Positions 1 to 64,000 of a stretch of DNA of 64,000 bases are shown here, one piece after another. The position numbers and the translations under genes were made by a program. The DNA lies in the NCBI GenBank assembly GCA_900473795.1, contig UCMT01000032.1, forward strand, positions 1-64,000. The letters run 5' to 3'. Position 1 is the first letter of the stretch, and each line of letters starts with the position of its first letter. The notes beneath the pieces were generated by a model, which saw only the letters and a list, made by a program, of their open reading frames with translations, was not told the DNA's origin and searched no databases. The DNA is from Hyphomicrobiales bacterium (GTDB taxonomy: Bacteria; Pseudomonadota; Alphaproteobacteria; Rhizobiales; Rhizobiaceae).

Positions 1-30
1 GGGACGAGAGGAGTATGGCACGGGTGCAAA

Positions 31-60
31 GGGCGGGGATGGACGGGGATGGACGGGGAT
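31..60. repeat. Short tandem repeat, about three copies of a 10-mer
   Basis: Three consecutive near-identical 10-base units (ggRcggggat) are visible at 31-40, 41-50 and 51-60, and a degenerate G-rich stretch follows. It lies in a gene-free segment (1-205) in which I recognise nothing else. Confidence 0.6.
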
Positions 61-205
61 GAAATTGGGGATCTTGAAACGAATGCCGTCAGCCGGTTCG
101 CGGTGATTCAGGCGGCGGCTTTGCGCACAAGCGGGCATCCCTGAGATCAAACGCTGTCGTGCGTTTCCGCCCCATCGGTGAGCCGGCGGCCGTGACAGGC
201 CTCCC

Positions 206-472
206 TTACGCGAACCGGACCGCTGTTCTCGCCCGTGCCTTTGCGGCTACTTCCTCGCGATCGCGAGGGGGGTGAGACGTCTCCAGCGAATCAAGCAGTT
301 CGCGGGCGCACGCCGCAATCGAGTCGACCGCACGCTCGAATGCAGCCTCATTGCGTTTCGATGGTTTGGTTGTTCCGCTCACCTTGCGCACGAACTGAAG
401 CGCGGCATCATGAATCTCCTCGTTCGTCGCTGGCGGATCAAAATTGAACAGGGGCTTAATGTTTCGGCACAT
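206..472 (-). CDS. DUF2277 domain-containing protein
   Basis: An 88-residue protein that opens with MCRNIK, followed by FNFDPPATNEEI and an FVRK-G-KPSK-NE-AFERAV core, which is the typical pattern and length of the DUF2277 family of unknown function. The reading frame stays open 41 codons further upstream, but I start at 472 because GGGAG lies 6 bases ahead of that ATG and the family begins with MCRNIK. The arginine- and alanine-rich tail (KARARTAVRFA) is also family-typical. No function can be assigned. Confidence 0.8.
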   Translation of the reverse strand: MCRNIKPLFNFDPPATNEEIHDAALQFVRKVSGTTKPSKRNEAAFERAVDSIAACARELLDSLETSHPPRDREEVAAKARARTAVRFA

Positions 473-670
473 GACTTGCTCCCGGCTTTTCTCTACCTCT
501 GCCACTGAGGGGGCGAAGCATACAAAATAGTCGCGTGAGAGCCGTTTGCAACGGGCCGGCCAAGCCGAAACCACGCGGAAAGCTGCGCACCGCAAAGCAA
601 GGTGGCTTCTTCACTTCGGTTTGAAGGTCTCAAATGCGCCAAAAGCCGCCATTCCGCCCCATGCGGGTGA

Positions 671-1780
671 TTAGATCACGAATTCCTCCTCGTACGTCTG
701 TGGCTCGGGAACGACCGTAACCTCCACCGGAATGATCCAATTGGCCGCGTAGCTCTCGCAGTCGGAACGCTGGAGGTCGGGCTGCACGCACCCGGCCCCA
801 TCGATCGCGCGACATCGCAGTATGTATCGCCCCACTTCTTCAGGGGTCCACATGTACTCCCACAAGCGCCATGCAAAGGGACGTTCTGCTTCGAGAAGCC
901 TTCCCTCGCGCCAGCCCCTGCCATCTCCGGTGCAGACCTGCACCTGCCGGATAGCAGCCTCTCCGCTCCAGGCGGCTCCGAAAATCCGGTACGGTTGGCC
1001 GGCGATGAGATGCGCCCCCTGTACGGGACGCGCGATCTGCGCTTTGACCTCCATCTCCGCAAGGGGGACCAGCCTGGGTTCCCCGAGACTGCGCTCCCAA
1101 CGGAAATAGTCGCGCGCCTGCCAGTAGCCAAGGAACGGTTGCTCCACAACCGTGATATGCGTGATCCACTTGACCCAAGCCATGCCGAACCAGCCACCCA
1201 CGACCGCGCGTAGCGGGTAGCCGTGATCGCGCGTCAACGGCTCCTCGTTCATCGAATAGGCAAGGATCGTGCTGTCAGCGATGGCCTTCTCAAGCGGTAA
1301 ACTGCGCGCAAAAGCGATGGGGCCGGGAGAAGCCGTTTTCTTGTTCGTGTCGACGACGCCGCTGTCGGCGCCTGCGAGCAGAACCTCACGTGCGGTTCGC
1401 TTAACGCCCGCCATTTCCAAAATCTCGCGCAGAAGAACACCTGTCCACGCGGCATTGCCGACGGCTCCGTTCTGCCACTGCAACCCCTCCTTCGGCGGCA
1501 CATAGTAGACGCGCCCGTTCCCTGCGCACTCGACGACGGCGGTGAAAGTCGTGCTCCGCATCGCCTTGATGCTGTCGAGGTCAAGTTCGATCGGCCGCTC
1601 CACCGCCCCGTCAACCCGCAATCTCCAGTCTCGCGCATCGAGGTCCGGCGACGGGAAATGGTTTCGCACGAAGAACAGCTCGGTTGGGATCAGCCAATCG
1701 GAGAGCGACGCAAACGGAAACTCGATGTTCTGTGGGGATTTCTGTCGAACTATTAGACTGGGTTGCTCTGGTGTCGGCAT
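671..1780 (-). CDS. Sulfite oxidase-family molybdopterin oxidoreductase
   Basis: A 369-residue protein with an N-terminal molybdopterin-binding domain (about residues 35-215) and a C-terminal Mo-co dimerisation domain (about 235-350), as in sulfite oxidase and SorA. The molybdenum-ligating cysteine is Cys85 in VVECAGNGR. No Tat or Sec signal is visible, so a cytoplasmic location is likely unless the start is wrong. The frame is open for 63 more codons upstream; I chose the ATG at 1780, which has GGGGAG and GAGG purine stretches just ahead of it, because the protein homology starts near there. The natural substrate (sulfite, or another oxo-transfer substrate) cannot be read from sequence. It lies downstream of ugpC in the same orientation but 185 bases away. 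Confidence 0.8.
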   Translation of the reverse strand: MPTPEQPSLIVRQKSPQNIEFPFASLSDWLIPTELFFVRNHFPSPDLDARDWRLRVDGAVERPIELDLDSIKAMRSTTFTAVVECAGNGRVYYVPPKEGLQWQNGAVGNAAWTGVLLREILEMAGVKRTAREVLLAGADSGVVDTNKKTASPGPIAFARSLPLEKAIADSTILAYSMNEEPLTRDHGYPLRAVVGGWFGMAWVKWITHITVVEQPFLGYWQARDYFRWERSLGEPRLVPLAEMEVKAQIARPVQGAHLIAGQPYRIFGAAWSGEAAIRQVQVCTGDGRGWREGRLLEAERPFAWRLWEYMWTPEEVGRYILRCRAIDGAGCVQPDLQRSDCESYAANWIIPVEVTVVPEPQTYEEEFVI

Positions 1781-1965
1781 CGTCCTCGTCTCCCCTTCCA
1801 AGAGCACAACGTCGGCTCTCGGTCGCGCGAATTCCGGTTCGATCACACCGCCCCTCGCAGTGCGTCTGTCGCATTCCGCCTTCGGGCCGCATTCTAGCAC
1901 ATACCGCACGTTCCTCGGATCGACCTCGAACGGCAGCAAAGGGGCCAGCATTTGCCGCCCCACTG

Positions 1966-3081
1966 TCACCCGACAGCCGCCTCCAGCGTGTTTGCAACCT
2001 CGCGCCTGCCACCGAGACCATCGGGGGCTTGCGCCAGCCGCTTGCCGGTCGTTACGTCGAAGAAATGCAGGCGCGACGGGGCGATGGTGAGGGCGACGGT
2101 TTCGGCGAGCGCGATTTCCGGCGATAGCGCCGCCGTCAGTTTCTTGCCGTCCACCGTGCCGTGAACCAGCCGCTGGGCGCCCAGTTCCTCGATGTAATCG
2201 ACCTTCACGGTCAGCGACTGTTCGCCCGTCCGGGCGACACGCAGGTCTTCGGCGCGGATGCCGACGGTGAGTTCGGCCGGCAGGGCGGACAGGCGGTCGC
2301 TTTCCAGCACCTGGCTGCCGAAATGCAGCCGCGGGCCATCGCGCGTGGCGCGCAGAAGGTTCATCGCGGGCGAGCCGATGAAGCTTGCGACGAAGGTGGA
2401 GGCGGGCGTGTGATAGACGTCGAGCGGCCGGCCGATCTGCTCGATCTGGCCACCGTTCAATACCACCAGCCGGTCGGCCAGCGTCATCGCTTCGAGCTGG
2501 TCGTGGGTGACGTAGAGCGAGGTCGTGCCGAGACGCTTCTGCAGCTGCTTGATTTCGCCGCGCATCGTGACGCGCAGCTTGGCATCCAGATTGGACAAGG
2601 GCTCGTCGAACAGAAAGGCCGCCGGCTTGCGGACGATGGCGCGGCCCATGGCGACGCGCTGGCGCTGGCCGCCGGAGAGCGCGCGCGGCTTGCGGGTCAG
2701 GTACTGCTCGATCTCCAGCATGCGGGCGGCTTCGGCGACGCGCGCGTCGATCTCGGCCTTCGGCGTGCCGCGGTTTTTCAGGCCATAGGCGAGGTTGTTG
2801 TAGACGGTCATATGCGGATAGAGCGCATAGTTCTGGAAGACCATGGCGATATCGCGCTCGGCCGGCTCGACAGTGTTGATGACGCGATCGCCGATTTCGA
2901 CCGTGCCCTTCGAGATCGCCTCCAGTCCGGCGACCATGCGCAAAAGGGTGGACTTGCCGCAGCCGGACGGGCCGACCAGAACGATGAACTCGCCGTCGGC
3001 GATGTCGATCGACACGGATTTCACCGCCTCGACGCCACCGGCGTAGATCTTCGAAACATTGGTGATGTTGATCGCTGCCAT
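1966..3081 (-). CDS. ugpC: sn-glycerol-3-phosphate ABC transporter, ATP-binding subunit
   Basis: A 371-residue ABC ATPase of the MalK/UgpC type. The Walker A motif GPSGCGKST is at residues 37-45, the Q-loop is [10 protein letters not shown], the signature is LSGGQRQR and Walker B ends in [10 protein letters not shown]. The C-terminal 130 residues form the TOBE/OB regulatory region. It is the last gene of a four-gene minus-strand operon, 14 bases after ugpE. It powers uptake of glycerol-3-phosphate and possibly glycerophosphodiesters at the inner membrane. Substrate assignment rests mainly on the ugpBAEC order and on UgpB similarity. Confidence 0.9.
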
Positions 3082-3095
3082 GGCCGAAGTCTCCT

Positions 3096-3938
3096 TTATT
3101 TGTCGCTTTCGGTCAGGCCCTTGATGAACCAGCGCTGGAAGATCATGACGATCATCACCGGCGGCAGCATGGCGAGGATCGCCAGGGCAAAGGCCTCGTT
3201 GTAATCGGGAATGTTGGAGCCGACCCAGACGAGCAGGATCTGCTTGATGCCGCGCACCAGCGTGAAGAAGCTCTCGTCGGTGGTCATCAGCGTCGGCCAG
3301 AGATACTGGTTCCAGCCATAGACGAACATGATGATGAAGATCGCCGCCATCATGGTTTTCGAGAGTGGCGCGATCACGTCGATGAAGAACTTGAACGGTC
3401 CGGCGCCGTCGATGCGGGCAGCCTCCAAGAGTTCGTCGGGGATCGATTTGAAGAACTGGCGGAAATAGAAGGTGCCGGTGGCGGACGCCAGCAGCGGCAC
3501 GATCAGGCCGGTATAGGTGTTGGTGAGGTGCAGCGTGTTCATCACCTCGTAGGACGGCAGGATGCGCACCTCGAGCGGCAGAAGCAGCGTCGTGAAGATC
3601 ATCCAGAAGGTGATGGTCGCAAAGCGGAAGCGGAAATAGACCAGCGCATAGGCCGCCAGCATCGACAGGATGATCTTGCCGGCGGCAAAGCCGAGGCCGA
3701 GGATCAGCGAGTTCATCATCATCCGCAGACCGGTGATCTTGCCGGTGAAGCCGCCCTCTTTGGTGAGCACGGTCTCATAGGTCTCGACGAAGTGGCCGCC
3801 GGGCAGGATCTGCAGGCCGTTGCGGTGAATGTCGGCGGCCTCGTGGCTGGAGGTCATCAGCGCCACGAGCAGCGGCCCGACCATGATGAAGACGCCGAAG
3901 AGCAGGATGAAATGATCGAAGATTTTCGTGCGATGCAT
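3096..3938 (-). CDS. ugpE: sn-glycerol-3-phosphate ABC transporter permease UgpE
   Basis: A 280-residue inner-membrane permease with six hydrophobic segments and the cytoplasmic EAA loop ([14 protein letters not shown]) that contacts the ATPase. The length and the MalG-like C-terminus match UgpE. Thirteen bases separate it from the upstream ugpA stop, so the two are co-transcribed. Confidence 0.9.
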
Positions 3939-3951
3939 GATCTTAGCCCGC

Positions 3952-4953
3952 TCAACTGTAGTGGACGCGCCGCTCGATGAAGCGGAACTGGAAGATGGTG
4001 AGCACGAAGACGATGATCATCAGGATGACGGACTGGGCCGAGGAGCCGCCGAGATCATTGCCGCGGAAGCCGTCCATGTAGACCTTGTAGACCAGCGTGA
4101 TCGGGTTGTTGGCGGCCTTGTCCTTCACCATCACGTCGATGACGCCGAAGGTGTCGAACAGGGCATAGGTGGTATTGATGATCAGCAGGAAGAAGCCGGT
4201 CGGGGCGAGCAGCGGCAGGATGACGGTCCAGAAACGGCGGAAGCCGGAGCGGCAGTCCATCAGCGCCGCCTCGCGTACCGACACCGGAATGCCCTGAAGT
4301 CCGGACAAGAAGAAGATGAAATTATAGGGGATCTGCTTCCAGACGGAGACGACGATCATTGCGAACGCGGTGTCGGAGTAGTCGAGCCCGACCTTGATGT
4401 CCCAGCCGAAGAAGGCGGCGAACTTCACCAGCGGGCCGATGTGCTGGTCGAACATCATCATGCCCATCAGGCCGGCGACCGGCGGCGCAATGGCATAGAC
4501 CCAGATCAGCAGCGTCTTGTAGGTGGCGTTGCCGCGGATCACGCCATCGGCCTTGACGGCAAGCAGCAGGCCGATCGCCAGCGAAAAGAAGGTGACGAGT
4601 GCAGTGAAGACGGCGGTGAAGCGGGCGATACCCAGATATTCGCCGGATTTCAGCACGTCGGTATAGTTGGCCATTCCGACGAAGGTCGAGCCGAAGCCGA
4701 AGGGGTCCTCAAGGTAGAAGGACGACTGGATCGCCTGAACCGAGGGCCAGTAGAAAAAGATGAAGATGATCGCCATCTGCGGGGCGAGGAAGAGATAGGG
4801 CAGAAGCGGCGAGTTGAATTGCACGCGCTTGGCGGATGTATCCTCCGGCGGCTTGCTGGCCGATTTGCGCCGGCCCAAGATGTGCCAAAACCCGCCTGCG
4901 GCGGGGGCGGTGAGTGTTCCGGACATTGCCGAGGGAAGTGGCGTGTTCGTCAT
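3952..4953 (-). CDS. ugpA: sn-glycerol-3-phosphate ABC transporter permease UgpA
   Basis: A 333-residue MalF/UgpA-type permease. The family core starts at about residue 44 (RVQFNSPLLPYLFLAPQ) and the EAA loop is EAALMDCRSGFRRFW. The protein has about 40 extra hydrophilic N-terminal residues compared with the usual UgpA of about 293 residues. I keep the ATG at 4953 because AAGG lies 7 bases upstream. The 157-base gap to ugpB holds a strong palindromic repeat, which may shield the upstream ugpB transcript end. Confidence 0.88.
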   Translation of the reverse strand: MTNTPLPSAMSGTLTAPAAGGFWHILGRRKSASKPPEDTSAKRVQFNSPLLPYLFLAPQMAIIFIFFYWPSVQAIQSSFYLEDPFGFGSTFVGMANYTDVLKSGEYLGIARFTAVFTALVTFFSLAIGLLLAVKADGVIRGNATYKTLLIWVYAIAPPVAGLMGMMMFDQHIGPLVKFAAFFGWDIKVGLDYSDTAFAMIVVSVWKQIPYNFIFFLSGLQGIPVSVREAALMDCRSGFRRFWTVILPLLAPTGFFLLIINTTYALFDTFGVIDVMVKDKAANNPITLVYKVYMDGFRGNDLGGSSAQSVILMIIVFVLTIFQFRFIERRVHYS

Positions 4954-5001
4954 GGTGCGGCCTTAAGTGGCGTAGATGTTTCGGCGATCACGAAGCGAAC
5001 T

Positions 5002-5097
5002 CCCTCCCCCTTGTGGGGAGGGTTGGGGAGGGGACTTTGGTCTTGGCAAGAACCCCTCCCCGTCGCTTCGCTCCGACCCTCCCCACAAGGGGGAGGG
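5002..5097. repeat. Rhizobial palindromic intergenic element (copy A)
   Basis: The bases at 5002-5023 are the exact reverse complement of 5076-5097 (22 bp), and an inner G-rich arm (5025-5033) pairs with 5053-5061. The whole element can fold into one large hairpin. The ccctcccccttgtgggg arm resembles the dispersed mosaic palindromes (RIME type) of Rhizobiaceae. It sits between ugpB and ugpA within the operon, where such elements commonly change relative transcript levels. Confidence 0.8.
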
Positions 5098-5110
5098 TTA
5101 AACCCAGAAC

Positions 5111-6409
5111 TCAACCAGCCGTCTTCGCAAACCGAGCGAGAAGTTCGTTGCCTTCCTTCTCGATCGTCTCGAAGGCGTCCTTGACGGAGACTTCGCCGGC
5201 GAAGATACGGCCGTATTCGCGTTCCATGATTTCGCGGATCTGCGGGTAGAAGCCGAGGCGGTAGCCCTTCGACCATTCGCCGGCCGGCAGCAAGAGCTGC
5301 TTGATGCCGACTTCGGCAGCAGGCTTTTCATTGTAGTAGCCTTCAGCCTTGGCAAGTTCGTAGGCAGCCTTGGTGATGGCGACGTAGCCGGTTGCCTGAT
5401 GGTAGAACTTCTGCACTTCCGGCGAGGTCAGGAACTGGAAGAAGTCGGCCACGCACTTGTTTTCTTCTTCCGACTTGCCGGACATTGCAAAGAGGGCAGC
5501 GCCGCCGATGAAGGACGAGGTGCCAGCACCCTTGATCGAGCCCCAATAGGGCAGGAAGGTTGCCGAGAACGGCATCTGCGCCGTCTTCTGCAGGCCGCCG
5601 AAGGAGCCCGAAGAGCCGATCCAGAGGGCGGCCTTGTTTTCTTCGAACATCTTCTGGTTATCGTTCCAGCCGGCGCCGTAGAAGCCGAAGTAACCTTCGT
5701 CCTTCCAGGCCTTCAGCTTGTCGAACATCATGATGAGGTTCGGGTCGGTGACCTTCAGCTGGGTGTCGACGACGCTGTCATAGCCGTTGTTGTTGGTGGC
5801 GAACTGGATGTTGTTGCGCGAGAAGAAGTTCTCGGTGAACTGCCAGGTCAGCTGCGACTGTACGAGCGGGATGAAGCCTGCTTCCTTGAGCTTCGGAGCG
5901 ATGGCTTCGAACTCTTCCCAGGTCTTCGGCGCTTCGACGCCGGCCTTCTTCAGGGCTTCGTCGTTGATGTACATGATCGGAGCCGACGAGTTGAACGGCA
6001 TGCCGACGAACTTGCCTTCGCTGTCGGCGTAGAAATAGCGAACGCCGTCGATGAAAGCTTCGCGGTCGAACTTGTAGCCGGCGTTGTTGATCAGGTCTTC
6101 AGCCGGAATGACGGCGCCCTTGGCGTTGATGATCGTCGCGGCACCCGCGTCGAAGACCTGCAGGATGTTCGGCTGTTCGCCCGAACGGAAAGCGGCGATG
6201 CCGGAAGCGAGCGCTTCCTCGTAGGTGCCCTTGGAAACCGGGGTGAGGGCGCAAGCGGTCTGCGACGCGTTAAACTTGGTCGCGACTTCATTGATGACTT
6301 CGCCGTTGCGGCCGGCCATGCCGTGCCACCAGGTGATGTTGGTCGCGGCGAAGGAGGAGGTGGCGGAGAAAACCAGCGCGAGGCCGGTCATCGTGAATTT
6401 CCTGATCAT
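5111..6409 (-). CDS. ugpB: Periplasmic sn-glycerol-3-phosphate-binding protein
   Basis: A 432-residue extracellular solute-binding protein. A Sec signal peptide (MIRKFTMTGLALVFSATSSFA) is followed by the mature start NITWWHGM, close to UgpB, and the GTYEEALASGIAAFRSG and ILQVFDAG segments are UgpB hallmarks. The ATG at 6409 has AGGA 7 bases upstream; a GTG five codons earlier (6424) is less likely. First gene of the ugpBAEC operon. I saw no clear PHO box in the roughly 100 bases upstream, though rhizobial ugp genes are often phosphate-regulated. Confidence 0.92.
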   Translation of the reverse strand: MIRKFTMTGLALVFSATSSFAATNITWWHGMAGRNGEVINEVATKFNASQTACALTPVSKGTYEEALASGIAAFRSGEQPNILQVFDAGAATIINAKGAVIPAEDLINNAGYKFDREAFIDGVRYFYADSEGKFVGMPFNSSAPIMYINDEALKKAGVEAPKTWEEFEAIAPKLKEAGFIPLVQSQLTWQFTENFFSRNNIQFATNNNGYDSVVDTQLKVTDPNLIMMFDKLKAWKDEGYFGFYGAGWNDNQKMFEENKAALWIGSSGSFGGLQKTAQMPFSATFLPYWGSIKGAGTSSFIGGAALFAMSGKSEEENKCVADFFQFLTSPEVQKFYHQATGYVAITKAAYELAKAEGYYNEKPAAEVGIKQLLLPAGEWSKGYRLGFYPQIREIMEREYGRIFAGEVSVKDAFETIEKEGNELLARFAKTAG

Positions 6410-6514
6410 GGCAGTTCCTTTCACCAGGGTTAAGGTGAGGAACCGGCTAATGGCCTTTCGTGACGCGCGGATAACGCTTTTGTGTCGATTCGATTACAAC
6501 GGCTGCACCGCCGC

Positions 6515-6883
6515 TCAGAAGGCGTCGGGAATGTGGACCGGCCAACGCCAGGGCATGACGGAAATGATGTCGTAACGGATCGAAAGACGCGCAAAATCCG
6601 GCTGTTTTGCCAGCCACAGATCGCTGGCGGCGCGGATGCGCTGTTGCGAAAAATTGGACACCGCAAAGACGGAATCGTCCAGCGACCGGCGGGCCTTGAC
6701 TTCGACGCAGGCGATCAGATCGCCCTTGCGGGCAATGATGTCGATCTCGCCCAGCTTGGTGCGGTAGCGGAAGGCGACGATGCGGTAGCCCTTCATGAGC
6801 AGCGACAGGGCGGCGCGGTACTCGGCGAGCGAGCCGCGCCGGAGCGCCTTCAGGCGGTTCCTGTCGGGTGGCTCACGCTTCAT
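6515..6883 (-). CDS. YraN/UPF0102 nuclease-like protein
   Basis: A 122-residue protein with the restriction-endonuclease-like core LGEIDIIARKGDLIACVEVKAR, that is the E-x-D then E-x-K active-site pattern of the YraN family. Its start overlaps the 3' end of rsmI by 11 bases, the usual rsmI-yraN arrangement, so the two are translationally coupled. The cellular role is not established; a Holliday-junction or DNA-repair nuclease has been suggested for the fold. Confidence 0.88.
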   Translation of the reverse strand: MKREPPDRNRLKALRRGSLAEYRAALSLLMKGYRIVAFRYRTKLGEIDIIARKGDLIACVEVKARRSLDDSVFAVSNFSQQRIRAASDLWLAKQPDFARLSIRYDIISVMPWRWPVHIPDAF

Positions 6884-7802
6884 CCCGGTCTTTAAGCTCC
6901 AGCAGCCGGTCGTAGAGGTCCTTGCGGTTGAGGCCGGTCTGCTTGGCTGCCTCGGTCGCCGCCTTGCCGGTCGACATATCCTTGACCAGTTTCAGGAGAA
7001 TGGCATCCACATCGTCTGCTTCCGGTGCCGCGGGCGCATCCGGCGGGCCGATGACGAGCACGATCTCGCCCTTGACGGTGGCACCTTCGTCATAAAAGGC
7101 CTTGAGTTCGGCCAGCGTGCCGCGACGGAACTCCTCGAAGGTCTTGGTCAGTTCGCGGCAGACGGACGCCCGGCGCTCCGCTCCGAGCACATCATGGGCG
7201 GCAACGATCGTCGCGGCGATCCGGTGCGGGGATTCGAAGAAGATCAGCGTGGCGGGAACGGTTGCGAGTTCCGCAAGCCGGTCGCGCCGTGCCTTGTCCT
7301 TGGAGGGCAGGAAGCCTGCGAAGAGGAAGGCATCGTTGGGAAGTCCGGAGCCGAGCAAGGCGGCAAGCGGCGCGGAAGCACCCGGGATCGGAACGACGCG
7401 ATGGCCGGCCTCGATTGCGATCTGGCCGAGGCGGTAGCCGGGATCGGAGACCAGCGGCGTGCCGGCATCGGAGACGAGAGCGACGGATTTGCCCTCGTTG
7501 AGCGCAGCAAGTAGTTTCGGCCCGACCTCGTTGGCGTTGTGCTCATGATAGGCATACGGCCGGTTGACGATGCCGTAGCGGTCGAGCAGCACGCGGGTGA
7601 CGCGGGTATCCTCGCAGGCGAGCACGTCGGCGCCGGCCAGCGTTTCAAGCGCGCGCAGGGTAATGTCCGAGAGATTGCCGATCGGTGTGGCGACGAGATA
7701 GAGCGCCGGTTCCAGCGGGCGGGCGGGCACCTGGACATTATGGAGGCGGTAGCTCCCGTGCTTCTCATTTGCCTGTGTTGCGCCCGATGTCTGCTTTTCC
7801 AA
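6873..7802 (-). CDS. rsmI: 16S rRNA (cytidine-1402-2'-O)-methyltransferase
   Basis: A 309-residue tetrapyrrole-methylase-fold protein with the RsmI signature LYLVATPIGNLSDI, followed by EDTRVTRVLL, VSDAGTP and GASAPLAALLGSGLP. It uses SAM to 2'-O-methylate C1402 in the ribosomal decoding centre. The start is a TTG at 7802 with AAGGG 9 bases upstream; no ATG occurs in the N-terminal half, so a non-ATG start is required. The region 7803-8072 upstream is gene-free and probably carries divergent promoters for rsmI and dnaN. Confidence 0.92.
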   Translation of the reverse strand: MEKQTSGATQANEKHGSYRLHNVQVPARPLEPALYLVATPIGNLSDITLRALETLAGADVLACEDTRVTRVLLDRYGIVNRPYAYHEHNANEVGPKLLAALNEGKSVALVSDAGTPLVSDPGYRLGQIAIEAGHRVVPIPGASAPLAALLGSGLPNDAFLFAGFLPSKDKARRDRLAELATVPATLIFFESPHRIAATIVAAHDVLGAERRASVCRELTKTFEEFRRGTLAELKAFYDEGATVKGEIVLVIGPPDAPAAPEADDVDAILLKLVKDMSTGKAATEAAKQTGLNRKDLYDRLLELKDRDEA

Positions 7803-8072
7803 AACTGCGTACCCTTAGCCATTCTTCACCGTCAAACCGATGTCTCACCTTTATGGGTGAGCGGCCGTGCTTCGGCAAGGGTTGGGGAAAAACGGATTGG
7901 CCATCGGGCAATCCGGATATTCATGGGCCGTCAATGGCAATAACCCTTGCGTTCCACGGCTTTTTTCTGCCATTTTGCCCGTCCACATCTTTCCCGCCTG
8001 CAAGCGGGTACCTCAAAAATTCAAGCCGGGAGGCGCGGCCCGCCCGGCGATGGTTGAAAGCGGTAGCATCTC

Positions 8073-9191
8073 ATGCGCATTACTCTCGAGCGGTCCAATC
8101 TCCTGAAGTCGCTGAACCACGTTCACCGCGTGGTCGAGCGGCGCAACACCATTCCGATCCTCTCGAACGTGCTCTTGCGCTCCGATGGTGCGAGCCTCGA
8201 AATGAAGGCGACCGACCTCGACCTCGAAATCACCGAAGCGACGCCGGCGCAGGTCGAGCAGGCGGGGGCAACGACCGTCCCGGCTCATCTGCTCTATGAT
8301 ATCGTGCGCAAGCTGCCGGACGGTTCCGAAGTGCTGCTGGCGACCAATGCCGAAGGCACGGCGATGACGGTCGCCTCGGGCCGCTCGAAATTCTCGCTGC
8401 AGTGCCTGCCGCAGTCCGATTTCCCGGACCTCACCGCCGGAACGTTCACGCATAGCTTCCGCATCAAGGCCACCGACCTGAAGATGCTGATCGATCGCAC
8501 CCAGTTCGCGATCTCGACGGAAGAAACCCGCTATTACCTGAACGGCATCTATATCCACACCATCGAAAGCAAGGGCCAGCTCAAGCTGCGCGCCGTTGCC
8601 ACCGACGGCCACCGTCTCGCCCGCGCCGACCTGGAAGCGCCGGGCGGTTCGGAAGGCATGCCGGGCATCATCATCCCGCGCAAGACCGTCAGCGAATTGC
8701 AGAAGCTGGTCGACAATCCGGACGTGGTGGTCACGGTCGAGGTTTCGGATGCCAAGATCCGGCTCACCATCGGCTCGATCATCATGACCTCGAAGCTGAT
8801 CGACGGCACCTTCCCCGACTACCAGCGCGTCATTCCGGCCAACAACGACAAGGAACTGAAGATCGATTGCCAGTCCTTCGCCCAGGCCGTCGATCGCGTC
8901 TCGACGATTTCCTCCGAGCGCGGCCGCGCCGTCAAGCTCGCCCTTTCCGATGGACAACTGACGCTGACCGTCAACAACCCTGATTCGGGAAGTGCAACCG
9001 AAGAACTGCCGGTCGGTTACGACAGCGATCCGCTGGAGATCGGCTTCAACGCCAAGTATCTGCTCGATATCACCGCGCAGCTCTCCGGCACCGACGCCGT
9101 CTTCATGCTTGCCGATCCCGGCTCGCCGACGCTGGTGCGCGATCTGGCAGGCGACGACGCGCTCTATGTCCTGATGCCGATGCGCGTCTAG
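8073..9191 (+). CDS. dnaN: DNA polymerase III subunit beta (sliding clamp)
   Basis: A 372-residue clamp subunit, full length for the family, ending in the conserved YVLMPMRV that interacts with polymerase and other clamp-binding partners. The N-terminal domain begins MRITLERSNLLKSLNHVHRVVERRNTIPIL-type (positions 8073-8160). It forms the homodimeric processivity ring. dnaA is not adjacent. Confidence 0.97.
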   Translation: MRITLERSNLLKSLNHVHRVVERRNTIPILSNVLLRSDGASLEMKATDLDLEITEATPAQVEQAGATTVPAHLLYDIVRKLPDGSEVLLATNAEGTAMTVASGRSKFSLQCLPQSDFPDLTAGTFTHSFRIKATDLKMLIDRTQFAISTEETRYYLNGIYIHTIESKGQLKLRAVATDGHRLARADLEAPGGSEGMPGIIIPRKTVSELQKLVDNPDVVVTVEVSDAKIRLTIGSIIMTSKLIDGTFPDYQRVIPANNDKELKIDCQSFAQAVDRVSTISSERGRAVKLALSDGQLTLTVNNPDSGSATEELPVGYDSDPLEIGFNAKYLLDITAQLSGTDAVFMLADPGSPTLVRDLAGDDALYVLMPMRV

Positions 9192-9220
9192 GCCCCAGGA
9201 GCCATCTCAGGTCTGAAGCG

Positions 9221-9254
9221 ACGGCCGGACCAGTCTCCGGCCGTTGTCGTTTCT
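9221..9254 (+). terminator. Rho-independent terminator after dnaN
   Basis: A 9-bp perfect GC-rich stem (9221-9229 with 9236-9244) with a 6-base loop is followed by tgtcgtttct, a weak T-rich tail, 30 bases after the dnaN stop. Confidence 0.6.
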
Positions 9255-9462
9255 GATCGACGGGCACGTGTTGGCAGCAAGTCCATCGCAGCCTTTTTCC
9301 GCGCTGGCGGGCAAGTGAGCTGTTGGCATGTTGATTTAATGACGCGAACCGACTTGTTTTTGTCGCAGTCAGCGACACATAATCATGTCGCAATTGAAGA
9401 CGCTGCGCTGCAACGACATGATGTACTGTTCAGGGCGCGGGGATGTAGTGGTGGAGATGCGC

Positions 9463-10059
9463 ATGAATTTTCGTCTGAAAGAGCGTCTTGGCAAGAAATT
9501 CGACGAGGAAATTCGTTTCTTCAAGGGATGGCGCAGCAATATGAAGGCAGTCGGCTCGATCGTGCCGACATCCGGAATAACCGCCCGGCGAATGGCAAGC
9601 GTCGTCAATCCTCATTCGGGCCTCCCGGTTCTGGAGCTTGGTCCCGGCACCGGCGTCATCACCAAGGCGATCTTGCAGAAGGGCGTGCAGCCACAGAACC
9701 TGGTCTCGGTGGAGTTCTCCACCGATTTCTTTCAGCATCTCGTCAAGACCTATCCCGGCGTCGATTTCATCAATGGCGATGCCTTCGATCTAGACAAGAC
9801 TTTGGGTGCGCGCAGGGAGCAGACGTTCGACAGCGTCATTTCCGCCGTGCCGCTCCTGAATTTCCCCATGCACATGCGCGTGTCGCTGATCGAGGATCTG
9901 CTCTCGCGCATTCCGGTCGGCCGGCCCGTCGTCCAGATTTCCTACGGCCCGCTGTCACCGGTCGTCGCCATGCCGGATCGCTATCAGATCTCCCACTATG
10001 ATTTCGTCGTGCGCAACATTCCGCCCGCGCAATTGTGGGTCTACCGCAAAACCCATTGA
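9463..10059 (+). CDS. pmtA: Phosphatidylethanolamine N-methyltransferase
   Basis: A 198-residue SAM-dependent methyltransferase with motif I VLELGPGTGVI and the segment EEIRFFKGW-x-VGSIVPTS seen in rhizobial PmtA. It converts phosphatidylethanolamine stepwise to phosphatidylcholine, a membrane lipid important in plant-associated rhizobia. The frame is open from 9385, but the ATG at 9463 has GGAG exactly 6 bases upstream and gives the length expected for the family. The histidine phosphatase follows after 8 bases, so an operon with pyrF is possible. Confidence 0.9.
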   Translation: MNFRLKERLGKKFDEEIRFFKGWRSNMKAVGSIVPTSGITARRMASVVNPHSGLPVLELGPGTGVITKAILQKGVQPQNLVSVEFSTDFFQHLVKTYPGVDFINGDAFDLDKTLGARREQTFDSVISAVPLLNFPMHMRVSLIEDLLSRIPVGRPVVQISYGPLSPVVAMPDRYQISHYDFVVRNIPPAQLWVYRKTH

Positions 10060-10067
10060 GATTGCCG

Positions 10068-10658
10068 ATGTTCGGCATCTACGTCACGCATCCGCAGGTC
10101 AGTATCGCCCCGGATGTGCCGGTGCCGCGCTGGGGATTATCCGAGTTGGGGACCGCACGATCAGTGGCGGCCGCGCGATGTGGATGGGCAAGACGGCTCA
10201 GCCGTATCGTCTCAAGCGACGAGACCAAGGCGCTGGAAACGGCTGCAATTCTCGCAAGGCCGGCCGGCATCGACGTCGAGGTGCTGGAACAGGCCGGCGA
10301 GAACGACCGGTCGGCGACCGGCTTCCTGGCGCCCGATGAGTTCGAAAAGGCAGCAAACTGGTTCTTCGCCAATCCGGACCAGAGTTTTCACGGCTGGGAA
10401 CGCGCCGTCGACGCTCAGGCCCGTATTGTTTCCGCGGTTTCGTCCGTGCTTGACGCGCACGATTCGTCAAAGCCGATCGCCTTCGTTGGTCATGGCGGCG
10501 TCGGCACGCTCTTGAAATGCCACCTCGCAGGCCAGCCGATCGCGCGCATCCACGACCAGCCGGGTGGTGGCGGCAATCTCTTTGCCTTTGCCCTTGCGGA
10601 CCGGTCCCTCGCATGCGATTGGAGGCCGTTTGAGCTCTGGCAAGGATGGCAACAATGA
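10068..10658 (+). CDS. Histidine phosphatase superfamily protein
   Basis: A 196-residue protein of the phosphoglycerate-mutase-like fold. The second conserved histidine is in [11 protein letters not shown] near the C-terminus. The usual N-terminal RHG motif is replaced by THP ([10 protein letters not shown]), so the phospho-accepting histidine would be the one in THP. The substrate is unknown. Its TGA overlaps the pyrF ATG in an ATGA tetranucleotide, indicating translational coupling. Confidence 0.78.
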
Positions 10659-11353
10659 CTGTGACCGCGCGCGACCGGCTGATCGTCGGCCTTGATCTCC
10701 CCACCATCGGCGAAGCCGAGACAATCGTCAAAGCGCTTGGCGATGACGTGCTGTTTTACAAGGTCGGCTATCAGCTGGCCTTTGCCGGTGGGCTCGAATT
10801 TGCCCGCGATCTTGCCACTGACGGCAAGAAGGTCTTTCTCGATATGAAGCTGCTCGATATCGACAATACGGTCGCCAAGGGCGTCGAGAACATCGTCAGG
10901 ATGGGCATGTCGATGCTGACGCTGCACGCCTATCCGAAAGCGATGAGGGCAGCCGTGGAGGCGGCGCGCGGCTCCGACCTCTGCCTGCTCGGCGTTACCG
11001 TGCTGACCTCGATGGATGCGCAGGACGTCATCGACGCCGGCTATCAGCTTGACCCGCAAGCCCTGGTGCTTCGCCGGGCCGAGCAGGCGCGGGCAGCCGG
11101 CATGGGCGGTATCGTCTGCTCGGCCGAGGAAGCCTCTGCGGTCCGCAAGATCGTTGGTTCGGACATGGCGATTGTCACGCCCGGCATTCGCCCGGCCGGC
11201 AGTGACAGGGGCGACCAGAAGCGGGTGATGACCCCGGCCGATGCGCTTGCCGGCGGATCGAGCCACCTCGTCGTCGCGCGCCCCATCGTCAAGGCCACCG
11301 ATCCGCGCGCCGCAGCGCTTGCCATTCTCGATGAAATGCGTGGCGCGCTCTGA
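10655..11353 (+). CDS. pyrF: Orotidine 5'-phosphate decarboxylase
   Basis: A 232-residue TIM-barrel enzyme that makes UMP from OMP in pyrimidine synthesis. The catalytic D-x-K-x-x-D motif is D63-K65-D68 in [10 protein letters not shown], and the phosphate-binding region VTPGIRPAG is present. The ATG at 10655 is chosen over the one at 10646 because AAGGA precedes it at proper spacing. The stop at 11351-11353 directly abuts the stop of the convergent next gene, with no spacer. Confidence 0.95.
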
Positions 11354-12436
11354 TTATTTGCTGTTGCCGGCAATCACATTGCTCGGGTCGGAGTTGCGAA
11401 TGAGGGATGCTGCACCGTGGACCAGGCGGTTGCCCGTCACGGTGTTGAACTGCGCAAAATCGAGCGAACTGAGACTGCTGCCAAACGGATGGGCAGGATC
11501 GTGGAAGCAGTAGCTGCGGCTGCCATTGCGCGAGTTGAGCCAGACGGCGGGCTTGGCCCGGAAAGCCGCCCGATAGGTGAAAGTGTTGTCCGAAATCGTA
11601 TTGTGCTGCGGCTTTTGATGCCGGATCGTTCCGCCCTCGCCGCAGTTGCGATAGAGAAAAATGCCACCGCCACCCGGATCCTCGAAACGGTTTGCGGTAA
11701 TCACGTTGTCAGCGGAGCCGTCGATGGCGATCTGTTCACGCTTGCTTGCGACGGCAAACCTGTTGCCGCTGATGGTGTTTCGCGCCGATTCCGCATCGAG
11801 GTAGAGAGCCGGTCCGTCGCTCTTGCCGGCCAACGTGGATTTTTCCAGCCGCACCCCGGTCACCCCGGGGCCGATATAGAGCGGAACCCTGCCATCCGCT
11901 ACGATCGTCAACCCGGATAACGCGATACGGGATGGGGCCGCTGCCTGGGCGTGGGCCGTATGGTCGGCGTTCAGTGACGACAGGCGCATCTCTTTTGCCT
12001 GGCCGTTGGTGCCCAGTCCCTGCAGGCGCAACGCGCCCTTGATATTGCAGTTGCGCACGGTGACGCCGGAGGGCACGCTCCAGTCGGTCCCCGTGCTCTT
12101 CGTGGAGCGGATGAGCACCGTCGGCCGGCCGAAATTGACCGTGCCGCGCGAACCGTCAAGCGTCGCGCCCTGGCAATCGAGTGTCATGCCGGATGCCGAC
12201 GCGCCGGAGATGATGATGCGCTTGGTGACGATGTCTGTGGGCTTGAGCGTCAAGTCGCAATGGATCTCGACCTGTGCGTCCTGTTTCGTTGCCGGTGCCG
12301 TTGCGGCGGCGTAGACGTCTGGTGCGCATTGCCTGGGCTTTGCGAGGGCGGGATGCGTGTTTCCCAGCCAGAGGTACAGGCCGGACACGACACCCAGCAT
12401 GGCCGCGGTTCTACCGAATGAAATCATGTCTGACAT
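11354..12436 (-). CDS. Exported right-handed beta-helix repeat protein
   Basis: A protein of about 360 residues with an N-terminal signal peptide (FGRTAAMLGVVSGLYLWLG, ending near PALA). The mature part consists of repeated short segments of the type NTISGNRF, NVITANRFED, NTISDNTF and NTVTGNRL, diagnostic of a parallel beta-helix (NosD/PbH1 type). Such folds bind or cleave polysaccharides. Six or more cysteines suggest disulfides in the periplasm or outside the cell. Start 12436 or the in-frame ATG at 12427 are both possible; the longer frame to 12565 lacks family support. No catalytic residues could be identified. Confidence 0.75.
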   Translation of the reverse strand: MSDMISFGRTAAMLGVVSGLYLWLGNTHPALAKPRQCAPDVYAAATAPATKQDAQVEIHCDLTLKPTDIVTKRIIISGASASGMTLDCQGATLDGSRGTVNFGRPTVLIRSTKSTGTDWSVPSGVTVRNCNIKGALRLQGLGTNGQAKEMRLSSLNADHTAHAQAAAPSRIALSGLTIVADGRVPLYIGPGVTGVRLEKSTLAGKSDGPALYLDAESARNTISGNRFAVASKREQIAIDGSADNVITANRFEDPGGGGIFLYRNCGEGGTIRHQKPQHNTISDNTFTYRAAFRAKPAVWLNSRNGSRSYCFHDPAHPFGSSLSSLDFAQFNTVTGNRLVHGAASLIRNSDPSNVIAGNSK

Positions 12437-12557
12437 CCCGGGGTCCGGCCTAAGGTGCCGTTCTGCAAAGAGAGCGGCCCGCCTTGACCGGTCAAGTGAA
12501 TTGGCGGAAGAAACGGAAGCAATAGGGACGAGTTGCGGTGAAAATAGGGAGACGGTC

Positions 12558-12845
12558 ATGGCCAAAGGATACTGGATTGCGCGCGTCGATGTCCGCGATG
12601 CCGAGCGCTACAAGGATTATGTCGCGGCGGCAAAACCGGCGTTTGAAAAATACGGTGCCAAATTTCTTGCCCGCGGTGGTGCTTTCCAGCGCCTGGAGGG
12701 CGATGTCCGGTCCCGCAATGTGGTGATCGAGTTCCCGTCGCTGCAGGCGGCGATCGATTGCTACAATTCGCCCGAATACCAGATCGCCGCGGCAATCCGG
12801 CAGGAGGTCGCGAGTGCCGAAATGGTGGTGGTCGAAGGCGTCTGA
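12558..12845 (+). CDS. DUF1330 domain-containing protein
   Basis: A 95-residue dimeric alpha/beta-barrel (ferredoxin-like) small protein, family DUF1330, with the pattern KGYWIARVDV-D-ERYKDYVAAAKPAF, RGG, RNVVIEFPSLQAA and YNSPEYQ. GGGAG lies 6 bases before the ATG. The function is unknown. It is divergent from the beta-helix gene. Confidence 0.88.
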   Translation: MAKGYWIARVDVRDAERYKDYVAAAKPAFEKYGAKFLARGGAFQRLEGDVRSRNVVIEFPSLQAAIDCYNSPEYQIAAAIRQEVASAEMVVVEGV

Positions 12846-12966
12846 GCGGCGTCGCGCACCGCGGCGGAAAACGGCAGAAAAGCCTTGGCGATAAGCCTTC
12901 CCGTCGCCCGATGATTGGGCTATGTAGCACACACAGACTACGCTGAAGATCAGGAGTGCCGCCGTC

Positions 12967-13947
12967 ATGACTTTGTCCAATCTCCCCCCGCTCGTTACCG
13001 TTTTCGGCGGGTCCGGATTTGTCGGCCGTCATGTCGTGCGTGCGCTTGCAAAACGCGGTTTCCGCATCCGCGTTGCGGTCCGCCGTCCGGATCTCGCCGG
13101 TTTCCTGCAGCCGCTCGGCAATGTCGGCCAGATTTCCCTGGTTCAGGCCAACCTGCGCTACCGCAATTCGGTCGATGCGGCGGTTCACGGCGCCGATCAT
13201 GTCGTCAATTGCGTCGGCATCCTGTTTGAAAGCGGCCGCAACACCTTCGACGCGGTCCAGGATTTCGGCGCCCGCGCCGTCGCCGAGGCCGCGCGTGGTG
13301 TCGGTGCGACCTTGACCCATATTTCCGCCATCGGCGCCGATGCCAATGGCGAATCTCTTTACGCGAAATCCAAGGGCCGCGCGGAAAAGGCGATCCTGGA
13401 GACCGTTCCGGAAGCGGTCATCCTGCGCCCGTCGATCGTCTTCGGACCGGAGGACGGTTTCTTCAACAAGTTCGCCGAAATGGCCCGTTTCTCGCCGGTG
13501 CTGCCGCTGGTCGGCGGCGGCAAGACGGCATTCCAGCCGGTCTACGTCGCGGATGTCGCCGAAGCGGTTGCCAGGGCCATCGAGGGCAAGGTTGCCAAGG
13601 GCAAGATCTATGAACTCGGCGGGCCGGAAGTCTTGACCTTCAAGAACTGTCTCGAGATCATGCTGAAGACCATCGGACGCAAGCGCACGCTGCTGCCGCT
13701 GCCGTTCGGCATTGCGTCGCTGATGGGGTCCGTTGCCTCGCTGGTGCCCTTCGTGGCACCGCCGATCACGCCCGATCAGGTCATCCTGCTGAAGCGCGAC
13801 AACGTCGTTTCCGATAGTGCGCAGGCCGAAGGCCGCACGCTGCAGACTTTCGGCATCGAGCCGACGTCGGTCGAAGCGATCCTGCCATCCTACATGGTGC
13901 GTTACCGTCCGCAGGGGCAGTATACGCGGTCCGGCGGCGCCGCCTGA
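12967..13947 (+). CDS. NDUFA9-like NAD(P)-binding protein (complex I-associated type)
   Basis: A 326-residue atypical short-chain dehydrogenase. The Rossmann motif is VFGGSGFVGRHVVRAL, followed by VNCVGILFE and YAKSKGRAE. The pattern matches the NDUFA9/39-kDa accessory subunit family that binds NADPH at respiratory complex I in alphaproteobacteria and mitochondria. AGGAG lies about 9 bases before the ATG. A strong terminator follows. Confidence 0.85.
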   Translation: MTLSNLPPLVTVFGGSGFVGRHVVRALAKRGFRIRVAVRRPDLAGFLQPLGNVGQISLVQANLRYRNSVDAAVHGADHVVNCVGILFESGRNTFDAVQDFGARAVAEAARGVGATLTHISAIGADANGESLYAKSKGRAEKAILETVPEAVILRPSIVFGPEDGFFNKFAEMARFSPVLPLVGGGKTAFQPVYVADVAEAVARAIEGKVAKGKIYELGGPEVLTFKNCLEIMLKTIGRKRTLLPLPFGIASLMGSVASLVPFVAPPITPDQVILLKRDNVVSDSAQAEGRTLQTFGIEPTSVEAILPSYMVRYRPQGQYTRSGGAA

Positions 13948-13982
13948 CCACGCCCTGACCCGCCCAAAACGGGTTGTAATCG

Positions 13983-14013
13983 AGCCGCCGGTCCCCTCCG
14001 GCGGCTTCTTTTT
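13983..14013 (+). terminator. Rho-independent terminator after the NDUFA9-like gene
   Basis: A 9-bp perfect stem (13983-13991 with 13998-14006) with loop tcccct is followed by a T-rich run (ttcttttt). Confidence 0.85.
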
Positions 14014-14195
14014 GCCTGCCTCAAAGCAAAGCGTTGCAGTTCTGCCGCACTAGAAAAAGCGATTGGTCTTTACCGTCGATTCAGCATCTATCGATATTGA
14101 TAAGGGCTGTTCCAGCGCATAGACAACAGCCGCGCCGCGTCCTTCATTTCAGAAGAGCCCGGCGCCGACATATCATCTTGAGAGGCACATTTTTC

Positions 14196-14354
14196 ATGGG
14201 CAAGTCGATCGCAATTTTCTTTGCGTGTGCGGCACTTATCGTTCTGGCTGGATCCTTCGCGGCGCCGAAGACGGTTGCCAGCAATCACAGCTGTGCGCCG
14301 GCCTATGGCGTCGACCCGTGCACCACGGCCTCGATCGGCAAGCTCGCCGAATAA
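14196..14354 (+). CDS. Small exported protein, 52 residues
   Basis: A short open frame that starts with a Sec-like signal (MGKSIAIFFACAALIVLAG) and ends in a cysteine-containing mature peptide (CAPAYGVDPCTTASIGKLAE). GAGAGG precedes the ATG by 10 bases. Two cysteines nine residues apart could form a disulfide in the periplasm. I do not recognise a family. It is flanked by its own terminator, which supports it being a real monocistronic gene. Confidence 0.6.
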   Translation: MGKSIAIFFACAALIVLAGSFAAPKTVASNHSCAPAYGVDPCTTASIGKLAE

Positions 14355-14405
14355 GAATTTCCGTCTCGTTTTGAGGCGGCGCAGTTTCATGGCGGGGGCC
14401 AGGGG

Positions 14406-14444
14406 ACCGCATGCACTTCCGCAAGGGAGTGCATGCGGTTTTTT
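14406..14444. terminator. Bidirectional terminator between the 52-residue gene and uppP
   Basis: A 12-bp perfect stem (14406-14417 with 14428-14439) is followed by six Ts on the plus strand. It lies between two convergent genes, so it can serve both. Confidence 0.85.
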
Positions 14445-14452
14445 ATTGCCGT

Positions 14453-15259
14453 TCAGCCGACCAGCCAGAGGCCGATCAGGCCGGCCGTGCCGACGACGAT
14501 GCGCCAGATGGCGAACGGTGCAAAGCCGCGGCTGGAGACGAAATTCAACAGCGAGCGCACGACGACCAGCGCCGCCACGAACGCGGCGATGAAGCCGACA
14601 GCGATCAGCGATACGTCATCGAAGTTCAGCGCGTTGCGATTCTTGTAGAGATCGAGCGTAAAGGCGCCGAGCATGGTGGGCATGGCGAGGAAGAACGAGA
14701 ATTCGGCGGCGGAGCGCTTGTCGGTCCCCATCAGCAATGCGCCGGCAATGGTCGCGCCCGAGCGGGAGGTGCCGGGAATCATCGCCAGGCATTGGAAAAG
14801 CCCGATCTTCAGCGCGAGCGACGGCGGATAGTCCATGACGTCGCGATATTTCGGCTTCAGCGGCAAACGGTCGATCGCATAAAGAACGATGCCGCCGAGG
14901 ATCAGCACGATGCAGATCAGCATCGGTGTTTCGAACAGCACGCTTTTGATGAAATCATGCGCTATGGCGCCGATGATGGCGGCCGGCAGGAAGGCGAGAA
15001 GGATCGACAGGACGAATCGCCGCGCCTTGTCGCTCGAGGGCAGGGCGGTCGCGATCGACAGCAGCCGCTGGAAATAGACGAGCAGGATCGCGAGGATCGC
15101 GCCGAGCTGGATGAGCACGGCAAAGGTGTTTCCGGGGGATTTGAAGCCGAGGAAATGCCCGGCGAGCAGCACGTGGGCCGTCGAAGACACCGGAATGAAT
15201 TCGGTCAGGCCCTCGATTAAACCGAGGACAAGCGCGCTGATGATCGATTGATCGGCCAT
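14453..15259 (-). CDS. uppP: Undecaprenyl-diphosphatase
   Basis: A 268-residue polytopic membrane protein of the BacA/UppP family. The catalytic region [16 protein letters not shown] is near the N-terminus and the second conserved motif is [10 protein letters not shown]. It dephosphorylates undecaprenyl diphosphate to recycle the lipid carrier for peptidoglycan and other envelope polymers, and overexpression gives bacitracin resistance. Confidence 0.95.
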
Positions 15260-15432
15260 GAATTAAGTATCCCTGAAGCATTGGGGGTTAAGGTCTGGGA
15301 CCATCGAAGGGCACTGGCTGATTCGCTTGTGTTTGCGCCAGCAAGTTCCTATAGCTTTTTAAAATGCGCCGTGGCCAGACCAAACGGCCGCGACAAACCA
15401 TCCTCCCAATCGAACTGACGAAGCCGTATCGA

Positions 15433-16125
15433 ATGCCAACTCTCTATCACCATCCTATGTCGACCGCCTCCCGGTTCGTCCGCCTGATCCTCTCGGAATA
15501 CGGCTATCAGACGGAACTGGCCGAAGAGCAGCCCTGGGAGAAGCGGCGTGATTTCCTGACGCTCAATCCCGCCGGAACGCTGCCCGTCTATGTCGATGAC
15601 AGCATGCGGGCGCTCTGTGGCGCGACCGTGATCTCCGAATATCTCGACGAGACCAACGGCGTCTTGAAGCGCGACCGCCGGCTCCTGGCTGAAGACCCGT
15701 TCCAGCGCGCGGAAATCCGCCGGCTGGCGGAATGGTTCCTGCAGAAGATGGAAGCCGACGTGACGCGCCCGCTCGTGCGCGAACGCATCTTCAAACTGCA
15801 GATGACGCCGGACCAGGGCGGCGGCGCCCCGGATTCGAAGGTGCTTCGCACCTCGCGTTCGAACATCCGCCAGCATCTGAAATATCTGGGCTGGCTTGCC
15901 GGCTCGCGCACCTATCTGGCCGGCGACCGGCTGTCCTATGCCGATCTTGCCGCTGCCGCTGCCATCTCCGTGCTCGATTATCTCGGCGAGATCGACTGGT
16001 CGGAAGCGCCCCCCGTGAAGGACTGGTACCAGCGGCTGAAGTCGCGGCCCTCCTTCCGGCCGCTGCTTGCCGAGCGCGTGCGCGGCGTGACCCCCGTATC
16101 GCACTACGCGGATCTCGATTTTTAG
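15433..16125 (+). CDS. Glutathione S-transferase family protein
   Basis: A 230-residue protein with an N-terminal thioredoxin-like domain ([29 protein letters not shown] and a following ISEYLDE give the glutathione-binding cis-Pro and the acidic pair) and an alpha-helical C-terminal domain containing [14 protein letters not shown] start at MPTLYHH because the family begins there; the frame is open 23 codons further upstream. The Shine-Dalgarno sequence is weak. Substrate unknown. Confidence 0.85.
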
Positions 16126-16190
16126 GGCATGATGCCGGGAACGTTGAAACGGTTTTCGGTCACATCATGCGCCAGCGACAGGAGAGCTCC

Positions 16191-17351
16191 GTGCCCGGCG
16201 ATGCGCTCCCGGCGGAAAAACGCGACAAGAGGCGTGGGACGCTCACAAGCTTCCTCAAGGACGAGGCCCGCGACAAGGGTTTCGACGTCTGCCGCGTAAC
16301 GCGCCCGGACGCCATTCCCCAGGCGCCTGAGCGCCTCGCCGATTTTCTGGGCCAGGGTTATCACGGCACGATGGAGTGGATGGCGGAAACGGCGGATCGC
16401 CGCGCCGATCCGCGCGTCTTGTGGGGCGAGGTTCGCTCCGTCGTGCTCTTCGGCATGAACTACGGGCCGGATGAGGATCCGCGCTCGCTTCTCGAACGGC
16501 CCGAACGCGGGGCCATTTCGGTCTATGCGCGCAACCGCGATTATCACGACGTCATCAAAGGCAAGCTCAAGGAAGTGGCGACGCGCTTTGCCGCAAGGGC
16601 AGGCGAGGACGTCAAGGTCTTCGTCGATACCGCCCCGGTGATGGAGAAGCCGCTGGCCGAGCAGGCCGGTCTCGGCTGGCAGGGCAAGCACACCAATCTC
16701 GTCAGCCGCGAATTCGGCTCCTGGCTGTTCCTCGGCAGCCTTTTCACCACGGCCGACCTCATGATCGATGAACCGGAGCGGGATCATTGCGGCTCCTGCC
16801 GCGCCTGCCTCGACGCCTGTCCGACCAACGCCTTTCCGGCCCCCTACAAGATCGACGCGCGCCGCTGCATTTCCTATCTGACGATAGAACACAGGGGGAC
16901 GATCGATCCGGCCCTGCGGCCTTTGATCGGCAATCGCATCTATGGCTGCGACGACTGTCTTGCCGCCTGCCCCTGGAACAAGTTCGCCGCCACAGCCTCG
17001 GAAATGAAGCTGAAGGCGCGGGATGATCTGAGGGCGCCGTCCTTGTCCTTCCTGCTGACGCTCGACGATGCTTCATTCCGCGCATTTTTTTCCGGCTCGC
17101 CGGTCAAGCGCATCGGTCGCGACCGCTTCGTGCGCAACTGTCTGATCGCCGCCGGCAATTCCGGTGATGTCGAACTCATTGATATCTGCACGGCCCTGTC
17201 GAAGGATATGTCGCCGACGGTGCGCGGCATGGCGGTTTGGGCGTTGTCACGATTGATGACAGCTGGCGATTTCATCGATTTTGCGGCAAGACGGCAAAGC
17301 GATGCCGACACTGATGTGCTCGCCGAATGGAAACTGGCAGGAGTTGTCTGA
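16191..17351 (+). CDS. queG: Epoxyqueuosine reductase
   Basis: An enzyme of about 386 residues that performs the last step of queuosine tRNA modification, reducing epoxyqueuosine with cobalamin and two [4Fe-4S] clusters. Cluster motifs [16 protein letters not shown] and [13 protein letters not shown] are present, as is the active-site aspartate in [12 protein letters not shown]-terminal HEAT-like tail follows. I chose GTG 16191, which has AGGAG 6 bases upstream; an ATG at 16167 in the same frame has no ribosome binding site but is a possible start. The stop shares one base with the next ATG (TGATG). Confidence 0.93.
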
Positions 17352-18223
17352 TGCATGTTCTGATCCTGGGCGCCGGCTTCTCCGGCTCGGCCATTGCCAA
17401 GGCCTTTTTGCCTTTGGCGCAATCGGTCACCGGAACCACGCGGTCGGAAGACAAGCTGGAGGGCCTTCGTGCGCTTGGTATCGATGCGTTGGTCTATGAC
17501 GGTGCAACGCTCTCGCCGGAACTCGCCACCGCGATGAAGCGGACGACACATTTAATACTGTCCATTGCGCCGGGCCGTGAGGGTGATCCGATGATGCGCC
17601 CCGGGACCCCCTCGCTTGCCGAATTGATGCCGAACCTGCAATGGGCGGCCTATCTCTCGACGGTTGGCGTCTATGGCGATCACGGCGGCGCCTGGGTAAC
17701 GGAGGAGACGTCGCTTGAGCCGGTGTCTGCCCGCTCGGTGGAGCGCGTCGCGGCGGAAAAGGCGTGGCTTGCCTTCGGCCAGGAGAGCAATATCCCGGTC
17801 GCGGTGCTGCGCCTGTCGGGCATCTACGGCCCGGGCCGCAATGCCTTCTGCAATCTCGAAGCCGGAACGGCCCGCCGCCTCATCAAGCCCAACCAGGTTT
17901 TCAATCGCATCCGGGTCGAGGATATCGCCGGCGCGGCCCATTTTCTGGCTGAGAAATCGATCGGCGGCATCTTCAATGTCACCGACCACGAGCCCGCCCC
18001 GCCGCAGGATGTCGTGGTCGAGGCTGCGCGTCTGATGGGCGTCAGCCCGCCGCCCGAAATCCCCTTCGAAACAGCGGAATTGTCTCCCATGGCGCGGTCG
18101 TTCTATGGCGAGAACAAGCGCGTTTCGAATGCGCGCCTGCGCGATCTCGGCTTCGTCTTTCGCTTCCCCGACTATCGGATTTCGCTAGCGGACTTATGGG
18201 CCGGCGGACAATGGCGCGGATGA
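17351..18223 (+). CDS. NAD-dependent epimerase-like SDR protein (YeeZ type)
   Basis: A 290-residue extended SDR with the N-terminal motif VLILGAGFSGSAIAKAF. The middle section AAYLSTVGVYGDHGGAWVTE holds the conserved YGD/Ser-Tyr region, and LRLSGIYGPGRNAF is typical of the YeeZ-like family. It begins within the queG stop codon, so it is translationally coupled; rhizobia commonly pair these two genes. Substrate unknown. Confidence 0.82.
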   Translation: MHVLILGAGFSGSAIAKAFLPLAQSVTGTTRSEDKLEGLRALGIDALVYDGATLSPELATAMKRTTHLILSIAPGREGDPMMRPGTPSLAELMPNLQWAAYLSTVGVYGDHGGAWVTEETSLEPVSARSVERVAAEKAWLAFGQESNIPVAVLRLSGIYGPGRNAFCNLEAGTARRLIKPNQVFNRIRVEDIAGAAHFLAEKSIGGIFNVTDHEPAPPQDVVVEAARLMGVSPPPEIPFETAELSPMARSFYGENKRVSNARLRDLGFVFRFPDYRISLADLWAGGQWRG

Positions 18224-18681
18224 TCTTCCAAGTATAAATGATTTCGAAAGACTATGGGTTTTCTTCGATAGTCGAAGAATAGAATGCTGAACTATTCCTG
18301 TTTTTTTGCCGTTTTAATCTGTCGGAATGGGCAAGAAAATTGGCGTTTGCTCTTTCTCTGATATGCAACCTAAGGGCGACGTTGCGATTTTCTAGCTTTC
18401 AAATTGGCCAAATAAGGCACTTTTCAAAAATTTGAATCATTTTTTATATGTGGCCCGGGGCTGGGAGGCCGCCGCAAAGGCATTTTCAGATTAATGCCTG
18501 ATTCCAAAGCATTTCCGCGGGTATGTGACAGAATTCAAAATTTCGTAATTTTAATTTTTTGTAGATTGTCAATATTTCCTAATGCAACGTTAAAGGTTGA
18601 AGCACTTTTTCGCCATTTTTTCCCCCGACAAGCGCATCTTTCGTGAGACTTAACTAAATTTCAAACGAAGGGGTCGTCTGT
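18224..18681. other. AT-rich gene-free spacer upstream of the RlpA-like gene
   Basis: About 450 bases without a coding frame and visibly richer in A and T than anything around them (for example runs of T at 18300-18307 and 18440-18446). It contains a small hairpin (aggcatt 18478-18484 with aatgcct 18493-18499). It probably holds the promoter and leader of the next gene; I could not define a specific element. Confidence 0.6.
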
Positions 18682-19053
18682 TTGATCAAGACCAAATTCG
18701 CGTCTGCTGTAATGGCGGTTACTTTTGCCTTGGGGGCAACTCTTACATCGGTAACACCAAGCCACGCTGCGGGAACTGGCTGCGGCGGTGCATCCTGGTA
18801 CGCGCTTTCCTCGCGCACCGCGTCCGGCGAACGGATGAACGCCAAATATCTGACGGCCGCTCATCGAAACCTCAAGTTCGGTACCAAGGTCGCCGTCACC
18901 AACAAGCGCAACGGCAAGACGGTTGTCGTCCGCATCAACGATCGTGGTCCGTTCATTCGCGGCCGCGTGCTCGACCTCTCCAAGGCCGCTGCATCCCATA
19001 TCGGCATGATCCGTTCGGGAACGGCCAGCATCTGTTACCGCGTCGTCAGCTGA
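18682..19053 (+). CDS. RlpA-like double-psi beta-barrel protein, exported
   Basis: A 123-residue secreted protein. The signal peptide ends near PSHAAG, then [36 protein letters not shown] and [18 protein letters not shown] form the double-psi beta-barrel of RlpA, a septal lytic transglycosylase that cuts denuded glycan. There is no SPOR domain, so it is a minimal RlpA. It must start at TTG 18682: an in-frame stop lies at 18655 and GAAGGGG sits 8 bases upstream of the TTG. The long AT-rich leader suggests special regulation. Confidence 0.85.
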
Positions 19054-19240
19054 CGGCGAAAACGTGCCTGTCCGGGGTTTTGTTCCGGCCGGGTTTGATC
19101 CGGCATGATCGGGAAGGGCGCTTCTGCCTCCCGCATCGGCCACGACCTCGCATCTGGTCAGCAATCGTCACCTGCCGCCGCATCCCGGCTTGCTCTTGAC
19201 GGCCATCACCGCTACCACGGCGGAAAATGGAGTTTGAAAG

Positions 19241-20530
19241 ATGCGACTGGGTGGCAGGCTCGCCGGAGCCATAGAGGTTCTTGCCGATATTGAGGCGCGC
19301 AAGCGTCCCGTAGCCGATGCCCTCAAGGACTGGGGGCTGGCGCATCGTTTTGCCGGGTCGGGCGACCGCGCCGCGATCGGCAACATCGTCTATGACGCTT
19401 TGCGCATGAAACTGTCGCACGCCTGGCTGATGGATAGCGACAGCGCCACGGCGCTCGGTCACGCGGTGATGTTTCGCCAGTGGGGCGTGTCGCCGGAGCA
19501 TCTGGCCTCGGAACTGGACGGCGACAGGTTTGCACCCGAACCGCTCACGGAAGAGATGAAGGCGGCTTTCGCCAGCCGCAAGCTGGAAGACGCGCCGCTC
19601 CATGTGCAGGGCGATATTCCGGAATGGGTGCAGCACTCCTTCGAGGAGAATTTTGCCGAAGACTGGCTTGCCGAGGCGAAGGCGCTGGCTGGGCGTCCCG
19701 CTCTGGATCTGCGCGCCAACACCCTGAAGGCCTCGCGCGAAAAAGTCTTGAAGGCGCTGGAACGCAGCGGCGTCGAGCCGACGGTGATCGCCCGCAACGG
19801 CATCCGCGTGCAGGCCGGCGAGGGGCCGTCACGCCTGCCCAACGTCACGGCAGAGCTGTCCTTCCAGAAGGGCTGGTTCGAGGTGCAGGACGAGGGGTCG
19901 CAGATCGTCGCCGATCTCGTGATGCCGCAGGAAGGCGATCAGATCCTCGATTATTGCGCCGGAGGCGGCGGCAAGACGCTGGCCATGGCAGCGGCCATGA
20001 ACAACAAGGGCCAGGTGCACGCCTATGATACCGACCGCAAGCGCCTGGCGCCGATCATCGAGCGCCTGAAGCGGGCCGGTACCCGCAACGTCCAGGTTCA
20101 CGATCGATTGGAGGGCCTTGCGCCGCTTGTCGGCAGGTTCGACCGGGTTCTCGTCGATGCGCCCTGCACCGGCACGGGCACCTGGCGCCGCCGCCCGGAT
20201 ACGAAATGGCGGCTGACGCAGAAGAATCTCGAGGAGCGCCTGTCGCAGCAGCAGGAGGCGCTTGCCGGTGCCGCACGCTTCGTGCGCCCGGGCGGCCATC
20301 TCGTCTATATCACCTGCTCGGTCCTGCCGGAGGAAAACGAGGCCCAGGTCTACAATTTCTGCGAAGATAATCCGGAGTTCGAGATCCTCTCCGGTGCCGA
20401 TGCCTGGGCCGATCTCTTCGGCGCCGACAAGCCGCAACCCTGGTCTGCCGACATGAAGACGGTCACGCTGACGCCGGCCTCCACCGATACCGACGGTTTC
20501 TTCTTCTGCCTGATGGGTCGCAAGGCCTAG
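19241..20530 (+). CDS. RsmB/NOP2-family RNA (cytosine-C5-)methyltransferase
   Basis: A 429-residue SAM-dependent m5C methyltransferase. Motif I is DYCAGGGGKT (237-246). The releasing cysteine is C309 in VDAPCTGTGTWRR and the nucleophile is C359 in YITCSVLPEENE. An N-terminal NusB-like extension is shorter than in E. coli RsmB, so the target (16S rRNA C967 or another RNA) is not certain. GGAG lies 8 bases before the ATG. Confidence 0.88.
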   Translation: MRLGGRLAGAIEVLADIEARKRPVADALKDWGLAHRFAGSGDRAAIGNIVYDALRMKLSHAWLMDSDSATALGHAVMFRQWGVSPEHLASELDGDRFAPEPLTEEMKAAFASRKLEDAPLHVQGDIPEWVQHSFEENFAEDWLAEAKALAGRPALDLRANTLKASREKVLKALERSGVEPTVIARNGIRVQAGEGPSRLPNVTAELSFQKGWFEVQDEGSQIVADLVMPQEGDQILDYCAGGGGKTLAMAAAMNNKGQVHAYDTDRKRLAPIIERLKRAGTRNVQVHDRLEGLAPLVGRFDRVLVDAPCTGTGTWRRRPDTKWRLTQKNLEERLSQQQEALAGAARFVRPGGHLVYITCSVLPEENEAQVYNFCEDNPEFEILSGADAWADLFGADKPQPWSADMKTVTLTPASTDTDGFFFCLMGRKA

Positions 20531-20560
20531 CGCGCTGCCAAGACTTCGGTCTGGCGGCGA

Positions 20561-21115
20561 CTAGTCCGCCCGCAACGGATATTGCTGGCGCGGCGGGATC
20601 AGGTGATGCAGCACCGCGATGGTGACGAGCAGCACGCTTCCCAGCGAAACCACTTCGAACAGCACCGGCGGGTCGAAATGCGAGGCGATCGCGACAATCG
20701 GCACGGCGCCGGCCGGCGGGTGCGTGACGCGCAGCACCAGCATCAAGCCGATCGTGACGCCGACGGCAATCGCGCCCGCAAGCCAGAGGCCCGGAAGGAA
20801 AAAGCTCGCGGCACTGCCGGTCGCCGCGGCCAGCAGATAGCCGCCGATCACGTTTGCCGGCTGGGACAGCGGGCTCTTCGGCTGGCCGAACAGAAGCACG
20901 GCGCTGGCCCCGAAGGGGGCAATCAGCAGCGGCAATCCGGTATAGACGGACAGCAGGCCGACCGCGACCATGGCGGTAATGGCACCGGCCGCGGATTTGA
21001 CGTGGTGATGGGCGTGGCCGCGAGGCTCGTGCCGGCGGACGAAGTGTTTGATGTGATGGCGCATGCGGGGAGGAACCAAATGATGACGGCGCGACCATAC
21101 AGATGAAAAATTCAT
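20561..21115 (-). CDS. HPP family integral membrane protein
   Basis: A 184-residue membrane protein with four or five hydrophobic segments and the naming motif THPPAGA. The N-terminus is histidine-rich (HHIKHFVRRHEPRGHAHHH), which may bind metal. Cyanobacterial HPP proteins have been linked to nitrite transport across chloroplast or cell membranes; the role here is unknown. An internal ATG at 21064 is an alternative start; neither has a good ribosome binding site. Confidence 0.82.
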   Translation of the reverse strand: MNFSSVWSRRHHLVPPRMRHHIKHFVRRHEPRGHAHHHVKSAAGAITAMVAVGLLSVYTGLPLLIAPFGASAVLLFGQPKSPLSQPANVIGGYLLAAATGSAASFFLPGLWLAGAIAVGVTIGLMLVLRVTHPPAGAVPIVAIASHFDPPVLFEVVSLGSVLLVTIAVLHHLIPPRQQYPLRAD

Positions 21116-21192
21116 CAGTAAATGCCTAAATATTATGCGCTCCGGCAGTGCGCGATGCGGCCCGATTGCTTCGGCGGCAGATTGAAAGCATT

Positions 21193-21221
21193 CTAAACTA
21201 TACGCTTTGACACAAGTTTAG
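21193..21221. promoter_or_regulatory. Inverted repeat upstream of the imelysin operon, possible iron-response site
   Basis: ctaaact (21193-21199) is the reverse complement of agtttag (21215-21221), separated by 15 bases, about 125 bases before the imelysin start. In rhizobia, Irr and RirA act on AT-rich dyads upstream of iron genes; the match is only suggestive. Confidence 0.35.
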
Positions 21222-21345
21222 TTTTGGTTCATGAAAACCGGGTTGAACAGCCACGTCCATATCTCGCTTGCGCGCCGATTGCGCGACCCGAGGCAGCGGG
21301 CGGCGGGGAACACCGAATTCATTCGGAAAAATGCCAGGAGAGATC

Positions 21346-22626
21346 ATGACCCCATCATTCCTTCGCGGCGCCGCGCTGGCGCTCGCAACCGCAACGTCGA
21401 TGCTTGCGCTGCAGCCGGCGCAGGCTGCGACCGACGCTGCCGCCGTCGTCAAGCACTATGCCGAGGTGGCGCATGCCAAATATTCCGATGCGCTCTCGAC
21501 CGCCGAGGCGCTCGACAAGGCGGTCGACGCGCTGATCGCGACGCCGAGCGAGGCGACGCTGAAGGCGGCGCGCGAAGCCTGGCTTGCTGCCCGCAATCCC
21601 TATCAGGAGACCGAAGTCTATCGTTTCGGCAACCCGATTGTCGATGAGTGGGAAGGCAAGGTCAACGCCTGGCCGCTGGACGAGGGCCTCATCGACTATG
21701 TCGATCCGAGCTACGGCACCGAAAGCGACGAGAACGCGCTGTTCACCGCCAACGTCATTGCCAACAAGACGATCAAGATCGACGGCAAGGACGTGGATGC
21801 GACCAACATCACGCCGGAATTCCTCTCGGGCACGCTGCAGGAAGCAGGCGGCGTCGAGGCGAATGTCGCCACCGGCTACCATGCGATCGAATTCCTGCTT
21901 TGGGGCCAGGACCTGAACGGCACCGGCAAGGGTGCGGGCAACCGGCCCTACACCGACTATGACACGAAGGCCTGCACCAACGGCAATTGCGACCGCCGCG
22001 CCGCTTACCTGAAGGCTGCCAGCGACCTGCTCGTGTCCGACCTCAAGGACATGGTCGCCAACTGGGCGCCGGATGGCGCTGCCACCAAGAATGTCGAGGG
22101 TGACGCCAAGGCCGGCGTTGCCGCGATTCTCACCGGCATGGGCTCGCTCTCCTACGGCGAACTGGCGGGCGAGCGGATGAAGCTCGGCCTCCTGCTGCAC
22201 GATCCGGAAGAAGAGCATGACTGCTTCTCCGACAACACCTACAACTCGCATCTGCACGATGCGATCGGCATCCAGGCCGCCTATCTCGGCGAGTACACCA
22301 AGGTCGATGGCACGAAGCTGACCGGCCCGTCGCTCTCCGAACTCGTTGCCGCCAAGGACCCGGCGCTTGACAAGGAAATGAAGGAAAAGCTGGCAGCGAC
22401 GCTCACCGCGATGGAAGCGATGGCCAAGCGTGGCCAGACGGTCGAGGCCTATGACCAGATGATCGCCGAAGGCAACACCGAGGGCAATGCCATCGTCCAG
22501 GCCGCCATCGACGGTCTCGTCGCGCAGGCAAAGACGGTCGAGCGCGTCATTGCGTCGCTGGACCTCGGCACGATCGAGCTTGAAGGTTCCGACAGCCTGG
22601 ATAATCCTAACGCTGTCTTCCAATAA
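21346..22626 (+). CDS. Imelysin family periplasmic protein (iron-regulated protein A type)
   Basis: A 426-residue protein with a signal peptide (FLRGAALALATATSMLALQP, cut near AQAA) followed by imelysin repeats. The hallmark GxHxxE motif is G177-Y-H179-A-I-E182 (GYHAIEFLLWG). Imelysins are periplasmic and linked to iron acquisition; they are not proven peptidases. AGGAG sits 5 bases ahead of the ATG. It is followed by a di-heme oxidoreductase, a second imelysin and, after a corA gene, a DUF1513 protein. The first three and DUF1513 are a recurrent set in proteobacteria. Confidence 0.88.
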   Translation: MTPSFLRGAALALATATSMLALQPAQAATDAAAVVKHYAEVAHAKYSDALSTAEALDKAVDALIATPSEATLKAAREAWLAARNPYQETEVYRFGNPIVDEWEGKVNAWPLDEGLIDYVDPSYGTESDENALFTANVIANKTIKIDGKDVDATNITPEFLSGTLQEAGGVEANVATGYHAIEFLLWGQDLNGTGKGAGNRPYTDYDTKACTNGNCDRRAAYLKAASDLLVSDLKDMVANWAPDGAATKNVEGDAKAGVAAILTGMGSLSYGELAGERMKLGLLLHDPEEEHDCFSDNTYNSHLHDAIGIQAAYLGEYTKVDGTKLTGPSLSELVAAKDPALDKEMKEKLAATLTAMEAMAKRGQTVEAYDQMIAEGNTEGNAIVQAAIDGLVAQAKTVERVIASLDLGTIELEGSDSLDNPNAVFQ

Positions 22627-22635
22627 GCAAGGGCA

Positions 22636-22669
22636 GGCCGCCGCTGCTGTCGCGCGGCCCGGTTTTTTT
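22636..22669 (+). terminator. Terminator or attenuator between imelysin and di-heme gene
   Basis: ggccgc (22636-22641) pairs with gcggcc (22654-22659), followed by seven Ts (22663-22669). The next gene starts two bases after the T run with no clear ribosome binding site, so this hairpin may lower expression of the downstream genes relative to the imelysin. Confidence 0.55.
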
Positions 22670-22671
22670 GA

Positions 22672-24438
22672 ATGCCTGTTTGGCTCGTCCAACGTGTGAT
22701 TTTGCCGTCTGCCGCTGCACTTTTGCTAGCGGCGGGCGGCTTTTCCGTTTTTGGTGAGAGTGCTGCGTTTGAGACGGGGCACCCCCCTCTGTCACTTCGT
22801 GACATCTCCCCCACAAGGGGGGAGATTGGCTCCGAGCCAGCCGCAATTTCTGCTGGAAAGGTAACCGGAATTTCCAGGTGGGAGAGTGGGCGAGAGGTTG
22901 CCACATCGATCTCCCCCCTTGTGGGGGAGATGCCCGGCAGGGCAGGGGGGGGTGAAGCCCCGGCAACGAAAAGCGCTGCTATAGACCATTTCTCCGCCCA
23001 AGCGCGCAGCGATCTCTCCGAGGCCGATCGTCGCCGTGTCCAGGCCGTCACCCGCCCCGCCACCGATTTCGCCAAGGCCGAAAAATTCGAGGCCATGTCG
23101 GGTGGTGCGGGTACGTCCATCGCCTCGGTCAATCAGGACAGCTTTTCCCAGTTTTCCGCCAATATCACCTTTGCCGAGGAAGGGACGTTCAAGCTCGGCA
23201 ATGCGCTGTTTCGAAAACTCTGGGTCTCTTCGCCCTCATCGACGCAGGCCTCGGATGGCCTCGGGCCGCTCTACAATGCTCGCGCCTGCCAGACCTGTCA
23301 TCTGAAGGACGGACGGGGCCATCCGCCGGAAGGGTCGACGGACACGACCTCGATGTTCCTGCGTCTTGCCCGCGGGCCGAAGACCGACGCCGAGCGGGCG
23401 GCGATTGCGGCGCACGCGGTGTTGAATTTTCCGGATTCCGTCTATGGCGCGCAGTTGCAGGACAGTGCGGTGCCCGGTCTTCCCGCCGAAGGCCAGATGA
23501 AGGTCACCTATACCGAAGCTCCGGTCACGCTTGCGGGTGGCGAAAGGGTTTCCCTGCGCAAGCCGCGCTATTCGATCGAGAACGTCGGGTACGGTGCGCT
23601 CGATGAAACGACCACGCTTTCGCCGCGCGTGACCCAGGCAATGAGCGGGCTTGGACTGGTCGAGGCGATCCACCCCGCCGACATCCTCATCAATGCGGAT
23701 CCGGACGACAAGAACGGCGACGGCATCAGCGGCAAACCGGCGCTGGTGCGTGATCCCGTCTCCGGCAAGCTCACCCTCGGCCGCTTCGGCTGGAAGGCGC
23801 AGAGCGCCACCGTGCGTCAACAGAGCGCGGATGCCCTTGCGGGGGACATTGGCATTTCGTCGCCGGACGCCAGACGCAGCCATGGAGATTGCACCGCAGC
23901 ACAGGCCGCCTGTCTCGCCATGGCCAACGGCGTGCAGCCGAGGCTGGGCGATACCGAAGCGCCGGACCCGATCCTCGACCTCATCACCTTCTACGCGGAA
24001 AACCTGGCGGTTCCGGCGCGGCGCAAGGCGAGTTTTGCGGAAACGCTGGCGGGCAAGAAAGTCTTCTACGAAACCGGCTGCATTTCCTGTCATGTGCCGA
24101 AATTCGTCACCCGCCGCGACGCTGCCAACAAGGCGCATGCCTTCCAGTTGATCTGGCCCTATTCCGATTTTCTGCTGCACGACATGGGCGAGGGGCTTGC
24201 CGACGGCCAGCAAGTGGGCGAAGCATCGGGCAGCGAATGGCGCACGCCGCCGCTCTGGGGTATCGGATTGACCAAGACGGTGAGCGGCCACACGTTCTTG
24301 CTTCATGACGGCCGTGCCCGCAATCTGACCGAAGCCATCCTCTGGCACGGCGGCGAGGCGGCAAAAGCCCGCGACCGGTTTGCGGCGCTGGAAAAAGCCG
24401 ATAGACAAGCCCTGATGACATTCCTGGAGTCCCTTTGA
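22672..24438 (+). CDS. Di-heme oxidoreductase (DHOR/thiol oxidoreductase-like), with in-frame repeat insertion
   Basis: A 588-residue periplasmic cytochrome-c-type protein. The signal segment is about residues 8-30 (ILPSAAALLLAAGGFSVFG). Two heme c sites are visible: C206-Q-T-C209-H210 and C470-I-S-C473-H474. The pattern matches the DHOR family found beside imelysins, probably reducing or oxidising a metal or small molecule in iron uptake. About 60 residues (roughly 36-98, including DISPTRGEIG and ISPLVGEMPGRAGG) are the translation of a palindromic repeat inserted in frame between the signal peptide and the mature domain. There is no Shine-Dalgarno sequence at the ATG. The stop overlaps the next ATG (TGATG). 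Confidence 0.85.
   Translation: MPVWLVQRVILPSAAALLLAAGGFSVFGESAAFETGHPPLSLRDISPTRGEIGSEPAAISAGKVTGISRWESGREVATSISPLVGEMPGRAGGGEAPATKSAAIDHFSAQARSDLSEADRRRVQAVTRPATDFAKAEKFEAMSGGAGTSIASVNQDSFSQFSANITFAEEGTFKLGNALFRKLWVSSPSSTQASDGLGPLYNARACQTCHLKDGRGHPPEGSTDTTSMFLRLARGPKTDAERAAIAAHAVLNFPDSVYGAQLQDSAVPGLPAEGQMKVTYTEAPVTLAGGERVSLRKPRYSIENVGYGALDETTTLSPRVTQAMSGLGLVEAIHPADILINADPDDKNGDGISGKPALVRDPVSGKLTLGRFGWKAQSATVRQQSADALAGDIGISSPDARRSHGDCTAAQAACLAMANGVQPRLGDTEAPDPILDLITFYAENLAVPARRKASFAETLAGKKVFYETGCISCHVPKFVTRRDAANKAHAFQLIWPYSDFLLHDMGEGLADGQQVGEASGSEWRTPPLWGIGLTKTVSGHTFLLHDGRARNLTEAILWHGGEAAKARDRFAALEKADRQALMTFLESL
22803..22932. repeat. Rhizobial palindromic element inside a coding region (copy B)
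   Basis: The bases at 22803-22826 are the exact reverse complement of 22909-22932 (24 bp), and imperfect C-rich/G-rich outer arms extend it to about 22780-22960. The arm sequence (tctcccccacaagggg) resembles copy A. It is read through in frame by the di-heme oxidoreductase gene and adds about 60 codons. Confidence 0.85.
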
Positions 24439-25568
24439 TGCGCCACCGGCTTCCCCTGCTTCTCGGCCTCAGCCTTGCCCTCCTGTCGCTGCCCGTCATG
24501 GCCGAGGATGTGGATGAGGCCGCGCCGCCCCGCGCCGGGCTCAAGCTGGAGGCGGTGCCGGGCGTCATGCAGAAGGCTGTCGACGATTTCATCCGCCCCG
24601 GCTACCGTGACCTGATGGAGGGCACGGAATCGCTGGCCGAAGCGGCCCATGTGCTGTGCGACAAGCCGTCCGAGGAAACGCTCGGCGACGTGCAGATGAC
24701 CTTTGACGAGGTCGTCCAGCAATGGTCGACGATCGAGATCGTCCGCGTCGGTCCGGTCATCGAAGGCAACCGTTTCGAGCGCTTCCTGTTTTTCCCGGAT
24801 CGCAAGAGCACCGGCCTGAAGCAGGTCCAGCGCATTCTGGCGACGAGTGACGAGACGGCAACCAAGGCGGAAACGCTGAAGGGCAAGAGCGTTGCCGCGC
24901 AGGGTCTCGGCGCGCTGGAATATGTGCTTTACGGAAACGGCGCGGAGGTCCTGCCGTCGGAGAAGAACGGTTTCCGCTGCCGCTATGGCGCGGCGATCGC
25001 CGACAACCTGAAGTCCATAGCCGCCGAGCTTCATGCCGAATGGGAAAAACCGGATGGCATCCAGTCCGCCTGGAAGGCGCCCGGCCCGGACAATCCGCTC
25101 TATCGCGACGGCAAGGAAGCGGCGACCGAACTGCTCGGCATCCTCGTCCACGGCGTCGAAAGCATCCGTGATCAGCGCTTGCGGCCGTTCTACGCCGGCA
25201 TCGTCAAGGGCGAGCCGGACAAAGGACATCCGAAGCTGGCGATCTACTGGCGCTCCGGCAACACCATGCCGGCGCTCTCGGCGAATTTCATGGCGCTGCA
25301 GACGCTGTTCAACACGGCCGACATGCAGGCGCTGCTGCCCGACGACAGACGCTCCATGGTGCGCGCCATCAACTATGTGCTGCAGGCCATCGTCGACGAT
25401 GCCGACCAGATCGATCTGCCGATCGACGAGGCGATCGCAGACGAGGAGCAGCGCGGCAGGCTGAACCGCATCCTGCAGAATACCAATGACGTTCTGCAGC
25501 GCCTCAATCTCGATTTCGGCGGCGCCATCGGGCTGGGCGCTGGCTTCTCCTTCGCGGATGGCGACTGA
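24438..25568 (+). CDS. Second imelysin family periplasmic protein
   Basis: A 376-residue imelysin-like protein with a signal peptide (LPLLLGLSLALLSLPVMAED). The region equivalent to GxHxxE reads GLGALEYVLYG, so the conserved histidine is missing while the glutamate is kept. This agrees with the known division into canonical and divergent imelysins in such operons. Translation is coupled to the upstream gene through TGATG, with GGAG 10 bases upstream. Confidence 0.85.
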   Translation: MRHRLPLLLGLSLALLSLPVMAEDVDEAAPPRAGLKLEAVPGVMQKAVDDFIRPGYRDLMEGTESLAEAAHVLCDKPSEETLGDVQMTFDEVVQQWSTIEIVRVGPVIEGNRFERFLFFPDRKSTGLKQVQRILATSDETATKAETLKGKSVAAQGLGALEYVLYGNGAEVLPSEKNGFRCRYGAAIADNLKSIAAELHAEWEKPDGIQSAWKAPGPDNPLYRDGKEAATELLGILVHGVESIRDQRLRPFYAGIVKGEPDKGHPKLAIYWRSGNTMPALSANFMALQTLFNTADMQALLPDDRRSMVRAINYVLQAIVDDADQIDLPIDEAIADEEQRGRLNRILQNTNDVLQRLNLDFGGAIGLGAGFSFADGD

Positions 25569-25796
25569 GCGTCGCACCCCGGGCCGTCACGGCCTGCAAG
25601 TGCTTGAAACGGGTTGACAAAAACAGACCACAGGCGCAAAGCGTCGAACCGTGTTCCACGCGCGAACACGGCCAAACAAGGATCAACGGATCATGAACCC
25701 CGACAGTCGAAGTACCACTTCGATTTTGCCGACCGTCAGGCCCTGGTAACACGGGGTCCGCTGGCGGTCGACAGACTTGCCAAATGGAACCCTGAT

Positions 25797-26783
25797 ATGC
25801 TGCGCATCTACAAAAGCCAGAACAATCACTTTGCCCTGCTCGACGCCACGGAACTGGCCGAAACCACGCCGGTCGTGTGGTTCGATCTCTTCAATCCCGC
25901 CCAGGACGAGACCCGCATCGTCGAACAGTATCTCGGCATCGAAATCCCGACGCGGGACGAAATGCAGGAGATCGAGCTTTCCGACCGCCTTTATCAGGAG
26001 GACGGCGCCGAGTTCATGACGATGACCGCGGCGACCGAACTCGATGGCGATAATCCGGTCAAGGTACCGGTCACCTTCATCCTGAAAGGGGTAACGCTGG
26101 TCACGGTTCGCCATGCCGATCCGAAGCCGTTTCATCTCTACGCCGCGCGCATGCAGCGCCCGAACGGGGTCTCCTGCGAGAGCGGGGAACTGGCCATGCT
26201 GGGGCTTCTGGAAGCCATGATCGACCGCACGGCTGATGCGCTGGAGCGTATCGGCAACGAGGTCGACGGCATCTCGCGGGAGGTGTTCCGCAAGAACACT
26301 TCCAGCGCCACGAACAAGACCCGCGACCTCCAGTCGCTGATCGAACAGATCGGTCAGAAAGGCGATTTCCTGACCGTCATCCGCGAAAGCCTCGTCAGTG
26401 TCGGCCGGCTCGTCGCCTATCACACGGCCCTCGACGGGATCGGCACCCGCAAGGCGATCAAGGAAAGCCGCCAGCGCATCAAGCTGATCCAGCGGGATGC
26501 GGCCTCGCTCGGCGACCACGCCGCGTTTCTGTCGGCCAAGATCAACTTCCTGCTCGACGCAACGCTGGGGCTGATCAATCTGGAGCAGAACCAGATCATC
26601 AAGATCTTCTCCGTCGCTGCCGTCGTCTTCCTGCCGCCGACGCTGGTCGCCTCGATCTACGGCATGAATTTCGACGTCATTCCGGAGTTGAAATTCGAGT
26701 TCGGCTATCCGATGGCTCTGTGCATGATGGCGCTGTCGGCCTATTTGCCCTTCCTCTATTTCAAGCGGCGGGGCTGGCTTTAA
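25797..26783 (+). CDS. CorA-family divalent cation transporter
   Basis: A 328-residue protein with a large cytoplasmic N-terminal domain, a long helix, and two C-terminal membrane segments with the selectivity motif GMN (YGMNFDVIPEL) between them. It transports Mg2+ and possibly Co2+ or Ni2+ across the inner membrane. I start at ATG 25797 (MLRIYKSQNN), where CorA homology begins; the frame is open 61 codons upstream. It separates the second imelysin from the DUF1513 gene. Confidence 0.9.
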   Translation: MLRIYKSQNNHFALLDATELAETTPVVWFDLFNPAQDETRIVEQYLGIEIPTRDEMQEIELSDRLYQEDGAEFMTMTAATELDGDNPVKVPVTFILKGVTLVTVRHADPKPFHLYAARMQRPNGVSCESGELAMLGLLEAMIDRTADALERIGNEVDGISREVFRKNTSSATNKTRDLQSLIEQIGQKGDFLTVIRESLVSVGRLVAYHTALDGIGTRKAIKESRQRIKLIQRDAASLGDHAAFLSAKINFLLDATLGLINLEQNQIIKIFSVAAVVFLPPTLVASIYGMNFDVIPELKFEFGYPMALCMMALSAYLPFLYFKRRGWL

Positions 26784-26851
26784 AACCGCAACCCGATAGG
26801 CGATAAGGGTGTCGCGCCGCGCGCGGCACCGTTTCGAACCGGCGTATTCTC

Positions 26852-27955
26852 ATGAACCTCATCCAACGCAAATCCAGGGATCTGATCGGCCGCCGCACCT
26901 TCCTGACGATGGCCGGCGCGAGTTGGGCGTTGACGCTTGCGCCGAGCGCTGCCTTCGCGCTGTCACAAATTGACGCCGTCTATGCCTCGGCCTTCATGAC
27001 GCCTGATGGTTCCTATGGTGTCGCCACTCTGACCGAGAAAGGGGACATCCTCGAGCGGGTGCCTCTGCCGGCGCGCGCCCATGGCATGACCTATTCGCCG
27101 GTCACCAACCGCGCCGTCGCCTTTGCCCGGAGGCCCGGCACCTATGCGCTGATCTTCGCCCCGGACAATAGCCTCGAGCCGATCGTCATCACCTCGGTCG
27201 AGGGCCGGCATTTCTATGGCCATGGCTGCTTTTCGGCCGATGGGCGGCTGCTTTACGCGACGGAGAATGATTTCGCCGGCAATCGCGGCATGATCGGCGT
27301 CTATGACGGCACGAACGATTTTGCCCGGATCGGCGAATTTCCCTCCTATGGCATCGGGCCGCACGACATGACGCTGTCGGCGGATGGCCGGATGCTCGTC
27401 GTCGCCAATGGCGGCATCGAGACGCATCCGGATTTCGGCCGCACCAAACTCAACCTCGATCACATGGAGCCGTCTTTGGCGCTGGTCGACACGCAAACGG
27501 GCGCGCTGATCGAGCGCCACGCCATGCCGGATCACCTGCGCCAGCTTTCCACGCGGCATGTGGATATCGGTGCCGATGGCAGGATCTGGTTCGCCTGCCA
27601 ATACGAGGGGGCGCGCAACGACCTGCCGCCGCTTGCCGGCTCCTTCGCGCGCGGGGAGGATATCCGCTTCCTGGAACTGCCGGAGGAAACGACGGTGGCG
27701 CTGGCCAACTATGTCGGTGCCATTGCGGTGAACCGGCGCGACGGGCTGGTGGGATTGACCTCGCCGAAGGGCGGCACGGCAGTCACTGTGGATGCAAAGA
27801 CCGGGGCGGTCGTCAGGCAGGGCAGCCTTGCCGACGCAGCCGGCATCGCACCCGCCGCGCATGGCTTCGTCGAATCATCCTACGGAGGCCAGTTCGGTGC
27901 AACTCACAGCCAGGTCTCATGGGACCAGCACATCGTCAGGCTTGGGACGTCTTGA
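26852..27955 (+). CDS. DUF1513 domain-containing Tat-exported protein
   Basis: A 367-residue protein with a twin-arginine signal (GRRTFLTMAGASWALTLAP) followed by beta-propeller-like repeats (YGHGCFSADGRLLYATEND; GPHDMTLSADGRMLVVANGG). DUF1513 proteins regularly accompany imelysins and di-heme oxidoreductases, pointing to a shared periplasmic iron-related process of unknown chemistry. Tat export suggests folding or cofactor loading in the cytoplasm. Confidence 0.85.
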   Translation: MNLIQRKSRDLIGRRTFLTMAGASWALTLAPSAAFALSQIDAVYASAFMTPDGSYGVATLTEKGDILERVPLPARAHGMTYSPVTNRAVAFARRPGTYALIFAPDNSLEPIVITSVEGRHFYGHGCFSADGRLLYATENDFAGNRGMIGVYDGTNDFARIGEFPSYGIGPHDMTLSADGRMLVVANGGIETHPDFGRTKLNLDHMEPSLALVDTQTGALIERHAMPDHLRQLSTRHVDIGADGRIWFACQYEGARNDLPPLAGSFARGEDIRFLELPEETTVALANYVGAIAVNRRDGLVGLTSPKGGTAVTVDAKTGAVVRQGSLADAAGIAPAAHGFVESSYGGQFGATHSQVSWDQHIVRLGTS

Positions 27956-27970
27956 AATACACGCGGTCGG

Positions 27971-28519
27971 TTATGACGGCCCGCTGTTCTTTCCAGCCAA
28001 GGCTTCGATATCGTCCCAGAGATAGGCGACCTGCTCGTAACTGCGGTCTCCGACCCCGACCCCGCTCGTTCCGACCGCCTTCGCGCCAAGCCGTTCGTAA
28101 AACTGCCGGTTGGGATTGCCGGCGAGAACCCAGGCAAACAGGGACTTAGCGCCTTGCGCGGCGCATTGTGCCGCCACTGACCGCACCAAGGCAGCACCGA
28201 TGCCGGCCCTCTGATGCTCGCTGCGGATATAGAGCGCGTAAAGTTCATGAATATGCGCTGGAACGCGGCCGCGCGGCGGGCCGAAATTGGCGAAGCCGAT
28301 GATGTCGCTTCTGACCGGCTCGACGGCGACGAGATAATAGACACCCGGCACGCCCATCCGCCGCGCGAGGCGAATGGCCTCATCCTCGCGCGACATGCCG
28401 TCGAGAAAGGCATCCGTCAGCAGCCCGCGAAACGTCGAGCGCCAGGTGTCAACCAGCACGCCGGCGATCGCGAAGATGTCGTCGCCGGTGGCCGGGCGTA
28501 TCTCGAAGGACTTGTCCAT
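27971..28519 (-). CDS. GNAT family N-acetyltransferase
   Basis: A 182-residue acetyltransferase with the acetyl-CoA binding motif A region YIRSEHQRAGIGAALVRSV (Q-x-x-G-I-G) and the C-terminal NPNRQFYERLGAK segment. Substrate unknown. It is convergent with the DUF1513 gene, 15 bases away. Confidence 0.85.
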   Translation of the reverse strand: MDKSFEIRPATGDDIFAIAGVLVDTWRSTFRGLLTDAFLDGMSREDEAIRLARRMGVPGVYYLVAVEPVRSDIIGFANFGPPRGRVPAHIHELYALYIRSEHQRAGIGAALVRSVAAQCAAQGAKSLFAWVLAGNPNRQFYERLGAKAVGTSGVGVGDRSYEQVAYLWDDIEALAGKNSGPS

Positions 28520-28579
28520 CTGATCGATATGGGGATTGCGCGTGGTACATGACAGTGGCCGTTTGACGTCGTGGCTATG

Positions 28580-28742
28580 TGCCCCTCATCCGCCCCTCTT
28601 TGTTTGAAAGAAGGCCGGGCACCTTCTCCCCGTTTTGACAGGGAGAAGGAGACATGCCGCACCCGTTTATCGCCAATCTCCGCAGCCGAGCAAGGCACGT
28701 CCCCTCTCCCCGCTTGCGGGAAAAGGGTTAGGGTGAGGGGCA
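28580..28742. repeat. Rhizobial palindromic intergenic element (copy C)
   Basis: Terminal inverted repeats tgcccctca (28580-28588) and tgaggggca (28734-28742) bound a region with inner hairpins (ccttctcccc / gggagaagg near 28620-28650). It occupies most of the 420-base gene-free gap 28520-28939, in which I see nothing else apart from the promoter expected for the next gene. It is a different subtype from copies A and B. Confidence 0.7.
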
Positions 28743-28939
28743 AAAGCGGCCTCCTTGCCGTTGCGTCGTGCACTATCGGGATTGCGGAATGGGCAGCGCG
28801 GGTTTGAGTTCCTGTTCGTGCCCCGTTGCTCAACACATCGATTTTCCTCCTTAATTGAGCTTGTCCTTGTTTTTGCGCCATGCGACTGTCTGCCCGCCGG
28901 GATATCTCGGCTCAAGAACGATACGATTGAGAGAACACG

Positions 28940-29374
28940 GTGGAATTTCGCGACCGCATCCGCAACAGTTTCGGCAGGCAGGCCGCCATGGCGACGATCG
29001 GCGCCGAACTGACGCGCGTTGAGCAGGGCTCCGTCGAAATCGAACTCCCGTTCGACGAGAAACTGACGCAGCAGCATGGCTTCCTGCATGCCGGCATCAT
29101 TTCAGCCGCGCTCGATGCCGCCGGCACCTATGCCGCCTATTCGCTCATTGATCCCGACGCTTCCATTCTTACCATCGAATTCAAGGTCAATCTGATGTCT
29201 CCGGGCAGGGGCGAGCGGTTCCTGTTCCGTGGAGAGGTGACGAAACCGGGCACGACGATCATCGTCTCCGACGGCCGCGGCTATGCGCTTTCCGCAGATG
29301 GTCCGGCCAAGCTGATCGCCTCGATGACCGCGACGATGATGGTGGTCCGCGGACGCGAGGGAATTGAAGGATGA
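28940..29374 (+). CDS. PaaI family thioesterase
   Basis: A 144-residue single hot-dog-fold protein with QQHGFLHAGIISAALDAAGTYAA, matching the HGGxxxxxxD/E catalytic region of PaaI-type acyl-CoA thioesterases. The start is GTG 28940 with a GAGAG stretch upstream. The last four bases overlap the start of the nucleosidase gene (ATGA). Confidence 0.85.
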   Translation: MEFRDRIRNSFGRQAAMATIGAELTRVEQGSVEIELPFDEKLTQQHGFLHAGIISAALDAAGTYAAYSLIDPDASILTIEFKVNLMSPGRGERFLFRGEVTKPGTTIIVSDGRGYALSADGPAKLIASMTATMMVVRGREGIEG

Positions 29375-30009
29375 CATTCGAACTGAAGCGCGTGGCGGGC
29401 AAGACGCTGCTCTACGTCATGGCCGTCGATGCGGAATACGGCGTGCACCTGCGCGAACGCATTTCGCCGCTGATGACCGGCGTCGGTCCCGTCGAGGCTG
29501 CGGTAACGCTGACCCGCACGCTGTCGGACCTGCATGGGCGCGACAGCCTGCCCGATCTCGTCATCTCGCTCGGCTCTGCCGGATCGGCGCGGCTGGAGCA
29601 GACGGAAGTCTATCAGGCCACCTCCGTCGCCTATCGCGACATGGACGCGTCGCCGCTCGGTTTCACGAAGGGCGCGACACCGTTCCTCGACCTGCCTGTC
29701 ACCGTCGATCTGCCGCTGCGCATTCCCGGCGTGAAACGGGCAAGTCTCTCGACCGGGGCTAACATCGTTTCCGGCGCGACCTATGAGACGATTGCTGCCG
29801 ACATGGTCGAGATGGAGACCTATGCCATCCTGCGTGCCTGCCAGTCCTTCGGCATCCCGCTCGTTGGGCTGCGGGGCATTTCCGATGGCAAGGCGGAACT
29901 GAAGCATGTCGACGACTGGACGGAATATCTGCACGTGATCGACGAGAAGCTCGCGGCCGCCGTCGATGCCTTGGAAAAAGCCGTCGAGTCGGGCGAAATC
30001 GCCGTCTGA
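29371..30009 (+). CDS. 5'-methylthioadenosine/S-adenosylhomocysteine nucleosidase-type protein
   Basis: A 212-residue PNP/UDP-phosphorylase fold protein with VMAVDAEYG, SLGSAGSA, VEMETYAILRAC (the family's purine and ribose-binding glutamates) and RGISDGKAE (the catalytic aspartate). It hydrolyses MTA or SAH to adenine and a thio-ribose. It is shorter than E. coli MtnN but normal for rhizobial homologues. Coupled to the thioesterase by a four-base overlap. Confidence 0.85.
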   Translation: MTFELKRVAGKTLLYVMAVDAEYGVHLRERISPLMTGVGPVEAAVTLTRTLSDLHGRDSLPDLVISLGSAGSARLEQTEVYQATSVAYRDMDASPLGFTKGATPFLDLPVTVDLPLRIPGVKRASLSTGANIVSGATYETIAADMVEMETYAILRACQSFGIPLVGLRGISDGKAELKHVDDWTEYLHVIDEKLAAAVDALEKAVESGEIAV

Positions 30010-30117
30010 CGGCGCAAAATTGTCGGGGTGCAATGTAATCGTTGCGCTGGCGGCCGCCTTTAATTAAAGGCTCGCCATAGTTCCCCATCAGATGACCCCA
30101 GCCAGCGGAAGCGCGTC

Positions 30118-31680
30118 ATGACAGCGACAGTCCATCCCGATACCGTTCTCATCATCGATTTCGGCAGCCAGGTCACGCAGCTGATCGCACGGCGCGTTCG
30201 CGAGACCGGCGTCTATTGCGAGATCGTGCCCTTCCAGTCCGCCGACGAGGGTTTCAAGCGTCTCAATCCGAAGGCGATCATCCTCTCAGGCAGCCCGGCC
30301 TCGACGCTGGATATCGGCTCGCCGCGCTCGCCGCAGGTGGTGTTCGACAGCGGTCTTCCGGTTCTCGGCATCTGCTATGGCCAGCAGACCATGTGCGAGC
30401 AGCTCGGCGGCAAGGTCGAGGCCGGCCATCACCGCGAATTCGGCCGCGCCTTCATCGAAATCGGCAAGGACTGCACGCTCTATGACGGTCTCTGGACCGT
30501 CGGCTCCCGTCACCAGGTCTGGATGAGCCACGGCGACCGGGTCACCGCCATTCCGGAGGGCTTCGAAGTCGTCGCCACCTCGCCGAACGCGCCGTTTGCC
30601 TTCATCGCCAACGAGGCGAAGAAATTCTACGCCGTGCAATTCCATCCGGAAGTGGTGCACACGCCCGACGGCGCCAAGCTGCTCGCCAACTTCGTTCACA
30701 AGGTCGCGGGCCTCAAGGGCGACTGGTCGATGGCCGCCTATCGCGACAAGGCCATTGCCGAAATCCGCAAGCAGGTCGGCGACAAGCGCGTCATCTGCGG
30801 CCTTTCAGGCGGCGTCGACAGCTCGGTCGCAGCACTCCTGATCCATGAGGCGGTCGGCGACCAGCTGACCTGCATCCTCGTCGACCACGGCCTGATGCGC
30901 AAGAACGAGGCAGCCGACGTCGTCGCCATGTTCAAGGAACACTACAACCTGCATCTGGTGCATGTCGATGCGTCGGACCTGTTCATCAATGCGCTCGAAG
31001 GCGAGAGCGATCCGGAAACCAAGCGCAAGACCATCGGCCGTCTGTTCATCGATGTGTTCGAGGCAGAGGCCAAGAAGATCGGCGGTGCCGAGTTCCTGGC
31101 GCAGGGCACGCTCTATCCGGACGTCATCGAAAGCGTGTCCTTCACCGGTGGCCCATCGGTCACCATAAAGTCGCATCACAATGTCGGCGGCTTGCCGGCG
31201 CGCATGAACATGCAGCTCGTCGAGCCGCTGCGCGAGCTGTTCAAGGACGAAGTGCGCGTGCTCGGCAAGGAACTCGGCCTGCCGGATAGCTTCATCGGCC
31301 GTCATCCCTTCCCGGGGCCGGGCCTCGCCATCCGCTGCCCCGGCGGCATCACCCGCGAAAAACTCGAAATCCTGCGCGAGGCCGATGCGATCTATCTCGA
31401 CGAGATCCGCAAGGCCGGTCTTTACGACGCGATCTGGCAGGCCTTTGCCGTCCTGCTTCCCGTCCAGACTGTCGGCGTCATGGGCGATGGCCGCACCTAT
31501 GAATTCGTCTGCGCGCTGCGCGCCGTCACCTCCGTCGATGGCATGACCGCGGATTTCTATCACTATGACATGGAATTCCTCGGCCGCGCCGCCACCCGCA
31601 TCATCAACGAAGTCCGCGGCATCAACCGCGTCGTCTACGATGTGACCAGCAAGCCGCCGGGAACGATCGAGTGGGAATGA
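30118..31680 (+). CDS. guaA: GMP synthase (glutamine-hydrolysing)
   Basis: A 520-residue two-domain enzyme converting XMP to GMP. The glutaminase nucleophile is C86 in GICYGQQ, with the H/E pair in FHPEVVHT. The ATP-pyrophosphatase loop is GLSGGVDSS, and the C-terminal dimerisation domain ends GTIEWE. The gene is complete. Its 3' end marks the border of the accessory cluster that follows; guaA 3' ends are known integration sites for genomic islands. Confidence 0.97.
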
Positions 31681-31979
31681 GGGGTAATCGGCGTCAAAAG
31701 CGTAGTTCGGCGGTGGTTTTTGTCGTCGCGCCGCTGCCGCTCTCCCTGCTTCTGATTGGCTGTCAGCTGCATTGATCTCCCTCTCGACACCCGCAGATCG
31801 TTCTGCGTCAAATCTCGCGCTGGTGTAAAGCAACTCCACTGGGCGAGAGCGTAGCGTTGGCGGTTCGCATTGCGCTCACCGCCAATAGTAGGGGCCGTGA
31901 AACGCTTTCGAGGCCCGCATGACCGAACCTGCTGTATCGACTAGAGGCCGCTGAGCTCCGCCTCTCCTCCGGCCTGACG
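31681..31979. other. Gene-free segment at the guaA / accessory cluster junction
   Basis: About 300 bases between the convergent guaA and pxpC-like genes. I found no terminator, integrase fragment or repeat of the guaA 3' end, and no coding frame that I recognise. Confidence 0.5.
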
Positions 31980-32918
31980 CTAACCGAGCGCGGCGAGATA
32001 GCGCCTGTTTACCGAGGCGCGCGACCGCGCATGCTCGACGGCTTGTTCGGGCGTGATCCTACGGAACGTGACGTTGTCACGCGGTCTCAGTTGAACGAAC
32101 GCATCCAGATCGGCGTCCACGACGGTAGCGATCTTGGGATAGCCTCCCGTCGTCTGGTGATCCGCGAGTAACACGGTCGGAACACCGTCTCCCGAGATCT
32201 GGATCGAACCGCGGACGATGGGCTCGGACGGCATCGACAAGGGGGCGGAGAGTGATAGCGCGGGTCCTCTCAGCCGCACCCCCATGCGGTCATAAGCGTC
32301 CGTGAGCTGATACTGAGCAGAGAAAAGCGTCTCGATGGTTCCGGCGTCGAAGAAACGGTCCTGTGGTCCGAGGACCGCCTTCAGCTCCGACCTTGGCCGG
32401 GCACCCACCGGACAGGGTATTGCACCCTCCCGTTCGGAACGCACCTCGGCTTCGGTGATCGTCAAGGCGGCTGCTTTTTCGAGGCGGCCGCCGCCGAATC
32501 CAGACAGGGCGTGCGTCGATGCGCTGCCAAGCCACGTTGGTGCGGAGAGTCGACCCGCGAAAGCAAGGTAGGTCCAGCATCCCCAGTGCCCGGGACGGAT
32601 GATCAGACGCTCCCCGGCCCGCATGGTCGAGACGATCCATGAGCCGCCTCTGTGGTCCGCATGCTGGACGATAAAGCCACCGCCCGCGATGGCGAAAGTG
32701 ACTTCCCCCGACACGCAGTCGAGCGTCAGGCCGCCCATCGAAACCTCGATCGCCGAGAGGTATGACGGATTGCCGATGGCGATGTTGGCGGCCGCGAACG
32801 ACAGCCTGTCCATTGGGCCGGAAGCGGGAACCCCATACCGCATGTAACTGGGCCGCCCCACATCCTGCACGGAAACCAGAGGTCCGACGTGATCGACTAC
32901 AAGGACCGTTTCGCTCAC
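31980..32918 (-). CDS. pxpC: 5-oxoprolinase subunit C / KipA-type (biotin-dependent carboxyltransferase fold)
   Basis: A 312-residue protein with VDHVGPLVSVQDVGRPSYMRYGVP at the N-terminus, MDRLSFAAANIAIGNP, and the C-terminal LLADHQTTGGYPKIATV segment, which are signatures of PxpC/KipA. With PxpA and PxpB it performs ATP-dependent opening of 5-oxoproline to glutamate. Here it is the last gene of a nine-gene catabolic operon, so the natural lactam may be a substituted one. GTG start in a GTGA overlap with pxpB. Confidence 0.88.
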   Translation of the reverse strand: MSETVLVVDHVGPLVSVQDVGRPSYMRYGVPASGPMDRLSFAAANIAIGNPSYLSAIEVSMGGLTLDCVSGEVTFAIAGGGFIVQHADHRGGSWIVSTMRAGERLIIRPGHWGCWTYLAFAGRLSAPTWLGSASTHALSGFGGGRLEKAAALTITEAEVRSEREGAIPCPVGARPRSELKAVLGPQDRFFDAGTIETLFSAQYQLTDAYDRMGVRLRGPALSLSAPLSMPSEPIVRGSIQISGDGVPTVLLADHQTTGGYPKIATVVDADLDAFVQLRPRDNVTFRRITPEQAVEHARSRASVNRRYLAALG

Positions 32919-33631
32919 GGCGTATCTCCTGCCTCGAATTCAGCGCGGGAGATGCGTTTGAACTGCACACGGTCGCCGACATCGAACAGAAAGGGACGAC
33001 TATCACTGCGGCGATCCAGGATCGCCGTCGGCGAGCGGCCGATGATCCACCAGCCCGTCGGCATAGTCAGCGTCGACACGAGGCATTGAGGCCCGGCGAT
33101 CAGCACGCTCCCCGATGGAATGCCGCGTACCGCCGCCTCCTTCCGGGGTCGCTGTATCGCTTCTGGAACACCCGCCAGATAGGCATAGCCGGGAGCGAAG
33201 CCGTACATATAGACCTTGTAGTCTCCGGCGAGATGGGCGTTGACGACCTCTTCCGGCGACAATCCTGTCACCGCCGACACCGCCGCGAGATCGGGGGCCA
33301 TATCCTCGTCGTAGCAGACCCGAACCTCGTGGGTTGCGGGGGCGGCAGTCCACACGTCAGCGCTCTCCCCGAGCTTAGCCAATACCGCCTTGACACTTCG
33401 ATGGTCGGTGACAACAGGATCGAACGACACAAGCAGGCTGGCATAGGCAGGCACGACTTCCAAGAAGCCAGGAAACGGAAACCTGCAGACTGCGGCGTCC
33501 AGCGCCAATACCCGCGCATGCACGCGATCATCGATCTCTTCGCCGAATTCCACGAGCACGGCATGAGCCGCGACAGCCTTGTAACGGGGAAATGCGCTTT
33601 CGGAAGCCGTCAATTCGGTCCGACCTTTCAC
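32915..33631 (-). CDS. pxpB: 5-oxoprolinase subunit B / KipI-type
   Basis: A 238-residue allophanate-hydrolase-subunit-1-like protein with HEVRVCYDEDMAPDLAAV and YKVYMYGFAPGYAYLAGVP, the conserved KipI/PxpB core. It pairs with PxpC to form the phosphorylating or amide-activating part of 5-oxoprolinase. GTG start overlapping the pxpA stop; four-base overlaps on both sides show tight translational coupling. Confidence 0.88.
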   Translation of the reverse strand: MKGRTELTASESAFPRYKAVAAHAVLVEFGEEIDDRVHARVLALDAAVCRFPFPGFLEVVPAYASLLVSFDPVVTDHRSVKAVLAKLGESADVWTAAPATHEVRVCYDEDMAPDLAAVSAVTGLSPEEVVNAHLAGDYKVYMYGFAPGYAYLAGVPEAIQRPRKEAAVRGIPSGSVLIAGPQCLVSTLTMPTGWWIIGRSPTAILDRRSDSRPFLFDVGDRVQFKRISRAEFEAGDTP

Positions 33632-34395
33632 ATCTTCAAAAACGGAGCGATGGCGGCCCCATGCGTTTCAAGTTCGCGCCTGATGTGGCGGGCCATTTCG
33701 ACCGCGCCTTCGCTGTCGCCGTGCACGCAGATCGAGTGGGCCGCGAGCCTGATGCTTTCGCCGCTGACCGTCGGCATCAATCCCGTCGACAGGAATTCGA
33801 CCAGCCGTGCCGCGGCTTCTCGGGGATCGTCGATCATCGCGCCGGGTTGCGAGCGCGGCACGAGGCGGCCATTGGCGAGATATCCGCGGTCGGCGAAGAT
33901 TTCACTGAACACCGCGAGCTCCAACTCCCTGGCTGCGGCTTCAAGCTCGGTTCCGGAAATCGCGAGTACGGCCAGGCCGCGGTCGAGGGCCCACACCGCC
34001 CGCGCAACGGCATCCGCCACCTCGCGTTTGTCCGCAGCCCAGTTGCCCAGAGCACCATGCGGCTTGACATAGCGGACTTCAGTCCCGGCGAGCGCGGCCG
34101 CACCCATCAGCGCGCCGACCTGGGTCGCGACGAGTTGCTCGACCTCCTTCATGGTCAACGGAATCAGGCGGCGTCCGAAGCCTTCGCGGTCGGCAAAGCC
34201 CGGATGTGCGCCTGCGACGACGCCCCGTCGCCTGGCAAGTTCCAGCGTCTCCACCATGGTGGATGGGTCTCCCGCGTGGCCGCCGCAGGCGATGTTCGCG
34301 CTGGTCACCACGCCGAGCATCGCCTCGTCGTCGCCCATCCGCCAGGGCCCGAACCCTTCCCCAAGATCGGAATTGAGATCGATGGCGACCTGCAC
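33628..34395 (-). CDS. pxpA: 5-oxoprolinase subunit A (LamB/YcsF family)
   Basis: A 255-residue LamB/YcsF TIM-barrel-like protein with IDLNSDLGEGFGPW at the N-terminus, SANIACGGHAGDPSTM, GAHPGFADREGFGRR and SICVHGDSEGAVEMA. It is the subunit thought to hydrolyse the activated lactam. GTG start at 34395, 3 bases after the VOC gene stop. Its presence completes the PxpABC set. Confidence 0.9.
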   Translation of the reverse strand: MQVAIDLNSDLGEGFGPWRMGDDEAMLGVVTSANIACGGHAGDPSTMVETLELARRRGVVAGAHPGFADREGFGRRLIPLTMKEVEQLVATQVGALMGAAALAGTEVRYVKPHGALGNWAADKREVADAVARAVWALDRGLAVLAISGTELEAAARELELAVFSEIFADRGYLANGRLVPRSQPGAMIDDPREAAARLVEFLSTGLMPTVSGESIRLAAHSICVHGDSEGAVEMARHIRRELETHGAAIAPFLKM

Positions 34396-34398
34396 GGA

Positions 34399-34845
34399 TC
34401 AGCTCGCCTTGGGAGTGGCACGGGTGAGCAGGACCACTCCTCCCGAACGGGCGGTATCGTAGTAATCGAAGCCGCTTCCGCTATCGCGCCGGCCATGCAT
34501 CAGGATCGAAAGGCCAGCCGCTTTGGCATCGGCCTCGGCAGCGTTTGCATCCTCGACTTCGAAGCCGATATGGAACACACCTTCGCCCTTCGTATCCAGG
34601 AACTCGCGTTGCGGACTCCGCTGGTCATCCGGCTGGCAGAGCTGGAGCTGAACGTTGGGGAGGCTGCATACGCGGTATTTGAGATTGAAGAAGGCCTCTC
34701 GGTTCGGCACCTGGAGGTCCGTATATTCCTTGAGCGGTGGATATTCCTGCCAAGGCCCGACACCGATCGATTCATACCAAGCCTGCGTCTCATCGATATC
34801 GGCGACGACGATGCAGATGTGATGCAGTTTGTCGAAATTCCGCAT
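34399..34845 (-). CDS. VOC superfamily protein, methylmalonyl-CoA epimerase-like
   Basis: A 148-residue vicinal-oxygen-chelate protein with LHHICIVVADIDETQAWYES at the N-terminus and VFHIGFEVED in the second half, giving metal-ligand histidines and glutamates as in methylmalonyl-CoA epimerase and glyoxalase. In a pathway that may handle a methyl-branched acid, an epimerase role is attractive; VOC proteins also occur in the Pseudomonas itaconate cluster. AAGGAG lies 8 bases before the ATG. Exact reaction unknown. Confidence 0.75.
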   Translation of the reverse strand: MRNFDKLHHICIVVADIDETQAWYESIGVGPWQEYPPLKEYTDLQVPNREAFFNLKYRVCSLPNVQLQLCQPDDQRSPQREFLDTKGEGVFHIGFEVEDANAAEADAKAAGLSILMHGRRDSGSGFDYYDTARSGGVVLLTRATPKAS

Positions 34846-34849
34846 GTGA

Positions 34850-35623
34850 TCACTCCTTCTCCGGCATGACGTAGTTCAGCACGCGGCGGCCGCCGTCGGG
34901 ATAGATCGTTTCTCCGGTTATGTAGGAGGCATCGTCGCTTGCAAGGAAGGCCACAACCGACGCCACTTCCTCGGGCTCACCGTACCGCCCCAGCGGCGTG
35001 CGCATCATGATGGCCTTATGGCCTGCGGTGTTGATGAAATCGCCCTTGACCATTTCGCTCATGATCGTGCCGGGGCCGACGCCGACGACACGAATACCGT
35101 GGGGCGCAAAGGCCACGGCACCCGTTCCCGTCACCTGATTCATGCCCCCCTTGGAGATCGCATAGGGCGCGACATTCGGATTGGCGAGGCCGGAATTGAC
35201 CGAAGACATGTTGATGATGACGCCGCCTTGGCCTTGTGCGATCATCTGCCGCCCAGCCGCCTGCGTGCCGAAGAAGGCACCCTTCAGGTTTACTGCCAAC
35301 ACCTTGTCATAGGTTTCTTCCGTTACATCGAGAAAGGGCACAATGGGGCAGATGCCCGCATTGTTGACCATGATGTCGATACGGCCGAAGCGTTCCACCG
35401 CCGCGGCGATCAGCGCCTCGACCTCTTCCTTCTTGCTGACATCGGTCACCTTGGCCAGCACGGTTTCGGGCGTGCCGATCTCCGAGCCGGTCGCGTTGAG
35501 GCGCTCGGCGTTCAAATCGCCCAGGACGACTTTAGCCCCCTCCGAAAGGAACCTCTCGGCGCAGGCCCTGCCTATGCCCTGCGCCGCTCCCGTTATCACA
35601 GCTATTTTCCCCGCAAGCCGCAT
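34850..35623 (-). CDS. Short-chain dehydrogenase/reductase
   Basis: A 257-residue classical SDR: cofactor motif TGAAQGIGRACAE, NNAG, catalytic Ser in NMSSVNS and YAISK (Tyr-x-x-x-Lys). The aspartate after the second strand (LGDLNAERL) favours NAD over NADP. It sits 4 bases before the VOC gene in the catabolic operon and probably oxidises a hydroxy intermediate. AGGAG precedes the ATG. Confidence 0.88.
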   Translation of the reverse strand: MRLAGKIAVITGAAQGIGRACAERFLSEGAKVVLGDLNAERLNATGSEIGTPETVLAKVTDVSKKEEVEALIAAAVERFGRIDIMVNNAGICPIVPFLDVTEETYDKVLAVNLKGAFFGTQAAGRQMIAQGQGGVIINMSSVNSGLANPNVAPYAISKGGMNQVTGTGAVAFAPHGIRVVGVGPGTIMSEMVKGDFINTAGHKAIMMRTPLGRYGEPEEVASVVAFLASDDASYITGETIYPDGGRRVLNYVMPEKE

Positions 35624-35641
35624 CGTCGTTTTCTCCTGGGA

Positions 35642-36814
35642 TTAAAAGACCACCGTCTCGTGAAGCGGAACGCCCGTACGGATGCGCTCGAAGCCGAGAG
35701 GCGAAAGGTCGATGGTCTGGAATTGTCCGTTGGTTATGAGTTCCGCGACACCGCGTCCGGTGGCGGGCGAATGCATCACGCCGTGGCCTGAAAACCCTGT
35801 CGCGAAGACGAGATTGGGGATTTTGTCATGGGACCCGATGATGCCGTTGTGGTCGAGCGCGTTGACCTCATAGTGTCCGGCCCAGGCGCGCTCGACACGC
35901 AACTGCTCGAGGGCAGGGACGCGGTGGGCCAGCGCGGGCCAGAGGGCATTCTCCAGAAGGTCGTGGCTGGGTTCGAAATCGCCGGTCGCGTCGGGATCGT
36001 CCTCCTCAGCCAGGGCGATCCCGCAGATGAACCCTTCGCCTTCCGGCCTTATCCATGCGCCCGATGTGTCGAAGAGCATCGGAAAGTCCGTCCGGTCGAC
36101 TGGAGCCTTGATGCTGAACACAGTGCGCTTGCGCGGCGACACAGGCAGATCGATGCCGATGCTCCGGACCAGCGCGGCGGAGTTTGCCCCGGCGGCGTTC
36201 ACGATCCAGTCGGCTTCAAGCACCGTGCCATTGGAAAGCCGGACGCCCGTCAGCCTGCCGCCCGAGAATTCAAGGCTCTCCGCGTTTCCCCTGACGTACT
36301 CGACGCCACGGGCGCGCGCAGCCGACCGAACGAGGGACATGAGCGACCATGCGTCGAACCAGCCCTCGCTTCGTCCCGCCGTCGTCGCGATGCCGATGTC
36401 CTCCACATTGAGCCACGGAAAGCGCGCATGCGCCTCGTCCGGCGAAAGCGCGACGACATCCGCTCCCTCCCGGCGCTGCATCTCTACACCCGCCCGGCGC
36501 GCCGAAACGCTCTCAGGACCACCGAGGATGAGATAGCCGCGCTCGATGAAGCCGATGTCGGCGTCAGAACCAAAACGGTCCTTGATCGTCCGGAAGAACT
36601 CTGCGCCGAACAGGCTCATATGGATGTTGACCGGTGTGCCGAACTGCGTGCGGATAGCCGCCGCCGATAGCGCGGTGGACGAGCGCTGATAGGTAGGATC
36701 GCGCTCGACCACGATGATCCCGCCGGAGAAGCCCGTTTCCCGGAGGAAATAGGCCACCATGCTGCCGACGATCGCGCCTCCGACGATGACCACTCTTTCG
36801 GTTTTCCTTGCCAA
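35642..36814 (-). CDS. FAD-dependent oxidoreductase (D-amino-acid/sarcosine oxidase-like, DAO family)
   Basis: A 390-residue flavoprotein with the N-terminal dinucleotide motif VVIVGGAIVGSMVAYFL, STALSAAAIRTQF, and the C-terminal FATGFSGHGVMHSPATGRGVAEL typical of the DAO/glycine-oxidase/FOXRED group. It would oxidise an amine or amino acid to an imine, then an oxo acid. Start is TTG 36814, supported by AGGAGG 7 bases upstream. In this operon it can link the amino acid released by PxpABC to the 2-oxoacid decarboxylase. Confidence 0.82.
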   Translation of the reverse strand: MARKTERVVIVGGAIVGSMVAYFLRETGFSGGIIVVERDPTYQRSSTALSAAAIRTQFGTPVNIHMSLFGAEFFRTIKDRFGSDADIGFIERGYLILGGPESVSARRAGVEMQRREGADVVALSPDEAHARFPWLNVEDIGIATTAGRSEGWFDAWSLMSLVRSAARARGVEYVRGNAESLEFSGGRLTGVRLSNGTVLEADWIVNAAGANSAALVRSIGIDLPVSPRKRTVFSIKAPVDRTDFPMLFDTSGAWIRPEGEGFICGIALAEEDDPDATGDFEPSHDLLENALWPALAHRVPALEQLRVERAWAGHYEVNALDHNGIIGSHDKIPNLVFATGFSGHGVMHSPATGRGVAELITNGQFQTIDLSPLGFERIRTGVPLHETVVF

Positions 36815-36824
36815 GCGCGTCCTC

Positions 36825-38303
36825 CTACCGGATCACGAATGGGTTGGCGGTCTTGCCGACAGTGTCGATCCACACTGTCTTCGTCTGCAGGTAAGCGTTG
36901 ATGGCCTCCTGTCCGCTCTCGCGGCCGATGCCGCTCCGCTTGTAGCCGCCGAACGGGGCCATGTAGCTTACCGCCCGGTAGCTGTTGATCCAGACCGTCC
37001 CGGCCTCCATGGCCGCCGCTCCCCGCAGTGCCCGGCCCATGTTTGACGTCCAGATTCCGGCGGCGAGGCCGTAGGGGCTGTCATTGGCGATGGCAAATGC
37101 TTCCTCCTCGTCTTCGAAGGGGATGACCGACAGGATCGGTCCAAAGACTTCCTCGCGCGCGATCCGCATGGAATTGCTGACTCCTGTGAAGATGCTCGGT
37201 TCCACGAACCAGCCGCAGGCAAGCTCCTGTGCTGAGGGAATACCGCCCCCGAGCACGCATTCGGCACCTTCGCCGCGGGCGATATCGAGATAGGAGAGCA
37301 CCTTTTCCCGCTGTGCCTGCGTCGTGATCGGTCCCACCTGGGTTCCGATATCGGCCGGATTGCCGATACGGGCGCTCGCGGCGAGCTTCACCACGCCCTC
37401 GACCATCTGGTCATGAACCTTGCGGTGGACAAGCAGGCGGGATCCCGCGATGCACGTCTGTCCGCTGGCCGCAAAGATACCGGAGATCGCGCCGTTGATG
37501 GCGCTTTCGAGATTGGCATCGTCGAATACAATATTGGCCGACTTGCCGCCGAGTTCGAGGGTGACCGTCTTCAGCCCCTCTGCCGCAGCGCGGTACACGG
37601 CAATGCCACCCGGCTCGCCACCCGTGAAGGCGATTTTCGCCACGTCGGGATGGTTGACCAGCGCCGGACCGACTTCAAGCGGCATCCCGGTGACCGTATT
37701 GACGACGCCTGCGGGAAAGCCCGCCTCGGCGAACAGCTTTACGAACTCCAGGGTCGAGGCCGAAGTATGCTCGGATGGCTTGATGACGACCGTGTTGCCT
37801 GCTGCGAGCAGGGGCGCAAGCTTCCACGTCAGCAGCATCAACGGGGAGTTCCACGGAACGATCGCAGCAATCACCCCGATCGGCTCATGGCGGGTGAAGG
37901 CGAACATTCCGGCCTTGTCGATCGGCAGCACGGAGCCTTCGATCTTGTCCGCGAGACCGCCGAAATAGCGATACCATTCCGGGATGTATCGCAGTTGCGC
38001 CGACATTTCCGAAATGAGCTTACCATTGTCGCGCGTCTCGATCGCCGCCAGCCGCCCGGCATTTTCAGTGATGAGGTCGGCGAGCCGCACGAGCAGCTTT
38101 CCGCGGGCGGTCGGGGTCAACCCGGACCATTCCGCGCTGCGGAATGCCGATTTCGCCGCCGCCACCGCCTGGTCGACTTCGGCGGAACCGTTCTGGGGAA
38201 TCAGCGCCCAAGGTTCGCCCGTGAACGGGTTGAAGGACTGGAATGTCTTCTCCGCCGACTGGAGCCGTCCCGCGACCGTGTTCTCGAACGTCACAAGTTC
38301 CAT
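36825..38303 (-). CDS. NAD(P)-dependent aldehyde dehydrogenase
   Basis: A 492-residue ALDH superfamily enzyme with the catalytic cysteine C284 (GQTCIAGSR), general base E250 (LELGGKSANIVF) and VPWNSPLML for cofactor binding. The FTGS-type loop reads FTGGEPGG. It lies 7 bases after the decarboxylase beta subunit, so the aldehyde formed by that enzyme is the likely substrate. Confidence 0.9.
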   Translation of the reverse strand: MELVTFENTVAGRLQSAEKTFQSFNPFTGEPWALIPQNGSAEVDQAVAAAKSAFRSAEWSGLTPTARGKLLVRLADLITENAGRLAAIETRDNGKLISEMSAQLRYIPEWYRYFGGLADKIEGSVLPIDKAGMFAFTRHEPIGVIAAIVPWNSPLMLLTWKLAPLLAAGNTVVIKPSEHTSASTLEFVKLFAEAGFPAGVVNTVTGMPLEVGPALVNHPDVAKIAFTGGEPGGIAVYRAAAEGLKTVTLELGGKSANIVFDDANLESAINGAISGIFAASGQTCIAGSRLLVHRKVHDQMVEGVVKLAASARIGNPADIGTQVGPITTQAQREKVLSYLDIARGEGAECVLGGGIPSAQELACGWFVEPSIFTGVSNSMRIAREEVFGPILSVIPFEDEEEAFAIANDSPYGLAAGIWTSNMGRALRGAAAMEAGTVWINSYRAVSYMAPFGGYKRSGIGRESGQEAINAYLQTKTVWIDTVGKTANPFVIR

Positions 38304-38310
38304 TGGACCC

Positions 38311-38910
38311 TCAACATGTCACGAGATCGAGATGGGCGCGGAACCTGTTTTTGACGTAGGCCGCGTCCCGCGGAGGCAGGGAACGAGGAAGGTTCTCCGC
38401 CTTGATCTTCAGCACGAAGAGGCGCGGGCCTTCCGCAGGTTGCCGCAGCCGCTCGGCGAGGGCGTCGACTTCCTCCTGCGTCCGGAGTTCGGCGGTGTCC
38501 GAGAAGCCCGTCGCCGCCGCCACCTTGTCGAGAGCGATGCCGCGTCCCGTATGGCTGGTCTGCATGCCTGTCTCACCGTAGTGCTGGTTGTCGAGCACGA
38601 TGATGTCGAGGTTGTTCGGGCGGGCGACGGAGATCGTCGCCAGCGCGCCGAAGGCCATGAGCTGCTCACCGTCGCCGGTGATGACCATCACGCGCTTGTC
38701 GGGTTGGGCCTGCGCCAGGCCGAGGCCGACGAGAGCCGCGCCGCCCATGGCACCCCAAAGGTAATAGTTATCGTGCCGGTCGCCCGCGGCGTGGACATCA
38801 TAGCTTGGTGAGCCGAGACCCGTGACGACCAGAGCGCCGTCGCGGGCATCGAGAAGAGTCTGCACCGCCGCCCGGCGGTCCATCGTGAAAGTATCCATGT
38901 CGTTCACCAC
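38311..38910 (-). CDS. ThDP-dependent 2-oxoacid decarboxylase, beta (ThDP-binding) subunit, ComE/Ppd-like
   Basis: A 199-residue C-terminal-type ThDP domain. The ThDP/Mg motif runs from GDG (79-81) to N108 (VLDNQHYG). The size and split architecture match sulfopyruvate decarboxylase ComE and the C-terminal half of phosphonopyruvate decarboxylase, enzymes acting on 2-oxoacids with an acidic far end. GTG start at 38910, overlapping the alpha subunit; ATG 38898 is an alternative. Confidence 0.85.
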   Translation of the reverse strand: MVNDMDTFTMDRRAAVQTLLDARDGALVVTGLGSPSYDVHAAGDRHDNYYLWGAMGGAALVGLGLAQAQPDKRVMVITGDGEQLMAFGALATISVARPNNLDIIVLDNQHYGETGMQTSHTGRGIALDKVAAATGFSDTAELRTQEEVDALAERLRQPAEGPRLFVLKIKAENLPRSLPPRDAAYVKNRFRAHLDLVTC

Positions 38911-39461
38911 TTCTTCTTTCCGAGCAACCGCTGGCCAATCAGAACGGCGACCTGTTGATCCGCTTCGTAGGCCATAGTGGCGGCCTGCTCCACCGTCTCG
39001 ACAAGATCGGCCCCGGTCTCCGCGCGCAAGACTGTAATCCCGATCGCTTCGAGCGATGCCTGCGTTGCCTGACCCATCGGAACCTGCCAGGGATTGAACT
39101 CAGCCCATTCGCCGCGCATCGTCACCAGCATCAACAATGGGAAGCGGGCCTGGACAGGGAGCGAGAGCATGTTGATGCAGTTGCCGACTCCGGACGACTG
39201 CATCAGGAGCACGGAGCGCTTGCCGCCGAGCCACGCGCCCGCCGCGATGGCGACCCCTTCCTCCTCCGTCGTCAGCATGTTGGCGACAACGTCGGGATCG
39301 CCTCCGAACAGCTTGATGAGCGTCGCGTGCCCGGCGTCGGGGACATATGACATATGACCGACGCCAGAAGACTTCAGCGTCTCGTAGAGGGCCACAGGCC
39401 AATCCGTGGCCAGGTCCCTGACATGCGCCTCCGTCCGGGACAATTTCTCAGCGGCTACCAA
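38904..39461 (-). CDS. ThDP-dependent 2-oxoacid decarboxylase, alpha subunit, ComD-like
   Basis: A 185-residue N-terminal-type ThDP domain with YVPDAGHATLIKLF and TTEEEGVAIAAGAWLGG, where the conserved glutamate activates ThDP in the partner active site. The frame is open to 39539, but a TTG at 39461 has a perfect AAGGAGG (39468-39474) with 6-base spacing, so I start there. First gene of the nine-gene minus-strand operon and divergent from the LysR gene. Confidence 0.83.
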   Translation of the reverse strand: MVAAEKLSRTEAHVRDLATDWPVALYETLKSSGVGHMSYVPDAGHATLIKLFGGDPDVVANMLTTEEEGVAIAAGAWLGGKRSVLLMQSSGVGNCINMLSLPVQARFPLLMLVTMRGEWAEFNPWQVPMGQATQASLEAIGITVLRAETGADLVETVEQAATMAYEADQQVAVLIGQRLLGKKKW

Positions 39462-39564
39462 GGCTCGCCTCCTTGCTGATTGTTCGTTGAAGCATGTATG
39501 CCTTAACTGAATTGTTTCGACATCGACCCTTTTTCTCAATCAGATATAGCAGTATTGTATAGCT
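39462..39564. promoter_or_regulatory. Divergent promoter region of the catabolic divergon, with LysR-type dyad
   Basis: About 100 bases between the ComD-like gene and lysR, richer in A and T than the flanks. An inverted repeat atagc (39546-39550) / gctat (39562-39566) with an 11-base spacer covers the lysR start, as expected for an autoregulated LysR site (T-N11-A type). It probably controls both arms. Confidence 0.5.
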
Positions 39565-40524
39565 ATGGATGTTTCACAACTTCGAACCCTGATCCACGTG
39601 GCAGAACTCGGCAGTCTCTCAAAGGCTTCGGACCGTCTTCACATCGCCCAACCTGCGCTCAGCCGGCAGGTCCGTCTGCTGGAAGAAGAGCTGGGGGCGC
39701 GGCTCTTCGAACGGCATGGCCGCGGGATGGTGCCGACCGAGAAGGGTCAGGAGGTGCTCCGGCACGCGTTGCGCGTGATGGCCGAGCTTGAGGAAATCCG
39801 GGCGGTCGTCTCGGACGAAGACGCGCCGCTCCGCGGCCACGTTTCAATCGGCATGCCTCCGACTGCCTCGGACATTCTATCGGAGCCGTTGGTCTCGGCC
39901 TTCCGCGATACACATCCTGAAGCGACCCTCCGAATCGTCAGCGCCTATTCGGGCTATCTCTTGGACTGGATGCACCGGGGAGAGATCGACGCAGCGATCC
40001 TGTATGATCCCAAAAGCGCCCGGACCCTCCGCATTCACCCACTTCTGGAGGAGAGGCTCTTCCTCATCGGTCCGCCCACCTCGAACTTCAGCCAGGAACG
40101 GCCAGTCAGCTTTTCCCAGCTCGCGGACCAACGGCTGCTGCTCCCAAGTGTCGGGCACGGTTTGCGATCGATCCTCGACCGTTATGCGGAGGAGACCGGG
40201 ATCGTTCTCAATGTCAAAGTCGAGGCAGACAGCTACTCGACCCTCAAGTCGCTCGTCCGCAATGGTCATGGGGTGACGGTGCTGCCGCTGGCCCCCATTC
40301 ACGAGGAATTGTCAGCCGGGCGTTTGGCCGCAGCTCCGCTCGTTGATCCCGTGCCCGTCCGTCGCCTTATCATGTCTTACCCGACGGACCGTCCCACGAC
40401 CCGCCTGGCGCGGTTCGCGGGCCAAGTGATCGCCAGCACGATCGCAACGCTCGTAGAGCGCGACGTCTGGTCGGGAACGTTGCTCGTGCCTGGACCGGAT
40501 GGCGTCGTCCGCCAAGCGCTATAA
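39565..40524 (+). CDS. LysR family transcriptional regulator
   Basis: A 319-residue LTTR. The winged-helix region is MDVSQLRTLIHVAELGSLSK-type followed by LHIAQPALSRQVRLLEEELG, and the remaining 230 residues form the effector-binding domain. The beginning MDVSQLRTL resembles the CbbR/NAC-like branch that regulates catabolic operons. It has no Shine-Dalgarno sequence, so leaderless or weak translation is possible. Likely regulator of both catabolic operons; the inducer is unknown. Confidence 0.92.
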   Translation: MDVSQLRTLIHVAELGSLSKASDRLHIAQPALSRQVRLLEEELGARLFERHGRGMVPTEKGQEVLRHALRVMAELEEIRAVVSDEDAPLRGHVSIGMPPTASDILSEPLVSAFRDTHPEATLRIVSAYSGYLLDWMHRGEIDAAILYDPKSARTLRIHPLLEERLFLIGPPTSNFSQERPVSFSQLADQRLLLPSVGHGLRSILDRYAEETGIVLNVKVEADSYSTLKSLVRNGHGVTVLPLAPIHEELSAGRLAAAPLVDPVPVRRLIMSYPTDRPTTRLARFAGQVIASTIATLVERDVWSGTLLVPGPDGVVRQAL

Positions 40525-40619
40525 AATTCGGGCATAGCTGATCTCGCCACTCTATCATTGTGGTTATGGCGGACTGGTGGTTTAGCTCAAGGCCTGTAGA
40601 CAGGGAGCAAATCAAAGAC

Positions 40620-41780
40620 ATGTTTCAGGCCACGGACGATTATTCCGACATCCGAGACGCGGTCGGCAAGCTTTGCCAGCGGTTCCCAGGGGAGTACTGG
40701 CGCGCGCAAGACCGCGAGATGGCCTATCCGAAGGAATTCGTCGACGCTCTTACCGAGGCGGGATGGCTTTCGGTGTTGATTCCGGAGGAATTCGGCGGTG
40801 CGGGATTGCCCCTGTCCGTAGCGGCAGCCGTTCTCGAGGAAATCCAGCGCGCCGGATGCAATGGCGGAGCCTGTCACGCACAGATGTACACGATGGGCAC
40901 CCTCCTTCGGCACGGGTCGCAGGAGCAGAAGCACAGATACCTTCCCGAAATCGCCGCAGGCGCGCTCCGTCTCCAGGCCTTCGGCGTGACCGAACCCACG
41001 AGCGGCACCGATACGGGTGCGCTGAGGACCACGGCCCGCTTGGAAGGGGACCATTATATCGTCAAGGGTCAGAAAATCTGGACGAGCCGCGCGGAGCATT
41101 CCGACTTGATGCTGCTCCTTGCGCGCACCACTCCACTCACTGAAGGGATGAAGAAGACCGACGGCCTTTCCGTGCTCTTGGTGGACATGCGCGATGCTCT
41201 TGGCAACGGCCTGACCATCCGGCCGATCCGGACGATGATGAACCACGCCACGACCGAGGTGTTTTTCGACGACCTCCATATACCCGCGGGCAATCTCGTC
41301 GGCGAGGAAGGCAAGGGCTTCCGTTACATCCTGTCCGGCATGAACGCGGAGCGCATCCTCATCGCCGCCGAATGCGTGGGTGACGCCAAGTGGTTTATCG
41401 AAAAGGCCGTGAACTACGCGAAGGAGCGCCATGTCTTCGGCAGGGCGATCGGTCAGAATCAAGGCATCCAGTTCCCGATCGCCAAGGCCTACGCCAATAT
41501 GCGCGCCGCCGAACTCATGGTGCGTGAAGCCCTCGGCCTATACGAGTCGGGCAAGAACCCGGGCGCGGAGGCGAATATGGCCAAGATGCTCGCAGCCGAC
41601 GCTTCCAACGAGGCGGCAAATGTCTGCATCCAGACCCACGGCGGTTTCGGCTTCGCCGAGGAATACGATGTCGAACGCAAGTTCCGCGAGACGCGTCTCT
41701 ACCAGGTCGCTCCGATTTCGACGAACCTGATCCTTTCATTCCTGGCCGAGCACGTTCTCGGGCTGCCGCGTTCGTATTAG
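40620..41780 (+). CDS. Acyl-CoA dehydrogenase
   Basis: A 386-residue flavoprotein of the ACAD family with the FAD-binding GVTEPTSGTDTGALRTTA and QKIWTSRA segments and the C-terminal HGGFGFAEEYDVERKFRE helix. The usual C-terminal base (Tyr-Glu-Gly loop) is replaced by YQVAP; a glutamate is instead present at E244 (SGMNAERILIA), the position used by isovaleryl-CoA dehydrogenase, which suggests a branched acyl substrate such as methylsuccinyl-CoA. I start at 40620 because homology begins there; the frame is open from GTG 40560. First enzyme of the plus-strand operon. Confidence 0.85.
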   Translation: MFQATDDYSDIRDAVGKLCQRFPGEYWRAQDREMAYPKEFVDALTEAGWLSVLIPEEFGGAGLPLSVAAAVLEEIQRAGCNGGACHAQMYTMGTLLRHGSQEQKHRYLPEIAAGALRLQAFGVTEPTSGTDTGALRTTARLEGDHYIVKGQKIWTSRAEHSDLMLLLARTTPLTEGMKKTDGLSVLLVDMRDALGNGLTIRPIRTMMNHATTEVFFDDLHIPAGNLVGEEGKGFRYILSGMNAERILIAAECVGDAKWFIEKAVNYAKERHVFGRAIGQNQGIQFPIAKAYANMRAAELMVREALGLYESGKNPGAEANMAKMLAADASNEAANVCIQTHGGFGFAEEYDVERKFRETRLYQVAPISTNLILSFLAEHVLGLPRSY

Positions 41781-41791
41781 GAGATGCCGTC

Positions 41792-42532
41792 GTGAACATC
41801 CTCATCGTCTACGCCCACCCGGAACCCAAGTCTTTCAACGGGGCGATGCGCGACGTCGCCGTCGAGACGTTGACCGCAGCGGGCCACGAAGTCGTCGTCA
41901 GCGACCTTTACGCCATGGGGTTCAATCCGGTGGCGGGTCCAGGCGACATGCTGAACGAGCCGACGAAACCCGAGCACTTCAACCTGGCGACGGAGCAGAC
42001 CGCGGCCTATCAGAACGGGACCACAGCGCCCGACATCGTCGCCGAGATGGAGAAGCTCGAGCGGGCAGACTTCGTGATCTTCCAGTTCCCGGTCTGGTGG
42101 TTCGGCATGCCTGCCATCCTGAAAGGCTGGGCAGACCGGGTGTTCGCCCGCGGCTTCGCCTACATGCCCGGACGCAAGTACGACACGGGCATGTTCAAGG
42201 GAAAGACGGCCATGGTCGCCGCAACGACGGGAACCTCGGCCGACACCTACACCCCTGACGGAATCGACGGCGACGTCCTGACGGTTTTCTGGCCGATCCA
42301 CAACGGCCTCCTCCGCTACAGCGGCTTCGACGTGCTGCCGCCCTTCGTCGCCTATATGCCGGGACGGGTCGGAGAGGAGGGCCGCGCAGCCTATCTCGAA
42401 GCCTACAAGAAGCGGCTTGGAGAACTCGACACCATCCCGCGGCTGTTCTTCCATCCCAAGGACGACTATGGCCCGAACGAACGCCTCAAGCCCGGCGTGC
42501 TGGCAAGATCAGGGGTCCAGCGCAATGTCTGA
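41792..42532 (+). CDS. NAD(P)H:quinone oxidoreductase-like flavodoxin-fold protein
   Basis: A 246-residue member of the NQO1/MdaB/KefF family with ILIVYAHPEPKSFNGAM and FQFPVWWFGMPAILKGWADRVF, the FMN/FAD and nicotinamide-binding signatures. It reduces quinones or quinone-like electrophiles with NAD(P)H. In this operon it might reoxidise the acyl-CoA dehydrogenase flavin indirectly or protect against a reactive intermediate; neither is shown. GTG start with AGGAG 8 bases upstream. Confidence 0.87.
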   Translation: MNILIVYAHPEPKSFNGAMRDVAVETLTAAGHEVVVSDLYAMGFNPVAGPGDMLNEPTKPEHFNLATEQTAAYQNGTTAPDIVAEMEKLERADFVIFQFPVWWFGMPAILKGWADRVFARGFAYMPGRKYDTGMFKGKTAMVAATTGTSADTYTPDGIDGDVLTVFWPIHNGLLRYSGFDVLPPFVAYMPGRVGEEGRAAYLEAYKKRLGELDTIPRLFFHPKDDYGPNERLKPGVLARSGVQRNV

Positions 42533-43658
42533 TCCGTCACGGCCGCTCGATGGACTTCTGGTGATCTCGATTGAACAAGCGGTGGCCGCGCCCCTCTGCA
42601 CGCTGCGTCTTGCGGACGCCGGAGCAAGGGTCATCAAGATCGAACGGCCCGAAGGCGAGACTGCCCGCAACTATGACTCGGCGGTCGAAGGGATGTCGGC
42701 TTATTTCGTGTGGCTGAACCGAGGTAAGGAAAGCGCCGTCCTCGATATCAAGTCGGAGACCGACCTCGCGCTGCTCCACCGCATGGTCGAGAGGGCTGAT
42801 GTCCTCGTCCAGAACCTCGCGCCGGGTGCGATCGATAGGCTCGGCCTGTCGTCCCAAACCATTGCCGAGAGGTTTCCGCGTCTGGTCGCGGTGAACATCG
42901 TCGGTTACGGCCAGGACACGCCTTATGCCGACATGCGCGCGTATGACATGCTCGTCCAGGCGGAAAGCGGTATCTGTGCCGTGACGGGCACGCCCGCCAC
43001 GCCGAGCAAGATCGGGGTGTCTGCCGCCGACATCGCGACGGGGATGAATGCGCATGCCGCGATCCTGGAGGCACTGCTCGCCCGGGAGAAAAGCGGCCGC
43101 GGCAGGGTCGTCGAGATCGCGATGTTCGACGGCATGGCCGACTGGATGGCGGTGCCGCTGCTTCATCTGGAACATGCCGGCCGGGAAACGGGCCGCTTCG
43201 GGCTGGCCCATGCCTCGATCTACCCATATCGGCCTTACACATGCCGGGACGGTGTCGCGGTCGTGGTTTCCATCCAGCAGAACAGCGAATGGAAGCGCTT
43301 TTGCGAAAAGGTCCTGCTGCGTACCGATCTCGTCGATGACGCGCGGTTTTCCACCAATGCCCTTCGGGTCGCCAACCGGACGACGCTCGACGCCGAGATC
43401 GAGCCGATTTTCGCGTCGATGAACCGTCACGAGGCGGTCGCCCGCCTCACCAAAGCGCAGAATGCCTGGGGCCAGGTCAGCGAAGTGCGCGACCTTCCCC
43501 GACATCAGGCGCTCCGCCGCATTGACGTCGCGCTGCCCAATGGCCGGACGGTATCGATCCCGAGATCACCGATCCGGCTCGACCGCTCCGGCGAGCCACC
43601 ACAGGTACCCGGCCTCGGCGCGCAGACAGATCGCATCCGAACCGAATTCGCCGCCTGA
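42525..43658 (+). CDS. Class III (CaiB/BaiF) CoA-transferase
   Basis: A 377-residue family III CoA-transferase. The nucleophilic aspartate is D169 (SAADIATGMNAHAA), and the N-terminal LLVISIEQAVAAPLCTLRLADAGARVIKIE region is characteristic. Family members include succinyl-CoA:itaconate, :mesaconate and :citramalate CoA-transferases. The two neighbours downstream form the matching hydratase and lyase, so a C5 dicarboxylate is the likely acceptor. It overlaps the NQO-like gene by 8 bases. Confidence 0.87.
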   Translation: MSDPSRPLDGLLVISIEQAVAAPLCTLRLADAGARVIKIERPEGETARNYDSAVEGMSAYFVWLNRGKESAVLDIKSETDLALLHRMVERADVLVQNLAPGAIDRLGLSSQTIAERFPRLVAVNIVGYGQDTPYADMRAYDMLVQAESGICAVTGTPATPSKIGVSAADIATGMNAHAAILEALLAREKSGRGRVVEIAMFDGMADWMAVPLLHLEHAGRETGRFGLAHASIYPYRPYTCRDGVAVVVSIQQNSEWKRFCEKVLLRTDLVDDARFSTNALRVANRTTLDAEIEPIFASMNRHEAVARLTKAQNAWGQVSEVRDLPRHQALRRIDVALPNGRTVSIPRSPIRLDRSGEPPQVPGLGAQTDRIRTEFAA

Positions 43659-43671
43659 GGAGACCATTGTC

Positions 43672-44502
43672 ATGGAAACACAGGACTTCGCGGATTTGCA
43701 GGCATGGATCGGTCGGACGATCGAGGCAGAGGACGTCGTGACGCCTCGACTGGCGAAGAGCTTCCGAGCAATACTCTCGGGGCACGCCGCCAAGACGTCT
43801 CCGGGCATCCACTGGTGCCTCGCGCCCGACATCGCCGACGCTTCCGAACTCGGACCTGACGGCCATCCCCACAGAAGCGGCTTTCTGCCGCCCGTCCGGT
43901 TACCTAGACGAATGTGGGCCGGAAGCGACATCGTCTTCAAGGCGGATATCAACGAGGGAGACAGTGTAACGCGCCGTTCGACCGTCACCAATGTCGAGGC
44001 CAAGCAGGGGCGCACAGGACCGCTCGTGTTCGTGACCGTGCATCACGTCTATTCCACCCAGCACGGTGTCGCCGTCGAAGAGGACCACATAATCGTCTAC
44101 CGCGGGGCGACAGGCCTAAGCGCACCTGCACAGGCCGCCGTCGGCTCTGTGTCTTCGGCTGCACATGAACGCACGGTCGAAGTCGATCCCGTCATGCTGT
44201 TCCGCTATTCGGCCCTGACCTTCAACGGCCACCGAATTCACTACGACTACCCCTATGTCACTGATGTCGAGCACTATCCTGGCCTCGTCATCCACGGCCC
44301 GCTGCAAGCAACGCTGTTGCTGAATCTCGCGGCCAGGATCAGCGACCGGCCGCCACGAAGCTTTTCCTTCCGCGGCACCCATCCGGCTACGGGTCCCCAG
44401 ACCTTGACGCTCAGGGCGAACCCGGATGCCAACGGCGGTCTATCGCTCGAGGTCCTGTCCGCGGCCGGCCACGTGACGATGAAGGCGACGGCGCGGTGGT
44501 AG
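43672..44502 (+). CDS. Hot-dog-fold (MaoC/HTD2-like) acyl-CoA hydratase, mesaconyl/itaconyl-CoA hydratase type
   Basis: A 276-residue double hot-dog protein. An N-terminal FAS1-like dehydratase domain is followed by FRYSALTFNGHRIHYDYPY and GLVIHGPLQATLL, the active-site region of the mesaconyl-C4-CoA hydratase / itaconyl-CoA hydratase family. It would hydrate the unsaturated CoA ester to citramalyl-CoA. GGAG lies 11 bases before the ATG. It ends inside the next gene (7-base overlap). Confidence 0.82.
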   Translation: METQDFADLQAWIGRTIEAEDVVTPRLAKSFRAILSGHAAKTSPGIHWCLAPDIADASELGPDGHPHRSGFLPPVRLPRRMWAGSDIVFKADINEGDSVTRRSTVTNVEAKQGRTGPLVFVTVHHVYSTQHGVAVEEDHIIVYRGATGLSAPAQAAVGSVSSAAHERTVEVDPVMLFRYSALTFNGHRIHYDYPYVTDVEHYPGLVIHGPLQATLLLNLAARISDRPPRSFSFRGTHPATGPQTLTLRANPDANGGLSLEVLSAAGHVTMKATARW

Positions 44503-45308
44503 ATTTCATCCCGCCTGTCGCGCCGCTGTTCGTCCCGGCCTCACGGCCCGAACGCTTCCGGAAGGCGGCCATGAGCGGTGCCGACGCCGTGATCCTGGAC
44601 CTCGAGGATGCTATCGCGCCGGAGGACAAGGAAAGGGCGCGAGAATCGGTGGTCGAACATGCTGCCGGGCTGGGGCTTCCCGTCATCGTCCGCGTGAACG
44701 CCGTCGGCACGCCATGGCACGACGCCGACATCGCCGCACTGGTGCGCCTCGAAGGCGTCGCCCTGATGTTGCCCAAAACGGAACGGCCACAGGACATCGC
44801 CGCCGTTGTACGACGTATCGGGCGGGATTGCCCGATCATTGCCCTGATCGAAACTGCCGCCGGCTTTTCTCGCCTCCACGACATCCTGCCTTCCAACGGG
44901 GTGATGATGGCCGCCTTCGGGTCCGTCGACTTCTCGGTCGACATCGGCTGTGCTCACGAGCGACTGCCTCTGCTAACCGCCCGAGGCGAAATCGTGTGGC
45001 GGTCCCGAGCCGCGGGGCGTGCGGCACCGCTGGACGGCGTCACAACCGCGCTCGATGACGAGATGTCGCTCGAAGCGGACCTCAAGCACGCTACGGAAAT
45101 GGGCTTCGGCGGGAAGCTTGCCATTCATCCCAAGCAAATCGATGCGATCCACCGGGCTTTCATGCCCGACGACGCGACTGTCGCCTGGGCGCGGAAGGTA
45201 CTTGAGGCCTCATCATCGGGTTCGGCCGCACGCCTCGAAGGAGAGATGATTGACCGCCCCGTCGTCGAACGCGCGCGCAGGATTTGGGATCGATGGGGCA
45301 ATCGCTAA
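44496..45308 (+). CDS. HpcH/HpaI (CitE-like) CoA ester lyase, citramalyl/malyl-CoA lyase type
   Basis: A 270-residue TIM-barrel lyase with LFVPASRPERFRKAAMSGADAVILDLEDAI at the N-terminus (metal-binding glutamate and aspartate), LIETAAGF, FGSVDFSVDIG and AIHPKQI. CitE-like stand-alone proteins cleave citramalyl-CoA or malyl-CoA into acetyl-CoA plus pyruvate or glyoxylate. Last gene of the plus-strand operon. GTG start overlapping the hydratase gene. Confidence 0.88.
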   Translation: MVDFIPPVAPLFVPASRPERFRKAAMSGADAVILDLEDAIAPEDKERARESVVEHAAGLGLPVIVRVNAVGTPWHDADIAALVRLEGVALMLPKTERPQDIAAVVRRIGRDCPIIALIETAAGFSRLHDILPSNGVMMAAFGSVDFSVDIGCAHERLPLLTARGEIVWRSRAAGRAAPLDGVTTALDDEMSLEADLKHATEMGFGGKLAIHPKQIDAIHRAFMPDDATVAWARKVLEASSSGSAARLEGEMIDRPVVERARRIWDRWGNR

Positions 45309-45429
45309 AATCTCTATTGAGGGCCACCAATGTCCGGTTTGGGTCACAAGCAGACATCCAATTGCGCTTTGTTCCCACATGGAGTTTCGCGACAATTGAC
45401 AGCTTTGTGTTTGAGCGGCGCCCGTGAAC

Positions 45430-45993
45430 TCATAGCGCAAGCGACTGTTGTGCCGGCTCCGGCGGTCTGACATGGACCCCCTCCAGTTCCAGCATATGCA
45501 CCTTGGCGGTCGCGCCGCCGGGGGCGGAAAAACCGCCCACCTTGCCGCCGGCGGCGAGCACGCGATGGCAAGGGATGATCAGTGGAACCGGGTTCTTTGC
45601 CATCGCCTGTCCGACATCGCGGGCGGCCTCGGGACCGGCCCCCAGCTCCTTGGCCAGGGTGCCGTAGGTGGTCGTATGGCCCCAGCCGACGCGGCGCAGG
45701 GCGGCATAGACCTGCTTGAAGAACTCATCCTGCCCGTCAAGGTCGAGCCGGACGTCCGAAAAATCGATCTTTTCGCCGTTGAAATAGCGTTTCGCGGCGG
45801 TGATGGCTTCGCTTACCGCGCTCGGCGGGACGGCGTGCTCGGCGTCAGGCATACGGCGCCGGAGATTTCGCTCCGTTGCCTCGGCGCTGCGGGTCGGCAA
45901 TTGGAAACGCACGACGCCGACGCCGTTCCAGGCGATGCCGCAGTAACCGCCAGCGGTCTCGAAGACGTGATATTGGGGTGCTGTCCGGGCCAT
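45430..45993 (-). CDS. ogt: Methylated-DNA-[protein]-cysteine S-methyltransferase
   Basis: A 187-residue suicide DNA-repair protein that removes alkyl groups from O6-guanine. The acceptor cysteine is C142 in IIPCHRVLAAGGKVGGFS, and GWGHTTTYGTLAKELG is the DNA-binding helix-turn-helix. No Ada-like N-terminal domain is present. AAGGAG lies 7 bases upstream of the ATG. It marks the return to ordinary chromosomal genes after the catabolic cluster. Confidence 0.92.
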   Translation of the reverse strand: MARTAPQYHVFETAGGYCGIAWNGVGVVRFQLPTRSAEATERNLRRRMPDAEHAVPPSAVSEAITAAKRYFNGEKIDFSDVRLDLDGQDEFFKQVYAALRRVGWGHTTTYGTLAKELGAGPEAARDVGQAMAKNPVPLIIPCHRVLAAGGKVGGFSAPGGATAKVHMLELEGVHVRPPEPAQQSLAL

Positions 45994-46256
45994 GCCAAAG
46001 CTCCTTCAGGTCGTTCCCGCCGAGCGGGTTGTGGTAGTGTTAGGGCAACCGGCGAGGCGATGATCTTGTCGCAGTAACGCATGCCCGATCCTCCACCAGT
46101 TTCGCCCTCGATGCCACCCGTTTCTTGCCCAAGGCGGGCAGCGAGCCGGGAATCGTCCGCTCCGACGCCCTCCGAAATTCAACGGTTTCTCGCAAAAGCG
46201 AACATTCCAGGATTATGCCTCCCTGGGAATAGATTCACAATGTTCCTGTTTTGTTC

Positions 46257-46284
46257 TTGATCTCGCGCGGGACTCGGCTATAAT
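46257..46284 (+). promoter_or_regulatory. Sigma-70-type promoter for the RNA ligase-like gene
   Basis: TTGATC (46257-46262) and TATAAT (46279-46284) are 16 bases apart, and the start codon follows 30 bases later. The rest of the 320-base gap 45994-46314 shows nothing else that I recognise. Confidence 0.65.
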
Positions 46285-46314
46285 CGCCTCATTCAAAAAG
46301 AGATGAGGTCTGCC

Positions 46315-46941
46315 ATGCTTGGAAAAGCCGGGAATGAAGCTTTGCGTCGTGATCAGAAGTCGTTTGCGTATACAAATGGTGGGAAGGCGCGAAAATTCGA
46401 TGATGCCGGAAAGAGCAATCTGCTTCTGGCGATCGTGCCGGAGCGCGACGTGGCGTTGCAGGCCGTCGAGATCGGCCGCGAGGTGTCGCAACGACACGGA
46501 TTGTCGAAGGGCTCCCGTCCGCATGAGCGGATGCATGTCTCGCTGAATGCCGTTGGAAAATATGCCGATTTTTCGGAGGATATCGTCTTTGCCGTGTCGG
46601 CTGCGATGGCCACGGTCAAGGCCGCGCCCTTCGAGGTGACGTTCGACCGGGTCATGCATTTCGCGAGCGCCAACGCGGTCGTGCTCGGCAACGCCGTGCG
46701 CAGCGAGGAGATCATGGATCTGCATGTCCAGCTGGCCAAGGAGATGTGGGCTGTCGGACTGACCTTCACCTACAATCCTCGCTTCACGCCGCACATGACG
46801 CTTCTCTATGATGCGGCGCCTGTTCCGGAGCAGAGGCTCGCCGAGCCGGTCAGCTGGATTGCGCGCGAGTTCGTTCTCATCCGCAGTGTCATCGGCAAGA
46901 GCGACTACGAATATATCGACCGCTGGCCGCTGCTGGATTGA
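46315..46941 (+). CDS. 2'-5' RNA ligase family protein (2H phosphoesterase)
   Basis: A 208-residue 2H phosphoesterase-like protein with the two histidine motifs MHVSLNAVG and PHMTLLYD in the expected order. Proteins of this family process 2'-5' linkages or cyclic phosphates in RNA or nucleotides. I start at 46315, where GAGG lies 6 bases upstream; an ATG at 46303 is too close to its purine stretch. Confidence 0.82.
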   Translation: MLGKAGNEALRRDQKSFAYTNGGKARKFDDAGKSNLLLAIVPERDVALQAVEIGREVSQRHGLSKGSRPHERMHVSLNAVGKYADFSEDIVFAVSAAMATVKAAPFEVTFDRVMHFASANAVVLGNAVRSEEIMDLHVQLAKEMWAVGLTFTYNPRFTPHMTLLYDAAPVPEQRLAEPVSWIAREFVLIRSVIGKSDYEYIDRWPLLD

Positions 46942-47018
46942 GGCGGCCAGTATTCGCCGCTTGATGTTTGTCCGCTTCATGCTAGCCGCTTGCCGGCAAG
47001 CAAGGGATGGCATGACGC

Positions 47019-47372
47019 ATGAGCGTGACGATTTACGGCATCAAGAACTGCGACACGATGAAGAAGGCGCGCACCTGGCTCGACGGCCAAGGAGTTGCCT
47101 ATGATTTCCACGACTACAAGGCATCCGGCATTTCGCAGGAGACGCTCCAGCGCTGGTGTGCGGCGCTCGGCTGGGAAGCCGTGCTCAACCGCGCCGGCAC
47201 CACGTTTCGCGCTCTGCCCGATGCCGACAAGGCGGGGTTGGACGAGGGCAGGGCGATTGCCCTGATGCTCGCCCAGCCGTCGATGATCAAGCGACCTTTG
47301 CTGGATCGTGATGGAACATGCACGGCAGGCTTCAAGCCGGATGTTTATGAGGGTATCTTTTCTGCTGGGTGA
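47019..47372 (+). CDS. ArsC/Spx family reductase-like protein
   Basis: A 117-residue thioredoxin-fold protein with YGIKNCDTMKKARTWL (Cys11, no second cysteine in CxxC spacing) and the ArsC/YffB features KRPLL and a G-FKPDVYEG-type tail. It belongs to the YffB/MgsR group, probably a glutathione-dependent reductase and not a true arsenate reductase. Confidence 0.85.
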   Translation: MSVTIYGIKNCDTMKKARTWLDGQGVAYDFHDYKASGISQETLQRWCAALGWEAVLNRAGTTFRALPDADKAGLDEGRAIALMLAQPSMIKRPLLDRDGTCTAGFKPDVYEGIFSAG

Positions 47373-47398
47373 GGTCGATGGCGGAAGGAGGTATTGAA

Positions 47399-47614
47399 AT
47401 GAGTACACTGACGATCCGTCTTGCGAATGATCAGCACGAGCGCTTGAAGGCGCTTGCGTCGGCCCGCGGGACCAGTCTCAACAAGCACTTCGAAGAGCTT
47501 TCCGCCAGGGCGCTTGCAGAGTTCGATGCCGAAACGCGTTTTCGGCCGGATCGAGGGAGCGAGAGGCGCCGCCTCGACGTTCTCGATCACCTCGATCGCG
47601 CCCACAAGGGCTGA
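47399..47614 (+). CDS. Ribbon-helix-helix antitoxin-like protein
   Basis: A 71-residue protein with STLTIRLANDQHERLKALA followed by RGTSLNKHFEELSARALAE, the beta-strand plus two-helix pattern of CopG/HicB-type RHH DNA-binding antitoxins. AAGGAGG lies 7 bases before the ATG. No toxin gene is beside it: upstream is the ArsC-like gene and downstream is ybaK. Confidence 0.75.
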   Translation: MSTLTIRLANDQHERLKALASARGTSLNKHFEELSARALAEFDAETRFRPDRGSERRRLDVLDHLDRAHKG

Positions 47615-47649
47615 ACCGCAACATCCTCCTCGTGAAACTGGCGGAAACC

Positions 47650-48123
47650 ATGTCGAAAAGCACCCGTGCGACGCTTGCGCTGACAAAGGCGGGAGCCGCC
47701 TTTACGGTTCATACCTATGACTATGATCCCTCCGCCGACCGGATCGGCATGGCGGCGGCGGAAGCGCTGGGCGAGAAGCCGCGCCGTGTCCTGAAGACGC
47801 TGATGGCGGAGGTGGATGGCAAGCCGGTCTGCGTTGTCGTGCCGTCCGATCGCGAGGTCAGCATGAAGAAGCTGGCAGCCGCCTTTCGCGGCAAGTCAGC
47901 GAACATGATGAAACCGGCAGAGGCGGAGCGGCTGACCGGCTACCATGTCGGCGGCATCAGCCCGTTCGGGCAGAAGAAGCAGGTCCCGACGGCAATCGAG
48001 GCAGAAGCGCTTGTCGAGCCGCTCGTCTATATCAACGGCGGTCAGCGCGGACTGCAGGTGCGGCTTGCTCCCGAGGATGCGCGCAAGGCCTTGAACGCGG
48101 TTGCGGCGCCGCTGGTTGCCTGA
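47650..48123 (+). CDS. ybaK: Cys-tRNA(Pro)/Cys-tRNA(Cys) deacylase YbaK
   Basis: A 157-residue trans-editing protein of the YbaK/ProX superfamily with KTLMAEVDGKPVCVVVPSDREVSMKKLA (catalytic lysine region) and GYHVGGISPFGQKK. It removes cysteine mischarged on tRNA(Pro). Start at ATG 47650, preceded by GGCGGA; the GTG at 47632 has no ribosome binding site. Confidence 0.92.
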   Translation: MSKSTRATLALTKAGAAFTVHTYDYDPSADRIGMAAAEALGEKPRRVLKTLMAEVDGKPVCVVVPSDREVSMKKLAAAFRGKSANMMKPAEAERLTGYHVGGISPFGQKKQVPTAIEAEALVEPLVYINGGQRGLQVRLAPEDARKALNAVAAPLVA

Positions 48124-48126
48124 AGC

Positions 48127-48582
48127 TCAGAGCAATCGCGACAACAAGCCCCCAAGTTGGGCAGCCTCGGCGTCCGGCAGCCTTGCGCCGACATGCTTTG
48201 CGATGGCCTTGGCGTAGACGTCCCACATCGCCGAACGCAGGGCGCGGCCTTTTTCCGTGATCAGCACCCAGCGGCCGCGGCCATCGTCGTCGAAGGTCTG
48301 ACGTTCGACCAGACCTTCCCGCTCCAGCCGATCGATCAGGCGCGAGAGATTGTATTGCGCCAGAAGTGTGCGCTCTTCGATCTCGAACGGCCGCAAGCGT
48401 CCGCCATGGGCGCGGGAAAGCTCCCAGAGCACATCGTACCAGCCAAGCCCCGGCAGGCCGGCGGCCTTGAAGTCACGCTCGATCAGGGCAAGCACCCGTT
48501 GCTGTGCCCGCATCAGGTTGATCCAGGCCAGCGTGACATGGGTGCTCGGTGCGGGAGTGGGCGCTTCTTCTTTATCGGACAT
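48127..48582 (-). CDS. MarR family transcriptional regulator
   Basis: A 151-residue winged-helix regulator with LLAQYNLSRLIDRLEREGLVER and the wing DGRGRWVLITEKGR. It is divergent from a GST gene with direct-repeat operator candidates in between, and therefore probably controls that gene and itself. Start at ATG 48582; the longer frame to 48639 would overlap the operators. Confidence 0.88.
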   Translation of the reverse strand: MSDKEEAPTPAPSTHVTLAWINLMRAQQRVLALIERDFKAAGLPGLGWYDVLWELSRAHGGRLRPFEIEERTLLAQYNLSRLIDRLEREGLVERQTFDDDGRGRWVLITEKGRALRSAMWDVYAKAIAKHVGARLPDAEAAQLGGLLSRLL

Positions 48583-48642
48583 ACATGCATCTACATCTAT
48601 CTTGACGGCGTTGGCAAATGATAATACATGCAGTTGCATCTA
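48583..48642. promoter_or_regulatory. MarR-type operator repeats between marR and GST genes
   Basis: ACATGCATCTACATCTA (48583-48599) and ACATGCAGTTGCATCTA (48626-48642) are direct repeats matching at 14 of 17 positions, 43 bases apart. The second contains the palindrome atgca-gt-tgcat. Confidence 0.6.
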
Positions 48643-48660
48643 AATGACCGGAGTAATCCC

Positions 48661-49353
48661 ATGCAATCCGAAAAGCTCACCCTCATCAGCCATTATCTCT
48701 GCCCCTACGTCCAGCGCGCCTCGATCGTGCTGGCGGAAAAGGGGGTGCCTTTCGAGCGGCGATATATCGATCTCGCGGCCAAGCCGGATTGGTTTCTGCG
48801 CATCTCGCCGCTCGGCAAGGTGCCGCTGCTGGCAATCCCGCAGGCGGGCCGGGATGACGCGATCCTGTTCGAAAGCGCGGTGATCTGCGAATATCTGGAG
48901 GAAACCCAGGCGGGTGCGCCGCTGCATCCGGCCGATCCGCTGACCCGCGCACGCCATCGCGGCTGGATGGAATTCGGCTCATCGATCCTTGCCGATCTCT
49001 GGGTTTATGAGACGACGAAGGATGCCGAACAGTTCGAGGCCAAGCGCCAGACGCTCGCCGCAATATTCGCAACGCTCGAACAGGAGTTGGGTGACGGACC
49101 CTATTTCGCAGGCGAGCACTTCCGCATCGTCGATGCCGTCTTCGCGCCGGTGTTCCGCTATTTCGAGCTGTTCGAAAGTCTGTTCGAAAGCGGCATCTTC
49201 GATGGGCAGCCGCGCGTCAACGCCTGGCGCAAGGCGCTTGCCGTCCGGCCAAGCGTCGTGGAGGCGGTCACAGCGGATTATCAGGAGCACCTCATGGCCT
49301 TCCTGCACCGGCATGACGCCTATCTTTTGGCGCGCAGCAAGCTCGCGGCCTGA
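48661..49353 (+). CDS. Glutathione S-transferase family protein
   Basis: A 230-residue GST with the N-terminal thioredoxin fold LISHYLCPYVQRASIVLAEKG (Cys/Pro/Tyr active-site region), GKVPLLAI, ESAVICEYLEE and the helical C-terminal domain. GGAG lies 8 bases before the ATG. Divergent from the marR gene, so probably induced by an electrophile sensed by that regulator. Confidence 0.87.
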   Translation: MQSEKLTLISHYLCPYVQRASIVLAEKGVPFERRYIDLAAKPDWFLRISPLGKVPLLAIPQAGRDDAILFESAVICEYLEETQAGAPLHPADPLTRARHRGWMEFGSSILADLWVYETTKDAEQFEAKRQTLAAIFATLEQELGDGPYFAGEHFRIVDAVFAPVFRYFELFESLFESGIFDGQPRVNAWRKALAVRPSVVEAVTADYQEHLMAFLHRHDAYLLARSKLAA

Positions 49354-49446
49354 TCGATGATGTGATCGGTGGCGCTCGTTAAAGCCTTCAGTTTTGGTGC
49401 AAAGCGCATTAAACAGGTGGTTCGGACTAACACGTCAGGATATGCG

Positions 49447-50700
49447 ATGACCTTCCATTCTCCCGCCCATCAAGCCGTCGATCCCGTCAAACTCGACAAG
49501 CTCGCTGAAGTCGCCGTCAAGGTCGGCTTGCGGCTCGAGCGCGGACAGGAATTGGTGATCACGTCGCCGATCGCCGCCTTGCCGCTGGTGCGCCTGATCA
49601 CCAAGCACGCCTACATCGCCGGCGCTGCGCTGGTCTCGACCTTCTATTCGGATGAAGAGACGACGCTTGCGCGCTATCAATATGCGCCGGAGGAGAGCTT
49701 CGACCGCGCGACGGACTGGCTCTATGACGGCATGGCCAAGGCTTATGGCAAGAATGCCGCCCGTCTCGCAGTCTCGGGCGACAACCCGATGATGCTGGCG
49801 GCGCAGGACCCGGCCAAGGTGGCGCGCGCCAACAAGGCCAATTCGATCGCCTACAAGCCGGCGCTGGAGAAGATTTCCAATTTCGACATCAACTGGAACA
49901 TCGTCTCCTATCCGAACCCGGCCTGGGCAAAGCAGATGTTTCCGGGCGATCCTGAACACGTTGCCGTCGAAAAGCTCGCCAATGCGATCTTCGCCGCCTC
50001 GCGCGTCGATGTCGAGGATCCGATTGCGGCGTGGGCCGAGCACAATGCCAATCTCGCCCGGCGTTCGTCCTGGCTGAACGCCGAGCGTTTCGCCGCGCTG
50101 CATTTCACCGGCCCCGGCACGGACCTGACGGTCGGCTTGGCTGACGGCCATGAATGGCACGGCGGCGCCTCGACCGCCAAGAACGGCATCACCTGCAATC
50201 CGAACATCCCGACCGAGGAAGTCTTCACCACGCCGCATGCGCTGCGTGTCGAAGGCCATGTGTCGAGCACCAAGCCCCTGTCGCATCAGGGCACGCTGAT
50301 CGACAACATCCAGGTTCGTTTCGAAGGCGGCCGGATCGTCGAGGCCAAGGCGACCAAGGGCGAGGAAGTGCTGAAGAAGGTGCTGGATACCGACGAAGGT
50401 GCGCGGCGCCTGGGCGAAGTGGCGCTGGTGCCGCATTCCTCGCCGATCTCGGCGAGCGGCGTCTTGTTCTACAACACCCTCTTCGACGAGAATGCCTCCT
50501 GCCATATCGCGCTCGGCCAGTGCTATTCGAAGTGTTTCCTCGACGGCGCGTCGCTGAGCCAGGAGCAGATCAAGGCGCAGGGCGGCAATTCCAGCCTGAT
50601 CCACATCGACTGGATGATCGGCTCCGGCGAAGTCGATATCGACGGCGTCAGGCCGGATGGCGCCAAGGTCCCGGTGATGCGCAAGGGCGAATGGGCCTAA
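49447..50700 (+). CDS. M29 family aminopeptidase
   Basis: A 417-residue metallopeptidase of the thermophilic aminopeptidase T/AmpS family. The metal-binding stretch is in the C-terminal half: TLFDENASCHIALGQCYSK and LIHIDWMIGS provide the Glu, His and Asp ligands, and the N-terminal domain is a Rossmann-like dimerisation unit. AGGA precedes the ATG by 7 bases. It removes N-terminal residues in the cytoplasm. Confidence 0.9.
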   Translation: MTFHSPAHQAVDPVKLDKLAEVAVKVGLRLERGQELVITSPIAALPLVRLITKHAYIAGAALVSTFYSDEETTLARYQYAPEESFDRATDWLYDGMAKAYGKNAARLAVSGDNPMMLAAQDPAKVARANKANSIAYKPALEKISNFDINWNIVSYPNPAWAKQMFPGDPEHVAVEKLANAIFAASRVDVEDPIAAWAEHNANLARRSSWLNAERFAALHFTGPGTDLTVGLADGHEWHGGASTAKNGITCNPNIPTEEVFTTPHALRVEGHVSSTKPLSHQGTLIDNIQVRFEGGRIVEAKATKGEEVLKKVLDTDEGARRLGEVALVPHSSPISASGVLFYNTLFDENASCHIALGQCYSKCFLDGASLSQEQIKAQGGNSSLIHIDWMIGSGEVDIDGVRPDGAKVPVMRKGEWA

Positions 50701-50741
50701 AACCCGGGAAGCGGCCGCGACGTCGCGTCGATCTCGCTATG

Positions 50742-50846
50742 TCAGATGTCGAGATCGACCCATATGGCTGCGTGGTCGGACGCGGCGTGGACCGGCAGTT
50801 CGAGGCTTTCAAACAGGTTCTCGACATTGTAAGCAGCGAGCCTCAT
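50742..50846 (-). pseudogene. Deletion remnant of an endonuclease/exonuclease/phosphatase-family gene
   Basis: A 34-codon frame whose first half (MRLAAYNVENLF) is the usual N-terminus of an EEP-family nuclease and whose second half (AASDHAAIWVDLDI) is the usual C-terminus containing the catalytic SDH motif. The middle of about 300 residues is gone and the two ends are fused in frame. GGGAG sits 8 bases before the ATG, so the start signals remain. It can no longer encode an active enzyme. Confidence 0.6.
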
Positions 50847-50937
50847 GCTCTTTCTCCCGTCAAATCCGAAAAGCTGAATTTATCGGCGCAAAGTAACACG
50901 CATTTATTGCACTAAAAAGTCAGATCAACCGCGCCGG

Positions 50938-51774
50938 TCACCGTGCCATCTGTGCCCGCTGTCCGAGCCAGACGCTTGCCAGGACGGCGACCATGCCGAT
51001 GATCTGCACCATCGTCAGGTTCTGCCCGAGGACGCCCCAGCCGAGCAGCGTCGCCACCAGCGGGCTGAGGAAACCGAGTGATGCAACGGCCGCGGGCTCG
51101 AGTTTTGACAGGCCGCGAAACCACAGGAGATAGGTGAAGGCAGCACCGATCAATCCGAGCCAGACGATGCCGAGGAGGTTGGCGGTCGTGGGCACGGGAA
51201 GGGCGGGCTCGAACAGCAGGGCAACGGGCAAAAGCAGCACGCCGCCGGCGGTCAGTTGCCAGGCGGTGAAGGTGAGGTTGGAGACGGGTGGCGTCCAGTG
51301 GCGGGTCAGAACCGTTCCGAAGGCCATGGAGACGGCGCCGGCAAGTCCGGCGATGATGCCGATCGGGTCGAGCGCTGCGCCGGGCGTCAGCACCAGGAGG
51401 CCGACGCCGGCCATTCCGACGGCACCCGCCGCGATCGCCAGCGTCCTGACCGGCGTGCCGATCAGCGGCTGGATGGCGCCGACGGTTGCGGCGACGCCGC
51501 CCGGCAGGCGGTAGGCGGACACGAACAGCATTGCCCAGAAAAACGAGAAATTGAGAGCGCCAAGGATGGTCGCGCGCATCCACCAGATGCCTTGAGGCAA
51601 CTGCCGGACGACGAGCAGCAGCACGATGCCGGCCGGCAAGGCGCGCAGCAAAGCAACCGTCAGCGGATAGCCATGCGGGAGGAATTCGGTGGTGACCAGA
51701 TAGGTGCTGCCCCAGATGGCGGGTGCAATCGCGGTCAGCCCGATATCTGGAAGGGAGGATGCATTTGTCTTCAT
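50938..51774 (-). CDS. EamA (DMT superfamily) transporter
   Basis: A 278-residue membrane protein with about ten hydrophobic segments and two EamA repeats; WGSTYLVTTEFLP near the start is a family hallmark. Members export amino acids, metabolites or toxic compounds. Divergent from a MarR gene with shared operators, consistent with drug- or metabolite-inducible efflux. Confidence 0.88.
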   Translation of the reverse strand: MKTNASSLPDIGLTAIAPAIWGSTYLVTTEFLPHGYPLTVALLRALPAGIVLLLVVRQLPQGIWWMRATILGALNFSFFWAMLFVSAYRLPGGVAATVGAIQPLIGTPVRTLAIAAGAVGMAGVGLLVLTPGAALDPIGIIAGLAGAVSMAFGTVLTRHWTPPVSNLTFTAWQLTAGGVLLLPVALLFEPALPVPTTANLLGIVWLGLIGAAFTYLLWFRGLSKLEPAAVASLGFLSPLVATLLGWGVLGQNLTMVQIIGMVAVLASVWLGQRAQMAR

Positions 51775-51780
51775 TTGAAG

Positions 51781-51838
51781 TATCTCGATTTCAAGATAAA
51801 ATCAGCATATCGCCATTTATCTTGACGTCAAGATAAAT
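51781..51838. promoter_or_regulatory. Operators for the MarR/EamA divergent pair
   Basis: A perfect 24-bp palindrome occupies 51815-51838 (core tatcttgacgtcaagata). An imperfect copy, tatctcgatttcaagata, is at 51781-51798, six bases from the EamA start. One operator lies near each gene. Confidence 0.75.
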
Positions 51839-51856
51839 TCTTTCTACGTAGGACGG

Positions 51857-52369
51857 ATGGAGGAGCTAGGCGCCACGGCCATGGAAAAGGATCACGTCGA
51901 CAGAATTCTTGCGCAGTGGCGCACCGAACGGCCCGATCTCGACGTCGAGCCCATGGGTCTGCTCGGCCGGTTGGCGCGGCTCGGGACCTATCTCGGGCGG
52001 GAGGTCGAAAAGACGTTCCTCGAGCTTGGGCTGACGTCCGCCAGTTTCGATGTGCTGGCGGCTCTGCGGCGTTCCGGCGCGCCCTATCAGCTCTCGCCCG
52101 GCGATCTCCTGGCAACGATGATGATCACCTCCGGCACGATGACCAACCGCATCGACCAGCTGGAAAAGGCGGGCCTGGTCGAGCGCCTGACCAATCCTGA
52201 GGATCGGCGCAGCGTGCTGATTGCCCTGAAGCCGGAAGGGCTGGACTTGGTCGAGCGCGCCGTCACGGCGCATGTCGCAAACCAGCATCGTCTCACGGCC
52301 TTTCTGGAACCGGACGAGCGCGTCGCGCTCGATGCGATCCTCAGAAAATATCTCGTGACGTTCGAATAG
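51857..52369 (+). CDS. MarR family transcriptional regulator
   Basis: A 170-residue winged-helix protein with LLATMMITSGTMTNRIDQLEKAGLVERL and the wing NPEDRRSVLIALKPEG. It controls the divergent EamA transporter through the palindromes between them. Start 51857 has AGGACGG just upstream; ATG 51881 is an alternative. It ends 2 bases from the convergent hemW stop. Confidence 0.9.
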   Translation: MEELGATAMEKDHVDRILAQWRTERPDLDVEPMGLLGRLARLGTYLGREVEKTFLELGLTSASFDVLAALRRSGAPYQLSPGDLLATMMITSGTMTNRIDQLEKAGLVERLTNPEDRRSVLIALKPEGLDLVERAVTAHVANQHRLTAFLEPDERVALDAILRKYLVTFE

Positions 52370-52371
52370 GA

Positions 52372-53547
52372 TTAGCAGGCGAGGTCGGCGACCACGGCAT
52401 CGAGGATCAGCATGCCGGCCGGCGTGCAGCGCAGGCGGGAATTCCCAAGCCGTTCGATGAAACCGTGCTCGATGAGGAACTGCTCGCGATCCGGATCGGG
52501 CTCGCGGCCGGAGAGGCTTTGCCAGCGCACGAGGTCGATGCCTTCCTTCAGCCGCAGGCCCATCAGCAGCAGTTCGTCGGCCTGTTCGTCGAGGCCGAGA
52601 ACCTCCTGGTCGATCATGCCATGGCCGTGTTCCTCGACCAGTTTCAGCCATTCTTCCGGCTTGCGCTCGGTGGCGGTGGCGATCTTGTTGCGGCCCATGC
52701 CGAGCCGCCCATGCGCACCGGGGCCAATGCCGGCATAGTCGCCGTAGCGCCAGTAGGTGAGGTTGTGGCGGCTCTCGGCGCCGGGCGCGGCATGATTGGA
52801 CACCTCGTAGGCCGGCATGCCGAAGCCTTCGGTAATCTCCTGCGTCGCCTCGTAGAGCACGGCCGACTGCTCGCCATCCGGCACCACGAGCTTGCCCGCC
52901 TTGTGCAGGCCGTAGAAGGGCGTGCCTTCCTCGATCGTCAACTGGTAGAGCGACAGGTGATCGACGGCGTAGGAGACGGCCTGCTTCAGCTCCTGTTCCC
53001 AGTCCGCGACCGTCTGGTTCGGACGGGCATAGATGAGGTCGAAGGACATGCGCGGGAAGATGTCGCGTGCCAGCCCGATCGCCTTCAGCGCGTCCTCGAC
53101 ATTGTGCAGCCGGCCGAGGAATTTGAGGTCGCGGTCGTTCAGCGCCTGGACGCCGAGCGAGACGCGGTTGACGCCGGCAGCCCTGTAGCCATGAAAACGC
53201 GTCGCCTCGACGCTGGAGGGGTTGGCCTCCATGGTGATCTCGATGCCGTCAGGCACGTGCCAGAATTTCGCGATACCGGTGAGCACAGCCTCGACCGTGG
53301 CCGGGTCCATCAGCGAGGGCGTACCGCCGCCCATGAAGATGCTGGTGACGGTGCGCGGGCCGGAAAGGCGGCGGGCTTCCGCCATCTCGGTCAGGAACGC
53401 CGAGACGAAGCGCGGCTGGTCGACCGGCTGGTGCCGCACATGGCTGTTGAAATCACAATAGGGGCACTTGGCGGCACAGAAAGGCCAATGCACGTAGACC
53501 CCGAAGCCGGGGTCGGTGCTGTCACCAATGGAGGAGAAACTGGCCAT
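52372..53547 (-). CDS. hemW: Radical SAM heme chaperone HemW
   Basis: A 391-residue radical SAM protein related to coproporphyrinogen III oxidase HemN. The cluster cysteines are C24, C28 and C31 (FCAAKCPYCDF), and FMGGGTPSLM, ITMEANPSS and NRVSLGVQAL follow. HemW inserts heme into target proteins rather than making it. The frame is open to 53808, but the homologous N-terminus starts at 53547, 14 bases after rdgB. Confidence 0.93.
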   Translation of the reverse strand: MASFSSIGDSTDPGFGVYVHWPFCAAKCPYCDFNSHVRHQPVDQPRFVSAFLTEMAEARRLSGPRTVTSIFMGGGTPSLMDPATVEAVLTGIAKFWHVPDGIEITMEANPSSVEATRFHGYRAAGVNRVSLGVQALNDRDLKFLGRLHNVEDALKAIGLARDIFPRMSFDLIYARPNQTVADWEQELKQAVSYAVDHLSLYQLTIEEGTPFYGLHKAGKLVVPDGEQSAVLYEATQEITEGFGMPAYEVSNHAAPGAESRHNLTYWRYGDYAGIGPGAHGRLGMGRNKIATATERKPEEWLKLVEEHGHGMIDQEVLGLDEQADELLLMGLRLKEGIDLVRWQSLSGREPDPDREQFLIEHGFIERLGNSRLRCTPAGMLILDAVVADLAC

Positions 53548-53561
53548 TCCGTTTGGTTCTT

Positions 53562-54206
53562 TCAGGCGCCGAGGCAGGTTTCGGCAAAAAGCTTGAAGGC
53601 GCGCGCGCGGTGCGACAGCGCTTCGGTATCGCCATGCGTCCAGCCGTGCTTCGCGTCGGCACTCATTTCGCCGAATGTGGTGTCGTACCCAAGCGGTTGA
53701 AAGACCGGGTCGTAGCCGAACCCTTGCGTTCCGCGCGGCGGCCAGACGATGTGGCCCTCGACTTCGCCACGGAACAGCTCGACATGCCCATCCGGCCAGG
53801 CAAGGCAAAGCACCGAGACGAAGCGGCCGGTGCGCCGATCGAAGGCCGTGGCACCCGCGCCCTGAAGAGCGGTTTCGACCTTTTCCATCGCCATGGCGAA
53901 ATCGCGCGTGCCCTCGGCAGTCTCCGCCCAGTTGGCGGTGTAGACGCCCGGATCACCGTTCAGCGCATCGACGACAAGCCCGGAATCATCCGAAAGCGCC
54001 GGCAGGCCGGAGGCCTTCGCCGAGGCGAGCGCCTTGATCGCGGCGTTTTCCTCGAAGGTCGTGCCGGTCTCGTCCGGCTCGACGAAATTGAGGTCGGCAG
54101 CAGATTTCGCCTCGAAACCAAGCGGGCCGATCAGGTCGCGGATTTCGCGGATCTTGCCGGCATTGTGGCTGGCGACGATCAGGGTCTTGTCTTCAAGTTT
54201 GCGCAT
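53562..54206 (-). CDS. rdgB: Non-canonical purine NTP pyrophosphatase (RdgB/HAM1)
   Basis: A 214-residue ITP/XTP/dITP pyrophosphatase that cleans the nucleotide pool. It has [11 protein letters not shown], the catalytic FEENAAIKA and [14 protein letters not shown] regions, and [10 protein letters not shown]. Start at ATG 54206; an upstream in-frame ATG at 54221 has no ribosome binding site. It is part of the minus-strand rph-VOC-rdgB-hemW group. Confidence 0.94.
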
Positions 54207-54254
54207 CTGCGTCTTTCTCATCCGGGCCGTCTGCCCGCGTGTAGATCATTCGTG

Positions 54255-54671
54255 TCAGTCGATATTCCAAAGGCTGGCTTCGGCACATTCGAGGCTGTTT
54301 CCGGCCGGATCGCGAAAGTAGAAGGAGCGCGCGCCCGACGGCCACCGCACGCGGGATTCGATCGCGACACCGGCGGCCTTCAGCTTGTCTTCCCAGGCGT
54401 CGAGGCCCTGGGCCGGCACCCGCAGGCACATGTGGCCCGGCCCGTGCGTGCCGTGTGGCGGAACCTGCAGGCCGTTTTGCGGCGGCGGCTTCACGGTTTC
54501 CGCCGGGTTGAAGATCAGAAGCACCCCGGGACCGCAGCGAAAGAAGACATGCCGGTTGCCGGCGCGGCTGATCTTTGCGAGCCCCAGAAGGGAGCCGTAA
54601 AACGCCTCCGCCCGGTCGAGATCATCCACATAGAGCGCCGTCTCCAGTATGCCTTCGAACGCCGCGGCCAT
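54255..54671 (-). CDS. VOC/glyoxalase family protein
   Basis: A 138-residue vicinal-oxygen-chelate protein with LETALYVDDLDRAEAFYGSLLGL, GHMCLRVP and FRDPAGNSLECAE, typical metal-site positions of glyoxalase/bleomycin-resistance proteins. It starts four bases after the rph stop and lies between rph and rdgB, so it is co-transcribed with them. Function unknown. Confidence 0.82.
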   Translation of the reverse strand: MAAAFEGILETALYVDDLDRAEAFYGSLLGLAKISRAGNRHVFFRCGPGVLLIFNPAETVKPPPQNGLQVPPHGTHGPGHMCLRVPAQGLDAWEDKLKAAGVAIESRVRWPSGARSFYFRDPAGNSLECAEASLWNID

Positions 54672-54674
54672 GGC

Positions 54675-55394
54675 TCAGCCCCCGATCGCCTGCTTCTGCA
54701 GGCTGACCAGTTCGGCAATGCCGTTTTTGGCAAGGCCCATCAGCGTGCCGAATTCCTCTTCCGAGAACGGCTTGCCTTCCGCCGTGCCCTGGATTTCGAC
54801 AATGCCGCCGGAGCCGGTGATGACGAAATTGGCGTCGGTCTCGGCCGCCGAATCCTCCAGGTAATCGAGGTCGATCACCGGCTGGCTAGCGAAGATGCCG
54901 CAGGAGATCGCAGCGATATGGTCTTTCAGCACCTTCTCGACCTTGATCATGTTGCGCGCCTCCATCCAGGCCAGACAGTCGCGCAGGGCGATCCAGGCGC
55001 CGGTGATGGAGGCCGTGCGGGTGCCGCCATCGGCCTGGATGACGTCGCAGTCGATCGAGATCTGGCGTTCGCCGAGCGCCTGCAGGTCGACCACGGCCCT
55101 GAGCGAGCGTCCGATCAGCCGCTGGATTTCCTGGGTGCGGCCGCTCTGCTTGCCGCTGGCGGCCTCGCGCTTCATCCGTTCGCCGGTGGCGCGCGGCAGC
55201 ATGCCGTATTCGGCGGTCACCCAGCCCTTGCCGCTGTTGCGCAGCCACGGCGGCGTCTTGTCCTCGAGGCTGGCGGTGCAGAGCACGTGCGTATCTCCGA
55301 ACTTGACGAGACAGGATCCCTCGGCATGTTTGGAAACGCCGCGCTCGAACGAGACTTTGCGCATCTGGTCGGTTTTTCTGCCGGAAGGCCGCAT
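54675..55394 (-). CDS. rph: Ribonuclease PH
   Basis: A 239-residue phosphorolytic exoribonuclease that trims tRNA 3' ends. It starts [12 protein letters not shown] and contains [30 protein letters not shown], the phosphate-binding region [20 protein letters not shown] (positions within 54675-55394) and [22 protein letters not shown] is 7 bases before the ATG. Divergent from hrcA. Confidence 0.95.
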
Positions 55395-55604
55395 TGTGAA
55401 CTCCTGTGATGTTTGTCAGCCTTCTAGCCTATGTTGGGAGGAAGGGAAATCATTTGCGCGGAAAAGAACAGCGACCGGGCAAGCGCTGTGGGCGAAGGCT
55501 TCCGGGGCAATTTCCCTTTTGCTATCAGGGGCGGGGATCACTATATTTCAGTTGATCTGAACAGAATGGGTTTTTGCGTTCGAATGATGGTGGAGAAATC
55601 TGCG

Positions 55605-56663
55605 ATGCGGGAGAGGCTTTCGGCGCTCGACGAGCGTTCGGGAGAAATTTTCCGCCGTATCGTGGAGAGCTATCTGGAAAGTGGGGAACCGCTGGGATCC
55701 CGCAGCCTGTCGCGGCTGTTGCCGATGTCGCTGTCGCCGGCTTCGGTGCGCAATGTCATGAGCGATCTCGAGGAGCTCGGCCTCATCTACTCCCCGCATA
55801 TCAGCGCCGGTCGGCTGCCGACGCAGGTGGGCCTGCGCTTCTTCGTCGATGCCTTCATGCAGGTGGGAGATCTGTCGGCTGAGGATCGAGCCTCGATCGA
55901 CCGGCACGTGCGCCGCAATGATCGCGACCAGTCCGTCGAAACACTGCTGACCGAAGCAAGTCAGATGCTCTCCGGCATGTCGCGCGGCGCAGGGCTTGTC
56001 ATCACCGCAAAGAATGATCCGGTCCTCAAGCATGTCGAATTCATGCGCCTGGCGCCGACGAAGGCGTTGGCCGTCCTGGTCGGCGATCATGATCAGGTCG
56101 AAAACCGCATCATCGAGCTTCCGGCCGGCGTCACCAGTTCACAACTGACGGAGGCTGCCAACTTCCTCAATGCGCATCTCGCCGGCCAGACGCTGCCGGA
56201 AGTGCGCGGCCAGCTCGAAAAGGTCAAGGAAACCGTCCGGCGCGAGCTCGATACGCTGAGCCAGGATTTGGTCGAGCGGGGCCTTGCAATCTGGTCGGGT
56301 AGCGAGACGGATGGGAATCCGACCAAGCTGATCGTGCGCGGTCGCGCCAATCTGCTCGAGGGGCTCGCCGGTGCCGAGGACATCGACCGGCTGCGCATGC
56401 TGTTCGACGATCTGGAAAAGAAGGACAGCCTGATCGAAATTCTCAATCTCGCGGAAAGCGGACCGGGGGTTCGCATCTTCATCGGCTCGGAAAACAAGCT
56501 GTTTTCGCTGTCCGGCTCGTCGCTGATCGTTGCCCCCTACAGGGATGGGGACGACAAGATCGTCGGTGCGGTCGGCGTCATCGGCCCGACGCGGCTCAAC
56601 TATTCGCGCATCGTGCCGATGGTGGACTACACTGCGCAATTGATGTCGCGGCTGTCTCGATGA
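55605..56663 (+). CDS. hrcA: Heat-inducible transcription repressor HrcA
   Basis: A repressor of about 352 residues with an N-terminal winged helix ([29 protein letters not shown], then [19 protein letters not shown]) and a C-terminal sensor domain. HrcA binds CIRCE elements upstream of groESL; I see no CIRCE near this gene. ATG 55605 is favoured by GGAG 9 bases upstream; in-frame ATGs at 55566, 55584 and 55587 would add 6 to 13 residues. grpE follows after 114 bases. Confidence 0.93.
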
Positions 56664-56777
56664 TCACACGGGAGAGCTTGGTTTTTCCGGCAGGTCGCCG
56701 ATTGAACCCTTGATTTTTCGGCCTCAAAGCTCGATATCGGCTACAAATCCTAACATAGCGACTTACCGGAGACCGTC

Positions 56778-57392
56778 ATGACCGACGACACGAACAAACA
56801 TGCAGCAGATGCCAACGCAGCCGAAGAAGCCGCGGTGAACGCTGAAGCTGCCGCTGAGAAGGTCGAAGCCGCCGCTGTCGAACCCGATCCCCTGGAACTC
56901 GCCAGAGCCGAGGCCGCCGATTTTCGCGACCGTTATCTGCGGCTTGCCGCCGAGATGGACAATCTGCGCCGCCGCACTGCGCGCGACGTGAAGGATGCGA
57001 AATCCTATTCCGTCGCCGGCTTTGCCCGCGACATGCTGGCCGTATCCGACAATCTGCGCCGCGCGCTCGACGCCATTCCGGCGGACGCACGCGCGGCCGG
57101 CGATGCCGGCTTCACCGCGCTGGTCGAAGGCGTCGAGATGACCGAGCGCGCCATGCTCTCAGCACTTGAGCGTCATGGCGTCCAGAAGCTGGAGCCGGTC
57201 GGCCAGAAGTTCGACCCGAATTTCCATCAGGCGATGTTCGAGGTGCCGAACCCCGAAGTGCCGAACAACACCGTCGTGCAGGTGGTTCAGGCCGGTTACA
57301 CCATCGGCGAACGCGTGCTGCGCCCCGCCATGGTCGGCGTCGCCAAGGGCGGCCCGAAGGCGGCCGCGACGGAAGAGACGCCGGCGGCTTGA
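56778..57392 (+). CDS. grpE: Nucleotide exchange factor GrpE
   Basis: A 204-residue cochaperone that releases ADP from DnaK. An alanine/glutamate-rich disordered N-terminus is followed by the long coiled coil [18 protein letters not shown] and the beta domain with [24 protein letters not shown] is 6 bases before the ATG. dnaK and dnaJ are not in the window. A palindromic element directly follows the stop. Confidence 0.95.
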
Positions 57393-57400
57393 AGCATGCT

Positions 57401-57549
57401 CCCTCTTCTCCCCAGCGGGGAGAAGGTGGCGCGAAGCGCCGGATGAGGGGGCCGAAGGCGCGTCTTTCCGGCTCCGGCTCCGGCTTCGCCGAAGCCCCCC
57501 TCATCGCCTCGCATGCGCTCGGCACTTCTCCCCGCTGGGGAGAAGAGGG
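57401..57549. repeat. Rhizobial palindromic intergenic element (copy D)
   Basis: The bases at 57401-57425 are the exact reverse complement of 57525-57549 (25 bp), and inner arms gatgaggggg (57442-57451) and ccccctcatc (57496-57505) also pair. It begins 8 bases after the grpE stop and may act as its transcript-end structure. Confidence 0.82.
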
Positions 57550-57613
57550 CGATCGTCGCACGCTCCGGCAGTCCCTATGCGATTGCCCGCTTCCAGACGT
57601 GCTGTGAAAAGTC

Positions 57614-58849
57614 TTACCCGAACAACTGCCGCAGATGATCGTTCAGGAAACGCCCCTCCGGATCGAGCTTGTTGCGCAGCGCCTTGAAGTCGCGCGCGCG
57701 CGGATAGAGCGCGGCCACATCTTCCGCGCCGAGGAAATGCAGCTTGCCCCAGTGCGGGCGTGAACCGAACTGGCGCAGGATGTCGTCGACGTCCTTCAGA
57801 TAGTCCCAGTAATCGGTGCCCGGCTCGCCGGAGACCGAGAGCGTGATCGAATCCTGCTCGAAGAAGGGGCTGATCCAGCCGCCGTCGCCGGCGGTGAAGC
57901 GGTATTCGATCGGATAGATGCAGGTCGGATGCTTTTCCAGCATCAGCTTGCGCACTTCCATGCACGCCTGCTTGCCGTATTTCACCGGCACCGCATATTC
58001 CAGTTCGTGGAAGTTCGGCACATATTCGATCGGATAGATTTCCGAGGAATAGGCGATCTTCTCGAAGGCGCTTTCCATCGGCGGCCGGTCGGTGATGTCG
58101 ATCGTCTTCATCTCGCAGACGTCGGAAAGGCTGGTTGTGGTCGAGACGGAGGACGTATCCGGCAGGCAATAGCAATGGCGGCTTTCGGGCACCGGGCACC
58201 AGAAGAAGCCGAAATGCCGATGGGTTGCTGCCAGCTCGTCATGTTGCTCCATGCATTCGTCGAACGTGCAGCGCCATAGCTTCTCATGCAGATTGTAGCT
58301 GTCCATCACCTGCAGCGTGATTTCCGAGATGACGCCGAGCATGCCGATGGAGACGCGGGCGGCATCGAGCATGTCCGGCTGGTTGTCGTTGATGACGAGG
58401 ACTCGGCCGTCCGGCTGCACCAGCCGCATGCCGACGATCTGCGAGGCCATGTTGCCGAGCGTCAAGCCGGTGCCGTGCGTGCCGGTCGTCAGGGCGCCGG
58501 CCAAAGCCTGGCTGTCGATGTCGCCCTGGTTGATCATCGACAGGCCGTTTGCCTTGAGCGCCTTGCCGAGCGTGTTGATCGTCGTGCCGGCATGCACCGA
58601 GACCCGCTTGCGCGCCGCGTCGATATTGGTGATGCCCTGCAGCTTCGACAGCGTCAGATGCAGGCCGCTGGTCAGAGCCACCGGCGTGAAGGAATGGCCG
58701 GAGCCCGCGCAACGCACGTTCAGCCCGTTCGACGTTGCCTCCCGCACCATCTCCGACAAGGCCGCCTCGCTCTCGGGCGCGCCCCTGTGCCGGACGATGC
58801 ACGACTGATTTCCCACCCAGTTTCGCCAGTGTCCGCCTGCGTCCATCAT
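57614..58849 (-). CDS. FAD-linked aldonolactone oxidase-like protein (D-arabinono-1,4-lactone oxidase family)
   Basis: A 411-residue VAO-type flavoprotein. The FAD-binding domain contains RCAGSGHSFTPVA, INQGDIDSQALAGALTTGTHGTG (57614-58849 frame) and the ALO-type C-terminus with RPHWGKLHF and LDPEGRFLNDHLRQLFG. The HWGK motif is typical of sugar-1,4-lactone oxidases that form ascorbate-like products. It follows an SDR gene by 23 bases, giving a small sugar- or polyol-oxidation operon of unknown substrate. The frame extends upstream to 58981 without support. Confidence 0.85.
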   Translation of the reverse strand: MMDAGGHWRNWVGNQSCIVRHRGAPESEAALSEMVREATSNGLNVRCAGSGHSFTPVALTSGLHLTLSKLQGITNIDAARKRVSVHAGTTINTLGKALKANGLSMINQGDIDSQALAGALTTGTHGTGLTLGNMASQIVGMRLVQPDGRVLVINDNQPDMLDAARVSIGMLGVISEITLQVMDSYNLHEKLWRCTFDECMEQHDELAATHRHFGFFWCPVPESRHCYCLPDTSSVSTTTSLSDVCEMKTIDITDRPPMESAFEKIAYSSEIYPIEYVPNFHELEYAVPVKYGKQACMEVRKLMLEKHPTCIYPIEYRFTAGDGGWISPFFEQDSITLSVSGEPGTDYWDYLKDVDDILRQFGSRPHWGKLHFLGAEDVAALYPRARDFKALRNKLDPEGRFLNDHLRQLFG

Positions 58850-58872
58850 GGTCCCGTTCTCCCGTTTGGTGT

Positions 58873-59640
58873 TCAGACAGCCGTGAAGCAGTTGTCGACG
58901 AACAGATGCGTGCCGTTGACGAAGCTCGATTCGTCGCTCGCCAGGAACAGGGCCGCCTGCGCAACTTCCATCGGGTCGCACATCCGGCCCTGCTGGGCGG
59001 CGATTGCCGCGTCGGAGACATCGACGCCATATTTTGTCAGACCCACCAGCTCGCGCTTGCCGTGGTCGGTGGCGATGAAGCCGGGGCAGACGGCGTTGGA
59101 ACGGATACCGCGATCGCGGAACTCGACGGCGATGGCCCGGGCGAACATGTGGCAGGCACCCTTGGTCGTGTCATAGAGCACCTCCATCGGCGTCGCGGCG
59201 ACGGCCGAGATCGAAGAGGTGGAGACGATGCTGCCACCGCCGGCGGCCAGCATGCCGGGCAGCACGGCCTTGGTCATCAGGAACATCGAGCGCACATTGA
59301 CGGCCATCAACCGGTCCCACTCGTCTTCCTCCGTCTCGAGAAACGGCCCGACGGCCAAGATGCCCGCGTGGTTGAAGAGCACGGTAATATTGCCGAAGGC
59401 TTCCTCAACGGCCTTGACCGCCGCCTTTACCTCGGAGGACACGGACACGTCCGCCGGCGCGAAAACGGCCTGCCCGCCCTCGGCGCGGATCGCGGCGGCC
59501 ACCTCCTCGCCCTTGCTGCGCGGCAGGTCGACAATGCCGACGCGGGCGCCCTCGCGGGCAAAAAGCTGGGATGCGGCAAGGCCGCAGCCGCCTGCGCCGC
59601 CGCTGATCAACGCCGTCTTTCCGGAAAGTCTGCCAGCCAT
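58873..59640 (-). CDS. Short-chain dehydrogenase/reductase
   Basis: A 255-residue classical SDR: SGGAGGCGLAASQLF cofactor loop, IVDLPRS (aspartate, so NAD preferred), NHAG, STSSISA and YDTTK for Ser-Tyr-Lys. GAGGAG lies 9 bases before ATG 59640. First gene of the pair with the lactone oxidase; it would supply the lactone from a sugar or act on a related alcohol. Confidence 0.87.
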   Translation of the reverse strand: MAGRLSGKTALISGGAGGCGLAASQLFAREGARVGIVDLPRSKGEEVAAAIRAEGGQAVFAPADVSVSSEVKAAVKAVEEAFGNITVLFNHAGILAVGPFLETEEDEWDRLMAVNVRSMFLMTKAVLPGMLAAGGGSIVSTSSISAVAATPMEVLYDTTKGACHMFARAIAVEFRDRGIRSNAVCPGFIATDHGKRELVGLTKYGVDVSDAAIAAQQGRMCDPMEVAQAALFLASDESSFVNGTHLFVDNCFTAV

Positions 59641-59952
59641 GGCCCCGTTCTCCTCGTTTGTTGGTGCGAGGATTATTGTTGACGGCGGGGCGGCTGTCGA
59701 TAGCCCATCAGGACTTCGGAAATAGAAACGAAAGCCCCACTTTTGCTGCATGGCGAACGGCTGACGCGCAACCTCGAGCAACTCCCCTCCGTGTGGCCGC
59801 AATGCGTCGATCGGCGAAACGATGGCAATTTTCGAAGGGACGGAGCGCATTCGCCGAAAGAGCATTTGCCGGCGTTCGGCCATCGCAGCCAGACGGAGCT
59901 CTTGCGTATTTCATGGACCCGCTCAACAGCCGGAGCTGTATTGAGAGGGCGA
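59641..59952. other. Gene-free spacer between SDR and ptsN
   Basis: About 310 bases. The SDR reading frame stays open through it, but it shows no homology that I recognise and the SDR family starts at 59640. Probably the promoter region of the SDR/lactone-oxidase pair. Confidence 0.45.
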
Positions 59953-60417
59953 TCAGGCCGCGTTGGAGGCGTGGCCGTCGCTGAGGAAAGCGTAGATGCC
60001 GGAGGCGGAATCCGTTGCCCGCAGCTTGGCGACCATATCGGGATCGCGCAGAACACGGGCGATGCGCGACAGCGCCTTCAGATGATCGGCGCCGGCACCC
60101 TCGGGCGCCAGAAGCAGGAAGACAAGATCGACCGGCTGGTCGTCCAATGCTTCGAAATCGACCGGAGACTCAAGCCGCGCAAAAATACCGACGATCGACG
60201 ACAGGTGGGCGAGCTTGCCGTGCGGAATGGCGATGCCGTTGCCGACACCGGTGGAACCGAGCCGCTCGCGCTGGAGAATGACGTCGAAAATTTCTCGTTC
60301 GGGAAGTCCAGTGATTTTGGATGCTTTTGCCGCCAATTCCTGAAGCAACTGCTTCTTTGAATTGGCCTTCATGGCCGGAAGTATCGCATTCTGCTGCAGC
60401 AAACCTGCCAATGCCAT
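59953..60417 (-). CDS. ptsN: PTS IIA-like nitrogen regulatory protein PtsN
   Basis: A 154-residue EIIA(Ntr) protein with the phosphorylated histidine H66 in GIAIPHGKL and LLAPEGAGADHLKALSRIARVL. Part of the nitrogen PTS (PtsP-PtsO-PtsN) that regulates potassium transport and metabolism in alphaproteobacteria. Start at ATG 60417 with GAGGA upstream; the longer frame to 60576 has no family support. Conserved downstream of rpoN-hpf. Confidence 0.93.
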   Translation of the reverse strand: MALAGLLQQNAILPAMKANSKKQLLQELAAKASKITGLPEREIFDVILQRERLGSTGVGNGIAIPHGKLAHLSSIVGIFARLESPVDFEALDDQPVDLVFLLLAPEGAGADHLKALSRIARVLRDPDMVAKLRATDSASGIYAFLSDGHASNAA

Positions 60418-60590
60418 TCTTTTTGTCCTCGTTCGCCGGTGGAAACGACGTTCGGCAAACAATGCCGGACGGCGGCTCCATCCATCTTTCTCGGTGGTTT
60501 CTGACGGCTCGTCAACGGTCCCGCCTGCGTCCACCACCAGGAAAAAGCGGTCGATTGAGCACCGGCGAGCCGGCACTCAATCGGGTCCAC

Positions 60591-61166
60591 TCAGCCCTTG
60601 ATATTGGCTGCATCGATCCAGCCAATGTTTCCATCGTTGCGTCGATAGACGATATTCAACTGTTCATTGCCAGGGCTACGGAACATCAGGACGGGTTCGT
60701 CTGTCATGTCGAGCGCCATCACGGCGTTTGCGACAGACATCGTCTTCAGCTGTTTTGAACTCTCCGCGACGATCGTCGGTGCATAGTTGTCCGGAAGCTC
60801 GTCGTCTTCGTCGGGCACGGAATCCATCACGGTGTAGGCTACTTCGGCAAATCCTGTATGGCCATTGCCATTGTGGTGATCCTTGAGCTTGCGCTTGTAC
60901 CGGCGGATGCGTTTGGCAATCCGCTCGGATGCCGCGTCGAACGCAGCTTGCGGGTCATTCGCCTGGCCGTTGGCCTGCAAGGCGGCACCTGAATCCAGGT
61001 GAATCTTGCAATCGGCGCTGAAACGGGATCCAGACTTTTCCACGGTGACCTGGCTTGAATATCCTCCGTCAAAATATTTGGTTACGGCCTGTTCGATCTG
61101 GTCTTCAATCCGCAGACGGAACGCTTCGCCGATTTCCATATGTTTACCGGATACACGCACACTCAT
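60591..61166 (-). CDS. hpf: Long-form ribosome hibernation promoting factor
   Basis: A 191-residue protein. The N-terminal beta-alpha ribosome-binding domain starts MSVRVSGKHMEIGEAFRLRI, and a C-terminal extension (about residues 130-190, PVLMFRSPGNEQLNIVYRRNDG) makes 100S ribosome dimers. Often called sigma-54 modulation protein because it lies next to rpoN. Confidence 0.93.
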   Translation of the reverse strand: MSVRVSGKHMEIGEAFRLRIEDQIEQAVTKYFDGGYSSQVTVEKSGSRFSADCKIHLDSGAALQANGQANDPQAAFDAASERIAKRIRRYKRKLKDHHNGNGHTGFAEVAYTVMDSVPDEDDELPDNYAPTIVAESSKQLKTMSVANAVMALDMTDEPVLMFRSPGNEQLNIVYRRNDGNIGWIDAANIKG

Positions 61167-61453
61167 GGAGTTTCCTCTCTTTTCGTGATTTGCGCAGCCA
61201 GTCTATTCCAACCGCATCCGTCATCCAAGCATTTCACGCACGCAAACGAATTTTGCGTCAGAATGTCGGATTTGGAGGGATATGCTTCAGGCAGGCCTTG
61301 TACCCATGCCATTGCGGCCGCCTGTTACTCCAGGTTGTTCTAAAAGTCAAACGAAGAGTTAACAAAGTCGCGATCACGGGCTTCATCCCTGTTGATCGCA
61401 GGGATAACGGGGATAAACGCGCGCTCCGGTTAGGTGGCGCCGATCGCCTGGAC

Positions 61454-63028
61454 TCAGGCCGAGACCTTGGCCATTGCCCGTTTTTCGCGGCGGCGCTGGA
61501 CAGAGGAGGGGATGTTCATCGCCTCCCGGTATTTCGCCACTGTCCGGCGGGCGATGTCGACGCCGCCCTTCTTCAGGATATCGACGATATCGTCGTCTGA
61601 AAGCACGGCGTCCGGGCTTTCCAGCAGGATCATGTTGCGGATGCGGTGGCGTACCGATTCCGCCGAGTGCCCGTCTCCACCCTCGGCCGATCCGATCGAC
61701 ACCGTGAAGAAGTATTTCAGCTCGAACAGGCCGCGCGGTGTCAGCATGTATTTGTTCGATGTGACGCGGCTGACGGTCGATTCATGCATCTTGATGGCGT
61801 CGGCGACGGTCTTCAGGTTGAGCGGCCGCAGGTGATCGACGCCGTTGACGAGGAAGGCGTCCTGCTGCCGAACGATCTCGGTTGCCACCTTCATGATCGT
61901 CTTGGCGCGCTGGTCGAGGCTGCGGGTCAGCCAGTTGGCCGTCTGCAGGCATTCGGCCAGGAAAGCATGGTCGGCGCTGTGCTTCGGCGCGTGGCGGGAA
62001 ACGGTCGCGTAGTAGGTCTGGTTGACCAGCACCCGGGGCAACGTGTCCGGATTGAGCTCAACGGCCCAACTGCCATCCTGCGCCGGCCGCACGACGATAT
62101 CCGGAACGATGGCCTCAGACGGGCTTGTCTCGAAACTCGTGCCGGGCTTCGGATCGAGCTTGCGGATTTCCGCCAGCATGTCGATGAGGTCTTCTTCATC
62201 GACGCCGCAAATGCGTTTCAGGCTGGCAAAGTCACGCCGGGCAAGCAGTTCCAGGTTCTGGAGGAGCGCCGCCATGGCAGGGTCGAGCCGGTCGCGCAGA
62301 CGCAGCTGGATGGCCAGGCACTCGCTCAGTGTTCGCGCGAAAACACCGGGCGGATCGAGCTGCTGCAGGCTGTCGAGCACCCGCGCCACATCGGCCGTCG
62401 CGCAGCCCAGCCGCTCACCGATCTCGCGGATATCGGCATGCAGGTAGCCGGCCTCGTCCAGTTGGTCGATCAGGTGCTGGGCAATCAGCCGGTCGCTCGG
62501 GCCATGGACGCTGAAGGGAACCTGTTCGTTGAGGAAATCGCGCAGCGTCACGCGGTTGGCGACGAAATCATCGAGGTCGTAGCCGTCGCTGCTTTCGCCT
62601 TCGCCGCCACCCGGCATCGATTTCCACTGGCTGAGCAATTCCGGCGCATCGGCCCGCTGCGGTGCCGTGTCGTCGGGAAAGACGTTCTCGAAATTGGCAT
62701 CGAGCTGTTCGCTCATCCGTTCGCCGGTCGCAGACGTCGTGCTGTCGTAGACGTCGCCCAGCGGGTCGAAGGATGCGGTGTCGCCGCTGTCGCGCTCGCT
62801 ACGTTCATCCGGCGTGATATGGAGTTCGTCCTTGCCGAAGCGATCGCCGCCGCCGGCGACATCGTCATTCGTCGCGAATTCGAGCAGCGGGTTCTTCTCG
62901 ACTTCCAGTTCGATGAATTGGTTCAGCTCGAAATGCGTCATCTGCAGCAGCTGGATGGACTGCATCAGTTGCGGGGTCATTGCCAGGGTCTGGCTTTGAC
63001 GCAGGAAGAGGCTGGCTGACAGGGCCAT
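61454..63028 (-). CDS. rpoN: RNA polymerase sigma-54 factor
   Basis: A 524-residue sigma factor. Region I is glutamine- and leucine-rich (LRQSQTLAMTPQLMQSIQLL), region II is acidic, and region III ends in the RpoN box ARRTVAKYRE (493-502) that reads the -24 element. It directs nitrogen-fixation and nitrogen-assimilation genes in rhizobia. The 287-base gap to hpf holds a small hairpin (61385-61391 with 61399-61405). Confidence 0.97.
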   Translation of the reverse strand: MALSASLFLRQSQTLAMTPQLMQSIQLLQMTHFELNQFIELEVEKNPLLEFATNDDVAGGGDRFGKDELHITPDERSERDSGDTASFDPLGDVYDSTTSATGERMSEQLDANFENVFPDDTAPQRADAPELLSQWKSMPGGGEGESSDGYDLDDFVANRVTLRDFLNEQVPFSVHGPSDRLIAQHLIDQLDEAGYLHADIREIGERLGCATADVARVLDSLQQLDPPGVFARTLSECLAIQLRLRDRLDPAMAALLQNLELLARRDFASLKRICGVDEEDLIDMLAEIRKLDPKPGTSFETSPSEAIVPDIVVRPAQDGSWAVELNPDTLPRVLVNQTYYATVSRHAPKHSADHAFLAECLQTANWLTRSLDQRAKTIMKVATEIVRQQDAFLVNGVDHLRPLNLKTVADAIKMHESTVSRVTSNKYMLTPRGLFELKYFFTVSIGSAEGGDGHSAESVRHRIRNMILLESPDAVLSDDDIVDILKKGGVDIARRTVAKYREAMNIPSSVQRRREKRAMAKVSA

Positions 63029-63419
63029 GCGGACGCGAAACTCCCCTCAATTCTCCGAGCCGGCGTTCACTTTTGCGGAGTGAATTCGCCAATTCTTCAA
63101 CTGGCCCAAAAATTGCTTATTAACGGGGTTTGGTCAAGCGTTCGCGGGAAATAAGATGAATATCGAGGCGGTCGGGCATTTTTCTATGCAATAAGCATGT
63201 AAAATGCGCAAAGCTGCAAGGCGAGACCCCGCCTGCGATGCTCCGGGGTCATGTCATCGGAACGTGCGAATGGTTGCTGTCGCCATATTGCGATGCAGCA
63301 TCAGCGGGTGAGCGAAATTTGCTCAAAATCCGGCTAATGGTCAAGAGAAATGTCCCAGAAGCGGCAGATTTTCGCTGCCGCCGCTATCCTCGTTTACCAT
63401 CCACGAAAGAGTATGTGCT
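63029..63419. other. Gene-free spacer between lptB and rpoN
   Basis: About 390 bases upstream of rpoN without a recognisable gene. The part nearest rpoN (63090-63210) is AT-richer and probably holds the rpoN promoter. I could not identify a specific site. Confidence 0.5.
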
Positions 63420-64000
63420 TCAAAGGCTGAAATTATCGCCGAGATAAAGGCGGCGGACATCCGCGTTGGTGACAATGTCATTGGCCCGGCCGTGGGTCAG
63501 CACTTCGCCGGCATGGATGATGTAGGCGCGATCGATCAGGCCCAGCGTCTCGCGGACATTGTGGTCGGTGATCAAAACGCCGATGCCGCGCGAGGTGAGA
63601 TGACGCACCAGCGCCTGGATATCGGCAACCGAAATCGGATCGACGCCCGCGAAAGGTTCGTCGAGCAGCATGAAGGTCGGATCGGTCGCCAGCGCCCGGG
63701 CAATTTCCAGGCGACGGCGTTCGCCACCCGAAAGCGCCACGGCCGGAGACTTGCGCAAGTGCGAGATGTTGAATTCGCCGAGCAGTTCATTGAGCTTGCT
63801 CTCGCGCCGGTCGCGGTTCTTGTCGTGCACTTCGAGAACGGCGCGGATATTCTCCTCGACGGTCAGGCCGCGAAAGATCGAGGCTTCCTGCGGCAGGTAA
63901 CCGACGCCGAGCCGGGCGCGGCGATACATCGGCATCGTCGTGACGTCGTTGCCGTTGATCTCGATCGAGCCTTCATCGACCGGCACCAGACCGGTGATCA
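63420..64000 (-). CDS. lptB: LPS export ABC transporter ATP-binding protein LptB, partial
   Basis: The C-terminal part of LptB; the window ends before its Walker A motif. Visible are the Q-loop GYLPQEASIFRGLTV, signature LSGGERRRLEIARAL, Walker B FMLLDEPFAGVDP and H-loop ITDHNVRE. LptB drives transport of lipopolysaccharide to the outer membrane. Upstream of rpoN as in other Rhizobiaceae. Confidence 0.93.
   Translation of the reverse strand, partial: ITGLVPVDEGSIEINGNDVTTMPMYRRARLGVGYLPQEASIFRGLTVEENIRAVLEVHDKNRDRRESKLNELLGEFNISHLRKSPAVALSGGERRRLEIARALATDPTFMLLDEPFAGVDPISVADIQALVRHLTSRGIGVLITDHNVRETLGLIDRAYIIHAGEVLTHGRANDIVTNADVRRLYLGDNFSL

Follow-up and report, generated by a model that had tools for sequence, protein, structure and literature searches.

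The analysed stretch, hereafter the window, comprises 64,000 nucleotides of a Hyphomicrobiales bacterium genome (GCA_900473795.1, contig UCMT01000032.1, positions 1 to 64,000 of the forward strand). It encodes a di-haem oxidoreductase (DHOR) between two imelysin genes, and a CorA-type gene comes next after this imelysin-DHOR-imelysin cluster. A palindromic element lies inside the DHOR reading frame; its ends were set by orthologue comparison. The features of the locus are given below.

21349..22626, + strand: imelysin (Peptidase_M75), upstream neighbour; from Pfam, start assumed
22672..24438, + strand: di-haem oxidoreductase (DHOR, PF06537) gene, 588 aa, carrying the putatively translated element
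22672..22764, + strand: presumed signal peptide, DHOR residues 1-31, upstream of the element; read from sequence
22780..22956, + strand: palindromic element, about 59 residues in frame, HPPLSLRDISPTRGEI...ISPLVGEMPGRAGGG; ends approximate by a few bases
22790..22804, + strand: small palindrome TGTCACTTCGTGACA on the outer side of the left arm
22803..22826, + strand: left arm of a perfect 24-bp inverted repeat, itself a near-palindrome
22827..22908, + strand: spacer between the arms, 82 nt, drifting at the protein level
22909..22932, + strand: right arm of the inverted repeat; its last codon is an in-frame ATG (22930-22932, residue 87) with a purine-rich stretch before it
24438..25568, + strand: imelysin (Peptidase_M75), downstream neighbour; from Pfam, start assumed

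The 588-residue product matches PF06537 over residues 142-588 (E 8e-93; 312 bits against a gathering cut-off of 22) and has two CXXCH sites, C206/C209/H210 and C470/C473/H474, that are invariant in a 33-row alignment; score and sites together place it among the DHORs. A search of its sequence against the PDB gave no match at E 0.01. Proteins with CXXCH sites need export to receive haem c. The conserved domain begins at about residue 112, and the element lies between it and the presumed signal peptide, as the sequence-only reading of this DNA had proposed. Immediately 5′ of the DHOR start, a GC-rich stem followed by seven T (22643-22668) resembles a terminator; such sites are not enriched in the region (three, against a mean of 3.5 in shuffles).

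The same reading had described a perfect 24-bp inverted repeat, and the two arms are indeed exact reverse complements over 24 bp, each of them near-palindromic. They double as direct repeats (78% alike) with an offset of 105 nt, which is divisible by three. Two instances of the palindrome pattern are present in the 64-kb window (mean 0.00 in 100 shuffles), which also contains 26 inverted 16-mer pairs within 150 nt, against 0 in each of 20 Markov-simulated sequences of the same length. As RNA, the element is predicted to fold with -117.3 kcal/mol (z -7.5), a stability reached by 0 of 200 shuffles. Nothing in the window matched Rfam at gathering thresholds.

A DHOR gene is present in all 26 genomes of the genus set. 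The copy in G015 is broken and was excluded, leaving 25 usable loci; it is split by a frame change or TGA (G015:C1:2323092-2324673) in a genome that is 78% complete, where sequencing error or decay is possible. Over the last 1200 coding bases, 11 of the 25 loci are identical to named records, including Rhizobium giardinii, R. herbae, Pararhizobium arenae and Pararhizobium sp. YC-54, and we therefore refer to the group as Pararhizobium. The two-arm element is found in the same frame in 11 of the 26 genomes (shortened in L011, and with a decayed left arm in L009). Among the other linkers, L013 retains one arm only, L014 a remnant, and L022 a copy broken by masked bases; L008, L018, L020, L023 and L025 hold rearranged or other palindromes. 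Six genomes carry no element (L015, L016, L017, L019, L021 and L024), and in four of these the protein has 529-530 residues instead of 588; relative to the 529-residue proteins of L015, L016 and L017 the gain is 59 residues. Near relatives differ by the segment, as in the sister pairs L009/L019 and L006/L017. The orthologue alignment that had been suggested as a check thus bears out the claim of a palindrome inserted in frame and adding about 60 residues.

The DHOR linker of L008 combines the left half of a window-type element with a second palindrome family, and a similar composite is present in L134. In L087, L102 and L109, other palindromic elements precede the hydrophobic core of the DHOR signal peptide, where they may be translated or the start may have shifted; these three were excluded from the count of linker insertions.

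Beyond the genus, we took the best 80 of 566 confirmed stretches and removed 11 duplicates of genus loci, giving 94 rows in all. Seven Sinorhizobium/Ensifer rows (L066, L078, L080, L083, L086, L094 and L106) carry the element one frame over, with peptides such as PLCPAGHLPHKGGD, compared with PLSLRDISPTRGEI in the frame of the window genus; L082 and L088, of the same clade, are remnant-like. Element-free relatives of these carriers are both basal (L062, L071, L077) and interspersed (L076, L105). Of the 94 rows, 64 belong to no element group; these include the rows of Shinella, Mycoplana, Mesorhizobium and most Rhizobium. A quick tree requires 12 switches between presence and absence of an insert, or 18 when all states are distinguished, and its starred branches force just one origin per frame group. 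Because the frames differ and element-free relatives are basal to both groups, the two genera appear to have acquired the element separately. Other palindromes seem to have come in independently, and some copies to have been lost; we offer this as a reading rather than a proof, and the order of gains and losses is likewise reconstructed. Some of the short genus forms are probably losses, as the remnant in L014, the single arm in L013 and the junction in L019 suggest. Since the arms are also direct repeats 105 nt apart, L013 illustrates how a copy may shrink in frame. The sequence-only reading had not anticipated that the DHOR site holds several element families in several frames, or that other proteins do so too.

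Reading frame and divergence both bear on whether the element is translated and what becomes of the peptide. In the 11 two-arm copies, stops occur in frame 0 in 0/11, in frame 1 in 7/11 and in frame 2 in 11/11, a count that is partly circular because the rows were picked as ORFs joined to the conserved core. Arm-to-arm lengths across copies vary by multiples of three only. In genus orthologues that have the element and in those that lack it, the presumed signal peptide can be recognised upstream. Over all pairs of the 11 sequences, dN/dS is 0.10 for the mature domain, 0.60 for the signal peptide (0.37 in close pairs) and 0.74 for the spacer. In an AF2 model, residues 22-100 have block-mean pLDDT values of 25-36 and no secondary structure, which is poor proof of disorder in the insert because the whole model is weak (mean pLDDT 57.2). 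We infer that the element is translated in DHOR. Because peptides differ with frame and the spacer drifts, the peptide looks tolerated rather than selected.

The element is dispersed, as first proposed. In its own genome there are 34 perfect palindromes, against 0 with a reversed control pattern, and manual grouping of the pattern matches gives about 29 loci, with two 3-mismatch matches (contigs C20 and C80) left out. Among the overlapping ORFs that were scanned, we count four of the 29 loci as lying in frame within conserved proteins (DHOR, FtsY, CobN and UvrB). On plasmids, it is found at at least 1052 places in 185 of 72,556 records (Rhizobium 75, Sinorhizobium 70, Shinella 10, plus others). 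Most plasmid copies seem intergenic, because 46 of the 60 best listed places fall under no listed gene; 13 more are in unannotated records and 1 is under ftsY, the gene table being incomplete. An S. meliloti pSymB record has one perfect palindrome of the pattern. Other palindromes at the DHOR site are dispersed as well: the L018 insert occurs at at least 535 places in 132 plasmid records, the L025 insert at at least 1767 in 337, and the L109 element, which sits before the signal-peptide core, at at least 1734 in 202; these three and the window element each have inverted repeats in their sequence. The rhizobial element RIME1 is associated with pckA; of four pckA neighbourhoods, three have no arm-like match and one (L257) has a single match with 4 substitutions allowed. 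Contig C33 of the own genome has a window-type copy that is split by a different palindrome (L134:3000-3420); the right arm of this copy, GAGGGGGAGATG, seems to provide the start codon of a lytic transglycosylase (SLT_2), with the signal peptide directly after it.

It had also been suggested that the element be sought inside other proteins. The DHOR protein search found the translated element within other long ORFs among the matches listed, and Pfam together with sequence reading shows it in frame before the SRP54_N domain of FtsY, at two sites in CobN, and in UvrB after the UVR motif, where it would be translated as in DHOR. CobN was matched in 32 of 41 family genomes at E 1e-50, and was aligned in 34 rows: 29 from the family search and five genus rows (L135, L149, L150, L151 and L159) that were chosen for their element matches and are not a fair sample. 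At site 1, 22 of the 34 rows have 11-26 residues, and long palindrome-bearing inserts are present in all five genus rows as well as 6 of the 29 others (L167, L168, L170, L179, L180 and L188). At site 2, 16 rows have 10-18 residues and eight distant rows have none; four genus rows carry palindrome-bearing inserts, as do 5 of the 29 others (L170, L179, L180, L184 and L185), while L135 has a shorter, 35-residue form. Insert frames vary between genera, and site 2 of L151 holds another palindrome family. The solved CobN chain 9uk9_A aligns to residues 1-187, 264-802 and 878-1381 of the L149 protein without the inserts, having about ten and two residues at their positions. The CobN inserts contain exact inverted repeats of 9 to 29 nt, but element-free stretches (e.g. 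L245) also show them up to 12 nt, so short inverted repeats prove little and our calls rest on recognisable translated arms. Just beyond the cobN ORF on its start side, L149:5567-5671 and L159:2957-3064 each contain an extra pair of the same arms, making three copies per locus.

UvrB was matched in 25 of the 26 genus genomes; 23 rows were read and the tail was parsed in 21, of which 12 have an ISP[LP]xGEM segment. Other rows end in different palindrome-like segments, and L245 has a short tail without one. In G017 (C1:4141399-4144390; genome 87% complete), UvrB is split over three matches, possibly through an assembly error. Among 31 FtsY rows the element is clear in L126, L165 and L199, the first two having been selected for it, and degenerate in L197; the publicly annotated FtsY WP_210633012.1 (Rhizobium sp. 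NLR16a) contains an in-frame copy. Of 20 element-bearing ORFs submitted to Pfam, 11 had no family (L128, L130, L137, L142, L147, L140, L152, L153, L161, L162 and L164) and were not counted, several of them looking antisense or spurious. We also left out L155 (Fe-S/cysteine-rich domains) and L157 (polyprenyl synthetase), where the element is upstream of the domain and the start may be downstream. Also among these ORFs, L134 (SLT_2) has the element upstream of its signal peptide and L141 is a terminase.

Within DHOR, the arms are far more alike than the sequence around them. Over ten orthologous copies, the spacer has a p-distance of 0.442, the two arms have 0.061 and 0.036, and the outer parts 0.139 and 0.093; for third positions of the last 400 DHOR codons the value is 0.369. 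Synonymous rates show the same contrast (arms 0.14 and 0.07, mature domain 0.80). It also persists within a single spacer lineage comprising five rows, at 0.306 for the spacer, 0.042 for each arm and 0.361 for third positions. One arm behaves in the opposite way in the comparison of L009 with L010, where 4/24 positions of the left arm have changed. The spacer of L003 is 0.45 from those of its sisters L001 and L002, as far as from other rows, and resembles L005 more; between L001 and L002 the spacer differs by 0.06 and gene third positions by 0.21. Because the spacer lineages in L001-L005 do not follow the gene tree, copies were probably replaced or converted; such events inflate the spacer distance computed over all rows and could by themselves keep the arms alike.

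Both arms have changed together at one position, A-U in three of the ten sequences and U-A in seven, and this switch separates L001 from the otherwise similar L002. Support for covariation within the gene is mixed: it amounts to 2 pairs and 4 cells, its score being reached by 1/500 shuffles and its pair count by 105/500, and pairing within each arm as a local hairpin is just as good (97.8% of cells against 97.1%). Of 68 arm pairs taken from many loci, both sides could be classed in 44, and the loop base matches in 40 of those (38/40 for classes A or T, Fisher 6e-8), although the copies share ancestry and a split into two subfamilies would have the same effect. The likeness of the arms may thus reflect maintenance at the DNA or RNA level or copy replacement, a process that is not universal, since some CobN copies have decayed arms.

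Very probably, a mobile-looking palindrome entered the DHOR linker in frame and is now translated, drifting and tolerated, at one of a few shared permissive sites, its arms kept by a process acting on DNA or RNA. A non-autonomous, putatively mobile rhizobial palindromic element would have inserted in frame into the flexible linker that follows the DHOR signal peptide of this periplasmic enzyme, probably in an ancestor of most of the genus. It would now be read as a drifting, probably disordered linker, with selection preserving the reading frame and the exported enzyme rather than the peptide. The permissive sites would be the DHOR linker, the two CobN loops, the N-terminal region of FtsY and the C-terminal tail of UvrB. 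Several palindrome families would have entered them in different frames and been partly lost by in-frame deletion, and the arms would stay matched through arm-to-arm correction, conversion or replacement by other copies, or hairpin selection.

The sequence-only reading had named a true start downstream of the repeat as the outcome that would undo it, and the in-frame ATG ending the right arm (22930-22932), with its purine-rich approach, could serve a shorter form in which the element is a 5′ untranslated control element. The same kind of arm seems to give the L134 gene its start, and many N-terminal REPs may be untranslated according to the accessible text of PMC3733652. Such a start would remove the signal peptide of a two-CXXCH protein that must be exported; that peptide, as read from sequence, lies upstream whether or not the element is present, and all 11 two-arm copies have an open frame, an argument that is partly circular. 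We regard a downstream start as very unlikely. Somewhat less improbable, though still unlikely, is that an mRNA hairpin regulating the imelysin-DHOR-imelysin cluster is what keeps the element, the peptide being a by-product. The very stable predicted fold (-117.3 kcal/mol), arms far less diverged than gene third positions and the one position changed in matched fashion would all suit this, but 6/26 genus genomes do without any element and others have unrelated ones. Matched arms are also seen at other loci, and are therefore a property of the element and not of the DHOR gene.

Many members of one clade retain the segment, as might be expected had the peptide been recruited for a function in the protein; different frames, however, give unrelated peptides in Sinorhizobium and the window genus, the spacer has a dN/dS of 0.74, and sister genomes lack the segment, so that recruitment seems to us extremely improbable. 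The segment might instead be ancestral in the family, the short orthologues being deletions. The L014 remnant and the L013 single arm fit such a history, as would the L019 junction if it is a deletion between G-runs. With 64/94 rows in no element group and the element a dispersed repeat, we give ancestry very little credence. An extension of the preferred reading, in which a translated palindrome enters and is tolerated, is that at least three unrelated palindrome families share landing pads and that the palindromes evolve as palindromes within coding sequence, arm changes being copied or purged in a way that overrides codon-level drift. As a whole this is a tentative proposal that we think rather less probable than its negation: the shared landing pads are well supported, and arm copying is not separated from whole-copy replacement.

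The comparison with Rickettsia palindromic elements (RPEs), made when the repeat was first noticed, holds as an analogy of behaviour. According to the available text of PMC2229807 and PMC3733652, the RPEs described by Ogata, Claverie and colleagues are palindromes of about 105-150 bp, intergenic as well as in frame within conserved genes, and one tested protein (gmk) was reported to be active. The likeness is that of a dispersed palindrome in frame in conserved genes whose orthologues can lack it. The lineage is different, however; in the present case several unrelated families have used the same sites, in different frames, and arm divergence is lower than that of host-gene third positions. 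Translated palindromic elements as a kind occur at many loci and lie in frame where orthologues are element-free, and both are seen here. The Neisseria 107-bp Correia element and enterobacterial ERIC/RU-1 are also, as described in the accessible part of PMC2229807, small palindromes with reading frames fused to genes, and by description the window element is like them in its in-frame fusion.

A 2002 paper called protein-coding palindromes unique to Rickettsia in its title; translated palindromes were later found as REPs in other bacteria (PMC3733652, accessible text). The same text by Di Nocera and colleagues (2013) reports REPs inside ORFs of many bacteria, often in DNA-repair genes including R. 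conorii uvrB, and different REPs at about one site in recB of two Xanthomonas species; it does not mention the window element. GTAG, CGTC and their complements are absent from 22780-22958, so the element lacks the tag of the GTAG/CGTC REP super-families. RIME elements (Osteras et al. 1995, as summarised in citing papers) are dispersed rhizobial repeats, intergenic and of unknown function. The window element is likewise dispersed in rhizobia but, unlike RIME, has a copy within a gene, and because it is intragenic we do not file it as RIME1, an element known here by description. In the open-access library searched we found neither the sequence strings of the window element nor reports that these rhizobial elements are translated. 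As far as that library shows, three things are new: their probable translation, the recurrent use of a few protein sites by several families in several frames, and arms that diverge little within coding sequence.

Elements that the accessible rhizobial papers treat as intergenic would here be read as protein, repeatedly and at the same few sites, in large-genome soil bacteria. CobN, UvrB, FtsY and DHOR sequences of Rhizobiaceae contain repeat-derived segments, which can mislead alignments. One site with several elements, several frames and element-free sisters amounts to a set of natural replicates, and these let one ask whether such protein segments are ever more than tolerated. The alike arms offer a handle on how such elements persist; if palindromes do evolve as palindromes here, an element-level process would override codon-level drift inside translated genes.
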